Source: Prochlorococcus sp. AG-363-A16 | GTDB lineage: Bacteria; Cyanobacteriota; Cyanobacteriia; PCC-6307; Cyanobiaceae | Assembly: GCA_003280345.1 (NCBI GenBank) | Contig: QCFB01000009.1 | Location: forward strand, 1-64,000 | Direction of reading: 5' to 3' | DNA: 64,000 nt | Shown: in pieces, positions 1 to 64,000 of the stretch | Layout of the letters: every line of letters begins with the position of its first letter | How positions within the stretch are numbered: position 1 is the first letter of the stretch | The notes under the pieces: generated by a model | What the model was told of the DNA's origin: nothing | What the model saw: the letters and a program-made list of their open reading frames with translations, nothing else | Databases searched by the model: none | Program-made: the position numbers and the translations under genes

Positions 1-1299
1 GCCACCACTGGACATTTGCTTCATCAAACCACGCATTTTTTGAAAATCAGCCAAAACCTTGTCCACATCAGCTGCTGAATGTCCACTGCCTGAAGCTAAT
101 CGGCGGCGGCGGGAAGGGTTCGCCGCCAATAATTCCGGCTTAGTTCGCTCCTCTGGGGTCATTGAACCGATCATCGCCTCAATGCGCTTAAGTTGCTCCT
201 CACCACTCTTAAGCATCCCATCATCAATTTTGTTCATCCCTGGGATCATTTTCATTAGGCCACCTAAAGAGCCCATTCGCTTTATTAAACGCATCTGCTT
301 AACAAAATCCGAAAAGTCAAATGTTGCCTCCTGCAACTTCCTTTGCATGAGCTCTGCATCCGCAATCTCAACCTCTTTTTGAGCTTTCTCAACCAAGGTA
401 AGAACATCACCCATACCAAGAATGCGACTGGCCATCCTTTCAGGATGGAAAGGCTGCAAGCCTTCGACTTTCTCTCCAGTGCCAATGAATTTGATCGGCT
501 GACCACTTACTTTTCGAATTGAAAGAGCCGCCCCACCCCTTGAATCTCCATCAAGTTTTGTAAGGACCGCCCCAGTAATGCCTACCTTCTCGTGAAATGT
601 CCTAGTTAGGTCAGCAGCCTCCTGACCAATCATTGAATCAACAACAAGCAGCACTTCATTTGGCTGCACCGCTGAACGAATCCGAACCATCTCATCCATC
701 ATCTCTTCATCTATCTGAAGTCTTCCAGCGGTATCAACCAAAACTGTGTCAAAGCCTTCTTGGCGAGCTTTCTCAAGCCCTGCCTTTGCTATTTCCTCAG
801 GTTTTGCTTCAGTTCCCAGATTAAAAACATCTACTTCTATCTGTTCACCAAGAGTGCACAACTGATCAATAGCAGCAGGTCTATAGATATCAGTGGCAAC
901 CATCAATGCTCTTCTACCTTGATCTTTAAGGTGAAGCCCTAACTTCGCGGTCGCAGTTGTTTTACCAGCACCTTGAAGACCCGCCATAAGAACAACAGTT
1001 GGGCCTTCTTCGCTATTAGCCAAAGGAGCGTTTGCACCTCCCATCACCTCAACTAATTGTTCATGCACAACCTGGATAAACTTCTGAGAAGGATTCACCC
1101 CTCTAACAACCTCTGAACCTATTGCTTTCAGACGTACTTCCTCAACAAATTCTTTAACGACGGGCAAGCTGACATCAGCTTCAAGTAGCGCGCGACGCAC
1201 CTGCTTCAAAGCATCATCGACATTTGTTTCACTAATTTGGGCCTCACCTCTAAGCCCCTTTACAGCATCTTCAAAGCGAGATGAAAGCTCTTCAAACAT
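1..1299 (-). CDS. ffh: Signal recognition particle protein Ffh (C-terminus cut by window edge)
   Basis: GTPase of the signal recognition particle. It binds signal sequences of nascent membrane proteins together with the SRP RNA, whose gene also lies in this window near 30.4 kb. The 433 visible codons run from ATG at 1299 and stay open to base 1. They hold the N-terminal helical bundle, a P-loop GLQGAGKTT near residue 103, the DTAGR and TKLDGD GTPase motifs, and the methionine-rich M domain with MIPGMNK and SRRRRLASGSG, which bind RNA. About 50 C-terminal residues are missing compared with the usual length near 485. The identity is secure. Confidence 0.97.
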   Translation of the reverse strand, partial: MFEELSSRFEDAVKGLRGEAQISETNVDDALKQVRRALLEADVSLPVVKEFVEEVRLKAIGSEVVRGVNPSQKFIQVVHEQLVEVMGGANAPLANSEEGPTVVLMAGLQGAGKTTATAKLGLHLKDQGRRALMVATDIYRPAAIDQLCTLGEQIEVDVFNLGTEAKPEEIAKAGLEKARQEGFDTVLVDTAGRLQIDEEMMDEMVRIRSAVQPNEVLLVVDSMIGQEAADLTRTFHEKVGITGAVLTKLDGDSRGGAALSIRKVSGQPIKFIGTGEKVEGLQPFHPERMASRILGMGDVLTLVEKAQKEVEIADAELMQRKLQEATFDFSDFVKQMRLIKRMGSLGGLMKMIPGMNKIDDGMLKSGEEQLKRIEAMIGSMTPEERTKPELLAANPSRRRRLASGSGHSAADVDKVLADFQKMRGLMKQMSSGG

Positions 1300-1368
1300 A
1301 GATACCAAAAAGTGTTGTCATTAAAAGGAAATAGAAAAAGCTTTAAGCCTTCCAAAAAAAGTTTTAGT

Positions 1369-3408
1369 TCAACTGCCGCTTATGAAAGCAACAAGCTGCC
1401 ACAACTTTTTCTCTCGACCAAGGATATATGTAACTTGAAGATTGGGGATGGATGTCTCAGAGATCAATTCCCCAGAAGAATTCATTCGTTGATCTCTATA
1501 GGCCAGCTTTACTTTTACTTCAATCCTTTTGTTTGTTTGATTTACCACCCTGAAAGTAGTAATAGTTGCTTCTATCTTTTGCTTAAGACCTAAGGCTCGA
1601 TCCTTTGCTCGCTGCTTAATAACACGAGTAACTAATAGCTCTCGCGCGACCTTAGATAAATCATCGCTTTTTCTTCCCGCAAGGATAGTTGCCTTACCAT
1701 CTAGCCAAGTCTCTATAAGGCTTCTAATCTGGAACTCACTAGGTTTATCGACAGTTAAAGGCTCTACCCGTTTTGCTTTAGTTACTAAAGCCTTTTCTTT
1801 TGATTCTTTTAAAGTGTCGTCAACCATTGGTTGCTGGTCAGTACTCACATCTGTTTTGAGCTTTGGTCTCAAAACTTGATGCCTTACTACTATTCCCAAA
1901 ACAAGCAAGACAACAACTAAAGAAATACTCTTAAAAAACTTCCTCCCAAAAAAGAAAGAACTTGCCGCATGAAGACTTGAATCCGCATTCTTCGCAAATA
2001 AGTTCCCAAAAAGATTGCTCAGAGCCCAAAAGCTCCCTGAAGAATGAACTGCAATATCCTTTTCCTTTTCAGAAAGTTCCGTTTCTTCAATTTGATAAAG
2101 CTGGCTCTCTTCAACATCAAAATCAGACTCAGCCTCATTGAAACCCAAATCAGACTCATCATCAGAACCTTGCCCAGGCTCTTCTCCAGTTAAAGAAGTT
2201 AAAAATGAGAATCCTGATTTAGCTATCCCAAGTGCTCCCTTACGCTCAAGATTCTCCACATACTTTTGAACATCTCTATCTGCAAACCAAGCCTCAAGAT
2301 CAACCGCACCTGCGTCCACATCCCTATAACCAGGTAAAACATCTCTTCGCAACCAATCTCGGCAATACTCACAAAGAGCACCAAGAGTTTCCCCAGGATA
2401 ATTTTTCAGCCAATCTTGAAGGCTTTCGTCAGGACTAGAAAAGAATCTTTGCTCTGCTTGCTGAACATCTGCAAGCAACAAATCCATCGATCCTAGTAAT
2501 GGCATTTGATCAATCTCTGGAAGATTTAAACGCCTTAGCTGTCTTCGAGCTTCCTCTAATCGCTCTGGCTTTCTCCTGGAGAAACCAACTGCTGCCAAAG
2601 CAAGTACTGAAAGGAATCCTGCATCTGCTGAACTTCTTTTTCGCCAATGAATAAAAAGATCTAACTGTTCCTGAACAGTTAAAAAATTCCTAATCTGCTG
2701 AAAAAAGATTTCAAAATCAGATTGTTTCAATCCTCCAATCAACTGAGAAGAATTTCTACCTTCTAATCCACCTCTCTTTCTCACAAACCCATCTAATAAA
2801 CGTAATCCTTCTTCACGAGATCCCTTGCTTGAGAGATCTCTACTGACTAAATCAAGGATCCGATATGGAAGTAATAAATCAAGCTCTTTTTCAAGGTTTT
2901 TCCTTTCATCAGCAAGCTTGCCCATCCTCTGCAACAACTGAATCCCTTCTTGTAGAAGCAATGCCGCTGCTTCAAAGTGCCTTTGTTCTTGCTCTTGTAG
3001 AGCTGCAGCTCTGCAAGAGCAAGCAGCAATAAGTGTCAAATCAGATTCCCTTCCGCTTCCAAGAGCAGGCGCTTGTGGAGGCTGTAAGGCCTTGCGAGCC
3101 AGCCCAAAAGCCTCATTAGAGGCATCAGCCTCCCAAAGCAAAATCAACCCAGCGACTTCTCTGTTTGATGAAAATTCAAGACCTAAAGCCCCCCCTAACA
3201 AAGCAGTTTCATACTCATCTCGTTGAGATTGATCAGTAAGCAAATCCGCAGAAAGACGTAACAATTCAGCTCTCTGCGCAAGAACTTCATTTGTAAAGCC
3301 TTGCTCAGGAGGCCGGTCCAAGCGCACCTGTAAAGCCCTTAGCACGGCTTGAGAGTCCGCTGAGGGGCTCACACCTAACAAGCGGAAGTGATCAATCGGC
3401 AATTCCAC
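1369..3408 (-). CDS. ftn2: Cell division protein ZipN/Ftn2 (ARC6 homologue)
   Basis: A cyanobacterial division factor that tethers FtsZ to the inner membrane, orthologous to chloroplast ARC6. The 679 residues start with a J-like domain (about 4-70) lacking the HPD tripeptide, as in ARC6. A long helical region follows, then an acidic linker, one transmembrane segment near 493-510 (valine/leucine rich) and a C-terminal IMS-type domain (about 565-679). The start is GTG, because a TGA lies in frame just upstream. It sits 69 bp after ffh on the same strand and diverges from pdhA. FtsZ and FtsQ are encoded 26 kb away in the same window. The call rests on domain order and J-domain sequence. Confidence 0.9.
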   Translation of the reverse strand: MELPIDHFRLLGVSPSADSQAVLRALQVRLDRPPEQGFTNEVLAQRAELLRLSADLLTDQSQRDEYETALLGGALGLEFSSNREVAGLILLWEADASNEAFGLARKALQPPQAPALGSGRESDLTLIAACSCRAAALQEQEQRHFEAAALLLQEGIQLLQRMGKLADERKNLEKELDLLLPYRILDLVSRDLSSKGSREEGLRLLDGFVRKRGGLEGRNSSQLIGGLKQSDFEIFFQQIRNFLTVQEQLDLFIHWRKRSSADAGFLSVLALAAVGFSRRKPERLEEARRQLRRLNLPEIDQMPLLGSMDLLLADVQQAEQRFFSSPDESLQDWLKNYPGETLGALCEYCRDWLRRDVLPGYRDVDAGAVDLEAWFADRDVQKYVENLERKGALGIAKSGFSFLTSLTGEEPGQGSDDESDLGFNEAESDFDVEESQLYQIEETELSEKEKDIAVHSSGSFWALSNLFGNLFAKNADSSLHAASSFFFGRKFFKSISLVVVLLVLGIVVRHQVLRPKLKTDVSTDQQPMVDDTLKESKEKALVTKAKRVEPLTVDKPSEFQIRSLIETWLDGKATILAGRKSDDLSKVARELLVTRVIKQRAKDRALGLKQKIEATITTFRVVNQTNKRIEVKVKLAYRDQRMNSSGELISETSIPNLQVTYILGREKKLWQLVAFISGS

Positions 3409-3512
3409 TTTTCATTACCCCATTGGCAAAGGACTCTAGGTATTGAAAGGGATTTTGCCTATTATTATTCCTCAGCCCCTTACAGTCGTACATCTAGCGA
3501 CAAGTATTTGGC

Positions 3513-4604
3513 ATGAGCCAAAGAACCACAAAGGCCTCTGTGCAAACAATTAATACTCCTTTTGAAGCAGGAGCCCATGCGGAGCGCCTGAGCAGCCTGA
3601 CTTCGGCTGAGAAAGCAAGTTTAGACAGGGAAATAGGCTTGGAGCTTTTTAGGGATATGACCTTGGGAAGGCGATTTGAAGACAAATGCGCTGAGATGTA
3701 TTACCGCGGCAAAATGTTCGGATTTGTTCATTTATATAACGGACAGGAAGCTGTGAGCACAGGAGTAATTGGTGCAATGAAAAAGAAACATGACTGGTTT
3801 TGTAGCACTTATAGAGATCATGTACATGCACTAAGCGCTGGAGTACCAGCAAGAGAAGTTATGAGTGAACTTTTCGGCAAAGAAACCGGTTGCAGTAAAG
3901 GGCGAGGAGGGTCTATGCACCTTTTCTCAAAAGAACACCACCTATTAGGTGGATATGCATTTATAGGAGAAGGCATTCCTGTCGCGCTTGGTTCAGCCTT
4001 TACTAGTCGCTATAAACGCAATGCTCTTGGTGAAAATAACAGCGATTCAGTTACAGCAGCCTTTTTCGGGGACGGAACCTGTAATAACGGACAATTTTAC
4101 GAATGTCTAAATATGGCTCAGCTTTGGAAGCTTCCAATTCTTTTTGTGGTTGAAAACAACAAATGGGCAATTGGCATGGCTCACCATCGAGCAACCAGTG
4201 ATCCTGAAATTTGGAGAAAAGCAGATTCTTTCGGAATGAAAGGAGAGGAAGTTGATGGCATGGATGTTTTAGCAGTTCGAGGAGCCACACAACGAGCCCT
4301 AGAGCGAGCCAGGGCTGGCGAAGGTCCTACTTTGCTGGAGTGTCTTACTTATAGATTTCGTGGGCACTCACTAGCCGATCCTGACGAGCTTCGAGCAGAG
4401 GAAGAGAAAAAATTCTGGGCAAAGAGAGACCCTCTCAAGACTTTGGAGAAAGATCTATCAACAAACAACTTAGTTTCTAGCGATGAATTACGAGCGATAG
4501 AGAAGGAGATTGATGAAGAGGTAAATGACTCAGTTGAATATGCATTGGCTGCAAAAGATCCAAACCCAGAGGATCTCACTAGATACATCTGGGCAGAAAA
4601 TTAA
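3513..4604 (+). CDS. pdhA: Pyruvate dehydrogenase E1 component, alpha subunit
   Basis: Thiamine-diphosphate-dependent subunit that decarboxylates pyruvate in the pyruvate dehydrogenase complex. The TPP/Mg signature is clear: GDGTCNNG at about 186-193, closing with VVENN at 212-216. The loop with [11 protein letters not shown] and the motif [13 protein letters not shown] also fit E1 alpha. The 363 residues are of normal size, with an ATG start. A plausible sigma-70 promoter, TTGAAA at 3443 and TATTCC at 3466 with 17 bp between, lies in the gap shared with ftn2. The E3 subunit is at 15.0-16.5 kb; E1 beta and E2 are not in the window. Confidence 0.97.
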
Positions 4605-4666
4605 AATTATTAACTGACGTTTAAAGGTCGTCTTATCAAATGTCTGCGTAGAAATTTAAAACTTGT

Positions 4667-5608
4667 TTAGATGCCACTAGGAAGCTTTCGAGTGAGATTC
4701 CTTAATTTCCTTAAAGCCTTCAATTCAACCTGTCGAACACGCTCTCTAGACACCTCAAGCAAGCGGCCAATCTCAGCCAAAGTATGCCTTTCATTCCCAT
4801 TCAAGCCAAACCTAAGCCTAAGGACATGCTGCTCTTGTTCACTGAGATGACTTAGCCAGCGGCCAAGTTGTTCATGATGTATTCGTTGTTCAACTTTGTT
4901 CAATGGGTCTTCAGAAGATCCATCAGCAATAAGATCTCCCAAAAAGCTTCTTCCCTCCTCTCCATTTACAGGGGCATCCAAGCTACTAGTGGTCAAAGCC
5001 TGACGTAAGAGAGAGTCAAGCTCTTCAATAGGAATTTCCATAGCTTCGGCGATCTCAGCACGACTTGGCATTGCCCCTAGCTTGTGCGCCAAGTCAAGAC
5101 TTACCTTGCGAATTGTCGTGAGCCTTTCACTTAAATGTACTGGCAGGCGAATAGTCCTCGACTGACATGCAATTGCACGCGTCATGCTTTGACGAATCCA
5201 CCAAAATGCGTAGGTAGAAAACTTATATCCTCGAGTTGGGTCAAACTTCTCAACGGCACGCTCTAAACCAAGCGAACCTTCCTGAACCAAGTCGAGAAGC
5301 TCTAAACCCTTCCCTTGATATTTCTTGGCAACACTAACTACTAAACGAAGATTTGCTTTCATCATTCTTTCCTTCGCACGTCTGCCTATTCGTATCAAGC
5401 GACGTTGCTGGTTGGTGAAGTCTTTGCTGTTATCACTAATCGAGCCATCTTCTGTAAGGCTCATCATCATTTGAACCTGATTTCCTAGCTCAATTTCCTC
5501 GGCAGGGGTTAGCAAAGGAATACGCCCAATCGTTGATAAGTACCAACTAATTGGGTCGCCACTTCGACGCCGTTGAGATTCAGCCGATTTAGTCGCTGAT
5601 GAAATCAT
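4667..5608 (-). CDS. Group 2 (RpoD-like) sigma-70 family factor
   Basis: Alternative primary-like sigma factor that directs RNA polymerase to promoters. The 313 residues carry region 1.2 (DPISWYLSTIGRIPLL at 18-33). Region 2 includes LRLVVSVAKKYQGKGLELLD and the promoter-melting segment YKFSTYAFWWIRQSM (128-142). Regions 3 and 4 end with a helix-turn-helix around SRERVRQVELKALRKLR. It lacks the long region 1.1 of the principal SigA, which places it in group 2. Which group 2 member it is cannot be decided from the sequence alone. It converges with pdhA across about 60 bp. Confidence 0.93.
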   Translation of the reverse strand: MISSATKSAESQRRRSGDPISWYLSTIGRIPLLTPAEEIELGNQVQMMMSLTEDGSISDNSKDFTNQQRRLIRIGRRAKERMMKANLRLVVSVAKKYQGKGLELLDLVQEGSLGLERAVEKFDPTRGYKFSTYAFWWIRQSMTRAIACQSRTIRLPVHLSERLTTIRKVSLDLAHKLGAMPSRAEIAEAMEIPIEELDSLLRQALTTSSLDAPVNGEEGRSFLGDLIADGSSEDPLNKVEQRIHHEQLGRWLSHLSEQEQHVLRLRFGLNGNERHTLAEIGRLLEVSRERVRQVELKALRKLRNLTRKLPSGI

Positions 5609-5741
5609 TTCATTCCTGCCCCCACACTATGGAGGGGACTTTCCTACAGATATTGGAAAACACGCCAGGGTTTCAAGATCCCTTCAGATTTCATAAGTGA
5701 AAAACTACACATTTCAATCAAAACTGCCCATTTACAACAAA

Positions 5742-7313
5742 TCACTGTGTCGATAAGCACATTTTTTTATTATTCATGCCAACTACAAGTGCGCTTAAAG
5801 AGTCGGCTATTGAGCTTGCCGTACTGCTATCGCAAGACACTCCTGCAGCTTCTGCATGCAATAAAGCTGATGCAGCTAGCAGCTCAGTTTTAAGGGGGGT
5901 TGAAGAAGCCAAGCAAACCGCCCCTGCTCCGGCAACAAACCCAGCCAAAACATCCCCCAAACCAGAACGCGCTACCCAAGGGGCAGTTTCACATAACTGC
6001 CAAATTGCACCAGAAGGATCAGCAACAACAGTATGGGCTCCTTTAAGCAAAACACTTGCTCCGCTTAGCCGAGCGGCCTCTGAAGCCTTTTCAATAGCAG
6101 AAAAATTATTGACCTCTGGGAACAATCGCTTGAACTCACTGTCATGTGGAGTAATCCAAGTTGGACCCTTTCTCTTCTTAAACCAATGCCAACCTTCTTC
6201 TGAAGAAGCCACTCGATTAAGAGCATCAGCATCCAAAACCAACAAACCAGGGAAAGCTTCTATTGCCTCAGCCTCAATAGTCCAATCTTGAGAACTCTTA
6301 CCTATTCCTGGCCCGATCAAAATCGAATCAATGCGATTAAAATCCAGACCAATAAAAGCTTTTGCAATAGAAACTCCACTATTGAAAGTTGGAAGAACTC
6401 CTTTTAAAACAATTTCTGGTGCCACTTCCCATAAACGATTAGCAAGCAAAGTAGGCAATGCGGCTTGAATACTTCCACACCCACTTGCTAGGGCGCCCCG
6501 CAATGCCAAAAAAGCTGCACCTCGATATTTATCACTACCAGCTAAAACCATCAAACGACCTCTCCCATACTTATTTGCGATATCTAAAGGTTTTGGCCAT
6601 GAAATAGTTTTCACATCAGCTCGACAAATTTTCAATGGCAGGTTCTTTGGCAAAATCTCTAAAACACTTTTAGACAAACCCATATCAATCCTTACCAAGC
6701 GTCCAACGTGATCTATTGCATAGTCAGCAACCAAGCCTTCCTTAATTAATCCAACAGTCAAAGTAAAAGCCGCAAAGGCAGCTCCTCCTTCAAATTCCCT
6801 GCCTGTGTTTGAACAAATGCCTGCAGGAACATCAAGGCTAACTAGTTTCCGAGGTTGGATTTCTTCTCTCGCTTTTAACAATTGAGAAATAAAAGCTGGA
6901 AGTGGTCGCGTTTGACCAATACCAAACAACGCATCAATCCAAAGGGCTCTATTAGCAGGGTCAGGTATTTCTTGGAGCTTTTGAATTCCTAATGATTCCA
7001 CATAAGAAAAATGACCAGCAGTTAGAGACTTGTTTATTTGTAATGGGCACCAAAGGCTGACATTTACTCCTGATAGATGAAGTTCTCTAGCTACAACTAA
7101 TCCATCTCCACCATTGTGCCCTGGTCCTACCAACACAACTACGCCTTCGTTCAACAAAGCAGGCTGCTCGAAAAACCACTTTGCCATTGACAGGCCAACT
7201 CTCTCCATCAAAGCTGGGACAGGCATCCCTCTCGCAAGGATCTCAGCTTCTACGTTTGCCATCTGTTTTGCAGTGACAATTACATTGTCAGCGTTAGCTT
7301 TTGGCCAGGGCAC
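5742..7313 (-). CDS. nnr: Bifunctional NAD(P)H-hydrate epimerase / ADP-dependent dehydratase
   Basis: Repairs damaged NAD(P)H hydrates. The N-terminal YjeF_N domain (about 15-230) epimerises them and carries GPGHNGGDGLVVARELH at 63-79. The C-terminal kinase-like domain (about 240-515) dehydrates the S form with ADP and carries GPGIGKSSQDW, DADALN, ITPHDSEFKR, VLLKGAHTVV and the catalytic SGLGDVLAG loop. The 523 residues match the fused architecture. The start is GTG at 7313, with no ATG nearby in frame. It diverges from mnmA with 44 bp between the starts. Confidence 0.95.
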   Translation of the reverse strand: MPWPKANADNVIVTAKQMANVEAEILARGMPVPALMERVGLSMAKWFFEQPALLNEGVVVLVGPGHNGGDGLVVARELHLSGVNVSLWCPLQINKSLTAGHFSYVESLGIQKLQEIPDPANRALWIDALFGIGQTRPLPAFISQLLKAREEIQPRKLVSLDVPAGICSNTGREFEGGAAFAAFTLTVGLIKEGLVADYAIDHVGRLVRIDMGLSKSVLEILPKNLPLKICRADVKTISWPKPLDIANKYGRGRLMVLAGSDKYRGAAFLALRGALASGCGSIQAALPTLLANRLWEVAPEIVLKGVLPTFNSGVSIAKAFIGLDFNRIDSILIGPGIGKSSQDWTIEAEAIEAFPGLLVLDADALNRVASSEEGWHWFKKRKGPTWITPHDSEFKRLFPEVNNFSAIEKASEAARLSGASVLLKGAHTVVADPSGAIWQLCETAPWVARSGLGDVLAGFVAGAGAVCLASSTPLKTELLAASALLHAEAAGVSCDSSTASSIADSLSALVVGMNNKKMCLSTQ

Positions 7314-7357
7314 GATAATGACTCTTACAAACTCACTATGAAGGGATCTTTGCGGTA

Positions 7358-8578
7358 ATGACTATGCCGCCTTCAAAAGCAATCAAACCTTTGACCTCTG
7401 ATTTGCAGTCTGCAACCAGTGCTGGCGCAAATGCACTTCGGAGCCTAAAAATTCTTGAAGGGGAACATCATGCTGTTGTAGGCCTTTCAGGCGGGGTAGA
7501 TAGCTCCCTCACCGCAGCATTCCTTGCAGAAGCTGGCTGGAAAATAGAAGGCTTAACTCTTTGGCTAATGAGTGGCAAAGGTTCTTGCTGCTCAGACGGG
7601 CTTGTTGATGCAGCAGCTATTTGCGAGCAACTTGGGATCTCTCATCACATAGTGGACTCGAGATCACTTTTCAAGAATGAAATAGTAGGTCGACTCATAA
7701 GTGGTTATCAAGAAGGAATTACTCCTCTGCCATGTTCACAATGCAATCGATCTGTCAAGTTTGCGGCAATGCTCAAATGGGTGGAAGAAAATTATCAAGG
7801 GGCGCGAATTGCAACTGGTCATTACGCAAGGATTAAGTATGCAAAGAGAGCTTTTGAGAAATCGATTAGCAAGGAAGCTTCAACAGGCCGTCATCAACTT
7901 TTGCGTGGACTTGATACACAAAAAGATCAAAGCTATTTCCTCTATGACTTATCACAAGACGTACTCGGGAAAGTTGTCTTTCCACTAGGTGAATTAACGA
8001 AGTCAGAAACCAGGAAAGAATCCCACCGATATGGACTACGCACCGCAAACAAGGCAGAAAGCCAGGATCTTTGCCTTGCTGAACACCATGGCTCAATGAA
8101 AGCTTTTCTAGATACCTACTTACCCCCTCGCAAAGGCGAAATAGTTCTAAATAATGGAAGGGTCATAGGAGAACATGATGGAATTGAACATTTCACAATT
8201 GGCCAGCGCAAAGGACTAGGCGTCTCTTGGCAAGTGCCTCTACATGTAGTGAAGCTTGAACCCTCTTTAAATAGAGTTGTAGTTGCTCCTAGGGAAGAGG
8301 CAGGTCGATCAAACTGCATAGTCAGTCAAGTCAACTGGGTCTCAATAGAGCCCCCTTCCAAATCAAGAGAAGTAGAAGTTCAAGTTCGATATAGAAGTCA
8401 TCCTGTTTTGGCAGAGCTAACACCAATTACGCCGACCGATAAAGACATCAAGAGCAACCGTCCCTATCGATGCAATCTTCAATTCGATAAGGAGCAATTC
8501 TCAATCACCCCAGGGCAGGCAGCAGTTTTTTATTCCAACGAAATCTTGCTTGGAGGAGGGCTAATTGAACAGAGCTGA
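7358..8578 (+). CDS. mnmA: tRNA-specific 2-thiouridylase MnmA
   Basis: Installs the 2-thio group on the wobble uridine of Lys, Glu and Gln tRNAs. The PP-loop SGGVDSS is at 44-50. The catalytic cysteine C129 lies in [10 protein letters not shown] and the second in SQDLCLAEH at C239. The later part holds [10 protein letters not shown] and the C-terminal beta-barrel domain. The length of 406 residues is a little above the norm because of an N-terminal extension of about 35 residues. Two ATG codons (7358 and 7364) could serve as start. Confidence 0.96.
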
Positions 8579-8583
8579 ACTAA

Positions 8584-10080
8584 TCAAAGACTTCTTTTAA
8601 GAAGTCTTAAAAGTAAACGAGGTCCAAATAGCCCAATTATTAATAACACCAACAATGGAGATTCTCTCCATTGCAAATATCCAGTTTTGCCCTGCCGAAG
8701 ATTAAGTTCTACTAATCCAATACCTTCATCAAATGGTTTCTGAACGCTACTAACTTCTCCATTCGCAAAAACTAATGCTGACGGACCAGTATTAGCCACA
8801 CTTATGAGATCTCTAGAGGTTTCGATACTTCTCAACTGAGCAAGCGCAATAAACTGCCTCTGAAGTGAAATTGGGTATGGATCAAGATTTGCCGCAGCCA
8901 TAATCCATTCGGCACCATCAACAACTGCTTGGGCAATGCCATGCCCATTGCTCAATTCATAACAAATTGCCACTGCAACATTGGGACCACTCCAAGAGAG
9001 CAGTCTGGAAGGTTCTCCAGCTTCAAGACCTCCAACAGCAGATAACCCTGCCACGTGAAATTCAAACAAATTGGGCACCCATTCTCCAAGGGGTACTAAA
9101 CGGTGTTTATCTACAAATGAGGAAAACGTGCTTTTGCCCTCTTCAAAAACAAGGACAGAACTTCTTTTTGCTCCTCGTACCAACCTAAACCCCCCGGAAA
9201 GCAACGGGATAGGTGCACGAGAAAGAAGTTGCTGATTAGCCATCAGAGTCCCTTCAGGGGCTAAAAGCCAAGAAGCTCCTAATGCCGTTGAACGGTTCAA
9301 AGAATCCTGCACAAGATCTGGCAGACGATTTAAGTGATTTAAAGAAAACTTTTCACGTATAGGGGTAGCCGGTTGCCACAGCGCTACAGGAATTGTTTGT
9401 TTAACGGATTGATTTGTAGCCAAAAGACTCCATCCAAACGCATGGGCAAAAACGACAAAGACAAGTCCAATAGAAAGTGACTTTTTCCATTCGAGACCAT
9501 TATTTATCGCAAGAAAAACATGTCTTATCCAAAAAGCAATCAACAAGTTCAAAACGGCCAGGCCTCCCACCCCAAACCACCTAGCCAAGCCTGCAAGGGC
9601 CCTGTCCCCTGGCAAAAGGCTCGCACCTATTCCTATCCAAAACAAAGGCAAGCAAGCTAGGGCCACTTCCGCTAGTCCCCAAATAGCAGCAAGAGAAATT
9701 GCATAAAAAATCTGCCCTCCACCACCGCAATCTCTTATCCTTACCAAAAAAGGACGCTGCCCAATCCAAGACCAAAGACCTACCAATAAACCTGCGGCCA
9801 TCCCACAAAACAGCCAAATCGAAATTGCTATTGGCAAGCTAAATGGAGCTGGCACACCTATCCAATTGAGTGGATGAAGAGATAAAAGCCACCGATGACT
9901 AAGTAGAACAGCTATTGCACCCCAAATAAATCCAGCCAATGGCTTTTTACTTGCAGACCAAAGCAATGCCAGAGCTAATGGCATAAAAACTATTCCAAAC
10001 TGCGAGAGACCTAAACCTCCTAAAACCCCACCAATAAACCCTTGAATTAATACCAAAGTCTGATGATTTCGAATACTCAT
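8584..10080 (-). CDS. lnt: Apolipoprotein N-acyltransferase
   Basis: Adds the third acyl chain to lipoproteins at the periplasmic face of the inner membrane. The first 220 residues are a run of hydrophobic segments. The carbon-nitrogen hydrolase domain follows, with the triad visible as E276 (LLAPEGTLM), K325 (VDKHRLVPLGEW) and C373 (VAICYELSNG), counting from the ATG at 10080. A last membrane segment (LLVLLIIGLFGPRLLLRLL) closes the 498-residue protein. It converges with mnmA, leaving only 5 bp between the stop codons. Confidence 0.95.
   Translation of the reverse strand: MSIRNHQTLVLIQGFIGGVLGGLGLSQFGIVFMPLALALLWSASKKPLAGFIWGAIAVLLSHRWLLSLHPLNWIGVPAPFSLPIAISIWLFCGMAAGLLVGLWSWIGQRPFLVRIRDCGGGGQIFYAISLAAIWGLAEVALACLPLFWIGIGASLLPGDRALAGLARWFGVGGLAVLNLLIAFWIRHVFLAINNGLEWKKSLSIGLVFVVFAHAFGWSLLATNQSVKQTIPVALWQPATPIREKFSLNHLNRLPDLVQDSLNRSTALGASWLLAPEGTLMANQQLLSRAPIPLLSGGFRLVRGAKRSSVLVFEEGKSTFSSFVDKHRLVPLGEWVPNLFEFHVAGLSAVGGLEAGEPSRLLSWSGPNVAVAICYELSNGHGIAQAVVDGAEWIMAAANLDPYPISLQRQFIALAQLRSIETSRDLISVANTGPSALVFANGEVSSVQKPFDEGIGLVELNLRQGKTGYLQWRESPLLVLLIIGLFGPRLLLRLLKRSL
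8587..8608. repeat. Perfect palindrome at the mnmA/lnt convergence
   Basis: AAGACTTCTT, two T bases, then AAGAAGTCTT form a 10-bp perfect inverted repeat. It starts directly after the lnt stop triplet on the plus strand, so it encodes the last seven residues of lnt. It lies between two converging genes and could act as a bidirectional transcription stop, but neither strand has a clear U tract behind the stem. Confidence 0.5.
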
Positions 10081-10220
10081 CAAATGTCCTTCATATAAAG
10101 CTGCTTAAAACTGCTCAGCCTGTTTGACAAACCAATATCTTAAAAAAAATGACTTAATAGATCATTAACTCATTTTGGCAATCCTTAAAAACAGACAAGT
10201 AATTTCACTTCTCTACATTT

Positions 10221-10772
10221 TTACCCCCCTGGCATTGCGGGCTTATAGCCCCCCGCCTGATCAGAACAATCCAAACTTTCTCTTGTTGCTATTCCAGTTA
10301 CTGGATTTACCCCATCGGCTTCCTTACACATATTTCTTTGGTCATCGCTATCTAGAACAGCAAAGGTGAAGTCTGCACCTTCGATCTGTGCACCTGCGAA
10401 GCTGCTACCAGAAGCAATCATTCCTACTAAAACAGCATTGCGAAGATCTGTTTTTTGAAAATTAACCCTATCTGCCAATACATCAGTCAAATTTATCCCG
10501 TTTAGATTGGCACCTTTTAAATCAGCAAGAGTAAGAACAGTGTTGTGTAGATCTACATCACTAAGATCTGCATCACGTGCAACCGCTCCTGCCAGAGAAG
10601 ACTTGGACAAATCTTGACCATGAAAGTCTTGTCCTGTTACATCAGCACGAACGTAATTAGGTACTTCTTCCCCCTGATCAAGGGCCGCCTGCGCAGGCAA
10701 TGCAATGAAGAGGCAAAGACATAAAACAAGTGCTTTCACAAGGAACCTGCTTGCAAGTGAATATATCGACAT
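10221..10772 (-). CDS. Secreted (probably thylakoid-lumenal) pentapeptide-repeat protein
   Basis: From ATG at 10772 the protein is 183 residues. A signal peptide (LVKALVLCLCLFIALPAQA) probably ends after AQA. The middle is a run of pentapeptide repeats of the A(D/N)LXX type (for example ADLSD, ADLKG, ANLNG, INLTD, TDLRN, ADFTF), which fold as a right-handed beta helix. The C-terminal tail has two cysteines (NMC, LDC) that could form a disulfide. Lumenal proteins of this kind (TL17-like) are known in plants and cyanobacteria without a settled function. A GTG 24 bp upstream is an alternative start. Confidence 0.82.
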   Translation of the reverse strand: MSIYSLASRFLVKALVLCLCLFIALPAQAALDQGEEVPNYVRADVTGQDFHGQDLSKSSLAGAVARDADLSDVDLHNTVLTLADLKGANLNGINLTDVLADRVNFQKTDLRNAVLVGMIASGSSFAGAQIEGADFTFAVLDSDDQRNMCKEADGVNPVTGIATRESLDCSDQAGGYKPAMPGG

Positions 10773-10954
10773 AGTTTTGAGGGCCAGTGTCTTCACTTTG
10801 CCTGAATAAGCTGCCTTGGGAAAAATCTACCAAAAGAATAGATAGAACCAGTTACCCCTTTGGACACAAAACACAAAGTTGAGATGGTTTAAAAATAAAT
10901 CCACCGACTGTTTAAAGATATGCAAAACGAAAGATCACTTCTATTAGTTTTAGC

Positions 10955-10983
10955 TTGACCAGCCCATCCAAGTTACGTAGGAT
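10955..10983 (+). promoter_or_regulatory. Sigma-70 type promoter of the psbY-like gene
   Basis: TTGACC (10955-10960) and TAGGAT (10978-10983) are separated by exactly 17 bp. A transcript would start near 10990, leaving a leader of under 20 nt before the ATG at 11007. This is one of the best matches to a sigma-70 promoter in the window and fits a strongly expressed photosystem gene. Confidence 0.6.
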
Positions 10984-11006
10984 CACCAACGCTTACGCAC
11001 TCCGTT

Positions 11007-11138
11007 ATGGACCTCCGTCTTCTGGTCGTTGCAGCCCCGATTCTTTTCTCGGTAGCTTGGACTGCATTTTGGCTCGCAAAGTGGGGGGTGATTAAATTTG
11101 ACTTCCTAACTGGACTAAAAAACGCGGTAGACGGCTAA
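11007..11138 (+). CDS. psbY: Photosystem II protein PsbY (probable)
   Basis: A 43-residue single-span protein beginning MDLRLLVVAAPILFSVAW and ending in a short charged tail. The start MD(L/W)R followed by a valine/leucine-rich helix is the pattern of PsbY, a peripheral low-mass subunit of photosystem II near cytochrome b559. The tail differs from textbook PsbY, so another small photosystem subunit cannot be excluded. It stands alone behind a good promoter and is followed by a hairpin at 11172. Confidence 0.6.
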   Translation: MDLRLLVVAAPILFSVAWTAFWLAKWGVIKFDFLTGLKNAVDG

Positions 11139-11789
11139 AGATCTCAAAGATCTAAGACCTAAAATATGCTTTAGAGCCACTCAAAAGGGCTCTATGTATT
11201 TAATGGTGTCGTCATAAAGACTTTTTTGATTTGCTCTGATGCTTGACCCAGTGTCAACAATTCCTAACAATGGCGCAATAACTCGGTTGCTCCACAGGCA
11301 GAAGCAAATTTATTCTCTTTCCTGAAAAAATAATTACGAAGATTGATGTAAACCTCTGGAATAGCTACATAGGTTACATATAGAGATTTCCCACATGGCC
11401 TACATCACATGGCCCATAAGAAGATCTAGGCAAGCCAGCCCAACTCATTTTCAAGAAGACAGAAGTTTGGGAAATGAAATTAACAGCAGAAGAGCTGACC
11501 AAAGTATCAAAAAAAAGCATCCTACAAAAGAAAATTACTTTAAAGCCTTAAAACAGGGCGGAGTTTGGCTTTCGTAGTTTTTTGACTTTGAAAACAAAGT
11601 CAGAAGTACTTACTCATAAGCTATATAAATTGATGAAAAGTTATTAATTAGAACTATTTAAATAAGCAATGTCTAGGATCCATAGAAAAGTATTCAATAG
11701 AAAACAGAAAATTAAGTAAAAGGGTTAGGAAAAACCAAAATTGCCTAGATTTTCTGCAAGAATCATTTTGAATCAACCTTTAAAGGACC
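11139..11789. other. 650-bp intergenic region with no secure gene
   Basis: After the psbY hairpin the stretch is AT rich. It contains one open frame of 60 codons (11395-11577, plus) whose product is basic and polar, with no recognisable family and no Shine-Dalgarno sequence. Straight after its stop lies an 8-bp perfect stem, TGACTTTG / CAAAGTCA (11583-11602), with a four-base loop. The open frame may be chance or may be a small gene ending in a hairpin. Nothing else in the gap looks coding. Confidence 0.4.
11172..11194 (+). terminator. Hairpin after psbY
   Basis: TAGAGCC and GGCTCTA pair in a 7-bp stem around a 9-nt loop, 34 bp after the psbY stop. The following bases (TGTATTTAATGG) are only moderately U rich, so termination is likely but weak. 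Confidence 0.45.
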
Positions 11790-12392
11790 GTGCGCGAGAT
11801 CTTGATTAGTTTTTCTATCTTTGTCACCTGCTTATTCCTGGCTGTAATTAGCCAACTAATTTCCCCGACCCCAGTTTCAGCATCGAACTTTAATTCAACT
11901 CTCCAAGCTGAGCTCCAAGCCATCGAGAAATCTTCTCCAGCCCAAACTATCTTTGAGTTAGACCCAGAGGATCAAAATCCTACTCTTTTTGCTATGGCAA
12001 CAGATAAACCCAATTCAGAATCAGCACCTTTAGGTGGTGCAGTTGAAAAGGGCAGTTCGAAGCTTACTTCTAGTGGGCTAAGTATTACTGATCTAGTAAT
12101 TGGAGAGGGGCCTGAAGCAACTGCAGGGCAAAGGGTTTCCGTCAACTATAGAGGTACTCTAGAAAACGGAAAGGAATTTGACAGTAGCTATGAAAGAGGT
12201 CCCTTTAGCTTCCCTCTTGGAGCAGGGCAAGTGATTAAAGGTTGGGACGAAGGTGTGGCGGGAATGAAAGTTGGAGGCAAAAGAAAATTGGTTATTCCAC
12301 CTGAACTTGGTTATGGGAGCAGAGGTGCTGGAGGTGTAATCCCCCCCAATGCAACGTTAGTTTTTGAAGTTGAATTACTCAGCATCAACTGA
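11790..12392 (+). CDS. FKBP-type peptidyl-prolyl isomerase, exported
   Basis: Proline isomerase acting outside the cytoplasm. The N-terminus (residues 1-31) is a signal peptide or membrane anchor ending PTPVSAS. A 60-residue linker follows, then one FKBP domain (about 95-200) with [36 protein letters not shown] and PPELGYG. The aromatic and acidic pocket residues (Y120, D131, W152) are present. The start is GTG, preceded by AAAGGA at a good distance. It lies 83 bp upstream of sodN on the same strand. A role in folding exported metalloproteins is possible but not shown. Confidence 0.92.
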
Positions 12393-12475
12393 GTCAATTG
12401 CTTTCAGATCAAAAATGCTCACCCAAGCAGGTTCATCCCCCGTTAGGGTATTAGTAGGCTTTTTCTTAGTTCCCG

Positions 12476-12949
12476 ATGTTGCGTTCGGCACTTTCTTCCG
12501 TTTTTAATTACCTTCCTGCAACTTCCGTTCAGGCCCACTGTGATGGCCCTTGTGGCGTTTACGACCCTGCTTCCACAAGAGTAGCCGCAGAAGCAGTTCT
12601 TTCTATGACCAAAAAACTGCTTGCAATGGAGCCCCCTGCAAACAATGATGCAGCGTCCTGGGCTAGCTATAACAATACTTTTTCGAGATATGTAGCTATT
12701 AAGGAAGAACAGGCAAAGGAAGCCAAAAAAGAGCTTTTAATCCTTTGGACTGATTATTTCAAGCCAGAGCATCTAGCCTCATTCCCAGATCTTCATGACA
12801 TCTTCTGGAAAGCTGCGAAGTTATGCAGTGCTTGCAAAGTAAATATTGATCAAGAGAAAGCTGAAGAGCTAATGCAAGCTGTGGAACAAATCCATCATAT
12901 TTTTTGGAAATCTAAAGGGAGAGCTGACGCTTGGATCACAGCAAGCTAA
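12476..12949 (+). CDS. sodN: Nickel superoxide dismutase precursor
   Basis: Converts superoxide to oxygen and hydrogen peroxide. The nickel hook HCDGPCGVYDPA is at 21-32: after removal of the 20-residue propeptide ending VQA, His1, Cys2 and Cys6 would bind nickel and Tyr9 would gate the site. The rest is the expected four-helix-bundle subunit, and the 157-residue precursor has the usual length. It is followed at 46 bp by its peptidase gene sodX and then by a convergent putative nickel permease, the standard marine picocyanobacterial arrangement. Confidence 0.98.
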   Translation: MLRSALSSVFNYLPATSVQAHCDGPCGVYDPASTRVAAEAVLSMTKKLLAMEPPANNDAASWASYNNTFSRYVAIKEEQAKEAKKELLILWTDYFKPEHLASFPDLHDIFWKAAKLCSACKVNIDQEKAEELMQAVEQIHHIFWKSKGRADAWITAS

Positions 12950-12995
12950 AGAAGCAGGTCAAAAAGTTTCAAAAATAAAATCTTTAATCCTTTTA

Positions 12996-13304
12996 TTGGC
13001 TGGGTTCCGTAGACATTGCCGTGTCAAAGGAATATCTATGCAGCCAACTCTTATGGATGGAGACATTGTTATCTACAAGCCAATTAATAAAGATGATAAT
13101 CCCCCAAAGATTGGGTCAATAGTTGTTGCAGAGCACCCTCTAGACCCTAAAACCTTAATAATCAAAAGAGTCCACAAAATAAATGATTTTGGTCTTGAGT
13201 TAAGAGGAGACAATGATGTAAGTATTGACAGCCGTCAATTTGGAACAATCAGCCTCATTCTTCTACGTGGTGTAGTTGAGGAAGTGATTCATATTGACAA
13301 ATAA
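12996..13304 (+). CDS. sodX: Nickel-SOD maturation peptidase (signal peptidase-like)
   Basis: Small S26-family serine peptidase that is thought to cleave the SodN propeptide to free the nickel-binding histidine. The serine is S14 in KGISMQPTLMDGD and the general-base lysine is K57 in LIIKRV, followed by LRGDN. The only ordinary start codon in reach is TTG at 12996. The frame is open upstream and encodes a hydrophobic run (KSLILLLAG) directly before it, as in longer homologues, so the true start may be a rarer codon such as ATA at 12975. Confidence 0.85.
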   Translation: MAGFRRHCRVKGISMQPTLMDGDIVIYKPINKDDNPPKIGSIVVAEHPLDPKTLIIKRVHKINDFGLELRGDNDVSIDSRQFGTISLILLRGVVEEVIHIDK

Positions 13305-13318
13305 ATAATATTTTCTCT

Positions 13319-13987
13319 TCAAATAATCTGACCAGATGTCTTCTGAATCCAGATCAATCCTGTTATCACAGAAAGAACACCTGCTCCTGCCATCAATAGT
13401 GGTAAGGCCTTACGTCCAGCAGCCACAGTTGCCACAGAGATAGCAACTAAAAATCCTCCCATAGTGATAATTGAGCCGAATAAATATGCCGCCAAATAAG
13501 CGACAGCTCCTATTGGAGGTAATGCCAAAGCAGGAAAAACTGCAACAAGGTGACTTGCACCAGCCAATCCATGCAAAATTCCTAGGCTGGTTGCGGCATG
13601 TGGATGGCTCCGATGTTTTTGTTTGCCTCGAAAATGCAAATGAATGTGGTCATGAGTATGACCTTCCCCATGTTTGTGCTCATGTGCATGAATACTGAGC
13701 CCTAAAGAAGTCCTAATTGCCAACGCGCCTACAACTAACAGAGCGATACCAACGACAAATTCTGCTAAAGAAGACATAAATTCAACATGAACCATATCCT
13801 TTACCAAGATCGCAATTGCGGAAAGGACTAAGACCCCTGTTGAATGCCCGACCCCCCAAGCCAACCCTTCATAAAAAGCAGCTTTGGGCTTACGCAAAGC
13901 AGAAGGAGCCATTGCTATTAAATGGTCAGCTCCCCCAAGCACATGTATAGCCCCTGCAGCAATTCCAGTAATGATGCTGATCAACAT
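13319..13987 (-). CDS. Putative nickel permease linked to Ni-SOD
   Basis: A 222-residue membrane protein with about six hydrophobic segments. Helix 1 carries HVLGGADHL (H15, D21, H22), resembling the metal-binding helix motif of nickel/cobalt permeases. H48 follows in helix 2 (GVGHSTG), and a second copy-like motif, GILHGLAGASHL, is at 136-147. A cytoplasmic or periplasmic loop at 100-130 has thirteen histidines. It converges with sodN-sodX 14 bp after the sodX stop, which supports nickel supply for SodN. Substrate choice is inferred from motif and context, not shown. Confidence 0.8.
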   Translation of the reverse strand: MLISIITGIAAGAIHVLGGADHLIAMAPSALRKPKAAFYEGLAWGVGHSTGVLVLSAIAILVKDMVHVEFMSSLAEFVVGIALLVVGALAIRTSLGLSIHAHEHKHGEGHTHDHIHLHFRGKQKHRSHPHAATSLGILHGLAGASHLVAVFPALALPPIGAVAYLAAYLFGSIITMGGFLVAISVATVAAGRKALPLLMAGAGVLSVITGLIWIQKTSGQII

Positions 13988-14089
13988 ATAAGGAATTTCA
14001 CAAAATTGATTCTGACTGTTTGGTCATAGTTTCAATAACCATTGAACTATAAAAATTCTTGGAGTGGTTTGACATTCAACCTGAATTGT

Positions 14090-14974
14090 TCATTTACCAA
14101 TCAACTCCTTCAGAGCTTTACAAACATCTACTTGTCTCATCAATGACTCTCCCACCAAAACCGCATCAGCACCCGCAGAATGAACCCTCAACAAATCAGA
14201 TCTAGTAAAAAGGCCAGATTCACTAACCAAAACAGATCCCTGTTGCTTTAATTGCTTTAAAAACTTTCTAGCAAGCGATTCAGTTGTAGAAAGATCTGTA
14301 TTAAACGTCGCCAGATTTCGATTATTAACTCCAACAAGAGGAAATCCACCTAACTTCAAAACCCTCTCCATTTCTTCTGAGTCATGAACCTCGACTAAGA
14401 CAGCCAGGCCGAGGTTGGATGCGACTTTTCGCAAATAAGTGAGGTCTTGGTCTGGAAGTATCGCCGCAATTAACAAAACTGCGTCCGCCCCCGCTGCCCT
14501 TGCTTGATAAAGCTGATATGGCATCAGGATGAAATCCTTACAAAGGATTGGTATATCAACAGCCTTCCTTACCTCTATAAGTATCTCAAAACCACCCTGA
14601 AAAAAGCTCTTGTCCGTTAGCACTGACAAGCAAGTTGCGCCTCCTTCTTGATAAGACTTAGCAAGAGCAACAGGATTGAAATCTTCACGAATAACACCCT
14701 TACTAGGGCTAGCTTTTTTTATCTCAGCAATCACCGAAGGAAGTAAAGATGCTTTACACAAAGCACCTTGAAAGTTCCTCGTGGGAGGCAAGTCGGAAAT
14801 TTGAGATTTTAGTTTTTCCAAAGGAACTCGCTGACGTGCAATCTCAACTTCTCGGTCCTTTTCCCAAACAATTTTCTCTAAGATATTTCGAGGTTCACCT
14901 TCTAAATGAGGAATCGCATATTCCAGATTTGCAACCTTTATGCTTGGGTTTGGGGGGCGGCGACGAATCTCCAT
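14090..14974 (-). CDS. trpC: Indole-3-glycerol phosphate synthase
   Basis: Closes the indole ring in tryptophan synthesis. It is a TIM-barrel protein with [14 protein letters not shown] (83-96, catalytic lysine K86), [24 protein letters not shown] and VLVGESLMR in the family order. The best start is ATG at 14974, giving 294 residues with a cyanobacterial N-terminal extension of about 30. It is a stand-alone trp gene, 30 bp downstream of lpdA. Confidence 0.96.
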
Positions 14975-15004
14975 AAACAAATAAATAAGAGACAGTTAAA
15001 GTAA

Positions 15005-16465
15005 TTAATTTAAAGATGAAACCTTGTTCTCTAATTGTCTATAAGCTTGTTTATAAGCCACCTCAATCACTTCGCTCAAAGTTGGGTGAGTATGAACCTC
15101 ACAAACAAGATCTTCTACGCTCAGTCGTCTGGCCAATGCATTAGCCACCTCTTGAATAAGGTCGGCTGCATGAAGGCCATAAATATGAGCCCCAAGGACT
15201 TCTCCAGTATCTTTTCTAAAAAGTAACTTCATCAGCCCATCACTTTCCAATTCTGCCAATGCTTTTGAATTGGCCTTAAAGTAACTTCGTACACTGCCTA
15301 GTTGAAAACCCTCTTTAGAAGCAAGATCTTTTGCCTCAGCCTCGGTTAAACCAACTGAACTTATTTCTGGGTGAGTGAAAGTTGCTGCAGGGATACTCCG
15401 ATAATCAATTTTGCGTTTTTTACCAAGAATATTATCTACCGCAACAGTTCCTTGGGCGGCGGCTGTATGTGCCAACATCAACTTCCCAGTGACATCTCCA
15501 ACTGCCCAAAGGTTCGGGATAGGCTTTGAGTCCACCAAGACCCTCATACAATCATCAATTGGAATAAAACCTCGATTCGTCTCAACACCTACCGACTGAA
15601 GATTCAGTTTTTTACTAGTTGGGACCCTGCCAGTCGCAACAAGTACTGCATCTACTTCTAACTCTTCAACCAAATCTCTAGTCTTAACCTCTGACAATTC
15701 AATTTTTACTGGGCACCCAGGTGTAACTTTGCTGGCCAATAATCCAGCACGAGCATCAATATCACGAGCATCAATCAATTTGCGAGAAGCAATCTTTGCA
15801 AGGTCAGGATCAAAAGTAGGCATTACCCGATCAAGTGCCTCTATCATCGTGACTTCACAACCTAGTGCTGTATAGATATCTGCGAACTCAAGTCCTATAT
15901 ATCCACTCCCAATAATTGCTATCCATCTAGGCAGCCATTCAAGATTTATTGCCTCATCACTGGTAAAAACTGTTCTTCCATCTGTTTGGATTCCAGGAGG
16001 AACAAAAGGGTCGGAACCAGTTGCAAGGATTACGTCCTTAGAGGTAATTATCCGATCAACTCCACTAGATTCCCTCAGACCAACTCTTTGTAGTCCCTCA
16101 AGTCTTCCTTCCCCACGAAGAATCTTTACTCCTGACCTCTCTAATGTCTTAGTCAGGTTGTTTCGAATAGCTGCAACCAATGTATTTGCATGCTCAGCAA
16201 TCTTCTGCCTCTCAAAACGAACTGGAGCAGAATGGATACCAAATCCGGCAAGATGTTCAGCATTAGCCAACTCCCTCACTTTGCCACTTGCTGCCAATAA
16301 AGCTTTAGAAGGCACACAACCCCTATTGACGCATGTCCCACCCATTTCACGAGACTCAACAATCGCAACTTTTAGACCATTCTCAGCGGCATGCTTTGCA
16401 GCATCAAAGCCGCCATAACCCGCGCCAATGACAATTAAATCGAAATCGAAACTAGCTTGACTCAC
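15005..16465 (-). CDS. lpdA: Dihydrolipoyl dehydrogenase (E3)
   Basis: FAD enzyme that reoxidises lipoamide in 2-oxo-acid dehydrogenase complexes, or the L protein of the glycine cleavage system. FAD site: IVIGAGYGGFDAAKHA. Redox-active disulfide: C45 and C50 in GGTCVNRGCVPSK. The NAD site is around IGSGYIGLEFAD, and the C-terminal dimer motif HTHPTLSE supplies the catalytic histidine. The length is 486 residues. The GTG start overlaps the stop of the methylase gene by 4 bp, so the two are translationally coupled. It can serve the complex of the pdhA product encoded at 3.5 kb. Confidence 0.96.
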   Translation of the reverse strand: MSQASFDFDLIVIGAGYGGFDAAKHAAENGLKVAIVESREMGGTCVNRGCVPSKALLAASGKVRELANAEHLAGFGIHSAPVRFERQKIAEHANTLVAAIRNNLTKTLERSGVKILRGEGRLEGLQRVGLRESSGVDRIITSKDVILATGSDPFVPPGIQTDGRTVFTSDEAINLEWLPRWIAIIGSGYIGLEFADIYTALGCEVTMIEALDRVMPTFDPDLAKIASRKLIDARDIDARAGLLASKVTPGCPVKIELSEVKTRDLVEELEVDAVLVATGRVPTSKKLNLQSVGVETNRGFIPIDDCMRVLVDSKPIPNLWAVGDVTGKLMLAHTAAAQGTVAVDNILGKKRKIDYRSIPAATFTHPEISSVGLTEAEAKDLASKEGFQLGSVRSYFKANSKALAELESDGLMKLLFRKDTGEVLGAHIYGLHAADLIQEVANALARRLSVEDLVCEVHTHPTLSEVIEVAYKQAYRQLENKVSSLN

Positions 16466-17334
16466 TTTTGCTTATTTGCTTTAGAGATCATTTTGACGCG
16501 TCGCCGTTCCAAGAGTAGTGGGACTGCAGCAGATGCCACATTTAAAGACTCGACAACAGAATTATGTGGCAAGGTTATGAAATGAGAGCAACAAGCATTT
16601 ATTAAGGGGTGAATACCAGATCCTTCATTGCCCAAAACTAATACAGTTGGCTTGGTCCAATCAAGCTCCCAATAAGGCAACACGGGATAATGCGTTTGAT
16701 TGCTAGATGCAATTGTGGAAACAATTTGGAACCCACCTAAAGCAGCGAGCTTTAACTTTTCGACAAGTTCCTTAACAGCACTATTTTCTGAAGATCCCAA
16801 TCTTTCATAAGGAAGACGCAATACTGCGCCAGCAGAAGCCCTCAGTACTTTTTGATTTAAGGGGTCAGCGCCTAACGCAAGCCATAAAACTTCCACATCA
16901 GCTGCCAAAGAAGTACGAAACAAAGTTCCTAGATTCCCAGGATCTTGCAATCGATCTAAAGCCAAAACGAAACTAGATTCCTTTTTTGGCTTTGGCAAGC
17001 CAGCCAAAGGGAAAAGGGCTGCTACTCCATCAGGACTATTTGTAGTCAAAGCAGCTTCAAGGACAGAAGGCGTTACGTGGTGAAGCAGAACCTGCTTTGA
17101 GAGTGAATGCAAAATCTTTGAATTGGCTTTAATCCAACTACTAGTTGCAACTAGCTCGTGAGGTGAAATACCCGTTCGCAATGCTTCTTCTAATAAATGT
17201 GTACCTTCTAATAACAAGGTCGCAAGCTCTATGCGACCTTGCTTGCTAGCAAGACTTTTCAATCTTTTGACTAAAGGGTTGCGCCGACTAGCAATCAAAG
17301 GGCCATCAAAAATATCAATCAATTGATTATTCAA
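16462..17334 (-). CDS. TrmH/SpoU family RNA 2'-O-methyltransferase
   Basis: SPOUT-class enzyme using S-adenosylmethionine to methylate ribose in rRNA or tRNA. The three knot motifs are visible: RLQDPGNLGTLFRTS, VLVLGNEGSGI and LPHNSVVESLNVASAA. The N-terminal substrate-binding domain covers about 110 residues. The 290 residues start from a TTG that overlaps the stop of the preceding small gene by 4 bp. The exact RNA target cannot be read from the sequence. Confidence 0.92.
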   Translation of the reverse strand: MNNQLIDIFDGPLIASRRNPLVKRLKSLASKQGRIELATLLLEGTHLLEEALRTGISPHELVATSSWIKANSKILHSLSKQVLLHHVTPSVLEAALTTNSPDGVAALFPLAGLPKPKKESSFVLALDRLQDPGNLGTLFRTSLAADVEVLWLALGADPLNQKVLRASAGAVLRLPYERLGSSENSAVKELVEKLKLAALGGFQIVSTIASSNQTHYPVLPYWELDWTKPTVLVLGNEGSGIHPLINACCSHFITLPHNSVVESLNVASAAVPLLLERRRVKMISKANKQK

Positions 17335-17579
17335 AAACTCTGTTTACCTCGAACCCTAAACCCTTCATTTAGAAGAAGCGTTCCTCCTTCAACTTCAACA
17401 CCATGCAAAGTTGCTATTTCTCCTTTAATTCCTTCCTTGGCTAGGTTCTCAATCATTTTCTTCACTACAAGCTCCTCAACCATTGAGGTATCTATTGCAT
17501 TAGGGGTCAAACGTTCAGCTAAACCTCCTATTTTTGAAGCAACTAATTCAGACGCATTAGAAATCTTCAACAAAATCAT
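17331..17579 (-). CDS. Small conserved hypothetical protein
   Basis: 82 residues from ATG at 17579, translationally coupled to the SpoU methylase (4-bp TTGA overlap). The predicted fold is alternating helix and strand (VEELVVKKMIENLAKEGI, then GEIATLHGVEVEGGTLLL), with no membrane segment or catalytic motif. I do not recognise a named family. The coupling suggests a partner or RNA-binding accessory of the methylase, which is inference. It lies 34 bp downstream of tRNA-Leu(CAG). Confidence 0.7.
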   Translation of the reverse strand: MILLKISNASELVASKIGGLAERLTPNAIDTSMVEELVVKKMIENLAKEGIKGEIATLHGVEVEGGTLLLNEGFRVRGKQSF

Positions 17580-17613
17580 TAGTCAAAAGATGATTTTCAT
17601 TTAGACAAGTTAA

Positions 17614-17697
17614 TGCGGATGGGGAGACTTGAACTCCCACGACATTGCTGCCACTAGTACCTGAAACTAGCGCGTCTACCAATTCCGCCACATCCGC
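17614..17697 (-). tRNA. tRNA-Leu (anticodon CAG)
   Basis: On the minus strand the acceptor stem GCGGATG pairs with CATCCGC and is followed by discriminator A. The D arm holds AATTGGTAGACGCG. The anticodon stem CTAGT/ACTAG encloses TTCAGGT, so the anticodon is CAG. A long variable arm (class II) precedes the T loop GTTCAAGT. CCA is not encoded. Confidence 0.96.
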
Positions 17698-17853
17698 TAA
17701 CGCCTGTCGCGATAGCGACTTTACGAACATAAAGCATCGATTCCCTCGCTTTTTAAACAACGCAAGCCTGGCTTATCCAGTTGTCCAGCTGTCCACCTGG
17801 ACGAGCCTTGTGGGGCTTGCCAAGATGTATCCATATTTTATTCGGGACTGGGT

Positions 17854-19152
17854 ATGCCCATCGCGGCGACAATCTCTAAAGAGATTTACAAGCCGCATCT
17901 TGAAGTCAAGGGAGGTTATTCACTTTCAGGAGAATTAAAAGTAAGTGGAGCCAAAAATTCAGCTCTTGTACTAATGGCTGCTTCACTTTTGACTGAAGAG
18001 TCAATGCGAATCAATAACGTTCCACTTCTTACAGATATTGAAGGCATGGCTGAGATCCTTGTCACAATGGGAGTAAAGGTAAAGCGCAGTCCAAGCTGTA
18101 TCGAAATAAAAGCTGAAGGGCTTCATCACGCAGAGCTCCCCTACGAGCTAATGGCAGGTTTAAGAGCAAGTTTCTTCTGCATTGGCCCTCTTCTTGCAAG
18201 ACTTGGAAAAGCAAAAATCCCCCTTCCTGGTGGATGCAGAATTGGTGCAAGGCCAGTAGGAGAACACATCAAAGGCCTAAAAGCTCTAGGGGCCTTTGTA
18301 AATGTTGAGCATGGCTCTGTAATAGCTTCAATTCCTGGCGCAAGGAAAAGGCTTAAAAGCGCTCATATCGTATTGGATTGCCCAAGTGTTGGAGCCACAG
18401 AAACTATTTTGATGGCTGCAGTTTTAGCTGAGGGTACAAGCACTATCGAAAACGCAGCTCAGGAGCCTGAAGTTCAGGATCTAGCTCAAATGTTGAATAC
18501 AATGGGAGCCAATGTTCAAGGTGCTGGGGGGCCAAAGATAACGATCCAAGGTGTAGAACATTTGAAAGGTTGCGAGTACACGGTCATCCCTGACCGAATT
18601 GAAGCTGGGACATTTCTTTTAGCCGCTGCAATAACAAGATCTTGCCTACGAGTAGCACCGCTAATACCAGAACATATGAGCGCTGTTCTTCAGAAATTAA
18701 GGGATTGTGGATGCATTCTTGAAAAAGATGGGGATGGAATGAAAATAATCCCTGGAGAAATTAGAGGGGTTGACATCACAACTCAACCATTCCCTGGCTT
18801 CCCCACTGACTTACAAGCACCATTTATGGCTTTACTAACTACAGCAAAAGGGACAAGCATTGTTACTGAAAAGATCTATGAAAATCGAATGCAACATGTC
18901 ACTGAACTTCAAAGAATGGGAGCCTCAATTCGCATTCAAGGAAGCACAGCCGTTATTGAGGGGGTTCCAGAATTAAGTGCTGCTCCTGTAACAGGAGGCG
19001 ACCTTCGTTCAGCCGCAGCAATGGTTCTGGCAAGTCTTGCCGCAAGAGGTTCCAGCAAAGTCGAAGGCCTAAATCACCTGGACAGAGGATATGCCGAAAT
19101 AGAAAACAAACTCAATCAAGCTGGTGCCGATATCCTTAGGCGTCAGCAATAA
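17854..19152 (+). CDS. murA: UDP-N-acetylglucosamine 1-carboxyvinyltransferase
   Basis: First committed step of peptidoglycan synthesis, adding enolpyruvate from PEP to UDP-GlcNAc in the cytoplasm. [12 protein letters not shown] near residue 32 and the catalytic cysteine C128 in [17 protein letters not shown] are both present. The six-fold repeated inverse barrel is complete over 432 residues, ending [11 protein letters not shown]. It lies 28 bp ahead of tRNA-Leu(CAA) on the same strand. Confidence 0.97.
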
Positions 19153-19180
19153 GGGATCTCCTGACATAAAATCATTTCAA

Positions 19181-19262
19181 GGGAGCGTGGTGGAATTGGT
19201 AGACGCACCGCACTCAAAATGCGGCACCTTCGGGTTTGTCGGTTCGAGTCCGACCGCTCCCA
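19181..19262 (+). tRNA. tRNA-Leu (anticodon CAA)
   Basis: The acceptor GGGAGCG pairs with CGCTCCC, discriminator A. The anticodon stem CCGCA/TGCGG encloses CTCAAAA, giving anticodon CAA. A variable arm CACCTTCGGGTTTG and T loop GTTCGAGT confirm a class II tRNA. It fills the space between murA and argD with only 8 bp to the argD start, so it may be cotranscribed with them. Confidence 0.97.
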
Positions 19263-19270
19263 CTGCCTTA

Positions 19271-20452
19271 ATGGGGACTTATCAACGCCTACCCTTAAGC
19301 ATTGTCAGAGGGAAGGGTTGCTGGGTTTGGGATGAGAAAGGTAAAAAATATCTTGATGCAGTTGCCGGCATAGCAACCTGCAGCCTTGGCCATAGTGACA
19401 ATGCAATGCGTCGAGCACTTACGCTTCAACTAAATCAAATTCAGCATGTCTCTAATCTTTATAGGATTTCCGAGCAAGAAGAACTAGCGCATTGGTTATC
19501 AGATAAAAGTTGCGCAGACAAAGTGTTTTTTTGCAATAGTGGCGCTGAAGCTAATGAAGCTGCCATAAAACTTGCTCGAAAGCATGGTCACAACAAACGT
19601 GGGATTGACCATCCAGTCATTCTGACCTCTAAGGCAAGTTTTCACGGACGAACTCTTGCAACTTTAAGTGCAACAGGACAACCTAAGTATCACAAAGGAT
19701 TCGAACCCCTTGTAAATGGATTTGAATTTTTCTCATACAACAACCTGCAATCTTTAGAGGTTTTGATCGAAAACCTTGAAAGGAATGGGCCTTCAATCGC
19801 TGCAGTTCTTATAGAGCCTTTGCAAGGAGAGGGCGGAGTGAATCCAGGTGACCCGAAATTTTTCAAAAAACTCAGAGAAATATGCAGCAAAAATAATTTC
19901 CTTCTTATCTTTGATGAAGTTCAGACAGGTATGGGGCGCACAGGAAAGTTATGGGGGTATGAGCATCTTGGAATAATGCCCGACGCATTTACCCTTGCGA
20001 AGGGGTTAGGAGGTGGCCATGCGATCGGCGCTTTATTAGTTCAAAAGCATGCGGATCTTTTCGCAAAGGGGGAACATGCGAGCACGTTTGGAGGGAACCC
20101 ATTTGCATGCAAAGCAGCCTTGACAGTCGCAGAAGAAATAGAAAGGCGAGATATTATTAATAATGTCCACAATCGAGGAGTTCAACTACAAAATGGACTC
20201 AAAGAACTCGTAAAAAAATTCCCTAAATCTCTCAAAGGGGTTAGAGGCTTGGGCTTAATTCAAGGTTTAGTTCTCCAAGATGAGACAACTTTGACCGCAC
20301 AAACAATTGTTCAAAGAGCTTTAAATGAAAGATTGCTTGTAGTTGCAGCAGGATCAAAGGTTATACGTATGGTTCCGCCTCTAATAATCAAAGAGAATGA
20401 GATCCGCCAACTACTAAAAAAACTTGAAAATACCTTTCAAATCCATGATTGA
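19271..20452 (+). CDS. argD: Acetylornithine aminotransferase
   Basis: PLP-dependent class III aminotransferase of arginine synthesis. The PLP lysine is K244 in TLAKGLGGGHAIGALL, FDEVQTGMGRTGKLW precedes it, and FCNSGAEANEAAIKLAR marks the phosphate site. The start is ATG at 19271, eight bases after the tRNA; the open frame continues upstream only because it reads through the tRNA gene. The length of 393 residues is normal. It abuts folC with no spacer. Confidence 0.96.
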   Translation: MGTYQRLPLSIVRGKGCWVWDEKGKKYLDAVAGIATCSLGHSDNAMRRALTLQLNQIQHVSNLYRISEQEELAHWLSDKSCADKVFFCNSGAEANEAAIKLARKHGHNKRGIDHPVILTSKASFHGRTLATLSATGQPKYHKGFEPLVNGFEFFSYNNLQSLEVLIENLERNGPSIAAVLIEPLQGEGGVNPGDPKFFKKLREICSKNNFLLIFDEVQTGMGRTGKLWGYEHLGIMPDAFTLAKGLGGGHAIGALLVQKHADLFAKGEHASTFGGNPFACKAALTVAEEIERRDIINNVHNRGVQLQNGLKELVKKFPKSLKGVRGLGLIQGLVLQDETTLTAQTIVQRALNERLLVVAAGSKVIRMVPPLIIKENEIRQLLKKLENTFQIHD

Positions 20453-21688
20453 TTGAAAAAGAAAGTTAATAACAATTCCCATAGCCTTAATAACTTCCTT
20501 TGCCAATTTGATAGCAGAGGAATGGACCTTGGGCTTGAGCGAATCAAAATTGCGCTTGAAGCTATGGGCAATCCATGTGCTGACATACCTGCAATACAAA
20601 TAGTCGGAACGAATGGGAAAGGGTCTATAGCCAGTTTCATGCAAAGCAGTCTTAAAACTGCTGGCATAAAAACTGGTGTAACCACATCCCCACATCTAGT
20701 TGATTGGTGCGAAAGAATTTGCATCAATGGAGAATCAATTTCGCATGAGGAGTTTCTTAACCGTCTTCACTCATTTCAACCAATCGCAAAGAAATATCGA
20801 CTAACTGCTTTTGAAATAGTCATAGCTATAGCTTTTGACCATTTCGCTTCAAACAATGTGGAGTTAATGGTTTTAGAAGTGGGACTAGGTGGTCGGCTCG
20901 ATGCAACCACTGCGCACCCTTTACGGCCGATTATCGCTGTAGCTGGCATTGGGATGGATCATTCAGAGCATCTAGGAAAAAATATACAAGCGATAGCAAA
21001 AGAGAAAGCCTCTGTTATCTCCAAAGGGAGCAAAGTGATCAGCGCAAAACAAGATCCGGATGTAGCAAAAGTTCTTGAAGATGTAAGCGCTCTACAAAAC
21101 GCACGCCTTGAATGGGTTGCTCCACTATCTAAAGACTGGAAACTAGGCTTGAATGGCAATATTCAAAGAGAAAATGCTGCTGTAGCAAAAAGAGCGCTTG
21201 AAGCTTTAGAAGAGTTTGGATGGAAACTTAAAGAACAAACAATACGCAATGGATTCAATTTAGCTAAATGGCCAGGAAGACTTCAACGAATTAATTGGAA
21301 AGGCCTACCTTTAGTTATTGATGGTGCACATAATCCACATGCGGCAAAACAACTTTCAAAAGAACGTTCCTTCTGGCATGGGGAAGAAAAAGGAATCCAT
21401 TGGATATTAGCCATTCAAATTAATAAAGAAGCTCCTGAAATGATTCGGGAATTATTAAAGCCTAAAGATATCGCTTGGGTTGTTCCAGTCCCAAAATGTC
21501 CAAGCTGGACAAAATCTAAACTTTCAATGAAATGCCCAGAATTATCTGAACAAATAATCGAAGAGCAAGGGATAGAAAAAGTTCTATATAGGCTAACGAA
21601 AGAAAGAGAATGGCCATCACCTCCCCCTGTTATCGCTGGATCACTTTTCATAATTGGAGATCTCATAAAAATGAAAGGCATAAAATAA
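20453..21688 (+). CDS. folC: Folylpolyglutamate synthase / dihydrofolate synthase family
   Basis: ATP-dependent Mur-ligase-like enzyme that adds glutamate to folates. The P-loop is VGTNGKGSIASF (51-62). SPHLVDWCERI, the motif VGLGGRLDATT and DGAHNPHAA follow in the expected order. The start TTG comes directly after the argD stop (TGATTG). Whether it also acts as dihydrofolate synthase cannot be decided from the sequence. 411 residues. Confidence 0.94.
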   Translation: MKKKVNNNSHSLNNFLCQFDSRGMDLGLERIKIALEAMGNPCADIPAIQIVGTNGKGSIASFMQSSLKTAGIKTGVTTSPHLVDWCERICINGESISHEEFLNRLHSFQPIAKKYRLTAFEIVIAIAFDHFASNNVELMVLEVGLGGRLDATTAHPLRPIIAVAGIGMDHSEHLGKNIQAIAKEKASVISKGSKVISAKQDPDVAKVLEDVSALQNARLEWVAPLSKDWKLGLNGNIQRENAAVAKRALEALEEFGWKLKEQTIRNGFNLAKWPGRLQRINWKGLPLVIDGAHNPHAAKQLSKERSFWHGEEKGIHWILAIQINKEAPEMIRELLKPKDIAWVVPVPKCPSWTKSKLSMKCPELSEQIIEEQGIEKVLYRLTKEREWPSPPPVIAGSLFIIGDLIKMKGIK

Positions 21689-21739
21689 AAATTATTAAAT
21701 ATTTTTTATTTCTTTAAACAAGTTCTTATGCATTAAGGC

Positions 21740-23083
21740 TTACCCAATCCATCCCTTAAGTTTGCCTGGATTAAGAATACCTTTAGGATCAAAGTTTTTC
21801 TTAGCTTTCACTTGATCTGCATCTACTACACCCAAACCTCCATCCTCCACCGTGATCACATGAGGATTAAAAACTATCGCACCAATCTTTTTACAAAAAT
21901 CAATCAAATTATCTAATGACTTTTTATCTCGCCATCGAATAATTGGTAAAGCTGCAATGCGTTGTGTTCCCTGTTGCCTTACAGCTTCCAAATGAAGCAA
22001 GACATCATCTCCCCATTCACTCTTAAGAAGATTCAAGGCCTCAATTTCAGGCTGAGGAAGAAGCATCTGTAAATAAGTCCAACTTGGGTCAATTGCACGC
22101 AAATGCAATGTCGTGTGATTCCATGTAAGTTCTCGCAATCCACTTCCTCCCCTTATATTTTCCCTACCCAAAAGATGAAAGTCAGCTTTAACTGAAGAAG
22201 CAATTCGTTCAAGAGTACTTACTCCATCAGGCCCAACGAGGATTAAAAGTCGATGTTTGCCACTAGGCGTGCCAGACCAAGAAGGAATCTGATCAACAAT
22301 TTCTCGCTCAAGAAGGCTACAAAGATGCAATTCAACTGCAGATTGAGCGCAACGCTGAAGGAGTCCAACTGCTAACGCCCAATCAGCACAGTCAATGACT
22401 ACTTCATGCCAAGCAACTGCAGGAGCAGTTGCCAAAGTCAAGGCAGTAATAATTCCATTGGTCCCATAAGCATGATTAAGAGCTTCTGCTGCACTTGCAT
22501 CAAGCAGTAGTTTCTTTGGTTCATTCTCGACTGTCACCACCTCAAGTCCTAAAAGATGACCAGGATCTCGCAAAAATCCCCAACGAACAGAACCAATCCC
22601 ACCAGAACCGCCTGCTATAAAGCCTCCAACAGAAGCACTTCTCCAAGTACTAGGCAGCAAACGTAATTGCCTTCCATAGCTAGCCAATTCTTTATCAAGA
22701 TCTCCCAATAAACATCCTGTCTCAACCGTGACTTCTCCTGTTAGGGAGTTGATATCTCGAATCTTGCGCAAAGCTCCCATAAGTACGACTACTCCGCCTC
22801 GCAGAGGTACAGATTGGCCATAATTCCCAGTTCCGGCTCCCCTCAATGTCAAAGGAACTCCATGCCTGTGACATACCCCCGCAAGCAAAACAACAGCTTC
22901 TACTGAATTAGGGCGAACAACAAGTTCAGCGCAACAACCTTCAAGTTCTTTGTTAAGAACAGGCGAGTACTCGAAAAAATCACGAGAAAAACGTTGTCTA
23001 TCAGACAATCCATCAAACAACTGCAAATCAGAGATCAAGGCAATCTCATTAAAAAAATCAACAGAAAGTAAATGACTATTCAT
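21740..23083 (-). CDS. FAD-linked oxidase, GlcD/D-lactate dehydrogenase type
   Basis: PCMH-type FAD-binding domain in the first 200 residues (VRPNSVEAVVLLAG, LTLRGAGTGNYGQ, TVETGCLLGDLDKELASYGR, ASVGGFIAGGSGG) and a GlcD-like C-terminal cap. It ends VDADQVKAKKNFDPKGILNPG, the usual terminal motif of this family. Family members oxidise 2-hydroxy acids such as glycolate or D-lactate, so photorespiratory glycolate oxidation is a reasonable guess. No GlcE or GlcF partner is adjacent. It lies 24 bp downstream of an amidohydrolase gene on the same strand. 447 residues. Confidence 0.88.
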   Translation of the reverse strand: MNSHLLSVDFFNEIALISDLQLFDGLSDRQRFSRDFFEYSPVLNKELEGCCAELVVRPNSVEAVVLLAGVCHRHGVPLTLRGAGTGNYGQSVPLRGGVVVLMGALRKIRDINSLTGEVTVETGCLLGDLDKELASYGRQLRLLPSTWRSASVGGFIAGGSGGIGSVRWGFLRDPGHLLGLEVVTVENEPKKLLLDASAAEALNHAYGTNGIITALTLATAPAVAWHEVVIDCADWALAVGLLQRCAQSAVELHLCSLLEREIVDQIPSWSGTPSGKHRLLILVGPDGVSTLERIASSVKADFHLLGRENIRGGSGLRELTWNHTTLHLRAIDPSWTYLQMLLPQPEIEALNLLKSEWGDDVLLHLEAVRQQGTQRIAALPIIRWRDKKSLDNLIDFCKKIGAIVFNPHVITVEDGGLGVVDADQVKAKKNFDPKGILNPGKLKGWIG

Positions 23084-23107
23084 CAGTTAATAAGGAGCGT
23101 TGTTTTT

Positions 23108-24379
23108 TTATTCATTAATAGTGTTCATGTCAAACCATCTGCCATGGATAAGTAGTTTGCGGCCAGGAGGAGACGACATAGCCTCTATCCAGCTACAGGC
23201 GTCTAACAAAACAAAATCTGCTGGACTGCCTAATTGAATAGTCCCATCCCATTCAAGCCCCATTAAAGATGCCGCTGCAGTGGTAAATGGAGAAAGTCCT
23301 AATCTTGTCCAAGGAGCCAAATGAGCTAATGGCATTGCAAATGACATCAAAGAGAGCGGATCAAAATTACCTACTGGGAACCAAGGATCTTGAACGTTGT
23401 CACTCCCTACGGCAACAGTGACACCTGCCTGCTGAAGTTGGAAGATTGGAGCCAAAGGTCTAATCACTGGAGTTGCTGTTTCCCTACGACCAAGCAACCA
23501 TGCGTTAGTGAGCGGTAGTGCCACAACATTTACACGATAATGAGCTAATCGATTAGCTAAAAATCTCAATTCATTTGATGGGAGCAGAGACATACTGCTC
23601 AGATGACTACATGAAACAGGAATCTTTATCTCAATTTGATCTAGTACATTAATTAATTGCTTCAAGCCAGCCGCAGGATGGATCTCTGACTCATCTACAT
23701 GAAGATCAATTCCACAACCTAATTGATTTGCTAAGTGGAAGATCCTAAAAAGAGCTTTACAAGACGTTTTCCTGTCAAAAGGTGGAACAATTACACCACC
23801 TAAGAGCCCTCCCTCACTAGCTACTCGGGCAGCAAAAAGACTTCCTTTATCTGTACTCCAATATTCCAAGGGAGCTAAAGCAACAAGTTGCAATTCAATT
23901 AATGACTTCCACTTCTTCTTTAGAAAAAGTAAAGCTTCCCAGCTAATTTCAGCAGCAATTCCAAAGCTATCTACATGGCTTCGCACTGCTCTAATTCCAT
24001 TACCCAAAGCCATCCTGAGAGCCCGCTCTGCCCTTGAATGCACTTTTTCAAACGTGCGGTCTTCTTGTTCTTTGAGATTTGCTTCCAAAGCTCCTTCGTA
24101 ATTCCCTAAAAAATTGGGGGCCTCCTCCCAAGTAAAAGATTTATCAATGTGAGCATGAGGTTCTACAAGCCTGGGGAGAAGAAGCTTTAAACCCGGGGAA
24201 TGGGCAGCGTGTACTAGCTCAAGTGAAGTAATAAGGCCCTCCTCCCATTCAATACGAACTGGGCAAAGCCCCTCTAGTGAAACAGTTGAGGAAGCGAAAT
24301 CTCTTCCATGTTTGACCAATCCACGAGGTACCAATGCCTCAAGAGATCCTTTCCCCCCAGTTTTTACGTTGAGATCCAC
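23108..24379 (-). CDS. Cytosine deaminase-like metal-dependent amidohydrolase
   Basis: TIM-barrel amidohydrolase of the CodA subgroup. Metal ligands and active-site residues are visible: PHAHIDKSFT (HxH), VRSHVDSFG, DLHVDESE with the catalytic glutamate, SCSHLSSM, and VGSDNVQDPWFPVG, which matches CodA's HDDVFDPW region. 423 residues from GTG at 24379. Known relatives deaminate cytosine, creatinine or other ring amides; the substrate here is open. It is cotranscribed with the FAD oxidase downstream. Confidence 0.85.
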   Translation of the reverse strand: MDLNVKTGGKGSLEALVPRGLVKHGRDFASSTVSLEGLCPVRIEWEEGLITSLELVHAAHSPGLKLLLPRLVEPHAHIDKSFTWEEAPNFLGNYEGALEANLKEQEDRTFEKVHSRAERALRMALGNGIRAVRSHVDSFGIAAEISWEALLFLKKKWKSLIELQLVALAPLEYWSTDKGSLFAARVASEGGLLGGVIVPPFDRKTSCKALFRIFHLANQLGCGIDLHVDESEIHPAAGLKQLINVLDQIEIKIPVSCSHLSSMSLLPSNELRFLANRLAHYRVNVVALPLTNAWLLGRRETATPVIRPLAPIFQLQQAGVTVAVGSDNVQDPWFPVGNFDPLSLMSFAMPLAHLAPWTRLGLSPFTTAAASLMGLEWDGTIQLGSPADFVLLDACSWIEAMSSPPGRKLLIHGRWFDMNTINE

Positions 24380-24608
24380 TTATAGAAGACACGCATTGAA
24401 TAGGAAGTATGCAACGAAAACAATTACCCTTGGATTACTTTAAAAACAAGCTCCTAATTACGTCAGCCTTTGAGATCTCAGCTTAGGCAATAGAAACTCA
24501 TACATACAAAAAATTAATTCTCACAAAGGACTTTAGATATTACTAAAATTTCATCGAAGAAATCTTTCTCATTCGATTGCAGGCGAATTGGTAAATTCGT
24601 AATGACGC

Positions 24609-24682
24609 GGCGGGCGTCGCCAAGTGGTTAAGGCAGCGGCTTGTGGCGCCGCTATTCGGGGGTTCGAATCCCCTCGCTCGCC
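24609..24682 (+). tRNA. tRNA-His (anticodon GTG)
   Basis: The acceptor GCGGGCG pairs with CGCTCGC (one G-U pair), with the extra G at -1 (24609) opposite discriminator C, the hallmark of tRNA-His. The anticodon stem GCGGC/GCCGC encloses TTGTGGC, anticodon GTG. The T loop TTCGAAT is present. A short hairpin CGAATT/AATTCG lies 10 bp upstream. Confidence 0.97.
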
Positions 24683-24800
24683 CTCAACCTCCAAGCTGCT
24701 TCAAGTTTCAAAAACTTATTTCAAAATTGAATCAGCTTCTAAATTCATCACATCAAGGGTTGATGAGCTGTAACCAGGGTCTTTTGGATTTAGTCAAACC

Positions 24801-26201
24801 GTGTTCGCAACAACCTCAACTCCTTTAACTAAAGAGCCTCTTCCCTCTGAGAACAGTCGTGGAAGTTACTGGATTACAACATTTGGCTGCCAAATGAACA
24901 AAGCCGATTCAGAACGTATGGCTGGAATTCTTGAGGAGATGGGATATCTGCAAGCAAAAGCAGAGCTGGAGGCAGATCTTGTCCTGTACAACACATGCAG
25001 CATCAGAGACAACGCTGAGCAAAAGGTATACAGCTATCTAGGGCGACAAGCACTAAGGAAACATCTTTCCCCTCACCTAAAGCTCATAGTGGCTGGCTGC
25101 GTAGCCCAACAAGAGGGAGAAGCGTTGTTAAGGAGAGTCCCCGAACTTGATCTGGTAATGGGACCTCAACATGCAAATCGTCTTGAGAGCCTTCTAACAA
25201 AAGTAGACACTGGGCAACAAGTCGTAGCAACAGAAGAGCACTACATACTTGAAGATCTCACAACCGCCAAAAGAGACAGCAAAATCTGTGGATGGGTAAA
25301 CGTTATATACGGCTGCAACGAAAGATGCACCTATTGCGTTGTTCCTTCAGTTAGAGGAAAGGAGCAATCAAGACCACCGCAGGCAATCCGCTTAGAAATA
25401 GAAAAACTTGCGTCAATTGGATACAAAGAAATTACTCTCCTTGGTCAAAATATTGATGCATATGGTCGTGACCTGCCAGGCATTACAAAACACGGGAGAC
25501 GGCAAAATACACTTACAGATCTTCTTTATTACATACATGAGATAAAAGGCATTGAGCGAATTCGTTTTGCAACAAGTCATCCTAGGTATTTCACAACTCG
25601 CCTAATAGAAGCCTGCTCTGAACTCCCGAAAGTTTGCGAACATTTTCACATCCCATTTCAAAGTGGCGATAATGATATTCTTAAAGCAATGGGTAGAGGG
25701 TACACAATCGAAAAGTATAAAAAAATAATCAACAAGATACGAGAAATGATACCTAATGCCTCAATTAGCGCCGATGTAATAGTTGCTTTCCCAGGAGAAA
25801 CAAATAAACAATTCAAACGCACACTCGCAATTATCCATGAAATGGGGTTCGACCAAGTAAATACAGCCGCATACTCTCCTAGACCAAATACTCCAGCAGC
25901 TAAATGGCCGAACCAACTACCAGAAGAAACAAAAATAGAGCGGCTTAAAGAATTAAATTTATTAGTTGAACTAACAGCTAAAAATAGAAATTTACGTTAT
26001 AAAAATAAGGTAGAAGAAGTTCTTGCTGAAGGAGTGAATCCTAAGGATTCCAATCAATTGATGGGACGTACTCGCACCAATCGACTGACTTTCTTCCCCA
26101 ATAAAGGGCCAGAAGGTTATTGCTACAGACCAGGAGACCTTGTGAAGCTATTAATTCAGGATGTCAGGTCTTTTTCTCTAAGTGGCAGACCATTGAAATG
26201 A
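24801..26201 (+). CDS. miaB: tRNA-2-methylthio-N6-dimethylallyladenosine synthase
   Basis: Radical SAM methylthiotransferase modifying A37 of tRNAs that read UNN codons. One Fe-S cluster is bound by C30 ([10 protein letters not shown]), C66 (YNTCSIRD) and C100 (VAGCVAQQ). The radical SAM cluster is bound by C172, C176 and C179 in [18 protein letters not shown] domain is at the C-terminus ([10 protein letters not shown] to LVKLLI). The start is GTG and the 466 residues are typical. Confidence 0.96.
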
Positions 26202-26261
26202 AATTAGTTGCATGGACTGATACGTTTAATCTCAAATAAAAGTTGATCTTTCCATAATTTC

Positions 26262-27323
26262 ATGTCTGCATCTCGAACCGCTATTGGCTTGGTTTTCGGG
26301 GGCGCCTCTGGAGAACACAATGTATCGATAAAATCTGCCATAAATGTTGTCCATGCCTTCAAAAGTGGTGCCAATTCAAACCAATTCGAATTAGTTCTTT
26401 TTTACTTAGATAAAGAAGGTAGATGGTGGCCTGCTGAAATTGCTGAAATTGCACTTCACAAAGGATTGGCCCTAAGCCAAGAAGAACTACCTTCGCCTAT
26501 TCCGCCATCTGGATTCAGTTCATTGCCTAAAGGCAGTGAAAAAGTACAAATTTGGTTCCCAGTCCTTCATGGTCCAAATGGCGAAGATGGCACTATTCAA
26601 GGCCTTTTCAAGCTGACAAATAAACCTTTTGTAGGTTCAGGTGTCCTTGGGTCTGCCCTTGGCATGGACAAACTAGCGATGAAAGCAGCCTTCTCTGCAG
26701 CAGGCCTACCTCAAGTCTCTTATTTATCTGCTGACTCCACGAAGCTTTCAGAGCCGAATTACCTAAAAGCCCTAACTGAACAACTAAAAATTGAAATTGG
26801 TTTTCCATGCTTTGTAAAACCAGCGAATCTTGGCTCATCAGTAGGAATAACAAAAGCTCTTAATCAAGAACAATTTCTAAAAGGACTTGCCAAAGCAGGA
26901 AAGCTCGACAAAAGAATCATCCTTGAAAAGGCTGTATTAGCAAGAGAACTTGAGTGCGCAGTACTAGGAGGTAAGAATTTGCAAGCCTCAGATGTTGGGG
27001 AAATTCTTTTTGATGCTGATTGGTATGACTACGAAACTAAGTACTCTCAGGGCTCCAGTAAAATGCTTATACCAGCACCTCTACCGAAGGTAGTCAGTGA
27101 AAAAATTCGTGTATTAACTTTACAAGCTTGTAAAGCAGTTGGTGCCATAGGGATGGCACGAGTTGATTTCTTTTATGACGAGAAAGACAATAATCTATGG
27201 ATAAATGAAATAAATACTTTGCCTGGCTTCACATCTCAAAGCATGTATCCAGCCCTATGGGAAGAAGCAGGTGTAACTCTTGATCAGTTAGTGGCCAAGC
27301 TGGTTGAAACCGCGAGAGAATAA
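26262..27323 (+). CDS. ddl: D-alanine--D-alanine ligase
   Basis: ATP-grasp enzyme joining two D-alanines for peptidoglycan precursors. VFGGASGEHNVSIKSA is at the N-terminus and GPNGEDGTIQGLF, KPANLGSSVGITKA, ELECAVLGG and NEINTLPGFTSQSMYP follow in the family order. 353 residues from ATG at 26262. It heads a plus-strand wall/division cluster running to ftsZ. Confidence 0.97.
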   Translation: MSASRTAIGLVFGGASGEHNVSIKSAINVVHAFKSGANSNQFELVLFYLDKEGRWWPAEIAEIALHKGLALSQEELPSPIPPSGFSSLPKGSEKVQIWFPVLHGPNGEDGTIQGLFKLTNKPFVGSGVLGSALGMDKLAMKAAFSAAGLPQVSYLSADSTKLSEPNYLKALTEQLKIEIGFPCFVKPANLGSSVGITKALNQEQFLKGLAKAGKLDKRIILEKAVLARELECAVLGGKNLQASDVGEILFDADWYDYETKYSQGSSKMLIPAPLPKVVSEKIRVLTLQACKAVGAIGMARVDFFYDEKDNNLWINEINTLPGFTSQSMYPALWEEAGVTLDQLVAKLVETARE

Positions 27324-27371
27324 AACAACTTCAAACTCAAAGCTTTAAAGATTCTCTCCTTTGACCTGCCA

Positions 27372-27782
27372 ATGATTCACGGTCTGCTCTGGTTCCCATT
27401 ACTCCTTGTATTTGTTCTGCTAACTGCGCTTGGCTGGCTTGAGCGTCGTCGTCAAAACCTTTTCCTAAAATGGGCTGAAGGGACAGAACTTTCAAAGTTA
27501 GATGGATCAGGAGCGGCTCGTCTAAAAGAAGGCATACTTAGCTGGAGCAGCTTTGAAGCAGGAAACTTCAAGGAAGAAGATGCTTTTGAAATCAATAAAC
27601 TAGAACTTGTTGAACTAATGGCACTTACTTCAGGCGAAGCGCCATTAACAAATGAGTCACAAGGTCGCTGCAGATTAAGACTTGTAGGTAAAGGGAAAGA
27701 GATGGATGTTCCTTTTACAGATGCAGATCGAGCCAGGCAATGGATGAACCAACTAATGGAAAGAGCTCGTTGCGACTTGTGA
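27372..27782 (+). CDS. Conserved hypothetical membrane-anchored protein upstream of ftsQ
   Basis: 136 residues with one N-terminal membrane segment (HGLLWFPLLLVFVLLTALGWL) followed by a soluble domain. That domain contains EINKLELVELMALTSGE and a strand-rich end (RCRLRLVGKGKEMDVPFTD) closing with a helix. I do not recognise a named family. It sits between ddl and ftsQ and overlaps the ftsQ start by 4 bp (GTGA), which suggests coupled translation and possibly a division-related role. Confidence 0.75.
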   Translation: MIHGLLWFPLLLVFVLLTALGWLERRRQNLFLKWAEGTELSKLDGSGAARLKEGILSWSSFEAGNFKEEDAFEINKLELVELMALTSGEAPLTNESQGRCRLRLVGKGKEMDVPFTDADRARQWMNQLMERARCDL

Positions 27783-28594
27783 CCCCTTTTAAACAGAGTC
27801 ATCGAACAAAGAGACCCTTAAGCCCAAAGACTGAAAAACAGCGGAGGCATCGAATCAAGCGTAGAAGAGAGTTTCTTACTGAACTCTGGCGTATATGTGT
27901 TTCAACCTCAATAGCAGGAAGCCTTGGGATAGTCCTCCTCCAAAACGGATGGGCACCAATCAATAGTTCTCAAATTAATGTCATAGGCAGCCCGAAACTT
28001 AAAGGCGAATCAATAGTTCAGGCCTCAGGCCTAAAGTTTCCTATGCCACTATTAGCAATCAATCCAAAAAGACTCAAAACAAAATTACTTAGGGAGCTTC
28101 CTGTAAAGGCCGTATCCATTAGGAGACATTTATTTCCCCCTTTACTTGAAATAGAACTAAAAGAAAGAAAGCCAATAGCTTTTGCACAAAAAAACAGTCC
28201 TAAGGGAAAGTTGGCAGGAATGATTGATAAAGAGGGTTACTGGATGCCAATAAGAGTTGCACGTCAAGCTCAACAACCTGAAAAGGCCTTATATGTTGAA
28301 GGATGGATTGAAAGTCATCGTCCTTGGGTATCAAAGATATTGAAAAATAGAAACAACCTAGGCAGTTCTCTAATAAAAATTGTTATTAGCCCTAATGGAG
28401 AAATAAGTCTGCAAACAAAAAGATTTCAAATGATTCACCTGGGATCAAATACTGAGCAACTTGACAATCAAATGAAGGCTCTTGACCATTTAAGCAGTCA
28501 ACTACCTTTGGATTTCTTTAACCAAGTCGACACAACTATCGATTTAAGAGATCCAACAAAGCCTGAGGTGCAAATCCCAACACGAACCAAATGA
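27779..28594 (+). CDS. ftsQ: Cell division protein FtsQ
   Basis: Bitopic divisome protein. It has a basic cytoplasmic tail (KQRRHRIKRRREF), one membrane span (ICVSTSIAGSLGIVLLQ), a POTRA-like segment (INVIGSPKLKGESIVQASG) and a beta domain (VSIRRHLFPPLLEIELKERKP). I chose GTG at 27779 because it overlaps the upstream stop as GTGA, giving 271 residues. An in-frame ATG at 27740 would extend the overlap to 43 bp. Sequence conservation of FtsQ is low, so the call leans on architecture and on the position before ftsZ. Confidence 0.87.
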   Translation: MTPFKQSHRTKRPLSPKTEKQRRHRIKRRREFLTELWRICVSTSIAGSLGIVLLQNGWAPINSSQINVIGSPKLKGESIVQASGLKFPMPLLAINPKRLKTKLLRELPVKAVSIRRHLFPPLLEIELKERKPIAFAQKNSPKGKLAGMIDKEGYWMPIRVARQAQQPEKALYVEGWIESHRPWVSKILKNRNNLGSSLIKIVISPNGEISLQTKRFQMIHLGSNTEQLDNQMKALDHLSSQLPLDFFNQVDTTIDLRDPTKPEVQIPTRTK

Positions 28595-28735
28595 TGCAAT
28601 AAATAGATGCTTCTTTTGCAATTAAAAAGATGCCTGAATGCATTTAATTCAAAAAATTAAACAATCCACCTTTGAAGACTGGCCTAATCAACTATTTCTA
28701 GATATCGATAGTTTAGCTCCAAGCATCTAGTTAGG

Positions 28736-29128
28736 ATGACTTCATCTTTCGGCACCTTTACCTATTGGTCTTTGCTTGGGCTTTCGCCAGGAAGTGATTC
28801 GGATCAGCTCAAAGAGGCTTTCCGAAGAGAAGCCAGGCGATGGCATCCTGATCTTAATGCGAATGATCTCAATGCTGAGGAAAGATTCAAGTGGGTCAAT
28901 GAAGCATATTTAGTTCTAAGTGATCCAAGAAAACGCTTTGAATGGGAAGTAGCAGGGCGACCGCCCATTCGAATAAAAGAAATTAAACCCCAAGTAAAAG
29001 TAAAGATTGCTGATCAAACGCAAATAAAATCAACCATTAGCAAAAATGATTTCAACTCAGCAGAAAAAATGCTCCTGATATTAATTTCTTCAGTTTGCTT
29101 GCTTTTATTGAACCTTTTTTTATTTTGA
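28736..29128 (+). CDS. Short J-domain protein with C-terminal membrane anchor
   Basis: Residues 8-70 form a complete J domain with the HPD tripeptide at 37-39 (RRWHPDLN) and WVNEAYLVLSDPRKR, so it should stimulate an Hsp70 ATPase. A polar linker of about 40 residues leads to a C-terminal hydrophobic helix (KMLLILISSVCLLLLNLFLF) that ends the protein: a tail-anchored topology with the J domain in the cytoplasm. No zinc-finger or client-binding domain is present. It lies between ftsQ and ftsZ on the same strand. 130 residues. Confidence 0.85.
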   Translation: MTSSFGTFTYWSLLGLSPGSDSDQLKEAFRREARRWHPDLNANDLNAEERFKWVNEAYLVLSDPRKRFEWEVAGRPPIRIKEIKPQVKVKIADQTQIKSTISKNDFNSAEKMLLILISSVCLLLLNLFLF

Positions 29129-29259
29129 TTCCAAGACCCTTTTTAAGAGCAAACCTCCTGGAACTTAAACAACCTGGCAAGATTCTTTTAATTTCTTTCA
29201 AAGAACCTCTAACATAAAAGGAAATTTAATGCTCCAAAACGAAATCCTTAAACCTGAAT

Positions 29260-30384
29260 ATGGATATGAGTAGCGGAAACAAGCCAGGGTTGATGAAGGT
29301 TGCAGGCATCAGTCCCAGTCAATCAGCCCGAATCGAAGTAATCGGGGTTGGAGGTGGCGGCAGCAATGCAGTCAACAGAATGATCCTCAGTGACCTTGAA
29401 GGAGTTGCTTATCGAGTCCTAAATACTGACGCCCAAGCACTACTGCAATCTTCTGCACAAAACAGAGTACAACTAGGTCAAACACTGACTCGAGGTTTAG
29501 GAGCAGGTGGCAATCCAAGTATTGGTCAAAAAGCCGCTGAAGAGTCTCGTTCAGAGTTGCAAGAAGCAATGCAAGGCGCAGATTTAGTATTTATTGCCGC
29601 TGGAATGGGTGGAGGAACAGGTACTGGGGCAGCACCTGTTGTTGCGGAAGTAGCAAAAGAAAGCGGAGCTCTTACCGTTGGTATTGTTACCAAACCATTC
29701 GGGTTCGAAGGCCGCAGACGAATGAGGCAAGCTGACGAGGGAATTTCTCGTCTGGCAGAAAATGTTGACACATTGATTGTTATCCCCAATGATCGTTTGA
29801 AAGATGTAATTGCTGGGGCCCCACTTCAAGAAGCTTTTCGTAACGCCGATGATGTTCTTCGAATGGGAGTCAAAGGAATAAGTGACATCATCACTTGTCC
29901 TGGATTAGTCAATGTTGACTTTGCAGATGTGCGCTCGGTTATGACAGAAGCCGGAACAGCACTTCTTGGAATTGGTGTCGGGTCTGGTCGTTCTAGAGCA
30001 CTAGAAGCTGCTCAAGCAGCCATCAATAGCCCTCTATTAGAAGCTGCGCGAATTGATGGAGCAAAGGGATGCGTAATAAATATCACTGGCGGTAATGACA
30101 TGACACTCGAAGATATGACTTCAGCATCAGAGGTTATTTATGACGTTGTAGACCCTGAAGCAAACATTATTGTTGGTGCTGTGGTCGATGAGAAACTTGA
30201 AGGGGAAGTACAAGTAACTGTTATTGCTACTGGGTTTGACAGCAACCAGCCTTATCGCAATCAAAGGTCACGCAATAAATTGACCCCTCAATCAGCTTAT
30301 GGAAAGAACGAAATAAAAGAACCTGGTCCTGGTATTCCTGAGTTCTTACGCTTGCGGCAAGTTCGCAAGGAAACGGATAGCTAA
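29260..30384 (+). CDS. ftsZ: Cell division protein FtsZ
   Basis: Tubulin-like GTPase forming the Z ring. The GTP-binding motif [17 protein letters not shown], the start [15 protein letters not shown] and the T7 loop [11 protein letters not shown] are all intact. The C-terminal peptide [11 protein letters not shown] resembles the conserved tail that binds membrane tethers such as ZipN, which is encoded at 1.4-3.4 kb. 374 residues from ATG at 29260; ATG at 29266 is also possible. Confidence 0.98.
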
Positions 30385-30395
30385 TAACAATATTT

Positions 30396-30494
30396 TGGGT
30401 GACCCGGAATCCACGCCTGTTCAGAGCATCCCTTTTGGCTGCTACCTTCCGGTCCTGACCAGGTTTAGGTGTCTAAGCCGCATGGGTCCGAGTC
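30396..30494 (-). ncRNA. ffs: Signal recognition particle RNA (4.5S-type, small bacterial)
   Basis: On the minus strand the near-universal apical motif GGTCAGGACCGGAAGGTA, extended by GCAGCC, occupies 30460-30437. GACCC at the 5' end can pair with GGGTC near the 3' end to close a hairpin of about 99 nt. It is antisense to the gap between ftsZ and panB. Ends are estimated from the helix and from the promoter at 30501-30506. Confidence 0.93.
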
Positions 30495-30500
30495 GATTAA

Positions 30501-30506
30501 ATTCTA
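30501..30506 (-). promoter_or_regulatory. -10 element of the SRP RNA gene
   Basis: TAGAAT on the minus strand lies 6-7 bp before the predicted 5' end of the SRP RNA at about 30494, the right distance for a sigma-70 -10 box. I see no strong -35 box. Confidence 0.5.
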
Positions 30507-30538
30507 CCAATGGAACCCTCAGGGGGATTTAAAGGGAA

Positions 30539-31357
30539 ATGCTCCCCGCAGAATTGATCCGGTTTAAAGAAATCGGACGGTCAATAACAATTCTGACCGC
30601 CTGGGACAGCCTATCTTCAGCAATCGTTGAAGCAGCAGGAGCTGATGTAGTACTTGTTGGCGACTCTTTGGCAATGGTTGCGCTTGGTCATGCCACAACA
30701 CTGCCTGTGACCTTAGATGAGATATTGCATCACACTAAAGCGGTTTGCAGAGGTTTCACCCGCCCACTTAGTGAACAGCCAATGGTGGTGTGCGACCTAC
30801 CATTCCTAAGCTATCAATGTGGAGAAGACAAAGCTGTAGCAGCAGCAGGGCACCTCCTAAAGAACTCATGTGCGGCAGCAGTGAAACTTGAAGGAGCTGA
30901 ACCAGAAGTTTTAGCAGTTATTGAACGCTTAGTAAGAATGGGAATTCCTGTAATGGGTCACCTTGGCCTAACTCCACAGTCTGTGCATTGTCTGGGATAT
31001 CGTCGTCAAGCCGAAGACAAAAACAGCCAACAAAATATTCTTTTTCAATCTTTAAAGTTAGAAGAAGCTGGTTGCTTTGCCCTTGTTCTCGAACATGTAC
31101 CAAGCGATCTAGCCGGTCGACTTCGCAAAAAGCTAAAAATTCCAGTAATAGGTATTGGGGCTGGAGAAGATTGTGACGGTCAAGTAAGGGTGACAGCAGA
31201 CTTAATAGGGCTTACATCAAAACAACCTCCCTTCTCTAAGCCATTGATCTCAGGCCGCCAACTTTTTGTAAAAGCACTCCAGGATTGGATCAAACAACAG
31301 CATCCACAGGCAAAGACTCCCACCAAAGCAATATCTCAACAAGGATCTGATTACTAA
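30539..31357 (+). CDS. panB: 3-methyl-2-oxobutanoate hydroxymethyltransferase
   Basis: First step of pantothenate synthesis: adds a hydroxymethyl group from 5,10-methylene-THF to 2-oxoisovalerate. [25 protein letters not shown], split here as [17 protein letters not shown], and [20 protein letters not shown] and [13 protein letters not shown] are family landmarks. 272 residues. Its last 68 bp overlap the end of hemW on the opposite strand. Confidence 0.96.
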
Positions 31358-32537
31358 TTTCCATTCCGTAAGGATCACTTAAATAGAAACGCTCCCCACT
31401 ATGTTTTAACCAGCCATTTTTAATAGCTTTCTTCCACCGAGACTTTAAAGAAGGTAAGTAAGTTTTCCTCTGATTTATATCCCAACCCCATGAGCTTGCC
31501 AAAACACTTAAATCAATACCCTCCCTGCGTCTTAATCCCACAATTAACTGATCATCAAAAGCCATTGGCCTCGCATTAACAACATCTAAAGAAGAGTCCA
31601 ATCCATACTTCTCTTGATTCTCAAGCCACTTTCTATAGCCATCTCTTGTCCTTGGACGTGCCAATCTCATTCCCCATGGTGCACTCGTGGCACCCTGACC
31701 AAAACCCCACCAGCCAACACCACTCCAATAGGCACGATTGTGACGTGAAGCATGACCTGGCAAAGCAAAATTTGAGATCTCATATCGAGAAAAACCTGCC
31801 TCTCTCAGCTTTGAACTTGTCAGTCGCATAATTTCTATGGCCAAGTCATCATTAGGAAGTTCCAATTGTCCTTGAATTCTTTTTTTCTCGAAAACAGTTC
31901 CAGGCTCAATAGAAAGTTCATAAACCGACAAATGAGGTGCGCCTGTAGCAAGTGCGTTAATTAATTCGTTTTCCCAAGTAAGCAAATCCTGCTCTGGCAA
32001 ATTTTGAATCAAGTCAATGCTCCAGCTTGTGATATTGCCTTTCTTAAAAGCATCTTTAAGTAACTCACAAGCCACTAACAAATCTTGATTGCGATGCCTT
32101 CTCCCTATCTGCTCTAAAACTTTGTCATTAAAACTCTGTCCACCAAGACTCACTCTATTAATTCCAGATAATTGATAACCCTCTAACTGCCTTTGATCAA
32201 AACTTGCCGGATCTATCTCCATAGTGATCTCTACCCCATCTTGAAAACCAAACTGATTTCGAAGATGATCTAATAAGCTTTTTATTTGTCCAGGGCTTAA
32301 AAGAGAAGGAGTCCCTCCTCCTATATAAATTGTTGATAGAGGTGGTCCGTCAGAAGCTAAAGAAATTTCTCTATGTAGAAGCCCTAAATAAGATTTGATT
32401 GATCTACTCCCTGTTCCACTAGTTCCATTTGCTTTATCACCTAAAGGAACAACCGGAAAATCACAGTAAAAGCACCTTCGATGGCAAAAGGGGATATGCA
32501 AATAAGCGCTACGCGGGGCATTCACAACTTCAGCCAT
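31290..32537 (-). CDS. hemW: HemW-type radical SAM heme chaperone (HemN-like)
   Basis: Radical SAM protein with the cluster cysteines C18, C22 and C25 in [15 protein letters not shown], and the motifs [11 protein letters not shown] and [11 protein letters not shown]. It lacks the N-terminal extension of true HemN coproporphyrinogen oxidase, which points to HemW, a heme-trafficking protein. I prefer ATG at 32537 (415 residues) to the TTG at 32576. Its 3' end overlaps panB head-on. Confidence 0.9.
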
Positions 32538-32586
32538 TGGTCTTTCAATAAAGGTATGGAGATCTTCCTGGACCAAGCAGATAAGA

Positions 32587-33729
32587 ATGAATCATGCTGC
32601 ACCCATAAAAAGGGAGGAGGCAAAGTTTGATCCGATGATGGAACTCCTCATCCTGGTTTTATTTTTTATTTCTGGAGTTGCCACAGGCTGGCTTGGCGTC
32701 GACTTTTTACCTGACCAAATTGTTGCTGAGGTTACCAATCTCAAAGGCCTAAGGACTCTCCTGGGAGGTTTTGGGGCCTTATTGGGTTTATTAGCAGGCT
32801 TTTTATTCCAACAACTTAGACAAAGGCTGATGCGACGAATTCGCACAATGCCTACAGACCTACTGGTAAGCAGAGCAGTAGGTCTGATCTTAGGTCTTCT
32901 TCTTGCCAACCTTGTATTAGCTCCAATTTTGCTACTCCCATTGCCATTTGAAGTTGTTTTTGTAAAACCTCTTGCAGCTGTTTTAAGCAATGTCTTCTTT
33001 GGTCTACTTGGATACAATCTTGCTGATGTTCATGGCCGAACTCTTTTACGTCTTTTTAACCCAAATAGCACAGAAGCATTACTAATTGCTGAAGGCATTC
33101 TCACTCCTGCCAGCGCAAAGATTCTTGATACCAGTGTGATCATCGATGGACGTATCAATGGACTTTTAGCTTGCGGCCTACTAGAAGGACAAGCGATAGT
33201 CGCGCAAACAGTAATTGATGAATTACAGCAATTAGCAGATTCCAGCAATAGTGATAAAAGAGCAAAAGGTCGTAGAGGATTGAAATTACTAAAAGAATTA
33301 AGAGAAACTTATGGCAAAAGACTTGTAATTAATAGCACTAGGTATGAAGGAGCGGGTACAGACGATCGATTACTGAAACTTACAGAAGACACTGGAGGAA
33401 CACTGGTAACTGCAGATTTCAACTTATCTGAAGTTGCCCAGGTAAAAGAATTAAAAGTTTTAAACCTCAGTGCATTGGTAATTGCTCTTAGACCAGACGT
33501 TCAGCCAGGGGAAACTCTTAATTTAAAAATCGTACGAGAAGGCAAAGAAGATAGTCAGGGAATTGGCTACCTAGATGACGGCACAATGGTTGTTATTGAA
33601 GGAGCAAAGGAGGTTATTGGTCAAAAGCAAAATGTCGTAGTAACTGGAGCATTGCAGACTCCAACTGGAAGGATGATCTTTGGTCGACTTGAAAAAGATA
33701 AACCTCCACATAAATCAGTGAAAACCTAA
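32587..33729 (+). CDS. Membrane PIN/TRAM domain protein (YacL-like)
   Basis: Four N-terminal hydrophobic segments (about 18-40, 55-75, 93-118, 125-145) are followed by a PIN nuclease-like domain. That domain begins KILDTSVIIDGRI (D181, D187) and contains TADFNLSEVA with a third acidic residue. The C-terminal TRAM RNA-binding domain spans about 310-370 (PGETLNLKIVREGKEDSQGIG). This is the architecture of YacL proteins, probable membrane-bound ribonucleases of unsettled target. 380 residues. Confidence 0.9.
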   Translation: MNHAAPIKREEAKFDPMMELLILVLFFISGVATGWLGVDFLPDQIVAEVTNLKGLRTLLGGFGALLGLLAGFLFQQLRQRLMRRIRTMPTDLLVSRAVGLILGLLLANLVLAPILLLPLPFEVVFVKPLAAVLSNVFFGLLGYNLADVHGRTLLRLFNPNSTEALLIAEGILTPASAKILDTSVIIDGRINGLLACGLLEGQAIVAQTVIDELQQLADSSNSDKRAKGRRGLKLLKELRETYGKRLVINSTRYEGAGTDDRLLKLTEDTGGTLVTADFNLSEVAQVKELKVLNLSALVIALRPDVQPGETLNLKIVREGKEDSQGIGYLDDGTMVVIEGAKEVIGQKQNVVVTGALQTPTGRMIFGRLEKDKPPHKSVKT

Positions 33730-33783
33730 GCAACCCCCTCCTAGATCCCGCTAGGCTCCAATCCTTAAAAGGTTTTGCTTCAT

Positions 33784-34455
33784 ATGACTGTGTCCGCCCC
33801 CTACTATGGCGATTCATCAGTAATGCGCACTCCCCCACCAGACCTGCCTTCTCTGCTTCTCAAAGAGAGGATTGTCTATTTGGGGCTGCCACTGTTTTCT
33901 GACGATGATGCCAAGCGGCAGCTTGGTATGGATGTCACTGAGTTAATCATCGCCCAACTGCTTTATTTAGAATTCGACAATTCTGAGAAACCTATTTACT
34001 TCTATATCAACTCAACAGGAACTAGTTGGTATACAGGGGATGCAATTGGTTTTGAGACCGAAGCTTTTGCCATATGCGACACCCTTAGTTATGTAAAACC
34101 TCCCGTTCACACTATTTGCATAGGCCAAGCAATGGGAACCGCAGCTGTAATTCTTTCTGCAGGGACAAAAGGACAACGTGCCGCACTCCCTCATGCCTCA
34201 ATAGTGCTTCATCAGCCTAGAAGTGGTGCACAAGGTCAAGCAACTGATATTCAAATTCGTGCCAAAGAAGTAATACGTAATAAGCAAGCCATGCTTGAAA
34301 TACTCTCCAGGAATACTGGTCGAAGTGTTGAACAGCTAGCAAAAGATTCCGATCGAATGAGTTACCTAAACCCACAAGAGGCTGTTAAATATGGACTAAT
34401 CGATCGAGTACTGACAAGCCGAAAGGACTTGCCAAATACATCACCTCTTTCATAA
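33784..34455 (+). CDS. clpR: ClpR, catalytically inactive ClpP-family subunit
   Basis: ClpP paralogue found in cyanobacteria and plastids. At the nucleophile position it reads GQAMGTAAVILSAG where active ClpP has GLAASMGAF, so serine is replaced by glycine (G118). The histidine of VLHQP is kept. ClpR forms mixed rings with a ClpP subunit to make the essential ClpP3/R core. The start is ATG at 33784 (223 residues), and clpP follows after 93 bp. Confidence 0.93.
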   Translation: MTVSAPYYGDSSVMRTPPPDLPSLLLKERIVYLGLPLFSDDDAKRQLGMDVTELIIAQLLYLEFDNSEKPIYFYINSTGTSWYTGDAIGFETEAFAICDTLSYVKPPVHTICIGQAMGTAAVILSAGTKGQRAALPHASIVLHQPRSGAQGQATDIQIRAKEVIRNKQAMLEILSRNTGRSVEQLAKDSDRMSYLNPQEAVKYGLIDRVLTSRKDLPNTSPLS

Positions 34456-34548
34456 AAGTTGAATGGCGAACTATTTGAATCACTAGGTTTCCCATTCTTA
34501 ATCGACTTTCAATTTTCTCACTTAATTTCTCTCTGATTTATTCTCATC

Positions 34549-35151
34549 ATGCCTATTGGTACTCCAAGCGTTCCTTACCGTCTTCCTGGTAGCCAATTAG
34601 AGCGCTGGGTAGATATCTATACAAGGCTAGGCGCTGAGCGAATCCTTTTCCTTGGCCAAGAAGTTAATGACGGCGTAGCTAATAGCCTTGTAGCGCAAAT
34701 GCTTTACCTTGATTCAGAGGACAGCAGCAAACCAATTTATTTATATATAAATAGTCCAGGGGGGTCAGTGACTGCAGGCCTAGCTGTATTCGACACAATG
34801 AAATACGTAAAAAGTGATGTGGTAACAATTTGCGTTGGTCTTGCAGCGTCAATGGGAGCATTCCTTTTATCAGCTGGAACCAAAGGGAAGCGACTTGCTT
34901 TGCCTCACAGCAGAATAATGATTCACCAACCTCTTGGAGGCACTTCCCAGAGGCAAGCAAGCGACATTGAAATCGAAGCACGAGAAATACTTCGAATTAA
35001 AGAAATGCTTAATCGCTCTATGGCTGAAATGACTGGTCAAGCCTTTGAAAAAATAGAAAAAGATACAGATCGCGACTACTTCCTTAGCGCATCTGAAGCA
35101 AAAGAATACGGCTTAATTGATAGAGTGATTTCACATCCAAATGAAGCCTGA
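34549..35151 (+). CDS. clpP: ATP-dependent Clp protease proteolytic subunit (ClpP3-type by context)
   Basis: Active serine protease subunit: S101 in [15 protein letters not shown]126 in MIHQPLGG, and an aspartate in [15 protein letters not shown]. The 200 residues match the family. The place directly after clpR is that of clpP3 in other cyanobacteria, where the two form a mixed core with ClpC. Paralogue number is inferred from this order only. Confidence 0.96.
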
Positions 35152-35287
35152 TTCTTAGGGACCATCTTCACCAAACAGCTTGAAGTTAATAACCAATAAG
35201 CAAATTCCTTTGAAACTTACTGAATAACCTCAAAAGGTTCCTCAACTCCACCCCTGTTTCGTAAGCTCTGCCCTAACCCTGCAATGA

Positions 35288-37305
<2,018 letters not shown>

Positions 37306-37312
37306 ATATAAT

Positions 37313-38047
37313 TTAGTAGGCACCTCGATCCATTGGAAGCAAGAGAACTCCGAAAGTTCGCAAAATTATTCTTAGATCGAGGATGAAAGATCGCTCTCTT
37401 GCATAGATCAAATCAAGCTCTACTCGTCTTTTATAACTCAAATTATTACGTCCACTAACTTGCCAAAGGCCAGTCAATCCAGGTCTTACGGAAATAACTT
37501 CTTCCATAAAATTTCCATACCTAATAATTTCTTTTTCCACTATTGGCCTAGGCCCCACTAGACTCATCTCACCTCTTAAAACATTAAGGAATTGAGGCAA
37601 TTCATCAAGACTTGATCTTCGAAGAAACTTCCCGATTGGAGTAATACGTGGATCATTTCTCAATTTAAAGTCATTCTCAAACTCCTGCTTTATTGAAGGA
37701 GACTTTTTTATTAAGTTAGAAAGTAGATCATCAGCTTCTGCATACATTGTTCGGAATTTTATGCATCCAAAACGATGATAATTGCGACCCACTCTTTCCT
37801 GTATATAAAAAACAGGGCCTGCAGAGCTCAGTTTAACTAGCAAAGCTAAAAGAAGAAAAAGTGGCGACCCTAGCCCCAAAACAAACAATGAAAATAACAA
37901 GTCTCCTAAACGCTTAATCAATCTCCCAAGTCGACTCTGTTGAATTATCAACACGTTCGCCTTCAAAGATGTTTTTATGTTCGACTGATCCCCAAAATGA
38001 CTACTGGGAAGATCATTTCGCAAAATTGGGTCAGTTTGTTTTGACAA
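37313..38047 (-). CDS. Undecaprenyl-phosphate sugar phosphotransferase (WbaP/WcaJ type)
   Basis: Starts glycan assembly by moving a sugar phosphate from UDP-sugar to undecaprenyl phosphate at the inner membrane. The core is the short form: one membrane helix (LLFSLFVLGLGSPLFLLLAL), then VGRNYHRFGCIKFRTM, SSLDELPQFLNVLRGEMSL, VGPRP and RPGLTGLWQVSGRN. 244 residues from TTG. It is adjacent to a glycosyltransferase on the same strand, suggesting a small polysaccharide or O-antigen locus. Confidence 0.93.
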   Translation of the reverse strand: MSKQTDPILRNDLPSSHFGDQSNIKTSLKANVLIIQQSRLGRLIKRLGDLLFSLFVLGLGSPLFLLLALLVKLSSAGPVFYIQERVGRNYHRFGCIKFRTMYAEADDLLSNLIKKSPSIKQEFENDFKLRNDPRITPIGKFLRRSSLDELPQFLNVLRGEMSLVGPRPIVEKEIIRYGNFMEEVISVRPGLTGLWQVSGRNNLSYKRRVELDLIYARERSFILDLRIILRTFGVLLLPMDRGAY

Positions 38048-38123
38048 AAGAGAGAATTCAAATGAATAAAGAGAAAAGATTTCCGAAAAGGTCTAGAGCC
38101 ACTCAATCCCAGAACACTAGGCC

Positions 38124-39296
38124 TTAAAGCTTTCCAGGGTCACTCGAGGCAATGGCACAAGTTTTTTGATGCCTTTGCCAAGCATCATTTAAAGCAATTT
38201 CAAAGCGAGAAGAAAATGCTGCAACACTGAAACGATCAGCCCAAGCACGTATTAACTCCGGAGAAAAGCTTTCCCAAAGTCTATCTTCCTCAAACCAACT
38301 AACTGCATCCATCAAAGAAGCAACTGTTTGCTCAGGGAAAAGAACACCTGTCGGCGAGGGAGCTCCCTTAGAAGCACAGCGGACAGTATCAAGCAAGCCG
38401 CCTTTTCCAAAACCAATGACAGGAGCACCAGCGGCCATTGCTTCAACAGGCGCTATACCAAAATCCTCTACACCCGCATAAACGAATGCTCTGCAGCACT
38501 CCATAAGTCCTTCCACTTGTCCTCTGCTCTGGTAACCAAGAATTTTTACTGTTGGACCAGCGATCTTTTTCAAAGAACCGCTCTCAGGACCATCACCAAC
38601 AACCACAAGAGGAAGCTTCAATTGATTGAATGCCTTAACTACCAAGTCAACTCTCTTATTTGGGACTAAGCGACAAAGACATAGATAAAAATCATCTCTT
38701 GCTTGATCCCAACGAAAACGTTCTGTTTGGACTGGAGGGGGAATCACCTCAGCCCTACGCCCCCAATAGCGGGAGATTCTTCTAGCGGTGAAACGAGAAT
38801 TTGCTAAAAGGCAATCAACGCGTGCCCCACTTAGTTGATCCCACTGCCTAAGTCCATGCAATTGCCAACGAATCAAAGGATCTAGCCCAAACCTCGCAAG
38901 TGAAGACCGTTTTAAATAGACATGCATTTGATCCCATGCATATCTAACGGGTGTATGTATGTAACTCACATGAAGCTGGTCAGGTGAAGTAAGAACACCT
39001 TTCGCTACCAGATGACTGCTACTAATTACTAAGGAATAATCGGACAAATCTATCTGCTCAATTGCAAAGGGCAAAAGTGGTAAATAGCTCTGAACATGAT
39101 CAACTCCCCAAGGAAGACTCTGTACCAAGCTCGTTTTAATCTTGCGGCTATATAACCAACTCCCAGGCCTAGTGCTTTCCCCATCAACAAGAGCTGCAAA
39201 TTCCGGATTGCAACCTTTGCGCAAAAGGAGCCTATCAATAGCTTGAACTACCTGCTCCGCGCCTCCTACAGAGCGAGGCGAAAACCATTCATGCAC
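38124..39296 (-). CDS. GT4-family glycosyltransferase
   Basis: GT-B fold retaining glycosyltransferase, probably acting on lipopolysaccharide or exopolysaccharide. The acceptor domain holds HEWFSPRSVGGAEQVVQ. The donor domain has LCRLVPNKRVDLVVKAF, VVVGDGPESGSL and the EX7E-type motif EDFGIAPVEAMAAGAPVIGF. The GTG at 39296 is the only standard start, but the frame continues upstream with GRIAL, the first beta strand of the family. Translation may begin at a rare codon such as ATT at 39335. Confidence 0.9.
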   Translation of the reverse strand: MHEWFSPRSVGGAEQVVQAIDRLLLRKGCNPEFAALVDGESTRPGSWLYSRKIKTSLVQSLPWGVDHVQSYLPLLPFAIEQIDLSDYSLVISSSHLVAKGVLTSPDQLHVSYIHTPVRYAWDQMHVYLKRSSLARFGLDPLIRWQLHGLRQWDQLSGARVDCLLANSRFTARRISRYWGRRAEVIPPPVQTERFRWDQARDDFYLCLCRLVPNKRVDLVVKAFNQLKLPLVVVGDGPESGSLKKIAGPTVKILGYQSRGQVEGLMECCRAFVYAGVEDFGIAPVEAMAAGAPVIGFGKGGLLDTVRCASKGAPSPTGVLFPEQTVASLMDAVSWFEEDRLWESFSPELIRAWADRFSVAAFSSRFEIALNDAWQRHQKTCAIASSDPGKL

Positions 39297-39486
39297 AAGG
39301 GCTATACGCCCTGGAAAATCAAATGTGGTAGTAATTGCGAAAACCTATACCTCTTCTAAGGTAAGAGTTAGTTAAAGCAAATGCCAAGAAAATAGTGTTA
39401 CTAGTAAAGAAAGGTTTTTATTTATTTGATTAAATACCTAAAAGTCCAACTCTAATTTCAAATCAGAAAGGAAAACTAATAAAATA

Positions 39487-39930
39487 TTACCCTGCCAACA
39501 CTGCATGCAAGGGATTGTAATTAAGTATAAGCAGAAACATTGATGCAGCAATGAAACCTAAGAAAGTGAAATAACCAGCATAACCCTGTTCTCTAGGCAT
39601 AAGCCTAAACGAAGAGAACATGATTATCACCATGAAAATACCTACAAAAGTCAAAGAAATGGTTGAAGAATTATCCACAATTAATCCAATATGAAAGTTA
39701 CGGCTAAGAAAATAAAAATCCCCCAATGCAAATTGACCTGACAAATGTTGCTGAAACAAAATAAAACTAATTACCGTCGAAGCAACCACACATGTCATTA
39801 ACAAATAAGAAATGGGCTTGGTCAGCCTATTCATTGTTCTCTTGAAACTGACAAGCAAAACAGCAATAAACACAGCTCCAAAGAAAGGGAGCGCGGGAAT
39901 AAGCCAAGTAATTTTTAGTAAAGAAGACAT
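39487..39930 (-). CDS. Stand-alone NdhF N-terminal-like membrane protein
   Basis: 147 residues that resemble the first part of NADH dehydrogenase subunit 5 (NdhF). WLIPALPFFGAVFIAVLLVSF matches the first helix when read in two parts, and FHIGLIVDN and EQGYAGYFTFLGFIAASMF match helices 3-4. The similarity stops at VLAG, just where full NdhF enters its proton-channel core, and the downstream DNA shows no continuation. There are four predicted membrane helices. It could be an intact small accessory subunit or a remnant; the clean open frame favours a kept gene. Confidence 0.75.
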   Translation of the reverse strand: MSSLLKITWLIPALPFFGAVFIAVLLVSFKRTMNRLTKPISYLLMTCVVASTVISFILFQQHLSGQFALGDFYFLSRNFHIGLIVDNSSTISLTFVGIFMVIIMFSSFRLMPREQGYAGYFTFLGFIAASMFLLILNYNPLHAVLAG

Positions 39931-40110
39931 TAAACAGCTTTAGTTGTTGAAAGATAAAAGGCTCTTACAGTAGTTCTATAAAACCCTACAAGAGCAAAGA
40001 CAAGCCGCCACTAGAACTTTTTAAAAGATAGTTGCTAGTCCCTCTTAGAAACAATCCATGTCCTAAGCGAATAGTGCAAAAGGCTCGGGAGGAGGAAAGT
40101 CTAGATCAAT

Positions 40111-40145
40111 AGGTTGTTTCACCTATACAACCTCGTGATTTTTTA
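40111..40145 (+). terminator. Intrinsic-terminator-like hairpin
   Basis: AGGTTGT and ACAACCT form a 7-bp stem around a 9-nt loop, followed by CGTGATTTTTT. No protein gene ends just upstream on this strand, so if it terminates a transcript that transcript would be a small RNA beginning somewhere in 39940-40100. Confidence 0.4.
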
Positions 40146-40272
40146 TGCTTTAGCGAAGAAACCAATCTTCGAGAAGTTTTCTTGAAAAATTTTTGTGCGC
40201 TGAACTATTGCCCTGATAGAAAGTCACTCATACCATAATATGAAAATAACATATTAATTGATCTTTTGTCTA

Positions 40273-40431
40273 ATGAAAGTCTACTTTGTTTTGATCCTTT
40301 TAGTGCTATTGCTATCAATCATTGGCTTTAGGTTAAATCAAGTAGAAATATATTATTTTAAAAGAGCACCTAAGAGGATGCTCAAAAGAAAGCGAAAAAA
40401 AAGTCATGAAAGGAAAAATTTACGGCGATAA
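40273..40431 (+). CDS. Possible 52-residue single-span basic protein
   Basis: ATG at 40273 opens a frame encoding one strongly hydrophobic helix (VLILLVLLLSIIGF, residues 6-19) and then a very basic tail (RKRKKSHERK) ending at a TAA. This pattern of a tiny membrane anchor plus positive tail looks like a real small protein rather than random sequence. There is no clear Shine-Dalgarno sequence and no recognised family. It diverges in direction from its neighbours. Confidence 0.4.
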   Translation: MKVYFVLILLVLLLSIIGFRLNQVEIYYFKRAPKRMLKRKRKKSHERKNLRR

Positions 40432-40519
40432 TACTTACCCAATTGAAAGTTTTATATTTACTTCTGGGAAGCAAATAATCATGTCCTAAAGTATTCAAAA
40501 TGAAATAGACAAGAAATTT

Positions 40520-40849
40520 TCAGTCAACTTTACTTTGAATAATTGTTAGGGGCTCAGTGCATGAGCATCTAAGAATTTGCCTTTTAACTAAAGAGTTGCT
40601 CTTGCTTTCATTTTCATCAGACAACTCAGATAAAAAATCTGACAAATGAACCAAAAGACTTTTTTTTGTCAAAAAAGGACCAAACCAATAGGTAATATTT
40701 GGACTGCTCGTTTCCACCTTTGCCCACCAAGTAAAGCCAAACCGATTAGTCGCCAACAAAATCACTTCCCAGGCCAGAAAAGAAAAAAGAGTCACAAAAT
40801 CAATCAATGCAAAGGCTGCTTCTAAATATCGCTGAGTAACTTTTCTCAT
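40520..40849 (-). CDS. DUF1816 domain protein
   Basis: 109 residues from ATG at 40849. After an N-terminal segment that may be membrane associated (ALIDFVTLFSFLAWEVILL), the DUF1816 signature appears as FTWWAKVETSSPNITYWFGP (39-58): tryptophans, VET, TYWFGPF, then a helix rich in leucine and serine. DUF1816 proteins are cyanobacterial, small, and resemble the linker domains of phycobilisomes; their function is not settled. The N-terminal and C-terminal extensions are longer than in the minimal family. Confidence 0.75.
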   Translation of the reverse strand: MRKVTQRYLEAAFALIDFVTLFSFLAWEVILLATNRFGFTWWAKVETSSPNITYWFGPFLTKKSLLVHLSDFLSELSDENESKSNSLVKRQILRCSCTEPLTIIQSKVD

Positions 40850-41005
40850 TTGCTTTTCTAAGGCCAATAAGTTATGCCACGTTTCGTTGGCTTTCGCGAG
40901 AATTAGTGAGGAAATCTAGATGAAAGTCTAAATAGATTGTCTGTCAGTAACCCAGTCATTATTATTAAATTCAAAGACGGTTATTACCATTTAAGCGAAA
41001 CAAAT

Positions 41006-41245
41006 TTAATACCTGAATCTTTTTAAAACCTTAGCAGGCTGATTATTCCCTTCAATATGGTAAAGAATCCATTGATTAGTTTCCAAGTCATGATCACAAT
41101 CATAATTGGAATTGTCTGCGTAAATATTCGACCTTTCATAATGGCATGCTTGATCAGCCTCAAAAGCAGATCGATACCCGGTAAAAAATGAGAAAATCCA
41201 ATATATACCAACCACAATGGCCAAGGCACTAATAATGATTTTCAT
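41006..41245 (-). CDS. Small hypothetical protein with N-terminal membrane helix
   Basis: 79 residues. Residues 1-23 are a hydrophobic helix (IISALAIVVGIYWIFSFF) acting as anchor or signal peptide. The rest is polar with two cysteines (ACHYE and YDCDHD) that could form a disulfide outside the cytoplasm. No family is recognised. It is part of a series of short minus-strand genes in the 39-43 kb region. Confidence 0.6.
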   Translation of the reverse strand: MKIIISALAIVVGIYWIFSFFTGYRSAFEADQACHYERSNIYADNSNYDCDHDLETNQWILYHIEGNNQPAKVLKRFRY

Positions 41246-41467
41246 CTATGCTTTTTAAATTTTATTATTCTAAACAGGTATAGAGTTAATTTTTAAAATT
41301 TTCTTGTTTTATTGAAAAATATAAAGACCTTATCTCTTCAGCCCTACGAAAGGGTGCATTAAAAATAGAAACTTCAGAAATTAAATTTCTCTAGGGAACG
41401 ACCCAAATAGTGTTCATTCTATAACCTCTAAAAATGTATATCTTTTTTAAAGCACCTAAAGCAATAA

Positions 41468-41689
41468 TCACCCCGCCTCATCATCTATCGTGCAGGCCAA
41501 GTCACACTCCGTCAACTCAGACTTAGCAAGTTTGTCTAAGATCCTAGCCATATCTACAGCAGAGAGTTCTCCATCTGTGCCCCACTTCAAAGTCGTCTTG
41601 CGTTGAAGCGGATCATTCTGTTGTTTTGGTCTTCGGGGGCTTTCAGAGTTCAAACTTACCTCCTGTAACCGAATTATCTTGCAACTCAT
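41468..41689 (-). CDS. Small soluble hypothetical protein
   Basis: 73 residues from ATG at 41689, polar, with a basic middle (SPRRPKQQNDPLQRKTTLKW) and a C-terminal helix (AVDMARILDKLAKSELTECD). There is no membrane segment and no known motif. Coding status is supported only by composition and the helical end. The flanking 222 and 267 bp are AT rich and show nothing else. Confidence 0.5.
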   Translation of the reverse strand: MSCKIIRLQEVSLNSESPRRPKQQNDPLQRKTTLKWGTDGELSAVDMARILDKLAKSELTECDLACTIDDEAG

Positions 41690-41956
41690 TAAAGCTCATG
41701 TATAAGAAAAAAGAGAAATTCTTATGCAAGCTTCACTTACCTAGTCTTGATGCCTCTTAAATGAAAATTCAGAAAAATACTCTGACTTAATTTCTAAGAA
41801 GCATATTATGGTTGGACTTCATTTTAGAAATTCCCTATTAGAAGTTCCCTAAAAAAATAAAAAATAAGTTAATAATTCAAACCATTAAAGACTTTAAATT
41901 GTTTATTTGTGGATTCAACTTCACATAAACTTAATATGCAATGACAGACTAAAAAC

Positions 41957-42259
41957 TTACCCCCGCCCAACATTGTAAATAAACTCTTGAAAGCTTGGGT
42001 TATAGAAATAAAGAGCTACAACTAAAACAAGTATTGCATTAAGGCCTATGACAATAGAACCTAAAAGAATTCTTTGCTTCTTTCCTGGCAGCTTGTATTT
42101 AAAGCCACCTGGCATACTAAAAAGGACTTCTTTGCCACTCGAATTTTCTTGTTTTTTAACTTTCTTCTTGTTGGCCAATGTATCGGTTGACTTAACTTTC
42201 TTTGAAGCATCTTGATTGGCGCCCATACCCTCGCCCGCTGTTTGCTTAAGTTCATCCAT
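41957..42259 (-). CDS. Hypothetical protein with one C-terminal membrane span
   Basis: 100 residues: a lysine-rich, disordered-looking first half, a short GKEVLFSMPGGFKYKLPGKK segment, then one transmembrane helix (LLGSIVIGLNAILVLVVALY) near the C-terminus. Translation should be efficient because a full Shine-Dalgarno sequence lies 9 nt before the ATG (42269-42277). Function unknown. The topology puts the basic part in the cytoplasm, where it could bind nucleic acid or acidic lipid, which is speculation. Confidence 0.7.
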   Translation of the reverse strand: MDELKQTAGEGMGANQDASKKVKSTDTLANKKKVKKQENSSGKEVLFSMPGGFKYKLPGKKQRILLGSIVIGLNAILVLVVALYFYNPSFQEFIYNVGRG

Positions 42260-42612
42260 TTTTTAGAAACCTCCTTTCAATAGAAACATTTGTCAAAAAA
42301 GAACTTGATTTTCACTTTCAAGCATAAGAAAACAGTTTTGGGCTCAAAAGCATAAATAAACCCCTACAAGGAATAGTCAACAAGTTGAACAATTGTCATG
42401 AGCAATATTACTGTCCCTACTATTGAGTTGTCACAAAAAACTAAAACTGATTAACGTTTAGCAATTCGTATACTTTTTAAAGATAACTTCTCCTCTTAAG
42501 TTTGAAGAATTAATAATAAGATCAAAGTCTCTATTGACTTTATAATTCCATAGACGCAGTGACAGCAGAGCCTCTTTTGCTGTATTTATTATTTGAATCC
42601 TAGGGTTTCTAG
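42260..42612. other. 353-bp AT-rich gap
   Basis: Apart from the Shine-Dalgarno site at its left end, the gap has no supported gene. The longest thing resembling a start is ATG at 42399, followed by only 18 codons. I see no strong hairpin. It probably contains the promoter for the 41957-42259 gene. Confidence 0.4.
42269..42277 (-). promoter_or_regulatory. Full Shine-Dalgarno sequence
   Basis: AAAGGAGGT on the minus strand, nine bases complementary to the 3' end of 16S rRNA, ends 9 nt before the ATG at 42259. The other small genes around it have no such site, so this one probably has a distinctly higher translation rate. Confidence 0.75.
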
Positions 42613-42945
42613 CTAAAAATTTCTACAAAACAGATTTACACCTTCAAGTATTGGAAAGGCTGGTTCAATTTTTGAAGAGTTTAGTGGTGTCATGATCAAA
42701 TCGGCCCCCAAGCCCAATAAACGACTTTGACATGCATAGTTTTCTTTTGAATCTGCATAACGCTGAAAAGACTCGGAAACTATCAAAGCCTTCTCACAAA
42801 TGGCAGCGTCTCTAGTACTGAAGCACTCCTTAGCTAAAGAATTAAGTTCTAATAAGTATGGAGAGCCCTCCCCTGCAATGCTCTCATTATTGGGGCTAAA
42901 GATCAAAACAGCCATCAACAAAACTCTAAAGTCTTTTTGTTTCAT
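42613..42945 (-). CDS. Hypothetical exported protein
   Basis: 110 residues with a probable signal peptide (FRVLLMAVLIFSPNNESIAG). The mature part is helical and contains four cysteines (KECFS, AICEK, YACQS, LFCRN), an even number that fits two disulfides in the periplasm. No family is recognised. It is the last of the minus-strand small genes in this island. Confidence 0.55.
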   Translation of the reverse strand: MKQKDFRVLLMAVLIFSPNNESIAGEGSPYLLELNSLAKECFSTRDAAICEKALIVSESFQRYADSKENYACQSRLLGLGADLIMTPLNSSKIEPAFPILEGVNLFCRNF

Positions 42946-43032
42946 TGAGATATCGCACTTACTGAAGAGTAGTTTCGTTATAAAAGGAAGCTCTGGTTGA
43001 GCACATGCAAAGCCGCCTTATCAAGGGATGAA

Positions 43033-43062
43033 GAGGGGCAATCCCCTCGACCTTACTAGTCG
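43033..43062. other. Two adjoining hairpins in a gene-free stretch
   Basis: GAGGGG and CCCCTC pair around CAAT (43033-43048), and CGAC/GTCG (43048-43062) can pair next to it. The first stem is far more GC rich than the surrounding DNA. On the plus strand a TTTTTCTT run follows about 40 nt later, after GGTCC. The stretch 42946-43209 has no protein gene, so a small RNA is possible. Confidence 0.35.
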
Positions 43063-43209
43063 AACCCAGCAAAGTTACAGGTTCTACAAAGGTCCTTTTT
43101 CTTAAATCACCTTAAGCAAGATCAATCAAATAACTAAAAAGCTCCCAAAGCCCGATCTAATAACCATTTACTGAGATAATCTGTGTGGCAAGAAAATTAC
43201 CTTATCCGG

Positions 43210-43413
43210 ATGACCAGCGACTATTCCTTCGATTACCACGCAGTAGCTTCCATTCTTCATACAGCGCTCCCTCTGGCCGCTGGAGCTGCTGGTGCCGGAT
43301 ATTTTATTTTGCGTTCTAAAGGGGCAGGGTTCAGCGCTTCCCACCTGCTTGTTGGCCTCCCAGTCTTCATATTGGGTGCAGCAGCAGCAGCCTTCTATTA
43401 CATAACCAACTAA
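43210..43413 (+). CDS. Small two-span membrane protein, unknown
   Basis: 67 residues from ATG at 43210, with two hydrophobic segments (ILHTALPLAAGAAGAGYFIL and LLVGLPVFILGAAAAAFYYI) joined by a short loop with GAGFSASH. The alanine/glycine-rich helices suggest tight packing against another membrane protein. An in-frame GTG upstream is less likely. No family is recognised. GC content is clearly higher than in the small genes to its left. Confidence 0.6.
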   Translation: MTSDYSFDYHAVASILHTALPLAAGAAGAGYFILRSKGAGFSASHLLVGLPVFILGAAAAAFYYITN

Positions 43414-43430
43414 AACTACTCATCGTTTTT

Positions 43431-43467
43431 TGAGCAGCAAGTAACTTTTCTAACTATTTGCTGCTCA
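43431..43467. repeat. 10-bp inverted repeat downstream of the small membrane gene
   Basis: TGAGCAGCAA and TTGCTGCTCA form a perfect 10-bp stem around a 17-nt loop, 17 bp after the stop at 43413. The loop is unusually long and there is no U tract on either strand right after the stem. It could stabilise the 3' end of the mRNA or bind a protein rather than terminate transcription. Confidence 0.5.
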
Positions 43468-43531
43468 ACAGCAGATCAAAAAAGTCCTGAGTGTTCATTT
43501 CTAGTAAATGAGCATGCATTTTCATATTGCC

Positions 43532-43567
43532 AAAAAGCCTTCATGGTTAAAGGCATGAAGGCTTTTT
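43532..43567. terminator. Strong bidirectional intrinsic terminator
   Basis: AAAAAGCCTTCATG and CATGAAGGCTTTTT pair over 14 bp around an 8-nt loop, with the A/T ends supplying a U tract in both directions. It would stop transcripts coming from the plus-strand small gene and those leaving gluQ on the minus strand. Confidence 0.8.
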
Positions 43568-43714
43568 AATTAGAATACTATATATGGTAAATTGTTCTTT
43601 TTTTGAAAATAAAAATCCCCCTAAAGTTTTTCTTAAAGAATGGAATAAAAAGTCCAAATTTAGACAAGTCCAATAATAAAAAAAGATTGAAAAAAGGTTT
43701 ATCTTCACTAGCTT

Positions 43715-44635
43715 TTAATTTTCAAATAAACGCTTAATACAAGAATCGTCCCTAACTAAGTCTGCTAATAACTCCGAGGCAGTTAGTTCAGAACCAATTG
43801 GTACTAAGCCGAGGCTCGCTGCTAACCAACCAATTATCTTGGCCGAGCTCATCCCCTTCTCCCTAAGCCTTTCTAGGCCTTGACTGCCTTCACGCTTGGC
43901 AAATTTTTCACCTCTATCATCATATAGAAGAGGGACATGTTGATATTTCAACGGCCACTCACTCAACAAATCAGTTACAGCTAATTGAGCAGATTTCGCT
44001 ACAAACAAATCCTCACCTCTAACAACCTCTGTAATACCTAAAGTCAAATCATCAACAACAGTGGCTAGATGGTAAGCAACAAACCCATCAGAACGTTTCA
44101 AAACTATATCGCCACAACTAGATGAGAACTTTTGAGCGACTCTCAACCGCCAACTTGGTAAACGACCTTTCTCCCAGCCCCAAGACAAGTTGAGATCTCT
44201 GCAATTCCCTGGATAAATAAAGCCCTTTTTTTTGCTAATGATTTGATTCGCCAGATTGCGCCTGCTACATCTGCATGGGTACAACCTTCCCTGTCTTCTT
44301 AAAGCAGACAAAACAGAGTGATATATGCCCTTTCTACTGCTCTGAAAAACTATTGGCCCATCCCAGTCAAGTCCAAGCCATAAAAGATCAGCTTGAATAC
44401 TTTCTGATGAGCCCAGACGATTCCTAGGTGTATCTAGATCGTCTATACGTAAAAGCCAAAATCCATTACTCAAGCGAGCTCTGAGCCATGAAATCATGGC
44501 TGTTCTCAAATTTCCCAAATGCAAAGTGCCTGTAGGAGAAGGTGCAAACCTGCCTCGGTAGCCTTGAAGTCGTAAGGTTTCCCCATCTTCTAAAAACTTC
44601 CTTAGATGCTGAGGAATCTCCAAAGAAGAAGCCAT
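43715..44635 (-). CDS. gluQ: Glutamyl-Q tRNA(Asp) synthetase
   Basis: Truncated GluRS paralogue that attaches glutamate to the queuosine of tRNA-Asp. The class I HIGH motif is HLGN (39-42, after RFAPSPTGTL), the zinc-site cysteines are C121, C123 and C145 (YPCRCS, YPGNC), and the KMSKS equivalent is KFAKREG. There is no anticodon-binding domain, as expected for a 306-residue GluQ. ATG at 44635 is preferred to a TTG 36 bp upstream. Confidence 0.92.
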   Translation of the reverse strand: MASSLEIPQHLRKFLEDGETLRLQGYRGRFAPSPTGTLHLGNLRTAMISWLRARLSNGFWLLRIDDLDTPRNRLGSSESIQADLLWLGLDWDGPIVFQSSRKGIYHSVLSALRRQGRLYPCRCSRRNLANQIISKKKGFIYPGNCRDLNLSWGWEKGRLPSWRLRVAQKFSSSCGDIVLKRSDGFVAYHLATVVDDLTLGITEVVRGEDLFVAKSAQLAVTDLLSEWPLKYQHVPLLYDDRGEKFAKREGSQGLERLREKGMSSAKIIGWLAASLGLVPIGSELTASELLADLVRDDSCIKRLFEN

Positions 44636-44716
44636 AAAAATTTTTGGGGTTCTGCCTAAACAGAGCCCCAAACAAGAAGAACTAAAGGAAACTAATCTTT
44701 GACTAGGAACTAAACG

Positions 44717-44992
44717 TTAGCCCTGCACACGATCCTTAAACATTTTCCCTGCAGTGAAGGCAGGAACACGTTTTGCTGGAATTTTAATTTTCTCGCCAGT
44801 CTTTGGATTAAGACCCTGACGAGCAGAGCGATCGCGTGGCTCAAATGAGCCGAAGCCAAGAATGGAGACCTTTTTGCCCTCCACTACAGAATCAATGATT
44901 GTGTCTATTGCGGCATCAACTACCAGAGAGACATCTGTCTTAGTGAGCTCGGTACGTGCTGCAACCAGGTTGACCAGATCTGCTTTGTTCAT
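44717..44992 (-). CDS. hup: HU family DNA-binding protein
   Basis: Nucleoid protein of 91 residues. VEGKKVSILGFGSFEPRDR, the DNA-binding arm GLNPKTGEKIKIPAKR and the end VPAFTAGKMFKDRV are all standard. It acts as a dimer bending DNA. ATG at 44992. It probably leads the transcript that also contains gluQ (81 bp gap). Confidence 0.97.
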   Translation of the reverse strand: MNKADLVNLVAARTELTKTDVSLVVDAAIDTIIDSVVEGKKVSILGFGSFEPRDRSARQGLNPKTGEKIKIPAKRVPAFTAGKMFKDRVQG

Positions 44993-45158
44993 TGGAAAGG
45001 GGTGATATAGCTGAGATTGCTAAGCGGCGAATCCAAAAAAGGAATCCGTCACCAACAAGCTCGACGCGCTCATGGTATGGAGGTAATCCCTTGCCGGCAA
45101 CCGAAAGACCCCGTGGCGCAATGCTTTATACCAAGTCTGAAACACTGCATAGAAATTC

Positions 45159-45779
45159 TTAAAGCTCCTGCCATGCCTCCCATTCAACAATTTTTTGATC
45201 GCCAAAGGCCCTAAGGCTCGCCCCAGAAGCCAGTGATGGCAATGCATCCGAAGGAAGCCACTCTCTTAGTTTTGAGAGGCTCTTCGCCTGGCGTGTCCAA
45301 TGAAAAGTCCTTGGAGTCCTTAAAGAAGCCAACTGATTTGAATTTGTGGGAATTAGCAAACGTCCACAGAACAGAACATTCCAGGGAGCTGGTGCGTAAA
45401 CCACACAACTACCTGGAGTTGGCCCAGGTGTCCAAAGCAATCGCAAACCAGAGGCAGTTATGTGTTCTTCAGAGAAAGTTTCCAAACCTTTAAGTCCAGG
45501 CAACAAGTAAGCCTCCTGTTCCTGCAAAAGCACAGGCCAACCAAACACATCCTGAATGGACTTAATATTTCCATGAGCCTCTCTATTGGTTAGCAAAATT
45601 CGCGCAGAGCGGCCTGAAGAAAGCCTTTCCAAGGAATCTATTATCTCTTGATTGACAGGAGGACAATCAATTAATACCGGCTCAGGATCGCAATCCAACC
45701 ACCAAGAAGTTCCACCATGGCAATTATTGTTAGGAGGGAATACCCATAACCCCTTTCTCAGCTTGTGTGGTGGATTCAA
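45159..45779 (-). CDS. Metallo-beta-lactamase-fold protein with lost metal ligands
   Basis: The 206 residues follow an MBL hydrolase layout: WWLDCDPEPVLIDCP, then ILLTNREAHGN, LLWTPGPTPGSCVVY and VLFCGRLLIP. Each metal motif is altered. The HxHxDH stretch reads NREAH (65-69), the TPGHTPGS histidine is proline (P120), and the aspartate of TGD is arginine (R140). The protein should therefore bind no metal and have no hydrolase activity, yet the frame is intact. The start is a TTG at 45779. It diverges from glgX with 96 bp between. A structural or ligand-binding role is inferred. Confidence 0.8.
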   Translation of the reverse strand: MNPPHKLRKGLWVFPPNNNCHGGTSWWLDCDPEPVLIDCPPVNQEIIDSLERLSSGRSARILLTNREAHGNIKSIQDVFGWPVLLQEQEAYLLPGLKGLETFSEEHITASGLRLLWTPGPTPGSCVVYAPAPWNVLFCGRLLIPTNSNQLASLRTPRTFHWTRQAKSLSKLREWLPSDALPSLASGASLRAFGDQKIVEWEAWQEL

Positions 45780-45875
45780 AATCTGAACTAATGAACTCCT
45801 CTCAATTTGATTGAAAAAGGCACCTAAGCCGTTAATTTGGGATAAATACTTGCTGCTTCAAGTAGTTCAAGGTAA

Positions 45876-47936
45876 TTGAGAAAGATACATCTTGGAAGTG
45901 CCGCGCCATTAGGAAGCACAATTACATCACGCGGTGTGAACTTCTCTGTAGCAGCTCCAGAAGCTATTGGACTAGAGCTTCTGATATTTTCAAAAGCAAA
46001 TGATCCACATCCAGAAGAAATTATTGATTTAAAAGCCAAGCATCGCTCCGGTGATTACTGGCATGTGGAAGTAGAAGGGTTAGGAGCTGGATGCTGTTAT
46101 GCCTACCGAACTATCCATCAAAAAGGATATGGAAGCAAAAAAATTTTATTGGACCCGTGTGCTAGAGCAATCAGTGGCTGGGATGTTTATCAAAGAATTG
46201 ATGCCCATGGAGAATCAGATAATCTCCATGCCTGCCTAAAGGGAGTTGTTTGTGAGAGGAATCAATTTGATTTCAAATCGCATCCACGTCCTAAGCACCC
46301 CTGGAATAAAAGCGTCATATATGAACTTCATGTCGGAGGATTTACAAGTCGTTCTGCATCAGAAGTTGCTCCTGATCGCCAAGGCACTTTTCTTGGTTTA
46401 ACTGAAAAGATTCCTTATCTCAAAGATCTTGGAATAACAACAATTGAACTTCTTCCAATATTCGCCTTTGACCCATCAGATACTCCTGCGGGACAAGAAA
46501 ATTACTGGGGGTATAGCCCAATCAATTGGTTTACTCCTCACCTTAATTACATAGTTGATAAAGAACATTTAAAAGCCCGTGATCAACTACGTGATTTAGT
46601 TGCTGCTTGTCATGATATGGACATAGAAGTTCTTCTGGATGTTGTCTACAATCACACGACAGAAGGCGACCAAAACGGTCCTTTAATTAGCTGGAAAGGA
46701 TTTGGAGATTCAACTTATTACCACAAAAACAAAAGCAATCAATACTTAGATGTCACAGGTTGTGGCAACACAGTTGCTGCAAATCGTCCATTGGTAAGAC
46801 GTTTAATTCTGGAATCAATGCGATGTTGGGCAAATGAACTCGGAGTAGATGGTTTTCGCTTTGATTTAGGAATCGCACTAACCAGAGGAGAACAACTTAT
46901 TCCACTGTCAAATCCACCTTTATTTGAAGAAATTGAAGCAGATCCTTTGCTAAGTGATCTAAAGCTAATTAGCGAGCCTTGGGATTGTGGAGGTCTATAT
47001 CGATTAGCCGATTTCCCTGCCAAGAGAATTAGCACCTGGAACGGTCACTTCAGAGATGATTTACGCAAATTCTGGAAAGGTGATAAAAACAGCACATGGA
47101 ATGTCAAAGACCGACTCAGAGGAAGTCCAGATCTTTATAAGGATCACCAAACTTCCCAGAACAAATCCGTGAATTTCATCACTGCTCATGATGGATTTAC
47201 TCTTAATGATTTAGTTAGTTTTAACAGCAAGCATAATTTCTCTAATGGGGAAGAAAACCGTGACGGCGAGAATCATAACAACAGCTGGAATCATGGTATA
47301 GAAGGTCCTAGTACAAATACTTCTTTACAAAGTTTGCGTAGCCGCCAACAAAGGAACCTCTTATCAAGCCTGATACTTACACCAGGAATTCCAATGCTTC
47401 TGATGGGAGATGAAGTGAGTCGAAGTCAAGGCGGGAATAATAACGCATGGTGTCAAAATAGCCCTCTTGGATGGATGATTTGGGACCCAGAATATTGCGA
47501 TATCTCCTTACAAAGATTTGTCAGAAAATTATTACTTATTCGCAAACAAGTGCCAGAACTCTTTAGTCCAAGTGTCCTTCCTGAGGAAAAAATAAGCTCT
47601 GAAGATGTTGGCAAAGAAGTCTTATGGGTTCAATGGCATGGAGTAAAACTCAAGAAGCCTGATTGGAGCAATTGGTCTCATACAATCAGCTACAGCATTA
47701 ACCAAGGTTCGAAGGGTTCTGTTATGTGGATGGGCTTAAATGCATATAGCAAAGCAATGTTATTTGAATTGCCTACACCAATTTCTACTTGGACACTAAT
47801 TCTGGATACCTTTAAATCCAGCCCAGATAACTCGCTTATCAATCGGCCTATTCCCAATCAATCTGTTATTGAATTAAAGAGCCGGAGCCTTATCGTCGCT
47901 CTTTCAAGAGAATATGCCTCCAAAATCAAACTCTGA
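45876..47936 (+). CDS. glgX: Glycogen debranching enzyme (isoamylase type)
   Basis: GH13 enzyme cutting alpha-1,6 branches of glycogen in the cytoplasm. An N-terminal CBM48-like domain (GVNFSVAAPEAIGLELLIF) precedes the barrel. Barrel motifs are VLLDVVYNHTTEG near 250, GFRFDLGIAL near 325 with the nucleophile, LISEPWDCGG near 365 with the acid/base, and FITAHDGFTLNDL. 686 residues. The start is TTG at 45876, fixed by a TAA directly before it. Confidence 0.94.
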   Translation: MRKIHLGSAAPLGSTITSRGVNFSVAAPEAIGLELLIFSKANDPHPEEIIDLKAKHRSGDYWHVEVEGLGAGCCYAYRTIHQKGYGSKKILLDPCARAISGWDVYQRIDAHGESDNLHACLKGVVCERNQFDFKSHPRPKHPWNKSVIYELHVGGFTSRSASEVAPDRQGTFLGLTEKIPYLKDLGITTIELLPIFAFDPSDTPAGQENYWGYSPINWFTPHLNYIVDKEHLKARDQLRDLVAACHDMDIEVLLDVVYNHTTEGDQNGPLISWKGFGDSTYYHKNKSNQYLDVTGCGNTVAANRPLVRRLILESMRCWANELGVDGFRFDLGIALTRGEQLIPLSNPPLFEEIEADPLLSDLKLISEPWDCGGLYRLADFPAKRISTWNGHFRDDLRKFWKGDKNSTWNVKDRLRGSPDLYKDHQTSQNKSVNFITAHDGFTLNDLVSFNSKHNFSNGEENRDGENHNNSWNHGIEGPSTNTSLQSLRSRQQRNLLSSLILTPGIPMLLMGDEVSRSQGGNNNAWCQNSPLGWMIWDPEYCDISLQRFVRKLLLIRKQVPELFSPSVLPEEKISSEDVGKEVLWVQWHGVKLKKPDWSNWSHTISYSINQGSKGSVMWMGLNAYSKAMLFELPTPISTWTLILDTFKSSPDNSLINRPIPNQSVIELKSRSLIVALSREYASKIKL

Positions 47937-47956
47937 ACTAAATTCTTAATAGTTAA

Positions 47957-48027
<71 letters not shown>

Positions 48028-48122
48028 ACTAATACAAGTGAATCACTCAACCAAACATCGAGTGGATCTATGCATCAGGGCTACATCATTATGACCTTGC
48101 GCCTACCCCTTCAACCAGCCTG

Positions 48123-49517
48123 ATGATGCACAACCCTCTCAAGAAGGGAGCCCGACGCAGGTTAATGATCTCCTATGGACTAGGAGATGCAGGCACTGGA
48201 TTGGCTTCAACGCAACTTGGGTTCTACCTTTTCCCCTTCTTCACAGGGGTTGCAGGATTGCCAGCTTTGATTGCAGGCTCATTATTAATGGTCATAAAAG
48301 TTTGGGATGCAATTAATGATCCACTTATTGGTTGGCTAAGCGATCACACTCAAAGTCGCTGGGGGCCAAGATTGCCATGGATGATTGGAGCAGCGGTTCC
48401 TCTTGGCATAAGTCTTGCTGCAATGTGGTGGGTCCCCTTGGGCGATACAACACAAAAAACCATTTATTACATGTTCATTGCGGTTCTGCTTATGACCGCG
48501 TACACGTGCGTAAACCTTCCCTTCGCAGCACTATCAACTGAGCTAACACAAGAAACATCTATACGAACACGATTAAACGCAGCCAGGTTCACTGGTTCAA
48601 TTTTGGCTGGATTAATTGGTCTTGTTATTGCAGCAAGACTTCTATCTGGTGGGGATCAGGGCTTTTTCCCAATGGGAAGAATTACAGGGACAATTGCCTC
48701 ATTAGCCACTTTGCTGTCTTGCTGGGGCTTAGCTCCTTTTGCCAAGAAAGCTAGGAAGCCAATCATCAAATCCGAGCCATTCCGGCTACAGATGAAACGT
48801 ATCTTGCGCAATGAAAGGTTCCTAAAGGTTATTGGGCTTTATCTATTGCTTTGGTGTGGGTTGCAACTAATGCAAACAGTTTCGATTATTTATCTCGAAC
48901 AGGTAATGAAAGTCCCTACAGAACTTTCTAAATGGATACCTATACCTTTTCAACTAAGTGCTCTATTAGGACTGCAAGTATGGAGCTTTTACTCCAACAA
49001 GTTTGGAAGGATTTCAGCCCTCTACTGGGGAGGCGCATTATGGATTACTTCATGCATATTTGCTTCTTTATTGCCGCCTCTTTCAATAGAAGCCTCTTTA
49101 AACAGCTATTTAGCTATTGACGGCCAAGAAATGTTAAAGATAGCGGCGTTGCTCACAATGATTTTGATTACAGGGTTTGGTGCGTCTACCGCGTATCTAA
49201 TTCCCTGGTCACTATTACCGGATGCAATTGATGCCGATCCTGAAAAGCCAGCAGGAATCTATACCGCCTGGATGGTCTTAATTCAGAAAATTGGAATTGG
49301 AATTAGCGTTCAATTACTAGGGTTACTGCTCTCAATAGCAGGATATCGATCAGGCATTAATTGCGCAGAGTCAATCAGCTGCCTAGAGCAGCCAGACAAC
49401 GCCCAACTAATGATTCGCCTCTGCATGGGAGTTATTCCAGCAACGTGTGTTGCGATAGGCCTTCTTCTGATGAGACGCTGGCCTGATCGTGGAGCTCATC
49501 TCCAGGCCGCAAATTAA
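48123..49517 (+). CDS. MelB-like sugar:cation symporter family protein (GPH family, MFS)
   Basis: 464 residues with about twelve hydrophobic segments. SYGLGDAGTGLASTQLG at the start and the loop after helix 2, KVWDAINDPLIGWLSDHT, including the acidic pair used for cation coupling in MelB, identify the GPH family. The substrate is unknown; galactoside or other small-molecule uptake has been assumed for cyanobacterial members. Its stop overlaps the start of the MlaE-like gene by one base (TAATG). Confidence 0.88.
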   Translation: MMHNPLKKGARRRLMISYGLGDAGTGLASTQLGFYLFPFFTGVAGLPALIAGSLLMVIKVWDAINDPLIGWLSDHTQSRWGPRLPWMIGAAVPLGISLAAMWWVPLGDTTQKTIYYMFIAVLLMTAYTCVNLPFAALSTELTQETSIRTRLNAARFTGSILAGLIGLVIAARLLSGGDQGFFPMGRITGTIASLATLLSCWGLAPFAKKARKPIIKSEPFRLQMKRILRNERFLKVIGLYLLLWCGLQLMQTVSIIYLEQVMKVPTELSKWIPIPFQLSALLGLQVWSFYSNKFGRISALYWGGALWITSCIFASLLPPLSIEASLNSYLAIDGQEMLKIAALLTMILITGFGASTAYLIPWSLLPDAIDADPEKPAGIYTAWMVLIQKIGIGISVQLLGLLLSIAGYRSGINCAESISCLEQPDNAQLMIRLCMGVIPATCVAIGLLLMRRWPDRGAHLQAAN

Positions 49518-50263
49518 TGAACTCACCTCGCTGGCTTACTCGACTTGGAAAAAGCCTCATGATCGGAGGTCAAGCAATTACAGCGACAGCCAAGGGTCGC
49601 ATTAATTCAAGCGACCTATCCGACCAACTAATGGAAGCTGGGCCTGGCAGCTTTCTTATTGTCCTTATTACTGGTGTAGCCGCTGGCACAGTATTTAATA
49701 TCCAAGTCGCCGCTGAACTAAGTAAACAAGGCGTAGGTTCTCAGGTGGGTGGACTTCTAGCTATTGGAATGGCTAGAGAAATTGCCCCCTTGCTTACTGC
49801 AACACTCCTAACAGGGAAAGTCGCAACAGCTTATGCCGCTCAACTCGGGACGATGAAAGTCACTGAACAAATTGATGCCATCACAATGTTGCGGACAGAC
49901 CCAATCGAATACTTAGTTGTTCCAAGGTTGATAGCAATGGTAATAATGGCACCGGTTCAATGCCTGTTTTTTTTCAGTGTTGCACTTTGGAGTGGACAAA
50001 TCAGCAGCACTGCTCTTTACCAAATTCCTCCTGATGTGTTCTGGGAATCCGTAAGAGATTGGTTAAGCATGAGTGACTTGCCATTCATGCTTATCAAAGC
50101 TTTGGTATTTGGAATGCTTATTGCAGTTCTTGCATGTGGATGGGGGTTAACTACCCGTGGAGGACCGAAAGAAGTTGGCACTAGTACAACGGGGGCTGTT
50201 GTCATGACTTTGGTCACTGTTTCTTTAATGGATGTTTTACTTACCCAACTTCTTTTTGGATAA
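49517..50263 (+). CDS. MlaE/TGD1-like ABC lipid transport permease
   Basis: 248 residues with five to six hydrophobic segments and family motifs IVLITGVAAGTVFNIQVA, GMAREIAPLLTATLLTGK and EQIDAITMLRTDPIEYLVVPR. MlaE/TGD1 permeases work with an MCE substrate-binding protein (MlaD/TGD2) and an ATPase (MlaF/TGD3) in moving phospholipids between membranes. Neither partner is encoded here. It is packed with a 1-bp overlap on both sides, next to a DUF3119 gene. Confidence 0.93.
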   Translation: MNSPRWLTRLGKSLMIGGQAITATAKGRINSSDLSDQLMEAGPGSFLIVLITGVAAGTVFNIQVAAELSKQGVGSQVGGLLAIGMAREIAPLLTATLLTGKVATAYAAQLGTMKVTEQIDAITMLRTDPIEYLVVPRLIAMVIMAPVQCLFFFSVALWSGQISSTALYQIPPDVFWESVRDWLSMSDLPFMLIKALVFGMLIAVLACGWGLTTRGGPKEVGTSTTGAVVMTLVTVSLMDVLLTQLLFG

Positions 50264-50691
50264 TGGCACCTACTTCTGCAAAACCAAGTTCTACTGAGAG
50301 CGTCATACTCAACCCTTCACCAAGGTTGCCCTTGCTCATAATTATTTTTGGACCGACCCTTTTGGCGCTACCATTTCATCCCTGGCTTTCAATATTTATA
50401 AGCAGTTTTGGGCTTTTCCTTTTATTGCAATGCTTCATTCTCCGATTGGAATTCACCAAAAGTGATCTTGTTGTTTGGCAATTAGGACGTGAACTCCGTC
50501 GTTTCCCCTTCAAATATTGGCTTGCCTGGAGACTTTTCTTACCAAAATTGCCGGGGATCCTTTACTTCCGAGAAGAAGCAAGCCCACATCTCCTCCCCAT
50601 CCTTTTTGATCCTATAGAGCTTCAAAATCAATTACGTCTCAGAGTAGGCAGACTAGAAAAACCTAACCAAGAAGATAAAACTCTCTCCTAA
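50263..50691 (+). CDS. DUF3119 family membrane protein
   Basis: 142 residues. A hydrophobic hairpin near the N-terminus (LLIIIFGPTLLALPF, FISSFGLFLLLQCFIL) is followed by a small beta-rich domain: RLEFTKSDLVVWQLGRELRR, then FPFKYWLAWRLFLPKLPGI and YFREEASPHLLPILFDP. The last part is the DUF3119 signature. The layout resembles membrane proteins with a PH-like domain. It is translationally linked to the MlaE permease, so a role in lipid transport is a reasonable inference. Confidence 0.82.
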   Translation: MAPTSAKPSSTESVILNPSPRLPLLIIIFGPTLLALPFHPWLSIFISSFGLFLLLQCFILRLEFTKSDLVVWQLGRELRRFPFKYWLAWRLFLPKLPGILYFREEASPHLLPILFDPIELQNQLRLRVGRLEKPNQEDKTLS

Positions 50692-50718
50692 AACTACATA
50701 ACTCCCATTTAATATTTC

Positions 50719-51735
50719 ATGGCTGAAGCTGACCTCCCCAATTCCAAAGAAACCTCTACAGATGGAAGTGTATTAAATGAATCTAATTTGAAAGAATCAA
50801 TCAATGAAGTATCTTCCTCTCAAGAACAAGTTGATCAACTAAAGGACAATCAACAAGATCAAAGCAAAACTTCTATAGAGCCTCTTCTTTCACTTGCATT
50901 AACTGAGCTCCAAAACAAACGTCAAGAACTTGAGAAGGAAATTACAGAGCTCACCACAAAAAAAAACAAACTTGAAAAAGAAATAAATAACTCTTTTTCT
51001 GGACAATCAGACTCAATTGCGAGACGAGTAAAAGGGTTTCAAGACTATTTAACCGGAGCGCTTCAGTCTCTAGCCCAATCTGCTGAACAACTTGAGCTTG
51101 TAGTTCAACCCGTTGTCGTCCAACCTTCACCACTCGATGAGAATCAATCATCAGAAGAGAAAGCAAAAGTCGAAACCATCCCCGCTATATCTGACACTTT
51201 CAAGCCTGATGAGTCACTAATTCGTGAATGTCTAGAACAATTTCTCGGGCAACCAGATTTCTATGCTGATCCATGGAAATTGCGCCGCAGCCTAGACACC
51301 AAAGACATTGAGCTTCTTGAAGACTGGTTCTTCAGCATGGGAGGAAGAGGTGCGCAACCAAGCCGAGGGAATAGGTCAAGGAATGTTCTGATAGGAGCAG
51401 CCTTGATTTCAATTCTTGGAGAGCTATATGGAGACCGTTTTCAAACGCTTGTTTTAGCAAGTCAACCAGAAAGGCTTGGGGAATGGAGAAGAGGACTCCA
51501 AGATGCGTTAGGGCTTGGAAGAGAAGACTTTGGACCAAGCAGTGGGATAGTTCTTTTCGAGCGTGCTGATGGGGTTGTTGATCGAGCAGATCGATTAGAA
51601 GAGAGAGGAGAAGTTCCATTAATACTCATAGATGCTGCCGAACAAAGTGTTGAGATTCCTGTACTTCAATTCCCTCTTTGGCTTGCTTTTGCTGCTGGTC
51701 CAGAAGAGCTTTATTCAGAGGAAGAGCTACTTTGA
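50719..51735 (+). CDS. DUF3086 family protein with N-terminal coiled coil
   Basis: 338 residues. The first 55 are acidic and polar. Residues 60-95 form a coiled coil (LQNKRQELEKEITELTTKKN). The C-terminal 170 residues are the conserved DUF3086 domain: IRECLEQFLGQPDFYADPWK, GGRGAQPSRGNRSRN, ISILGELYGDRFQTLVLA and ILIDAAEQSVEIPVLQFPLW. The function is not known. Its TGA overlaps the plsY ATG (TGATG), and it follows DUF3119 by 27 bp. Confidence 0.82.
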   Translation: MAEADLPNSKETSTDGSVLNESNLKESINEVSSSQEQVDQLKDNQQDQSKTSIEPLLSLALTELQNKRQELEKEITELTTKKNKLEKEINNSFSGQSDSIARRVKGFQDYLTGALQSLAQSAEQLELVVQPVVVQPSPLDENQSSEEKAKVETIPAISDTFKPDESLIRECLEQFLGQPDFYADPWKLRRSLDTKDIELLEDWFFSMGGRGAQPSRGNRSRNVLIGAALISILGELYGDRFQTLVLASQPERLGEWRRGLQDALGLGREDFGPSSGIVLFERADGVVDRADRLEERGEVPLILIDAAEQSVEIPVLQFPLWLAFAAGPEELYSEEELL

Positions 51736-52355
51736 TGAATTTCTCCACTCCAATTTTGGGATTATTTACCCTTTCAATTAGTTATTTACTGGGATCTATT
51801 CCAAGTGGATATATAGCAGGAAGATGGCTCGCGCAAGTTGACATCCGTCAACTTGGATCAGGCTCTACAGGTGCAACAAATGTTCTGCGTCATTTTGGCA
51901 AGGTTCCAGCCCTTGTAGTTTTTTTAATAGATGTCGGGAAAGGAATAGCGGCTGTTCTCATTGCAAAAAACTTCCAATTAAATGACAACTGGCAGGTCAT
52001 TGCAGGCCTTCTATCTGTAGTTGGTCACATTTGGCCAATTTGGCTCGGTTGGAAAGGAGGCAAAGCTGTAGCCACAGGCCTAGGAATGCTTTTAGGACTC
52101 TCATGGCCAGTAGGACTGTCCTGCTTAGGAGTCTTTTTAACAGTTTTAAGCTTTAGCAAAATTGTGTCTTTGTCTAGCGTTATTACAGCTCTAAGCCTCC
52201 CTTTACTTATGGTTCTGAGCTTTCATGGAAATATCTACCGTCCTGCTTACCTAGCGTTAAGTGTAGTAACTATGGCAATTGTGATATGGAGACATAGAAG
52301 CAATATCAAACGCTTATGGGCACGAACCGAGCCAAAGATTGGTGAGTCTCATTGA
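51735..52355 (+). CDS. plsY: Glycerol-3-phosphate acyltransferase PlsY
   Basis: Membrane enzyme using acyl-phosphate to acylate glycerol-3-phosphate, the first step to phosphatidic acid. SYLLGSIPSGYIAGR, RQLGSGSTGATNVLRHFGK and GHIWPIWLGWKGGKAVATGLG are the three PlsY loops. 206 residues from ATG at 51735. It ends the compact row that starts with the MFS gene and converges with pyrF (7-bp overlap of the 3' ends). Confidence 0.96.
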   Translation: MNFSTPILGLFTLSISYLLGSIPSGYIAGRWLAQVDIRQLGSGSTGATNVLRHFGKVPALVVFLIDVGKGIAAVLIAKNFQLNDNWQVIAGLLSVVGHIWPIWLGWKGGKAVATGLGMLLGLSWPVGLSCLGVFLTVLSFSKIVSLSSVITALSLPLLMVLSFHGNIYRPAYLALSVVTMAIVIWRHRSNIKRLWARTEPKIGESH

Positions 52356-53080
52356 ACAAGTTTTAGCTCTCTGCAAAAATCATTAAAAGCCATTTCAGGG
52401 TCAGAGGCACAAGTAATCGGTCTCCCCACAACTATGCGTGAAGCCCCCTCGGAAATTGCCTCTGAAGGGCTTTTTACCCTCACTTGATCTCCAATATCAG
52501 ATCCCTTCAAACGAATACCTGGTGTGACCAGCTCAAATGAATTAGGAAAGTTTTTCCGCAAACTCCCCACTTCTTGAGGAGAGCAAACACATCCGTCAAG
52601 GCCTGCATCGGCAGCCAGCCGAGCCAAGCACTGCACCCGTTCATCTAAAGGCTGATCAATGAATAGTTCTTTTGCGAAGCGGTTTTGAGCCCAGCTTGTA
52701 AGCACAGTGACACCTAAGAGAGTAGGGATAGGGTGTCCCGCCTCCCCAGAGCCTTGCACGACTGCAGCTTTTGCGGCTTTAAGCGCATTGATTCCTGCAC
52801 AAGAATGTACCGTGATCATCTCTGCGCCTGTTCTTGCTGCTTGGAGACAAGCGCCTTCCATTGTCACAGGAATATCATGAAACTTAAGGTCTAGAAAAAC
52901 TCGCACATCCCTTTTGCGGAAATCAACTATTACCTCAGGACCAGAGCTAACAAATAATTCCAAGCCAACTTTGACCCAACGCAATCCAGGTATCTGCTCA
53001 ACTAATTGCAATGCCGCGCATTTATCCATCCCATCGAGTGCAAGAATTAATTTATCTGCAGAGTTAGACATGGGCGACAT
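52349..53080 (-). CDS. pyrF: Orotidine 5'-phosphate decarboxylase
   Basis: Last step of UMP synthesis. LILALDGMDKCAALQLVEQ, the catalytic charge network FLDLKFHDIPVTM, and VTPGIRL and IVVGRPITCASDP are all present. 243 residues from ATG at 53080. It lies 23 bp downstream of tyrS on the same strand. Confidence 0.97.
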   Translation of the reverse strand: MSPMSNSADKLILALDGMDKCAALQLVEQIPGLRWVKVGLELFVSSGPEVIVDFRKRDVRVFLDLKFHDIPVTMEGACLQAARTGAEMITVHSCAGINALKAAKAAVVQGSGEAGHPIPTLLGVTVLTSWAQNRFAKELFIDQPLDERVQCLARLAADAGLDGCVCSPQEVGSLRKNFPNSFELVTPGIRLKGSDIGDQVRVKSPSEAISEGASRIVVGRPITCASDPEMAFNDFCRELKLVQ

Positions 53081-53103
53081 TTAGGGCTACTTAGATATTT
53101 GGT

Positions 53104-54345
53104 TCAGCTTGCCAGACGTCTAAAATTTTTTTTGCCTAACTGCAAAACCTTACCAATAAGAACACTTTTATTAAGAAATTCCAAATTTGGATCAGTTAAT
53201 TTCTCGCCATCTAAGCGCACTCCTCCTCCTTGAATCTGACGCCTAGCTTCACTGCTACTTGAACATAAACCAATAGCACTTAGCAAATAAAATGCTTTAA
53301 CTGGAAACTTAATCGCTGAGATTGAAGCCTCCTGAACCTCGGCATTTGAATCTTTAGAACCACTAATTAACCTTGCAGCATCAGCCTTAGCTCCTTCTGC
53401 CGCTAATCGTCCATGGAATTGCTCTGTAATTGCGAGAGCCATGGTTTTTTGAAGCTCTCGAGGGTTAGAAGGCAATGTCTCTAGATCTAAATCAGTTAAC
53501 AACGTCAAATAATTTTTCACAAGAGAATCTGAGACCTTTTCCAATTTGGAATACATCGAAAGAGGATCCTCATTCACGCCAACTGTATTACCAAGACTCT
53601 TACTCATCTTCTGCACACCATCAAGCCCAACCAGTATTGGCATCAACAAACCGAACTGCTGACGTTTATTGAAATGACTCTGCAAATCTCGACCCATTGC
53701 CACATTGAACTTCTGATCTGTACCCCCAAGCTCTATATCTGCTTCTACTGCTACAGAATCGTAGCCCTGTAATAAAGGATATAAAAACTCATGAAGAGAT
53801 ATCGGTATGCCTGAAGAATAACGATTCCCAAAATCCTCTTTTGCAAGCATCTGTCCAACAGTAGAAGTACTAAGAAGGTCAATAACTTTATTCAAATCAA
53901 GGTCAGCCAACCATTCACTATTCCGTCGGACTTCAAGACGCCCTGGAGTAGTGAAATCTAATAATGATTGTTCAGGTGGTTTACCAAAACCCAACTGCTC
54001 AAGATATGAAATTGAATTCGCTTCAATCTGTTCAGATGACATCTGAACTCTTGTTTTGCTTTTACCCGTAGGGTCTCCAATGCGAGCGGTGAAGTCTCCA
54101 ATAATCACAACAGCCAAATGACCTGCATCCTGAAAAGCACGTAGCTTGCGAAAAAGAATGCTGTGCCCCAAATGAATATCAGTACCGGTTGGGTCAATTC
54201 CTAGTTTTATTCTTAAAGGTTTCTTTTGCTGAGAGGACTCTTGCAAACGCAACGCAAGGTTCTGGTCTTGACTTGTCCCAAGAGGAAAAAGATCTGCTAT
54301 GCCTCTTGCAAGCAACGCCGGTAATCTTTTTGTCTTGTCCGGCAT
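53104..54345 (-). CDS. tyrS: Tyrosyl-tRNA synthetase
   Basis: Class I synthetase. The HIGH motif is [15 protein letters not shown] and the KMSKS motif is [12 protein letters not shown]. The C-terminal S4-like RNA-binding domain contains [20 protein letters not shown] prefer ATG at 54345 (413 residues), which starts just before the conserved [18 protein letters not shown] at 54396 that overlaps the DUF1825 stop would add 17 residues. Confidence 0.95.
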
Positions 54346-54392
54346 GGAAAACGCTTCTGAATCTGAGCTGATCGTAAATGGCAGGCCTTCAC

Positions 54393-54719
54393 TCAAGTGG
54401 AGGATTGATCGAGCTGAGTCTTCATACGCTCTAATGTCTTATTCATTTGATCGAACATTTGTTCAGGGGTAATGCCAAATTGGCTCAGTTGAGTTCTTAA
54501 TTGTTCAACCGTCATCTTTGCTTGAAAGTCTTCAGAGAGCTCAAAACGCTTCATGAATACTCTGTAGCGCTCCATTAACTCCTCCATAGTTTTAATAAAC
54601 ATCTTCTTGCCTTCGCGATCAAACTTTCCATATTCAGAACCGAGCTTCATCAATTGCTGGTAATCAGCAAAAAGCCTTTTTGCCTCCTCCTGAACGATTT
54701 CGGATTCAAAAAAATTCAT
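54393..54719 (-). CDS. DUF1825 family protein
   Basis: 108 residues, almost entirely helical and charged ([58 protein letters not shown]). It matches DUF1825, a small cyanobacterial family of unknown role. Soluble, likely a helical bundle. It lies just upstream of tyrS and 12 bp downstream of another unknown gene. Confidence 0.82.
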
Positions 54720-54731
54720 AACCCTTTCCCT

Positions 54732-54986
54732 TTAGTTAGCACGCCTGATTTCAAAGGGTTCTGAGCGAACAAACAAAAACAAAGCCAGTTCTATTCGCTC
54801 AACTTTGTCTAAGTTCAACATATTTATCACTTGGGATAGCAAGTCGTCATGGTTGCAATTGATATGGATTCTCTCTGAAATTATCCAATTGAGGAAGGGG
54901 TGAGAACCACACCGAAAGGCATGACCATCAAATGAAATAAAGAGCGAGTCAAATTTTCTCCCAATAAATTTAGGTCTCAAAGCCAA
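54732..54986 (-). CDS. Small hypothetical protein upstream of DUF1825
   Basis: 84 residues from TTG at 54986, fixed by a stop a few codons upstream. It looks like a mixed alpha/beta protein with SLFISFDGHAFRCG and a helical stretch LLSQVINMLNLDKVERIELA. It contains two histidines near two cysteines (GHAFRCGSH, INCNHDD), a possible but unproven metal site. The close spacing to DUF1825 supports coding; I know no family. Confidence 0.45.
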   Translation of the reverse strand: MALRPKFIGRKFDSLFISFDGHAFRCGSHPFLNWIISERIHINCNHDDLLSQVINMLNLDKVERIELALFLFVRSEPFEIRRAN

Positions 54987-55097
54987 TTGAAGTTCTAATT
55001 AAGCAACATGACATCTGCCTAAGTAAATTTGTACCCCAATAAACGTTTCATAAGGAGCTCAAGGTCGTTAATGTCTGCTTAAGCAAAGTCCTGAGTA

Positions 55098-55721
55098 ATG
55101 GTCCGAAGCCACTGGTTGGATCCTCTAGCGCGTCAAGTGCTTAAGCTCTCTGGTCATTTACCTCGCAACAAAAAAATCGAACAAAGTGCGCCCCTGAAAG
55201 AAGATGATATAGAGCGCGAACTTGAAGCAATTAAGCAAAAACAAGCCAAGGTTCAACCCAACGGCTCACCTCTGGTAGATGTAAACCGTGCTACAGCTTC
55301 TGACTGGAGAAGCCTTCCTGGTTGCACGGAATCAATGATCAAACTTTTGTTAAGGCTACAAAAAGGCGGGGTACAACTAAGTGGGAATGAAGACCTTTGT
55401 AAGCTTCTAGACCTATCTCCAGATATTGCTGAAAGTTGGACTCCATACTTGATTTTTCGCTGGTATGGGGGCTCACCTCCTCTTGAACAAGCACCACCAA
55501 TTGATATCAATTATGCAACTCCATCAATTATCAAAAAAAATCTTAACTGGTCTGATGACAGGGTTCAACGCCTGGTTAGGGAGCGACAAAAACAACTGTT
55601 CAATAATCTCGCAGATTTGCAAGAACGACTTACCTTGCCTCCTTCTTGTGTTGAACAATTAATTGGAGGTGTTCGCTTTGGAACAAAATCAGCAGGCCCA
55701 ACCCTTCCTCCAGGATGCTAA
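55098..55721 (+). CDS. Helix-hairpin-helix protein with two ComEA-like modules
   Basis: 207 residues. Module one starts LVDVNRATASDWRSLPGCTE (about 59-78) and module two IDINYATPSIIKKNLNWSDD (about 136-155). Both match the ComEA pattern V/IDIN-A followed by a hairpin and a second helix with EDL or ADL. HhH modules bind the DNA backbone without sequence preference. There is no signal peptide or membrane span, so it is probably cytoplasmic, unlike ComEA. Three bases separate it from the GIY-YIG gene downstream. Confidence 0.8.
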   Translation: MVRSHWLDPLARQVLKLSGHLPRNKKIEQSAPLKEDDIERELEAIKQKQAKVQPNGSPLVDVNRATASDWRSLPGCTESMIKLLLRLQKGGVQLSGNEDLCKLLDLSPDIAESWTPYLIFRWYGGSPPLEQAPPIDINYATPSIIKKNLNWSDDRVQRLVRERQKQLFNNLADLQERLTLPPSCVEQLIGGVRFGTKSAGPTLPPGC

Positions 55722-55724
55722 GAA

Positions 55725-56324
55725 GTGAATCCATTTCGAAGGCAAGGGAACCTGTTTGAAGATCACATACTTAGTGTCAATTCAATAACCCCAAACCAAC
55801 AGTTAAAACTAAGCAGAGATCTCTTGCAAGATTGGCAAAAAAAAGTTCATTCCCATCAGACGAAGTTTTTCAAAGGCGAGGGTTGCACCAACCAACAAGG
55901 TTCTCTTTTTGCAGAAACACATAAAAGTTCCATTGACGAGTTGGAGCCATTAAGCCTCGTACCTCTACCACTGAATTTTTGGCGTTGGCCACAGAGCCCA
56001 CATCATGGTCCTGCTGTCTACTTAGTTATTGACCATCAAGAAGATATGGATGCACATTTATTGCTTTATGTAGGGGAAACAATCGCAGCAGATCGTCGCT
56101 GGAAAGGAGAGCATGATTGCAAGGCCTACCTCTCTGCCTACTCAGAAGCGCTAGGGAGTGCCGGCCTAAAAAGTGAGCTAAGTATCCGTTTCTGGACTGA
56201 TGTCCCAGAAAGCACCCGATCGAGAAGAAACCTTGAGCAAGAACTAATTCAAAGATGGCTTCCTCCATTCAATAAGGAAACAAGATCTAGATGGGCAACT
56301 CCCTTTACAGCAGAGATCCACTAA
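55725..56324 (+). CDS. GIY-YIG-like nuclease domain protein
   Basis: 199 residues with a GIY-YIG core in the second half: GPAVYLVID (V98-Y99 for the GIY strand), LLLYVGET (Y115-V-G117 for YIG), a catalytic arginine in ADRRWKGEH (R124/R125), the metal-binding glutamate in NLEQELIQRW (E171 or E173) and the asparagine in PPFN (N183). All core residues are present, so it may cut DNA. The first 90 residues match no family I know. The start is GTG at 55725, directly after the HhH gene. Confidence 0.72.
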   Translation: MNPFRRQGNLFEDHILSVNSITPNQQLKLSRDLLQDWQKKVHSHQTKFFKGEGCTNQQGSLFAETHKSSIDELEPLSLVPLPLNFWRWPQSPHHGPAVYLVIDHQEDMDAHLLLYVGETIAADRRWKGEHDCKAYLSAYSEALGSAGLKSELSIRFWTDVPESTRSRRNLEQELIQRWLPPFNKETRSRWATPFTAEIH

Positions 56325-56361
56325 ATAACGAAGCTAGGATCAATATCCCCATTAGTGGCAC

Positions 56362-57834
56362 ATGCAAATTTCCCTCAATCCAACGGGACTAAAAGGCTGG
56401 AATGGATCAGCACTTATCTTGGGCCTGCTCGAAGACAACGTCAAAAATCAACTTGAGCAATTTGAGGAAAGCTCTTTAAGTTCTTTACTCGAGAACTTAA
56501 AAGAAACCGGTTTCTCTGCAAAAGAAGGTGAAGTTGCTAGTTTCAACTTGATCGAAAAAAAGCCTCAAAAAATAATTGTTGTCGGTCTTGGAAAACCCGA
56601 AAATCTCAATCTTGAAATTCTTCGAAAGTCAGCCGCAAATGGAGCAAGAACCTGTCTAGGTACCTCAGGTAAATTAGGCGTTTTTTTCCCATGGGAGCTA
56701 TTTGAGCCCGCATCAGCAGCCAAAGCAGTAGCAGAAGCATGTCAGCTATGCCTATTTACAGATCTAAGGTTCCGCAACGAACCAGAGCCTCAAAAGAAGC
56801 CAGAAGAACTTGAACTAATTGGCCTACAAGGACCTGCTGGAAAGTGTCTGAGCCAAGTCTCGCCAATATGCGCAGGCGTTGAACTTGCGAGAGAGCTCGT
56901 CGGGGCTCCCCCAAATGAGCTAACTCCTGCAGCTATGGCAGAAACTGCTGTTCAGCTTGCCAAAGAGTACAACCTCCAATCAAAGGTTTTGGAAGAAGAG
57001 GACTGCAAATCCAGAGGTATGGGGGCATACCTTGCCGTTGCACAGGGGTCAGATCTGAAACCCAAATTCATTCATCTCACCTATCGGTCTCAAGGGCAAA
57101 TAACACGTCGCCTTGCCATGGTTGGGAAAGGTCTTACCTTCGATTCAGGTGGGTATAACCTCAAGGTAGGCGCCGCTCAAATCGAAATGATGAAGTTTGA
57201 TATGGGTGGAAGTGCAGCTGTACTTGGCGCAGCCAGAGCAATTGGTGAATTACAACCTTCAGGCATTGAGGTGCACTTCATTGTGGCTGCTTGCGAAAAC
57301 ATGGTGAATGGTTCTGCCGTTCATCCAGGCGACATCGTAAAAGCGTCAAATGGCAAAACTATAGAAATAAACAACACTGATGCAGAAGGCAGGCTAACTC
57401 TCGCCGATGCACTTATATACGCAAGTGCTCTCGAGCCAGATGCAATCGTCGACCTGGCCACACTCACAGGAGCTTGCGTTATTGCTCTAGGTGATGAGAT
57501 AGCAGGGCTATGGAGTGAAAGTGACGATCTCGCTAAAAGCCTTCTTGAAGCAGCCAATGCTGCTGGAGAAGGTCTTTGGAGAATGCCTCTACCAAATTCA
57601 TATAAAGAAGGTCTTAAATCAAAGCTTGCTGACATCAAAAACACTGGTCCTAGGCCAGGAGGGTCAATAACAGCAGCACTATTTCTAAGAGAGTTCGTGG
57701 GCGATTCAATTCAATGGGCCCATATTGATATCGCAGGCACCGTATGGACAGACAAAGATAGGGACATAGATCCTGCAGGTGCTACAGGCTTCGGAGTAAG
57801 AACTCTTGTAAATTGGGCATGCAAAGAAAATTAA
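56362..57834 (+). CDS. pepA: Cytosol aminopeptidase (leucyl aminopeptidase, M17)
   Basis: Two-metal M17 exopeptidase removing N-terminal residues from peptides. VGKGLTFDSGGYNLKVG holds the metal and lysine ligands, MMKFDMGGSAAVLGA follows, and the family signature NNTDAEGRLTLADAL sits near 336-350. The N-terminal macro-like domain covers about 160 residues. 490 residues from ATG at 56362. Confidence 0.97.
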   Translation: MQISLNPTGLKGWNGSALILGLLEDNVKNQLEQFEESSLSSLLENLKETGFSAKEGEVASFNLIEKKPQKIIVVGLGKPENLNLEILRKSAANGARTCLGTSGKLGVFFPWELFEPASAAKAVAEACQLCLFTDLRFRNEPEPQKKPEELELIGLQGPAGKCLSQVSPICAGVELARELVGAPPNELTPAAMAETAVQLAKEYNLQSKVLEEEDCKSRGMGAYLAVAQGSDLKPKFIHLTYRSQGQITRRLAMVGKGLTFDSGGYNLKVGAAQIEMMKFDMGGSAAVLGAARAIGELQPSGIEVHFIVAACENMVNGSAVHPGDIVKASNGKTIEINNTDAEGRLTLADALIYASALEPDAIVDLATLTGACVIALGDEIAGLWSESDDLAKSLLEAANAAGEGLWRMPLPNSYKEGLKSKLADIKNTGPRPGGSITAALFLREFVGDSIQWAHIDIAGTVWTDKDRDIDPAGATGFGVRTLVNWACKEN

Positions 57835-57888
57835 TGAGATGTTCAGTTAAGAACTATTTATTTATAAACAGACTTTAGGCAACATATT

Positions 57889-58098
57889 TCAAGAGGCCGC
57901 AGCAACAACTTGCCCTCTCGAATGAAGTCGGTCGGCAAAGGAGCGATGTTTAGGGCTTTCAAGTGCATGAATTTGCCAACGAGCCCTATCTGAGCAAGAA
58001 GACAAAACCCGATCTAAATCATCAGACGCCTGCTTTGGCGTTGGATAAGGGCCAACATGACGTGTCACCAAACCATCCTTAACTGTCAGCAGATACAT
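57889..58098 (-). CDS. Small conserved hypothetical protein
   Basis: 69 residues from ATG at 58098. It begins with two strands (MYLLTVKDGLVTRHVGPYPT), then a helix (PKQASDDLDRVLSSCS), then a strand (RARWQIHALESP). The layout is that of a small alpha/beta domain often found for unnamed cyanobacterial proteins. No catalytic motif is seen. It converges with pepA. Confidence 0.6.
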   Translation of the reverse strand: MYLLTVKDGLVTRHVGPYPTPKQASDDLDRVLSSCSDRARWQIHALESPKHRSFADRLHSRGQVVAAAS

Positions 58099-58154
58099 AC
58101 AAGTTCCCCACAAACCTGGGATGAATGGTAGTCAATTTTTCAAGAAGATGGCAT

Positions 58155-58176
58155 GGGTGAAAACCCGCATTTTTTC
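58155..58176 (+). terminator. Short hairpin with T tract
   Basis: GGGT-GAAA-ACCC followed by GCATTTTTTC. The stem is only 4 bp but capped by a stable GAAA loop. On the plus strand it could stop read-through from pepA, about 320 bp upstream. Confidence 0.3.
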
Positions 58177-58234
58177 AGTCCCAAGAAGGTATCGCGATGA
58201 TACTGATTTTATTTTTTCCTTATATTTGGCTGAC

Positions 58235-58867
58235 TCAGGGTTGCCATTTTGTTGAAGTTCTAGCTCTTTCCCCCCATATTTCATCAAGTCGAGCGTCTCG
58301 ACCACAGCTATATCTATAAAACTTGTACTTATATTTATTCCGGTCTGCAAAATTCTGGTGATAATCCTCTGCCAACCAAAACTGTTTTGCAGGTTGAATC
58401 TCTACTTCGATATCTTTTAAAGGCTTCGAGAGCTCATTTGAAGCCTTTTCAAAGCTAATTAAAGCCTCTTTTTGCTGATTCTCATCTTTAGCAAATATTA
58501 CTGGGCGGTATGAATCACCTCGATCACAAAACTGACCTGAAGAATCAAATGGGTCTACATTGCGCCAAAAGCTTCTTAAGAGTTTTTCATAACTAATTTG
58601 TTCAGCATCAAAGTAAACAATTACTGACTCTTGGTGACCTTTGTGCTGCTCATAAGTTGGCGAAGGAAGATCTCCTCCACTATATCCACTCTCAACTGAA
58701 ACTACGCCAGGCAAAGCCTCTAAATCATGCTCAAGGCACCAAAAACATCCTCCAGCAAAAATAGCTTCTTCGGCTATAGAAGGTAATACACAAGGATATA
58801 AGATTAGGAAAATAAATAATAAAAAGTGTGCGATTGACTTATTAAAATTCATAAAAATATCCTTCAT
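58235..58867 (-). CDS. msrA: Peptide methionine sulfoxide reductase MsrA, exported form
   Basis: Reduces methionine-S-sulfoxide in proteins. The active cysteine is C41 in [12 protein letters not shown], with [11 protein letters not shown]-type context ([11 protein letters not shown]), HKGHQESV-like [13 protein letters not shown] and [13 protein letters not shown]. The N-terminal 32 residues form a signal peptide ([21 protein letters not shown]), so repair would take place in the periplasm or thylakoid lumen. Its start overlaps the lpxB stop by 4 bp, so it is the last gene of the lpx row. 210 residues. Confidence 0.93.
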
Positions 58868-60042
58868 TTGCTAACTAAGTCAAGAATCTCTTTTGCAGCT
58901 CTGTCAGTAACTCCAGTCGCACCAAGCCTCTCTCTTAAACGCCGATAACCATCCAACATCAATGAACGAGTCTGATGATTCTCTAGCAAAGGGATAGCCA
59001 GCTCAACTAAGCTTTCAGAAGTGAACTCATCTTGCACTAACTCAGGTAATAATCTCTCTTCAAGTAAAAGATTCACTGGAGAAATATGATCAACATGAAA
59101 ACGAAGGATTTTTCTTGCCAAGAAAGCCGTTAATCTACCAACTTTGTAGCCCACTATTTGTGGAACTCCATTCAATGCCAACTCCATATTGACAGTCCCA
59201 GACTTCCCTAAAGCAAGATCAGCTGCAGCATATAAATATGGTTTAAGAGCATCAGTTTGACTCGCTGGAATTACCTTACCATCTACTCTTTGATCCTTTA
59301 ACGTCTTGTTGATTAGCCCTTCAAAATGAGCCAAGCCTGCAGGAATAAGAACCTTAATACTAGGGTCACGCTTCTGAAGGGCTGCTGAAGCTTTGACTAA
59401 AGTTGGCATTAAATAACGAAGCTCTTGAGTCCTTGACGCTGGCAATACAAGTAATAGCTTCTGATCATTTTGAATCCCCAATTTCTTAAGGGCATCACTC
59501 CTCTTGGGCAAAGGCTTCAAAGTATCAAGCATCGGATGGCCAACCCATATCACATTTCCACCTCTGTTCGAATAAAAATCAGCTTCTGCCTTGAAAATTG
59601 CGAGGATTCTGTCAGTAAAACCAATCAAATCTGTAGTGCCCCCATCACCAAGTCGCCAAGCCCATTCTTGAGGCGCGATGTAGTAAGCAATAGGGATATC
59701 CGGTTGTAAGCGTCGCAATTTATTCCCAAGTCGAATATTTGGCCCCATGTAATCAATTAATACAACTGCATCTGGGGGCGTCTTCTTTAAGTATTTATCC
59801 AACCTGGACTGAACTCTGAGTGTTGGCAACACATACGGAAGGACTTCCCAAAGGCCAATAGCTCCCAATTTGGCGGTATCAGCTATCAACTCGGCCCCAG
59901 CCGCCTTCATTCTTGGTCCACCAAGAGCAACCAATTCCAACCGCAACGACCTTCTTGCTGCCTCACGCTTTAAAGCCTCAACTAAAAGGCTCCCCTGCAA
60001 ATCTCCTGAGACTTCGCCGGTGCTGATAAGCAACCGCATCAT
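58864..60042 (-). CDS. lpxB: Lipid-A-disaccharide synthase
   Basis: GT19 glycosyltransferase joining UDP-2,3-diacylglucosamine and lipid [46 protein letters not shown] and [12 protein letters not shown] are family landmarks, and the [21 protein letters not shown] region binds the nucleotide. 392 residues. The start overlaps the lpxA stop by one base (TAATG). Confidence 0.96.
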
Positions 60043-60893
60043 TAATTCGCCGAAATATTTATAGGCATAGGTCCCCTACGCCCTTTCTGAATAGAAGCCT
60101 CTAAAAAATCACAAAGATTTTTAGAAGAAGGCATCAAATTTTGTTGTCTAGCCAAATCCAATCCTTTAGCCAATACATTCTCAGAACGAAACAAAAAGGT
60201 CCAGATTTCTTGTAACTGACGAAGCTCTCCTCCTTTTTTGTTTTCTAAGCCATTCCGGCGAAGTCCAACACGGTTAAGGCCACGCATCCTTCCAGGGTGA
60301 CCTTCTACCAGGCAAAAAGGAGGGACATCCCTATCTACCCTTGTCATACCTCCCACCATGGCAAGTTGGCCGATATGAACAAACTGATGAATACCTAAAC
60401 AACCTCCTATTACAGCTCTATCTTCAATAACAACATGACCAGCAACTTGTATCGCATTAGACATCACAATCCCATTACCAAGAAGACAATTATGGCCTAA
60501 ATGGCAATAAGCCATCAACAAATTACCATTGCCAATTTTTGTCTCTTCACCCTCATTAGTTGCCCTATTAATAGTTACACATTCCCTAATTGTATTTTTA
60601 TCTCCAATAACCACTTTCGTAGACGCCCCTCGATACTTAAGGTCTTGAGGTTCAAGGCCTAAACAAGCCCCAGGGAAAATCCTATTTTTAGATCCAATTA
60701 TCAATTTTCCATCTAAAACTGCATTAGCTCCAATAGTTGTTTGAGATCCAATCTTTACATCTGGTCCAACGTATACACCCGGTCCAATAATCACACCTTG
60801 ACCGATTTCAGCATGTGAATCAACAACAGCAGAAGGGTGAATCTGCACTGATTTGTCAATACTAAAAGCTGAAGTATTACTATGCTCACTCAT
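60042..60893 (-). CDS. lpxA: Acyl-ACP--UDP-N-acetylglucosamine O-acyltransferase
   Basis: First step of lipid A synthesis. Left-handed beta helix of hexapeptide repeats ([20 protein letters not shown]), with the catalytic histidine region [16 protein letters not shown] (H131, H134). The C-terminal helical part closes the trimer. ATG at 60893 gives 283 residues; a TTG 9 bp upstream is less likely because it would come within the fabZ end. Confidence 0.95.
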
Positions 60894-60898
60894 AATTC

Positions 60899-61354
60899 TC
60901 AATCCACCAAAGAAAACATCAGTTCACCAGAACATACGAGCTGTCCATCAACCGTAGCTTCACCACGAACTTTCCCAAAGCGCTTTCGCTTCAGACTAAT
61001 GAGCTCACAATTAATTTTTAGCTGATCACCTGGAACAACCGGCCTACGAAAACGAACACCATCTATACCGGCAAAAACAAAAAGCCCCTTTGGCAAATCT
61101 GGCATCTGAGTCACGATAAGGCCGCCAACTTGTGCCATTGCCTCTACTATCAAAACCCCAGGCATTAAAGGCCTATCAGGGAAATGCCCTTGGAACTGAG
61201 GTTCATTCAGAGTTACATTTTTAATAGCTACAGCCCTCTTGCCTGGTTCATGCTCAACCACTCGGTCAACCAAAGCAAAAGGATAACGATGGGGCAAAAG
61301 CCCCATAATTTGCTCACTAGTTAAAACAACTGAATTAGCGGAAGAATCGTTCAA
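60899..61354 (-). CDS. fabZ: 3-hydroxyacyl-ACP dehydratase FabZ
   Basis: Hot-dog fold dehydratase of fatty-acid elongation. The catalytic pair is H57 in [14 protein letters not shown] and E71 in [11 protein letters not shown]. 151 residues from TTG at 61354, only 4 bp after lpxC, with no ATG before the conserved [14 protein letters not shown]. Its place inside the lpx row balances acyl chains between membrane lipids and lipid A. Confidence 0.96.
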
Positions 61355-61358
61355 GGGA

Positions 61359-62213
61359 TTAGTAATTTTGAGAGCATGCTTTTAAGAGTTCATTAGCAAA
61401 TTCACCATGAAGTGAGTGAGAACCCTTGTAAACCAGAACTTGTGCTTTAGGGAACCCAACCAATGCCAAATCACCTATCAAGTCCAAGAGCTTATGTCGA
61501 ACCGGTTCATCTTCAAATCTCAATGGGGGGTTCATCCAACTGTCACCATTACAAACCAAGGCATTTTCAATACTTCCACCCTTAATCAAACCAGCTTTCT
61601 TCAATTGATCTAGTTGATCAACAAATCCAAAAGTCCTTGCTGGAGCAATTTCCTTAACAAAGCTTTGAGGGGTTAACTCAATGGAAAACATTTGTTGACC
61701 AATAGCCTCATATGGAAAATCAATTATCCCAATTAAACAAAACTTCTCTGCAGGAGTTGCAACAATCATGCTGTCTCCTTTATTAATTGCCAATGGTTTA
61801 TCTAGCTTTAGCTGATCAATGCGAGGAGAAGAAGCAGGTCTAATCCCAACCTCTTCAATAGCTTCTACCCAACCATGAGCCGAGCCATCTAACAGGGGTA
61901 TTTCATCTGTAGTGACTTCCATGTGCACATGGGTTAAGCCACAACCTGACAAAGCAGCAAGTAAATGCTCTACGGTTGTCAGCCGACGACCTCCGACCTC
62001 AAGAGTAGTGCAGAGATTGCTTTCCCTCACCTGATCTGGTTTAAGAAGCAAGGGAGGTTCATTGGCTTCTCGCCATGAAACATAGAAGCCAGGTAAATCA
62101 GATGGGAACAAACGGACTTCTGACTCATACCCAGTGTGCAAACAAACTCCTTTACGTTTCACTGAATTGGAAAGGGTCCATGCCCCCTCATAGTCATTGG
62201 GCCAAAACACCAC
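61359..62213 (-). CDS. lpxC: UDP-3-O-acyl-N-acetylglucosamine deacetylase
   Basis: Zinc deacetylase and committed step of lipid A synthesis. [11 protein letters not shown] starts the first domain. The zinc ligands are H83 in [10 protein letters not shown] and the His/Asp pair in [16 protein letters not shown]. The catalytic region near [11 protein letters not shown] is the second conserved histidine site. The likely start is GTG at 62213, overlapping the bamA stop (TAGTG), which gives 284 residues. Confidence 0.94.
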
Positions 62214-64000
62214 TAAAACTTCCAACCAACTCCAAGATTGAAGCGCATTTCACCATCGAGGTTCTGATTGGCAGCTTCAATCCTGATTGGACCAACAGGG
62301 GTATTAATTATCACCCCTGTACCTGGAGAGAAACCTCCTCCAGGTTTTTCTAAAAGCTGCCCTGGCTTACCAGGGACAAGTCCTTGAGTGCCTAAAGAAG
62401 AGGCTGCGTCAACAAAAAATGCTCCTGAAACGATCCCCCAAATAGGGAACCTGTATTCAACTGTGGCTTCTCCAAAACTTCTTCCTACACCTAAATCGCA
62501 AGAAGTCCATCCTCTAACTGAACTCGAGCCTCCTAGACAAAAAGCTTCGTATGGAGGCAGCTCTCCAACAACAGTCCCGGCTTTAAATAGGACACCAACA
62601 GCTTGAGGACAATTTAAGTTTTCACCAGACTTTGGTCTGCAACCCTTCGATATCCTCAACCAATTAACTGGAAAGAAATGAGAGTAACCAGCTTTAACCC
62701 TGTTAAATGTTGGTGAGTCTTCCCCCACAGAGATATATTGTTCAGTTGCGAGACTTGCAAAGTCTCCAGAAGTAGGGTTTCTAGAATCATTCAAGTTGTT
62801 ATATGTAGTAGCAGCTCTTACACCAACAAGGTTGTTTTCTGTTGCACAGTTGAAAGCTACACAAATAACATCATCATCTACAGCCTGACCATTTCTGAGA
62901 GTATTTGTCGACACACCATAAGGTCGACTATTCGCCGCGTAATCAATAGGTCTAACTCTTTGAAAATTGACCCCTAAGGCAACACTCCAAGGTACTTTCT
63001 TATAAGGATTGCCACCATTCAAAGGTCTTGAGAAAACGAACCCAGCTCCAGCTCGTTCAAGTGCTACAGAATCACCTTCATAATCAAACCAACTTTTAGT
63101 AGGACTATCAGCTTTTGCAGCCGCAACTGAAGCAAATGTACCATTGCTATGTTTAGTTGAATTTATATTGTAAGCGTGATATGTTCCACCATCATGATAA
63201 TCAGAAGCTGTGCGAAAGCTTCCTCCTGATTGACTACGAAATTCTTGAGGAATTTCTCTGCTAAGGAAAAATGATGAGCGGAATGATGTCCGGTGCTTAT
63301 CTCCTTTTAACCATGGATCTGTAAGGGAAAAGTTAACTAATCCGCCATATTGGCCGTAGGTTAACTTCAAGCTACTCTTCCAAGATCTGCCAATCAAGTT
63401 GGTTTCGTCTAGTCCTATTTGTCCAAAGACCCCTTGACTTTGACTAAAGCCAATACCCCCTGAAAGTGATCCTGTGGACTGCTCTGTGATCCCTAAAACT
63501 ATTGTGACGTTACCAGGCTGGCCAGCAACTGGTTGAAGCGTCACTTTTACATCACTAAAGAGTGATGTTGCATATAATCTTTTTATATCAGACTCTAATT
63601 GATTTCTATTAAAAGGATCACCAGGTTGAACAGAAATTTCCCGTTTAATTACCCATGGGCGTGTTTTACCAGAAATTAATTGGCCTTTCTCATCATTAGG
63701 TTCACCTTCTTTATTTAGGAATTTAATTTCAACACCAGCGACAGCCCCTTCTATCACACTAAGTTGAACAATACCTCCTGGAGTAACTCTATTTGGCCCT
63801 GAAATTCTAGCTAGAGAGTAACCCTGATCTAAATACCATTTCCTTAAACTTTTCAAACGAAGCTGCAGTATATTTAGGTTAAGAGTTCTACCAAAATCAG
63901 CTCTAAAAGTTTCTCTTAAGACTTCATCCGTAAGTAAGCTATTTTTAGGTTCAATTTGGACTTTAGTAAGCAAAGGATTAGGCTGGACATTTACTAAGAG
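62213..64000 (-). CDS. bamA: Outer membrane assembly factor BamA/Omp85 (N-terminus cut by window edge)
   Basis: The visible 595 residues run open to base 64000. They start inside the POTRA region (LKSLRKWYLDQGYSLARI, then VEIKFLN and VQPGDPFNRNQLESDIKRLY) and continue into the 16-strand barrel. The barrel contains GGIGFSQSQGVFGQIGLDE, SLKLTYGQYGG, CLGGSSSVRGW (the VRGF-type motif) and the terminal aromatic signal NLGVGWKF. BamA inserts beta-barrel proteins into the outer membrane. It precedes lpxC as in many Gram-negative genomes. The signal peptide and first POTRA domains are beyond the window. Confidence 0.95.
   Translation of the reverse strand, partial: LLVNVQPNPLLTKVQIEPKNSLLTDEVLRETFRADFGRTLNLNILQLRLKSLRKWYLDQGYSLARISGPNRVTPGGIVQLSVIEGAVAGVEIKFLNKEGEPNDEKGQLISGKTRPWVIKREISVQPGDPFNRNQLESDIKRLYATSLFSDVKVTLQPVAGQPGNVTIVLGITEQSTGSLSGGIGFSQSQGVFGQIGLDETNLIGRSWKSSLKLTYGQYGGLVNFSLTDPWLKGDKHRTSFRSSFFLSREIPQEFRSQSGGSFRTASDYHDGGTYHAYNINSTKHSNGTFASVAAAKADSPTKSWFDYEGDSVALERAGAGFVFSRPLNGGNPYKKVPWSVALGVNFQRVRPIDYAANSRPYGVSTNTLRNGQAVDDDVICVAFNCATENNLVGVRAATTYNNLNDSRNPTSGDFASLATEQYISVGEDSPTFNRVKAGYSHFFPVNWLRISKGCRPKSGENLNCPQAVGVLFKAGTVVGELPPYEAFCLGGSSSVRGWTSCDLGVGRSFGEATVEYRFPIWGIVSGAFFVDAASSLGTQGLVPGKPGQLLEKPGGGFSPGTGVIINTPVGPIRIEAANQNLDGEMRFNLGVGWKF

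Follow-up and report, generated by a model that had tools for sequence, protein, structure and literature searches.

Two co-directional genes occupy positions 55098 to 56324 of the window, by which we mean the whole stretch of 64,000 nucleotides analysed here (contig QCFB01000009.1 of Prochlorococcus sp. AG-363-A16, whose genome comprises 1.74 Mb in 47 contigs and is 89% complete). ORF A (55098-55721, plus strand) encodes a protein of 207 amino acids with two ComEA-type helix-hairpin-helix (HhH) units, and ORF B (55725-56324, plus strand, GTG start) encodes one of 199 amino acids, a predicted GIY-YIG endonuclease with clamp-motif-like pentapeptides toward its N-terminus. The first-pass annotation of this DNA had placed B three bases after A, and that layout holds. 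A co-directional ORF of 490 amino acids (56362-57834, plus strand), which we take to be leucyl-aminopeptidase-like, begins 37 bases after B, and a frame resembling it by eye also lies 3' of B in three loci of the family Cyanobiaceae (L004, L009, and L018). Conserved neighbours of B were sought in 40 loci, and no neighbour cluster occurred in more than 5 of them.

The second HhH unit of A (55491-55673, plus strand, residues 132-192) was found by the Pfam profile HHH_3 at an E value of 6.6e-7, above the cut-off, and the first (55272-55460, plus strand, about residues 59-121) is based on the structure model and on structural matches. The model contains two HhH-like units, with structural matches at about residues 57-121 and 132-195, and the first unit matched the ComEA structures 8dss and 2duy with Z scores of 9.4 and 8.2, respectively. 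Other structures resembling the model were Tex, the GspK-type pseudopilin XcpX, and PsbU, while the C-terminal half of UvrC reached a Z score of 3.5 only. NCBIfam had no match that would name A, and inspection by eye revealed no hydrophobic N-terminal segment of the signal peptide kind. The two ComEA-type units proposed earlier were thereby borne out: with its HHH_3 match and its ComEA- and GspK-type structural relatives, A is a ComEA-type HhH protein.

The assignment of B took more evidence. The Pfam GIY-YIG profile PF01541 matched it with an E value of 0.014 and 16.1 bits against a cut-off of 22.6, and a search of its own genome with this profile at E 0.001 did not return B. Since the window protein falls below the cut-off, the GIY-YIG call has to rest on the family as a whole. 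To this end we used a pattern scan of genome contigs, in which 336 of 353 candidate stretches proved to be relatives; the best 80 were retained, and among these best 80 of the 336 related loci the record titles are, with few exceptions, Prochlorococcus, Synechococcus, Cyanobium, or cyanobacteria. Two alignments were made: a family alignment with 57 of 63 nonredundant sequences (L051, L056, L062, L063, L065, and L072 were left out to shorten it) and a phylum-wide alignment of 47 sequences, consisting of 34 of 38 nonfamily loci plus 13 family sequences. Four loci were dropped from the latter: L173, L174, and L175 because their frames are short, and L179 because it is joined to a different frame. 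In the first three (genomes G163, G050, and G060, all nonfamily), B looks truncated or split over frames and may be decaying; in L179 (3000-4103; G251, nonfamily), the N-terminal segment of B, both clamp-like motifs included, continues in a single reading frame into sequence that is helicase-like by eye, perhaps through a rearrangement.

When the 47 aligned phylum-wide sequences were searched with PF01541, 36 matched at E values up to 0.1, the best at 1.1e-8. None of the core residues Y99, Y115, G117, R125, E171, and N183 varied in any of the 57 family or the 47 phylum-wide sequences. The model of B had a mean pLDDT of 86.6, mostly above 90 in the nuclease core (56013-56294, plus strand, about residues 97-190), which is delimited by the invariant residues, the model, and the structural alignment. 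All of the 12 best VIA-align rows for this model were GIY-YIG nucleases, at Z scores of 6.0 to 8.2: T4 EndoII came top (8.2 over 102 residues at 3.0 Å), and further rows included UvrC N-domains (6.2 to 6.7), I-TevI (6.0 to 6.3), and Eco29kI (6.0 to 6.1). Scores of 6 to 8 are middling by the aligner's own note; the rows nonetheless agree on one family. Foldseek gave no significant match of the model in the PDB, a PDB sequence search returned two matches that we took as chance (E 0.49 and 0.93), and NCBIfam had no match for B or for four nonfamily members. Judged by its residue set and modelled fold, B belongs to the GIY-YIG superfamily and would be expected to cleave DNA in a metal-dependent manner. 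The GIY-YIG core residues noted earlier in B are thus confirmed by their invariance and by the agreement of the fold rows; profile searches, which the first-pass annotation had proposed as a check, placed HHH_3 above the cut-off for A and GIY-YIG below it for the window B, though 36 of the 47 members match. The genome of the window has one GIY-YIG match above the cut-off, a stop-free frame of 643 amino acids distinct from B, which by its size should be UvrC.

The first reading of the locus had been that A and B form a split UvrC-like module of two genes. Both folds required, HhH and GIY-YIG, are indeed present, and we determined how regularly the two genes occur together. Among the best 80 loci and the window's own, 36 of 81 had a match to A within the flanking sequence and 45 had none, one of the latter (L051) having only 9 bases upstream. 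B was present in all 37 family genomes searched, including those of 1.6 Mb, and A in 19 of them, in each case adjoining B by coordinates and co-directional with it; the remaining 18 gave no match to A. In the nonfamily part of the sample, B was matched strongly (E 1.8e-20 or better) in 37 genomes, not counting four with weak matches (G005, G064, G087, and G251, E 2e-4 to 9e-4), and 32 of these 37 also had A. In these 32, the two genes were within 20 kb in one genome (G036, where they are 1.3 kb apart with an opposite-strand frame between them), farther apart on one contig in 14, and on different contigs in 17, for which linkage is not strictly excluded. The gene order check gave a divided answer: inside the family, A and B are adjacent wherever A occurs, whereas outside it just one of the 32 genomes with both has them on the same contig at less than 20 kb. 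The first-pass annotation had itself counted separation of the genes in most genomes against the module, and such separation is what is seen outside the family.

Several single loci bear on the history of A. L010 (Prochlorococcus sp. AG-409-I11), one of the 36 loci with a match to A, catches the loss of that gene in progress: what is left of A, at about 3554-3953, is broken by stop codons and a frameshift, and the B frame that comes right after it is open. In L004 and L009 (3060-3881; Prochlorococcus AG-412-I05 and MIT 0701), a frame of 273 amino acids that resembles a LuxR-type regulator by eye takes the place of A upstream of B. In L031, a record titled Rubrivirga (PBTV01000051.1), A and B lie side by side at 46% and 58% identity; this is probably a mis-binned picocyanobacterial contig.

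We rejected the split-UvrC module on the grounds of this distribution, of the A remnant beside an open B, of the ComEA type of the HhH units, and of the separate 643-amino-acid GIY-YIG frame. The same points, set against the regular adjacency in 19 family genomes, make it very improbable that A and B together act as a two-protein UvrC-like repair nuclease. By its distribution A is dispensable; it looks like a separate HhH protein that came to adjoin B upstream, and roughly every second family genome searched lacks a match to it.

We then turned to the N-terminal part of B, described earlier as a 90-residue domain of unknown kind. In the model it consists mostly of a low-confidence segment (residues 1-30, pLDDT 55 to 65), a helix (residues 31-49), and a loop, and it holds three clamp-like pentapeptides. 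Motif 1, QGNLF (55743-55757, plus strand, residues 7-11), lies in the low-confidence segment; motif 2, QTKFF (55857-55871, plus strand, residues 45-49), which is degenerate in the window protein, sits at the end of the modelled helix; and motif 3, QGSLF (55896-55910, plus strand, residues 58-62), is in the loop, where the block mean pLDDT is 74 to 79. The predicted placement is therefore mostly flexible, as would suit a clamp client.

The pentapeptides stand out in both alignments. Q7, Q45, and Q58 were invariant within an otherwise variable stretch of the family alignment; phylum-wide, Q7 and L10 never changed and F11, Q58, and L61 rarely did, again in an otherwise variable N-terminus. Across the phylum, motif 1 fitted the pattern Qxx[LIM][FL] in 46 of 47 sequences and motif 3 in 38 of 47, which leaves 9 without a full motif 3; within the family, the counts were 56 of 57 for motif 1 and 51 of 57 for motif 3. 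The glutamine of motif 2 was present in 47 of 47, the full pattern in 45 of 57 family and in none of 34 nonfamily sequences. In the 1.7-Mb family genome G103 (L180), motif 1 alone survives, as QFELF. Nonfamily sequences have motif 1 as QL-x-LF in 26 of 34, often directly after the start, and a second motif of the Q-x-[ST]-L-F type about 45 residues farther on; their start codons were picked beside motif 1, so its nearness to the N-terminus is partly by construction, a bias of which motif 3 is free. The bacterial clamp-client consensus appears in passages of PMC9690074 as QL(S/D)LF, to which the nonfamily form of motif 1 is close, and we count this in favour of clamp docking. At least two Qxx[LIM][FL] motifs before P75 were found in 39 of the 47 phylum-wide sequences, whereas 2,000 within-sequence shuffles gave 0.55 such sequences on average and never more than 5. 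As background, Q[GLA][NSD][LIM]F occurred in two of the 53 ORFs of at least 120 amino acids in the window and twice in B only; with a looser pattern, three of the same 53, including B, had two motifs within 60 residues. The sole other ORF with the strict pattern is a 679-amino-acid frame on the minus strand (1369-3408), with QLDLF at residue 248 and QMPLL at residue 301. On these sequence counts, the Qxx[LI]F-type pentapeptides of B appear conserved above chance.

DnaE, MutS1, and DnaN served as calibration. DnaE of the window genome (L292) has QGNLF, identical to motif 1 of B, at its putative clamp site, and the aligned site, which we take for that of clamp binding, read Q-x-[NSD]-[LIM]-[FL] in 29 of 29 readable sequences (30 were fetched, and the longest frame of L288 is not DnaE). 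MutS1 of the window genome (L239) has QGSLF, identical to motif 3 of B, in its N-terminal tail. Family MutS1 showed Qxx[LIMF][FLWY] in this tail in 40 of 46 sequences, mostly as QG[SDN]LF, a count taken from stop-to-stop frames, in some of which the motif could precede the true start; a cruder count on the same set gave 37 of 47. Four of the family sequences that do not match the pattern carry QLSLV or QLSLT there by eye (L205, L209, L211, and L215). Outside the family, a C-terminal pentapeptide such as QLDIF (QL[DN]IF type) was present in 18 of 28 usable sequences, compared with 0 of 46 counted in the family, where matches in the last 60 residues that we judged internal (QLVFL in two family and QIIFL in four nonfamily sequences) were not taken as C-terminal. 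The MutS1 count leaves out the duplicate L247 and the nonfamily L270 and L279, for which no domain start was found, both with a C-terminal QLDIF. A single nonfamily MutS1 (L267, QLSFY) had an N-tail match. The clamp-like motif of MutS1 thus appears to have moved from the C-terminus outside the family (L256 to L285) to the N-terminal tail inside it (L188 to L217, L240 to L255, and L239). The second position of the pentapeptide switches from L outside to G inside the family in both B and MutS1, and we considered this as a sign of co-evolution; it is not usable as proof, DnaE having G both inside and outside. DnaN of the window genome aligned with 51 distinct solved sequences at E values up to 1e-20, all clamps by name, and is by these alignments an ordinary clamp.

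Taken together, it is probable that B is a DNA endonuclease of the GIY-YIG type and that DnaN recruits it to freshly replicated DNA. This reading draws on the conservation of the motifs above shuffled sequences, the same pentapeptides in DnaE and MutS1, their flexible placement, the invariant core, and the presence of B in 37 of 37 family genomes; counted against it are the sub-cut-off Pfam score of the window protein, the nonsignificant Foldseek result, the middling Z scores, and the fact that short motifs can mislead. Two N-terminal pentapeptides of B, or three in most family sequences, would dock in the client pocket of DnaN as those of Pol III alpha and MutS do, and the C-terminal nuclease of B docked in this way would reach the DNA that the fork has left behind. 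With two or three such sites per chain, B could stay on the ring while other clients come and go, or could occupy both pockets of the clamp dimer. The undescribed DNA-processing pair proposed at first is accordingly reduced to half: a DNA-processing role is likely for B through its clamp motifs, and joint action with A falls away.

The family poses a particular question about mismatch repair. MutL was above the cut-off in 0 of 61 family genomes, nine having short sub-threshold matches; in a search with MutL_C, no family genome was among the matches listed, and at least 20 of 37 family genomes had no match. MutS1 was found in 61 of 61, in 58 above its cut-off. Sections of earlier papers describe the same state: Prochlorococcus MED4 keeps mutS and misses mutL and mutH, the existence of mismatch repair being left open (PMC2921402), and mutL is given as lacking for marinus (PMC5101192). 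A hypothetical MutH analogue in cyanobacteria has been postulated on other grounds in a part of PMC4390886, and an HLII Prochlorococcus mutates, according to an excerpt of PMC10837832, at an unremarkable 3.5e-10 per site per generation. Since B is family-wide and clamp-tagged in a family with MutS1 and without MutL, it could fill the slot of MutL or MutH, and we tentatively suggest, as the likeliest single pathway that we can name but still a possibility on the unlikely side, that B makes the strand incision for mismatch repair started by MutS1 in these MutL-less picocyanobacteria. In such a scheme, MutS1 with a new N-terminal clamp tag would meet B on the same DnaN ring, and B, a clamp-tethered nickase with matching pentapeptides, would incise the strand where MutL or MutH does so elsewhere.

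Part of the distribution speaks against this role. All 37 nonfamily genomes with a strong B also have MutL, one genome (G048) has neither MutL nor B, contrary to a strict rule that B replaces MutL, and the family-wide pattern of MutL absent and B present amounts to a single phylogenetic contrast. Twenty cyanobacterial MutL proteins, 10 from genomes with B and 10 from genomes without, all keep an endonuclease-like motif, EQH-x-A-[HQ]-E...E, so MutL outside the family probably needs no helper. We had considered complementarity between MutL and B outside the family and ruled it out, the proteins from genomes with and without B sharing the same motif. The endonuclease motif of MutL typically starts in DQHA fashion; these 20 (L218 to L237) read EQH[IV]A[HQ]ER at that place, and all but L232, which is truncated at a contig end, retain CPHGRP (19 of 20).

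Clamp docking leaves room for other work at the fork, unrelated to MutS. GIY-YIG enzymes of the SLX1 or EndoII kind cut branched or flapped DNA, crosslinks, or intermediates of recombination, and we hold a task of this sort for B to be a substantial possibility, if somewhat short of an even chance. T4 EndoII and UvrC N-domains are the nearest structural rows of B, MutL accompanies B in every nonfamily genome with a strong match, the occurrence of B outside the family is patchy (37 of 102 nonfamily genomes of the class with MutL), and no gene neighbourhood of B points to mismatch repair, all of which is consistent with such a task; harder to reconcile with it are the universal presence of B in a family without MutL but with MutS1, and the same kind of pentapeptide as that of B in most of the family's MutS1 proteins. 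It seems improbable, by comparison, that the Q-motifs are fortuitous or bind a partner other than DnaN and that B is an untethered nuclease, derived for instance from a restriction system or a mobile element. Its structural rows do include homing and restriction enzymes, motifs this short arise by chance, and a further two ORFs of the window have two loose motifs within 60 residues; yet the shuffle test (39 of 47 against a mean of 0.55), the identical pentapeptides in DnaE and MutS1, the presence of B throughout the 37 family genomes, and the lack of any homologue in a phage collection or in viral contigs argue against it. A phage or mobile origin of B was set aside on the phage searches, which gave 18 pattern-matching stretches with 0 relatives in viral contigs and one match in PHROGs, at E 0.099.

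The clamp-delivered endonuclease remains the reading that we prefer, and B is a small cyanobacterial GIY-YIG nuclease hitherto uncharacterised. We found no description of a clamp-tagged GIY-YIG family in the literature searched, which lacks most subscription journals. Whatever its pathway, such a family would occur in some of Earth's most abundant photosynthetic cells. With B in 37 of 37 family genomes and its clamp tags shared with DnaE and MutS1, the question of picocyanobacterial mismatch repair becomes directly testable; if the incision role were true, ocean picocyanobacteria would run mismatch repair without MutL, with B as its missing cutting step.

Several known systems resemble B in part. 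T4 EndoII, the UvrC N-domain, Eco29kI, and I-TevI have the core fold and the catalytic residue set in common with it (Z scores of 6.0 to 8.2) and differ from B in its two or three N-terminal clamp-like motifs; we know of no clamp-docking motif in any of the four. UvrC combines GIY-YIG, UvrB-binding, RNase H-like, and HhH regions in a single chain, whereas B, at 199 amino acids and with a GIY-YIG match alone, has no room for the other parts, and A is a separate gene. The closest model for how B may work is EndoMS/NucS of Actinobacteria and Archaea, in which, according to portions of PMC8228993 and PMC9690074, docking on the clamp raises endonuclease activity in lineages without MutS and MutL. 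NucS, however, as PMC8228993 describes it, combines a RecB-like nuclease region with a motif at the C-terminus, whereas B is GIY-YIG by profile, residues, and predicted fold, is tagged at the N-terminus, and coexists with MutS1. Once MutS has acted, the MutL endonuclease or MutH incises the newly made strand, with docking on the clamp in the case of MutL (PMC9690074 and PMC8228993), and theirs is the slot proposed for B, a slot that appears empty in picocyanobacteria (MutL in 0 of 61; extracts of PMC2921402 and PMC5101192); B differs from both in showing a GIY-YIG match only and in coexisting with MutL in other cyanobacteria. Finally, plant MSH1, as described in part of PMC12292046, pairs a MutS-type protein with a GIY-YIG domain, much as we propose for MutS1 and B, but it does so in one fused chain for which that part of the source mentions no clamp motif, whereas MutS1 and B would be paired through the clamp.
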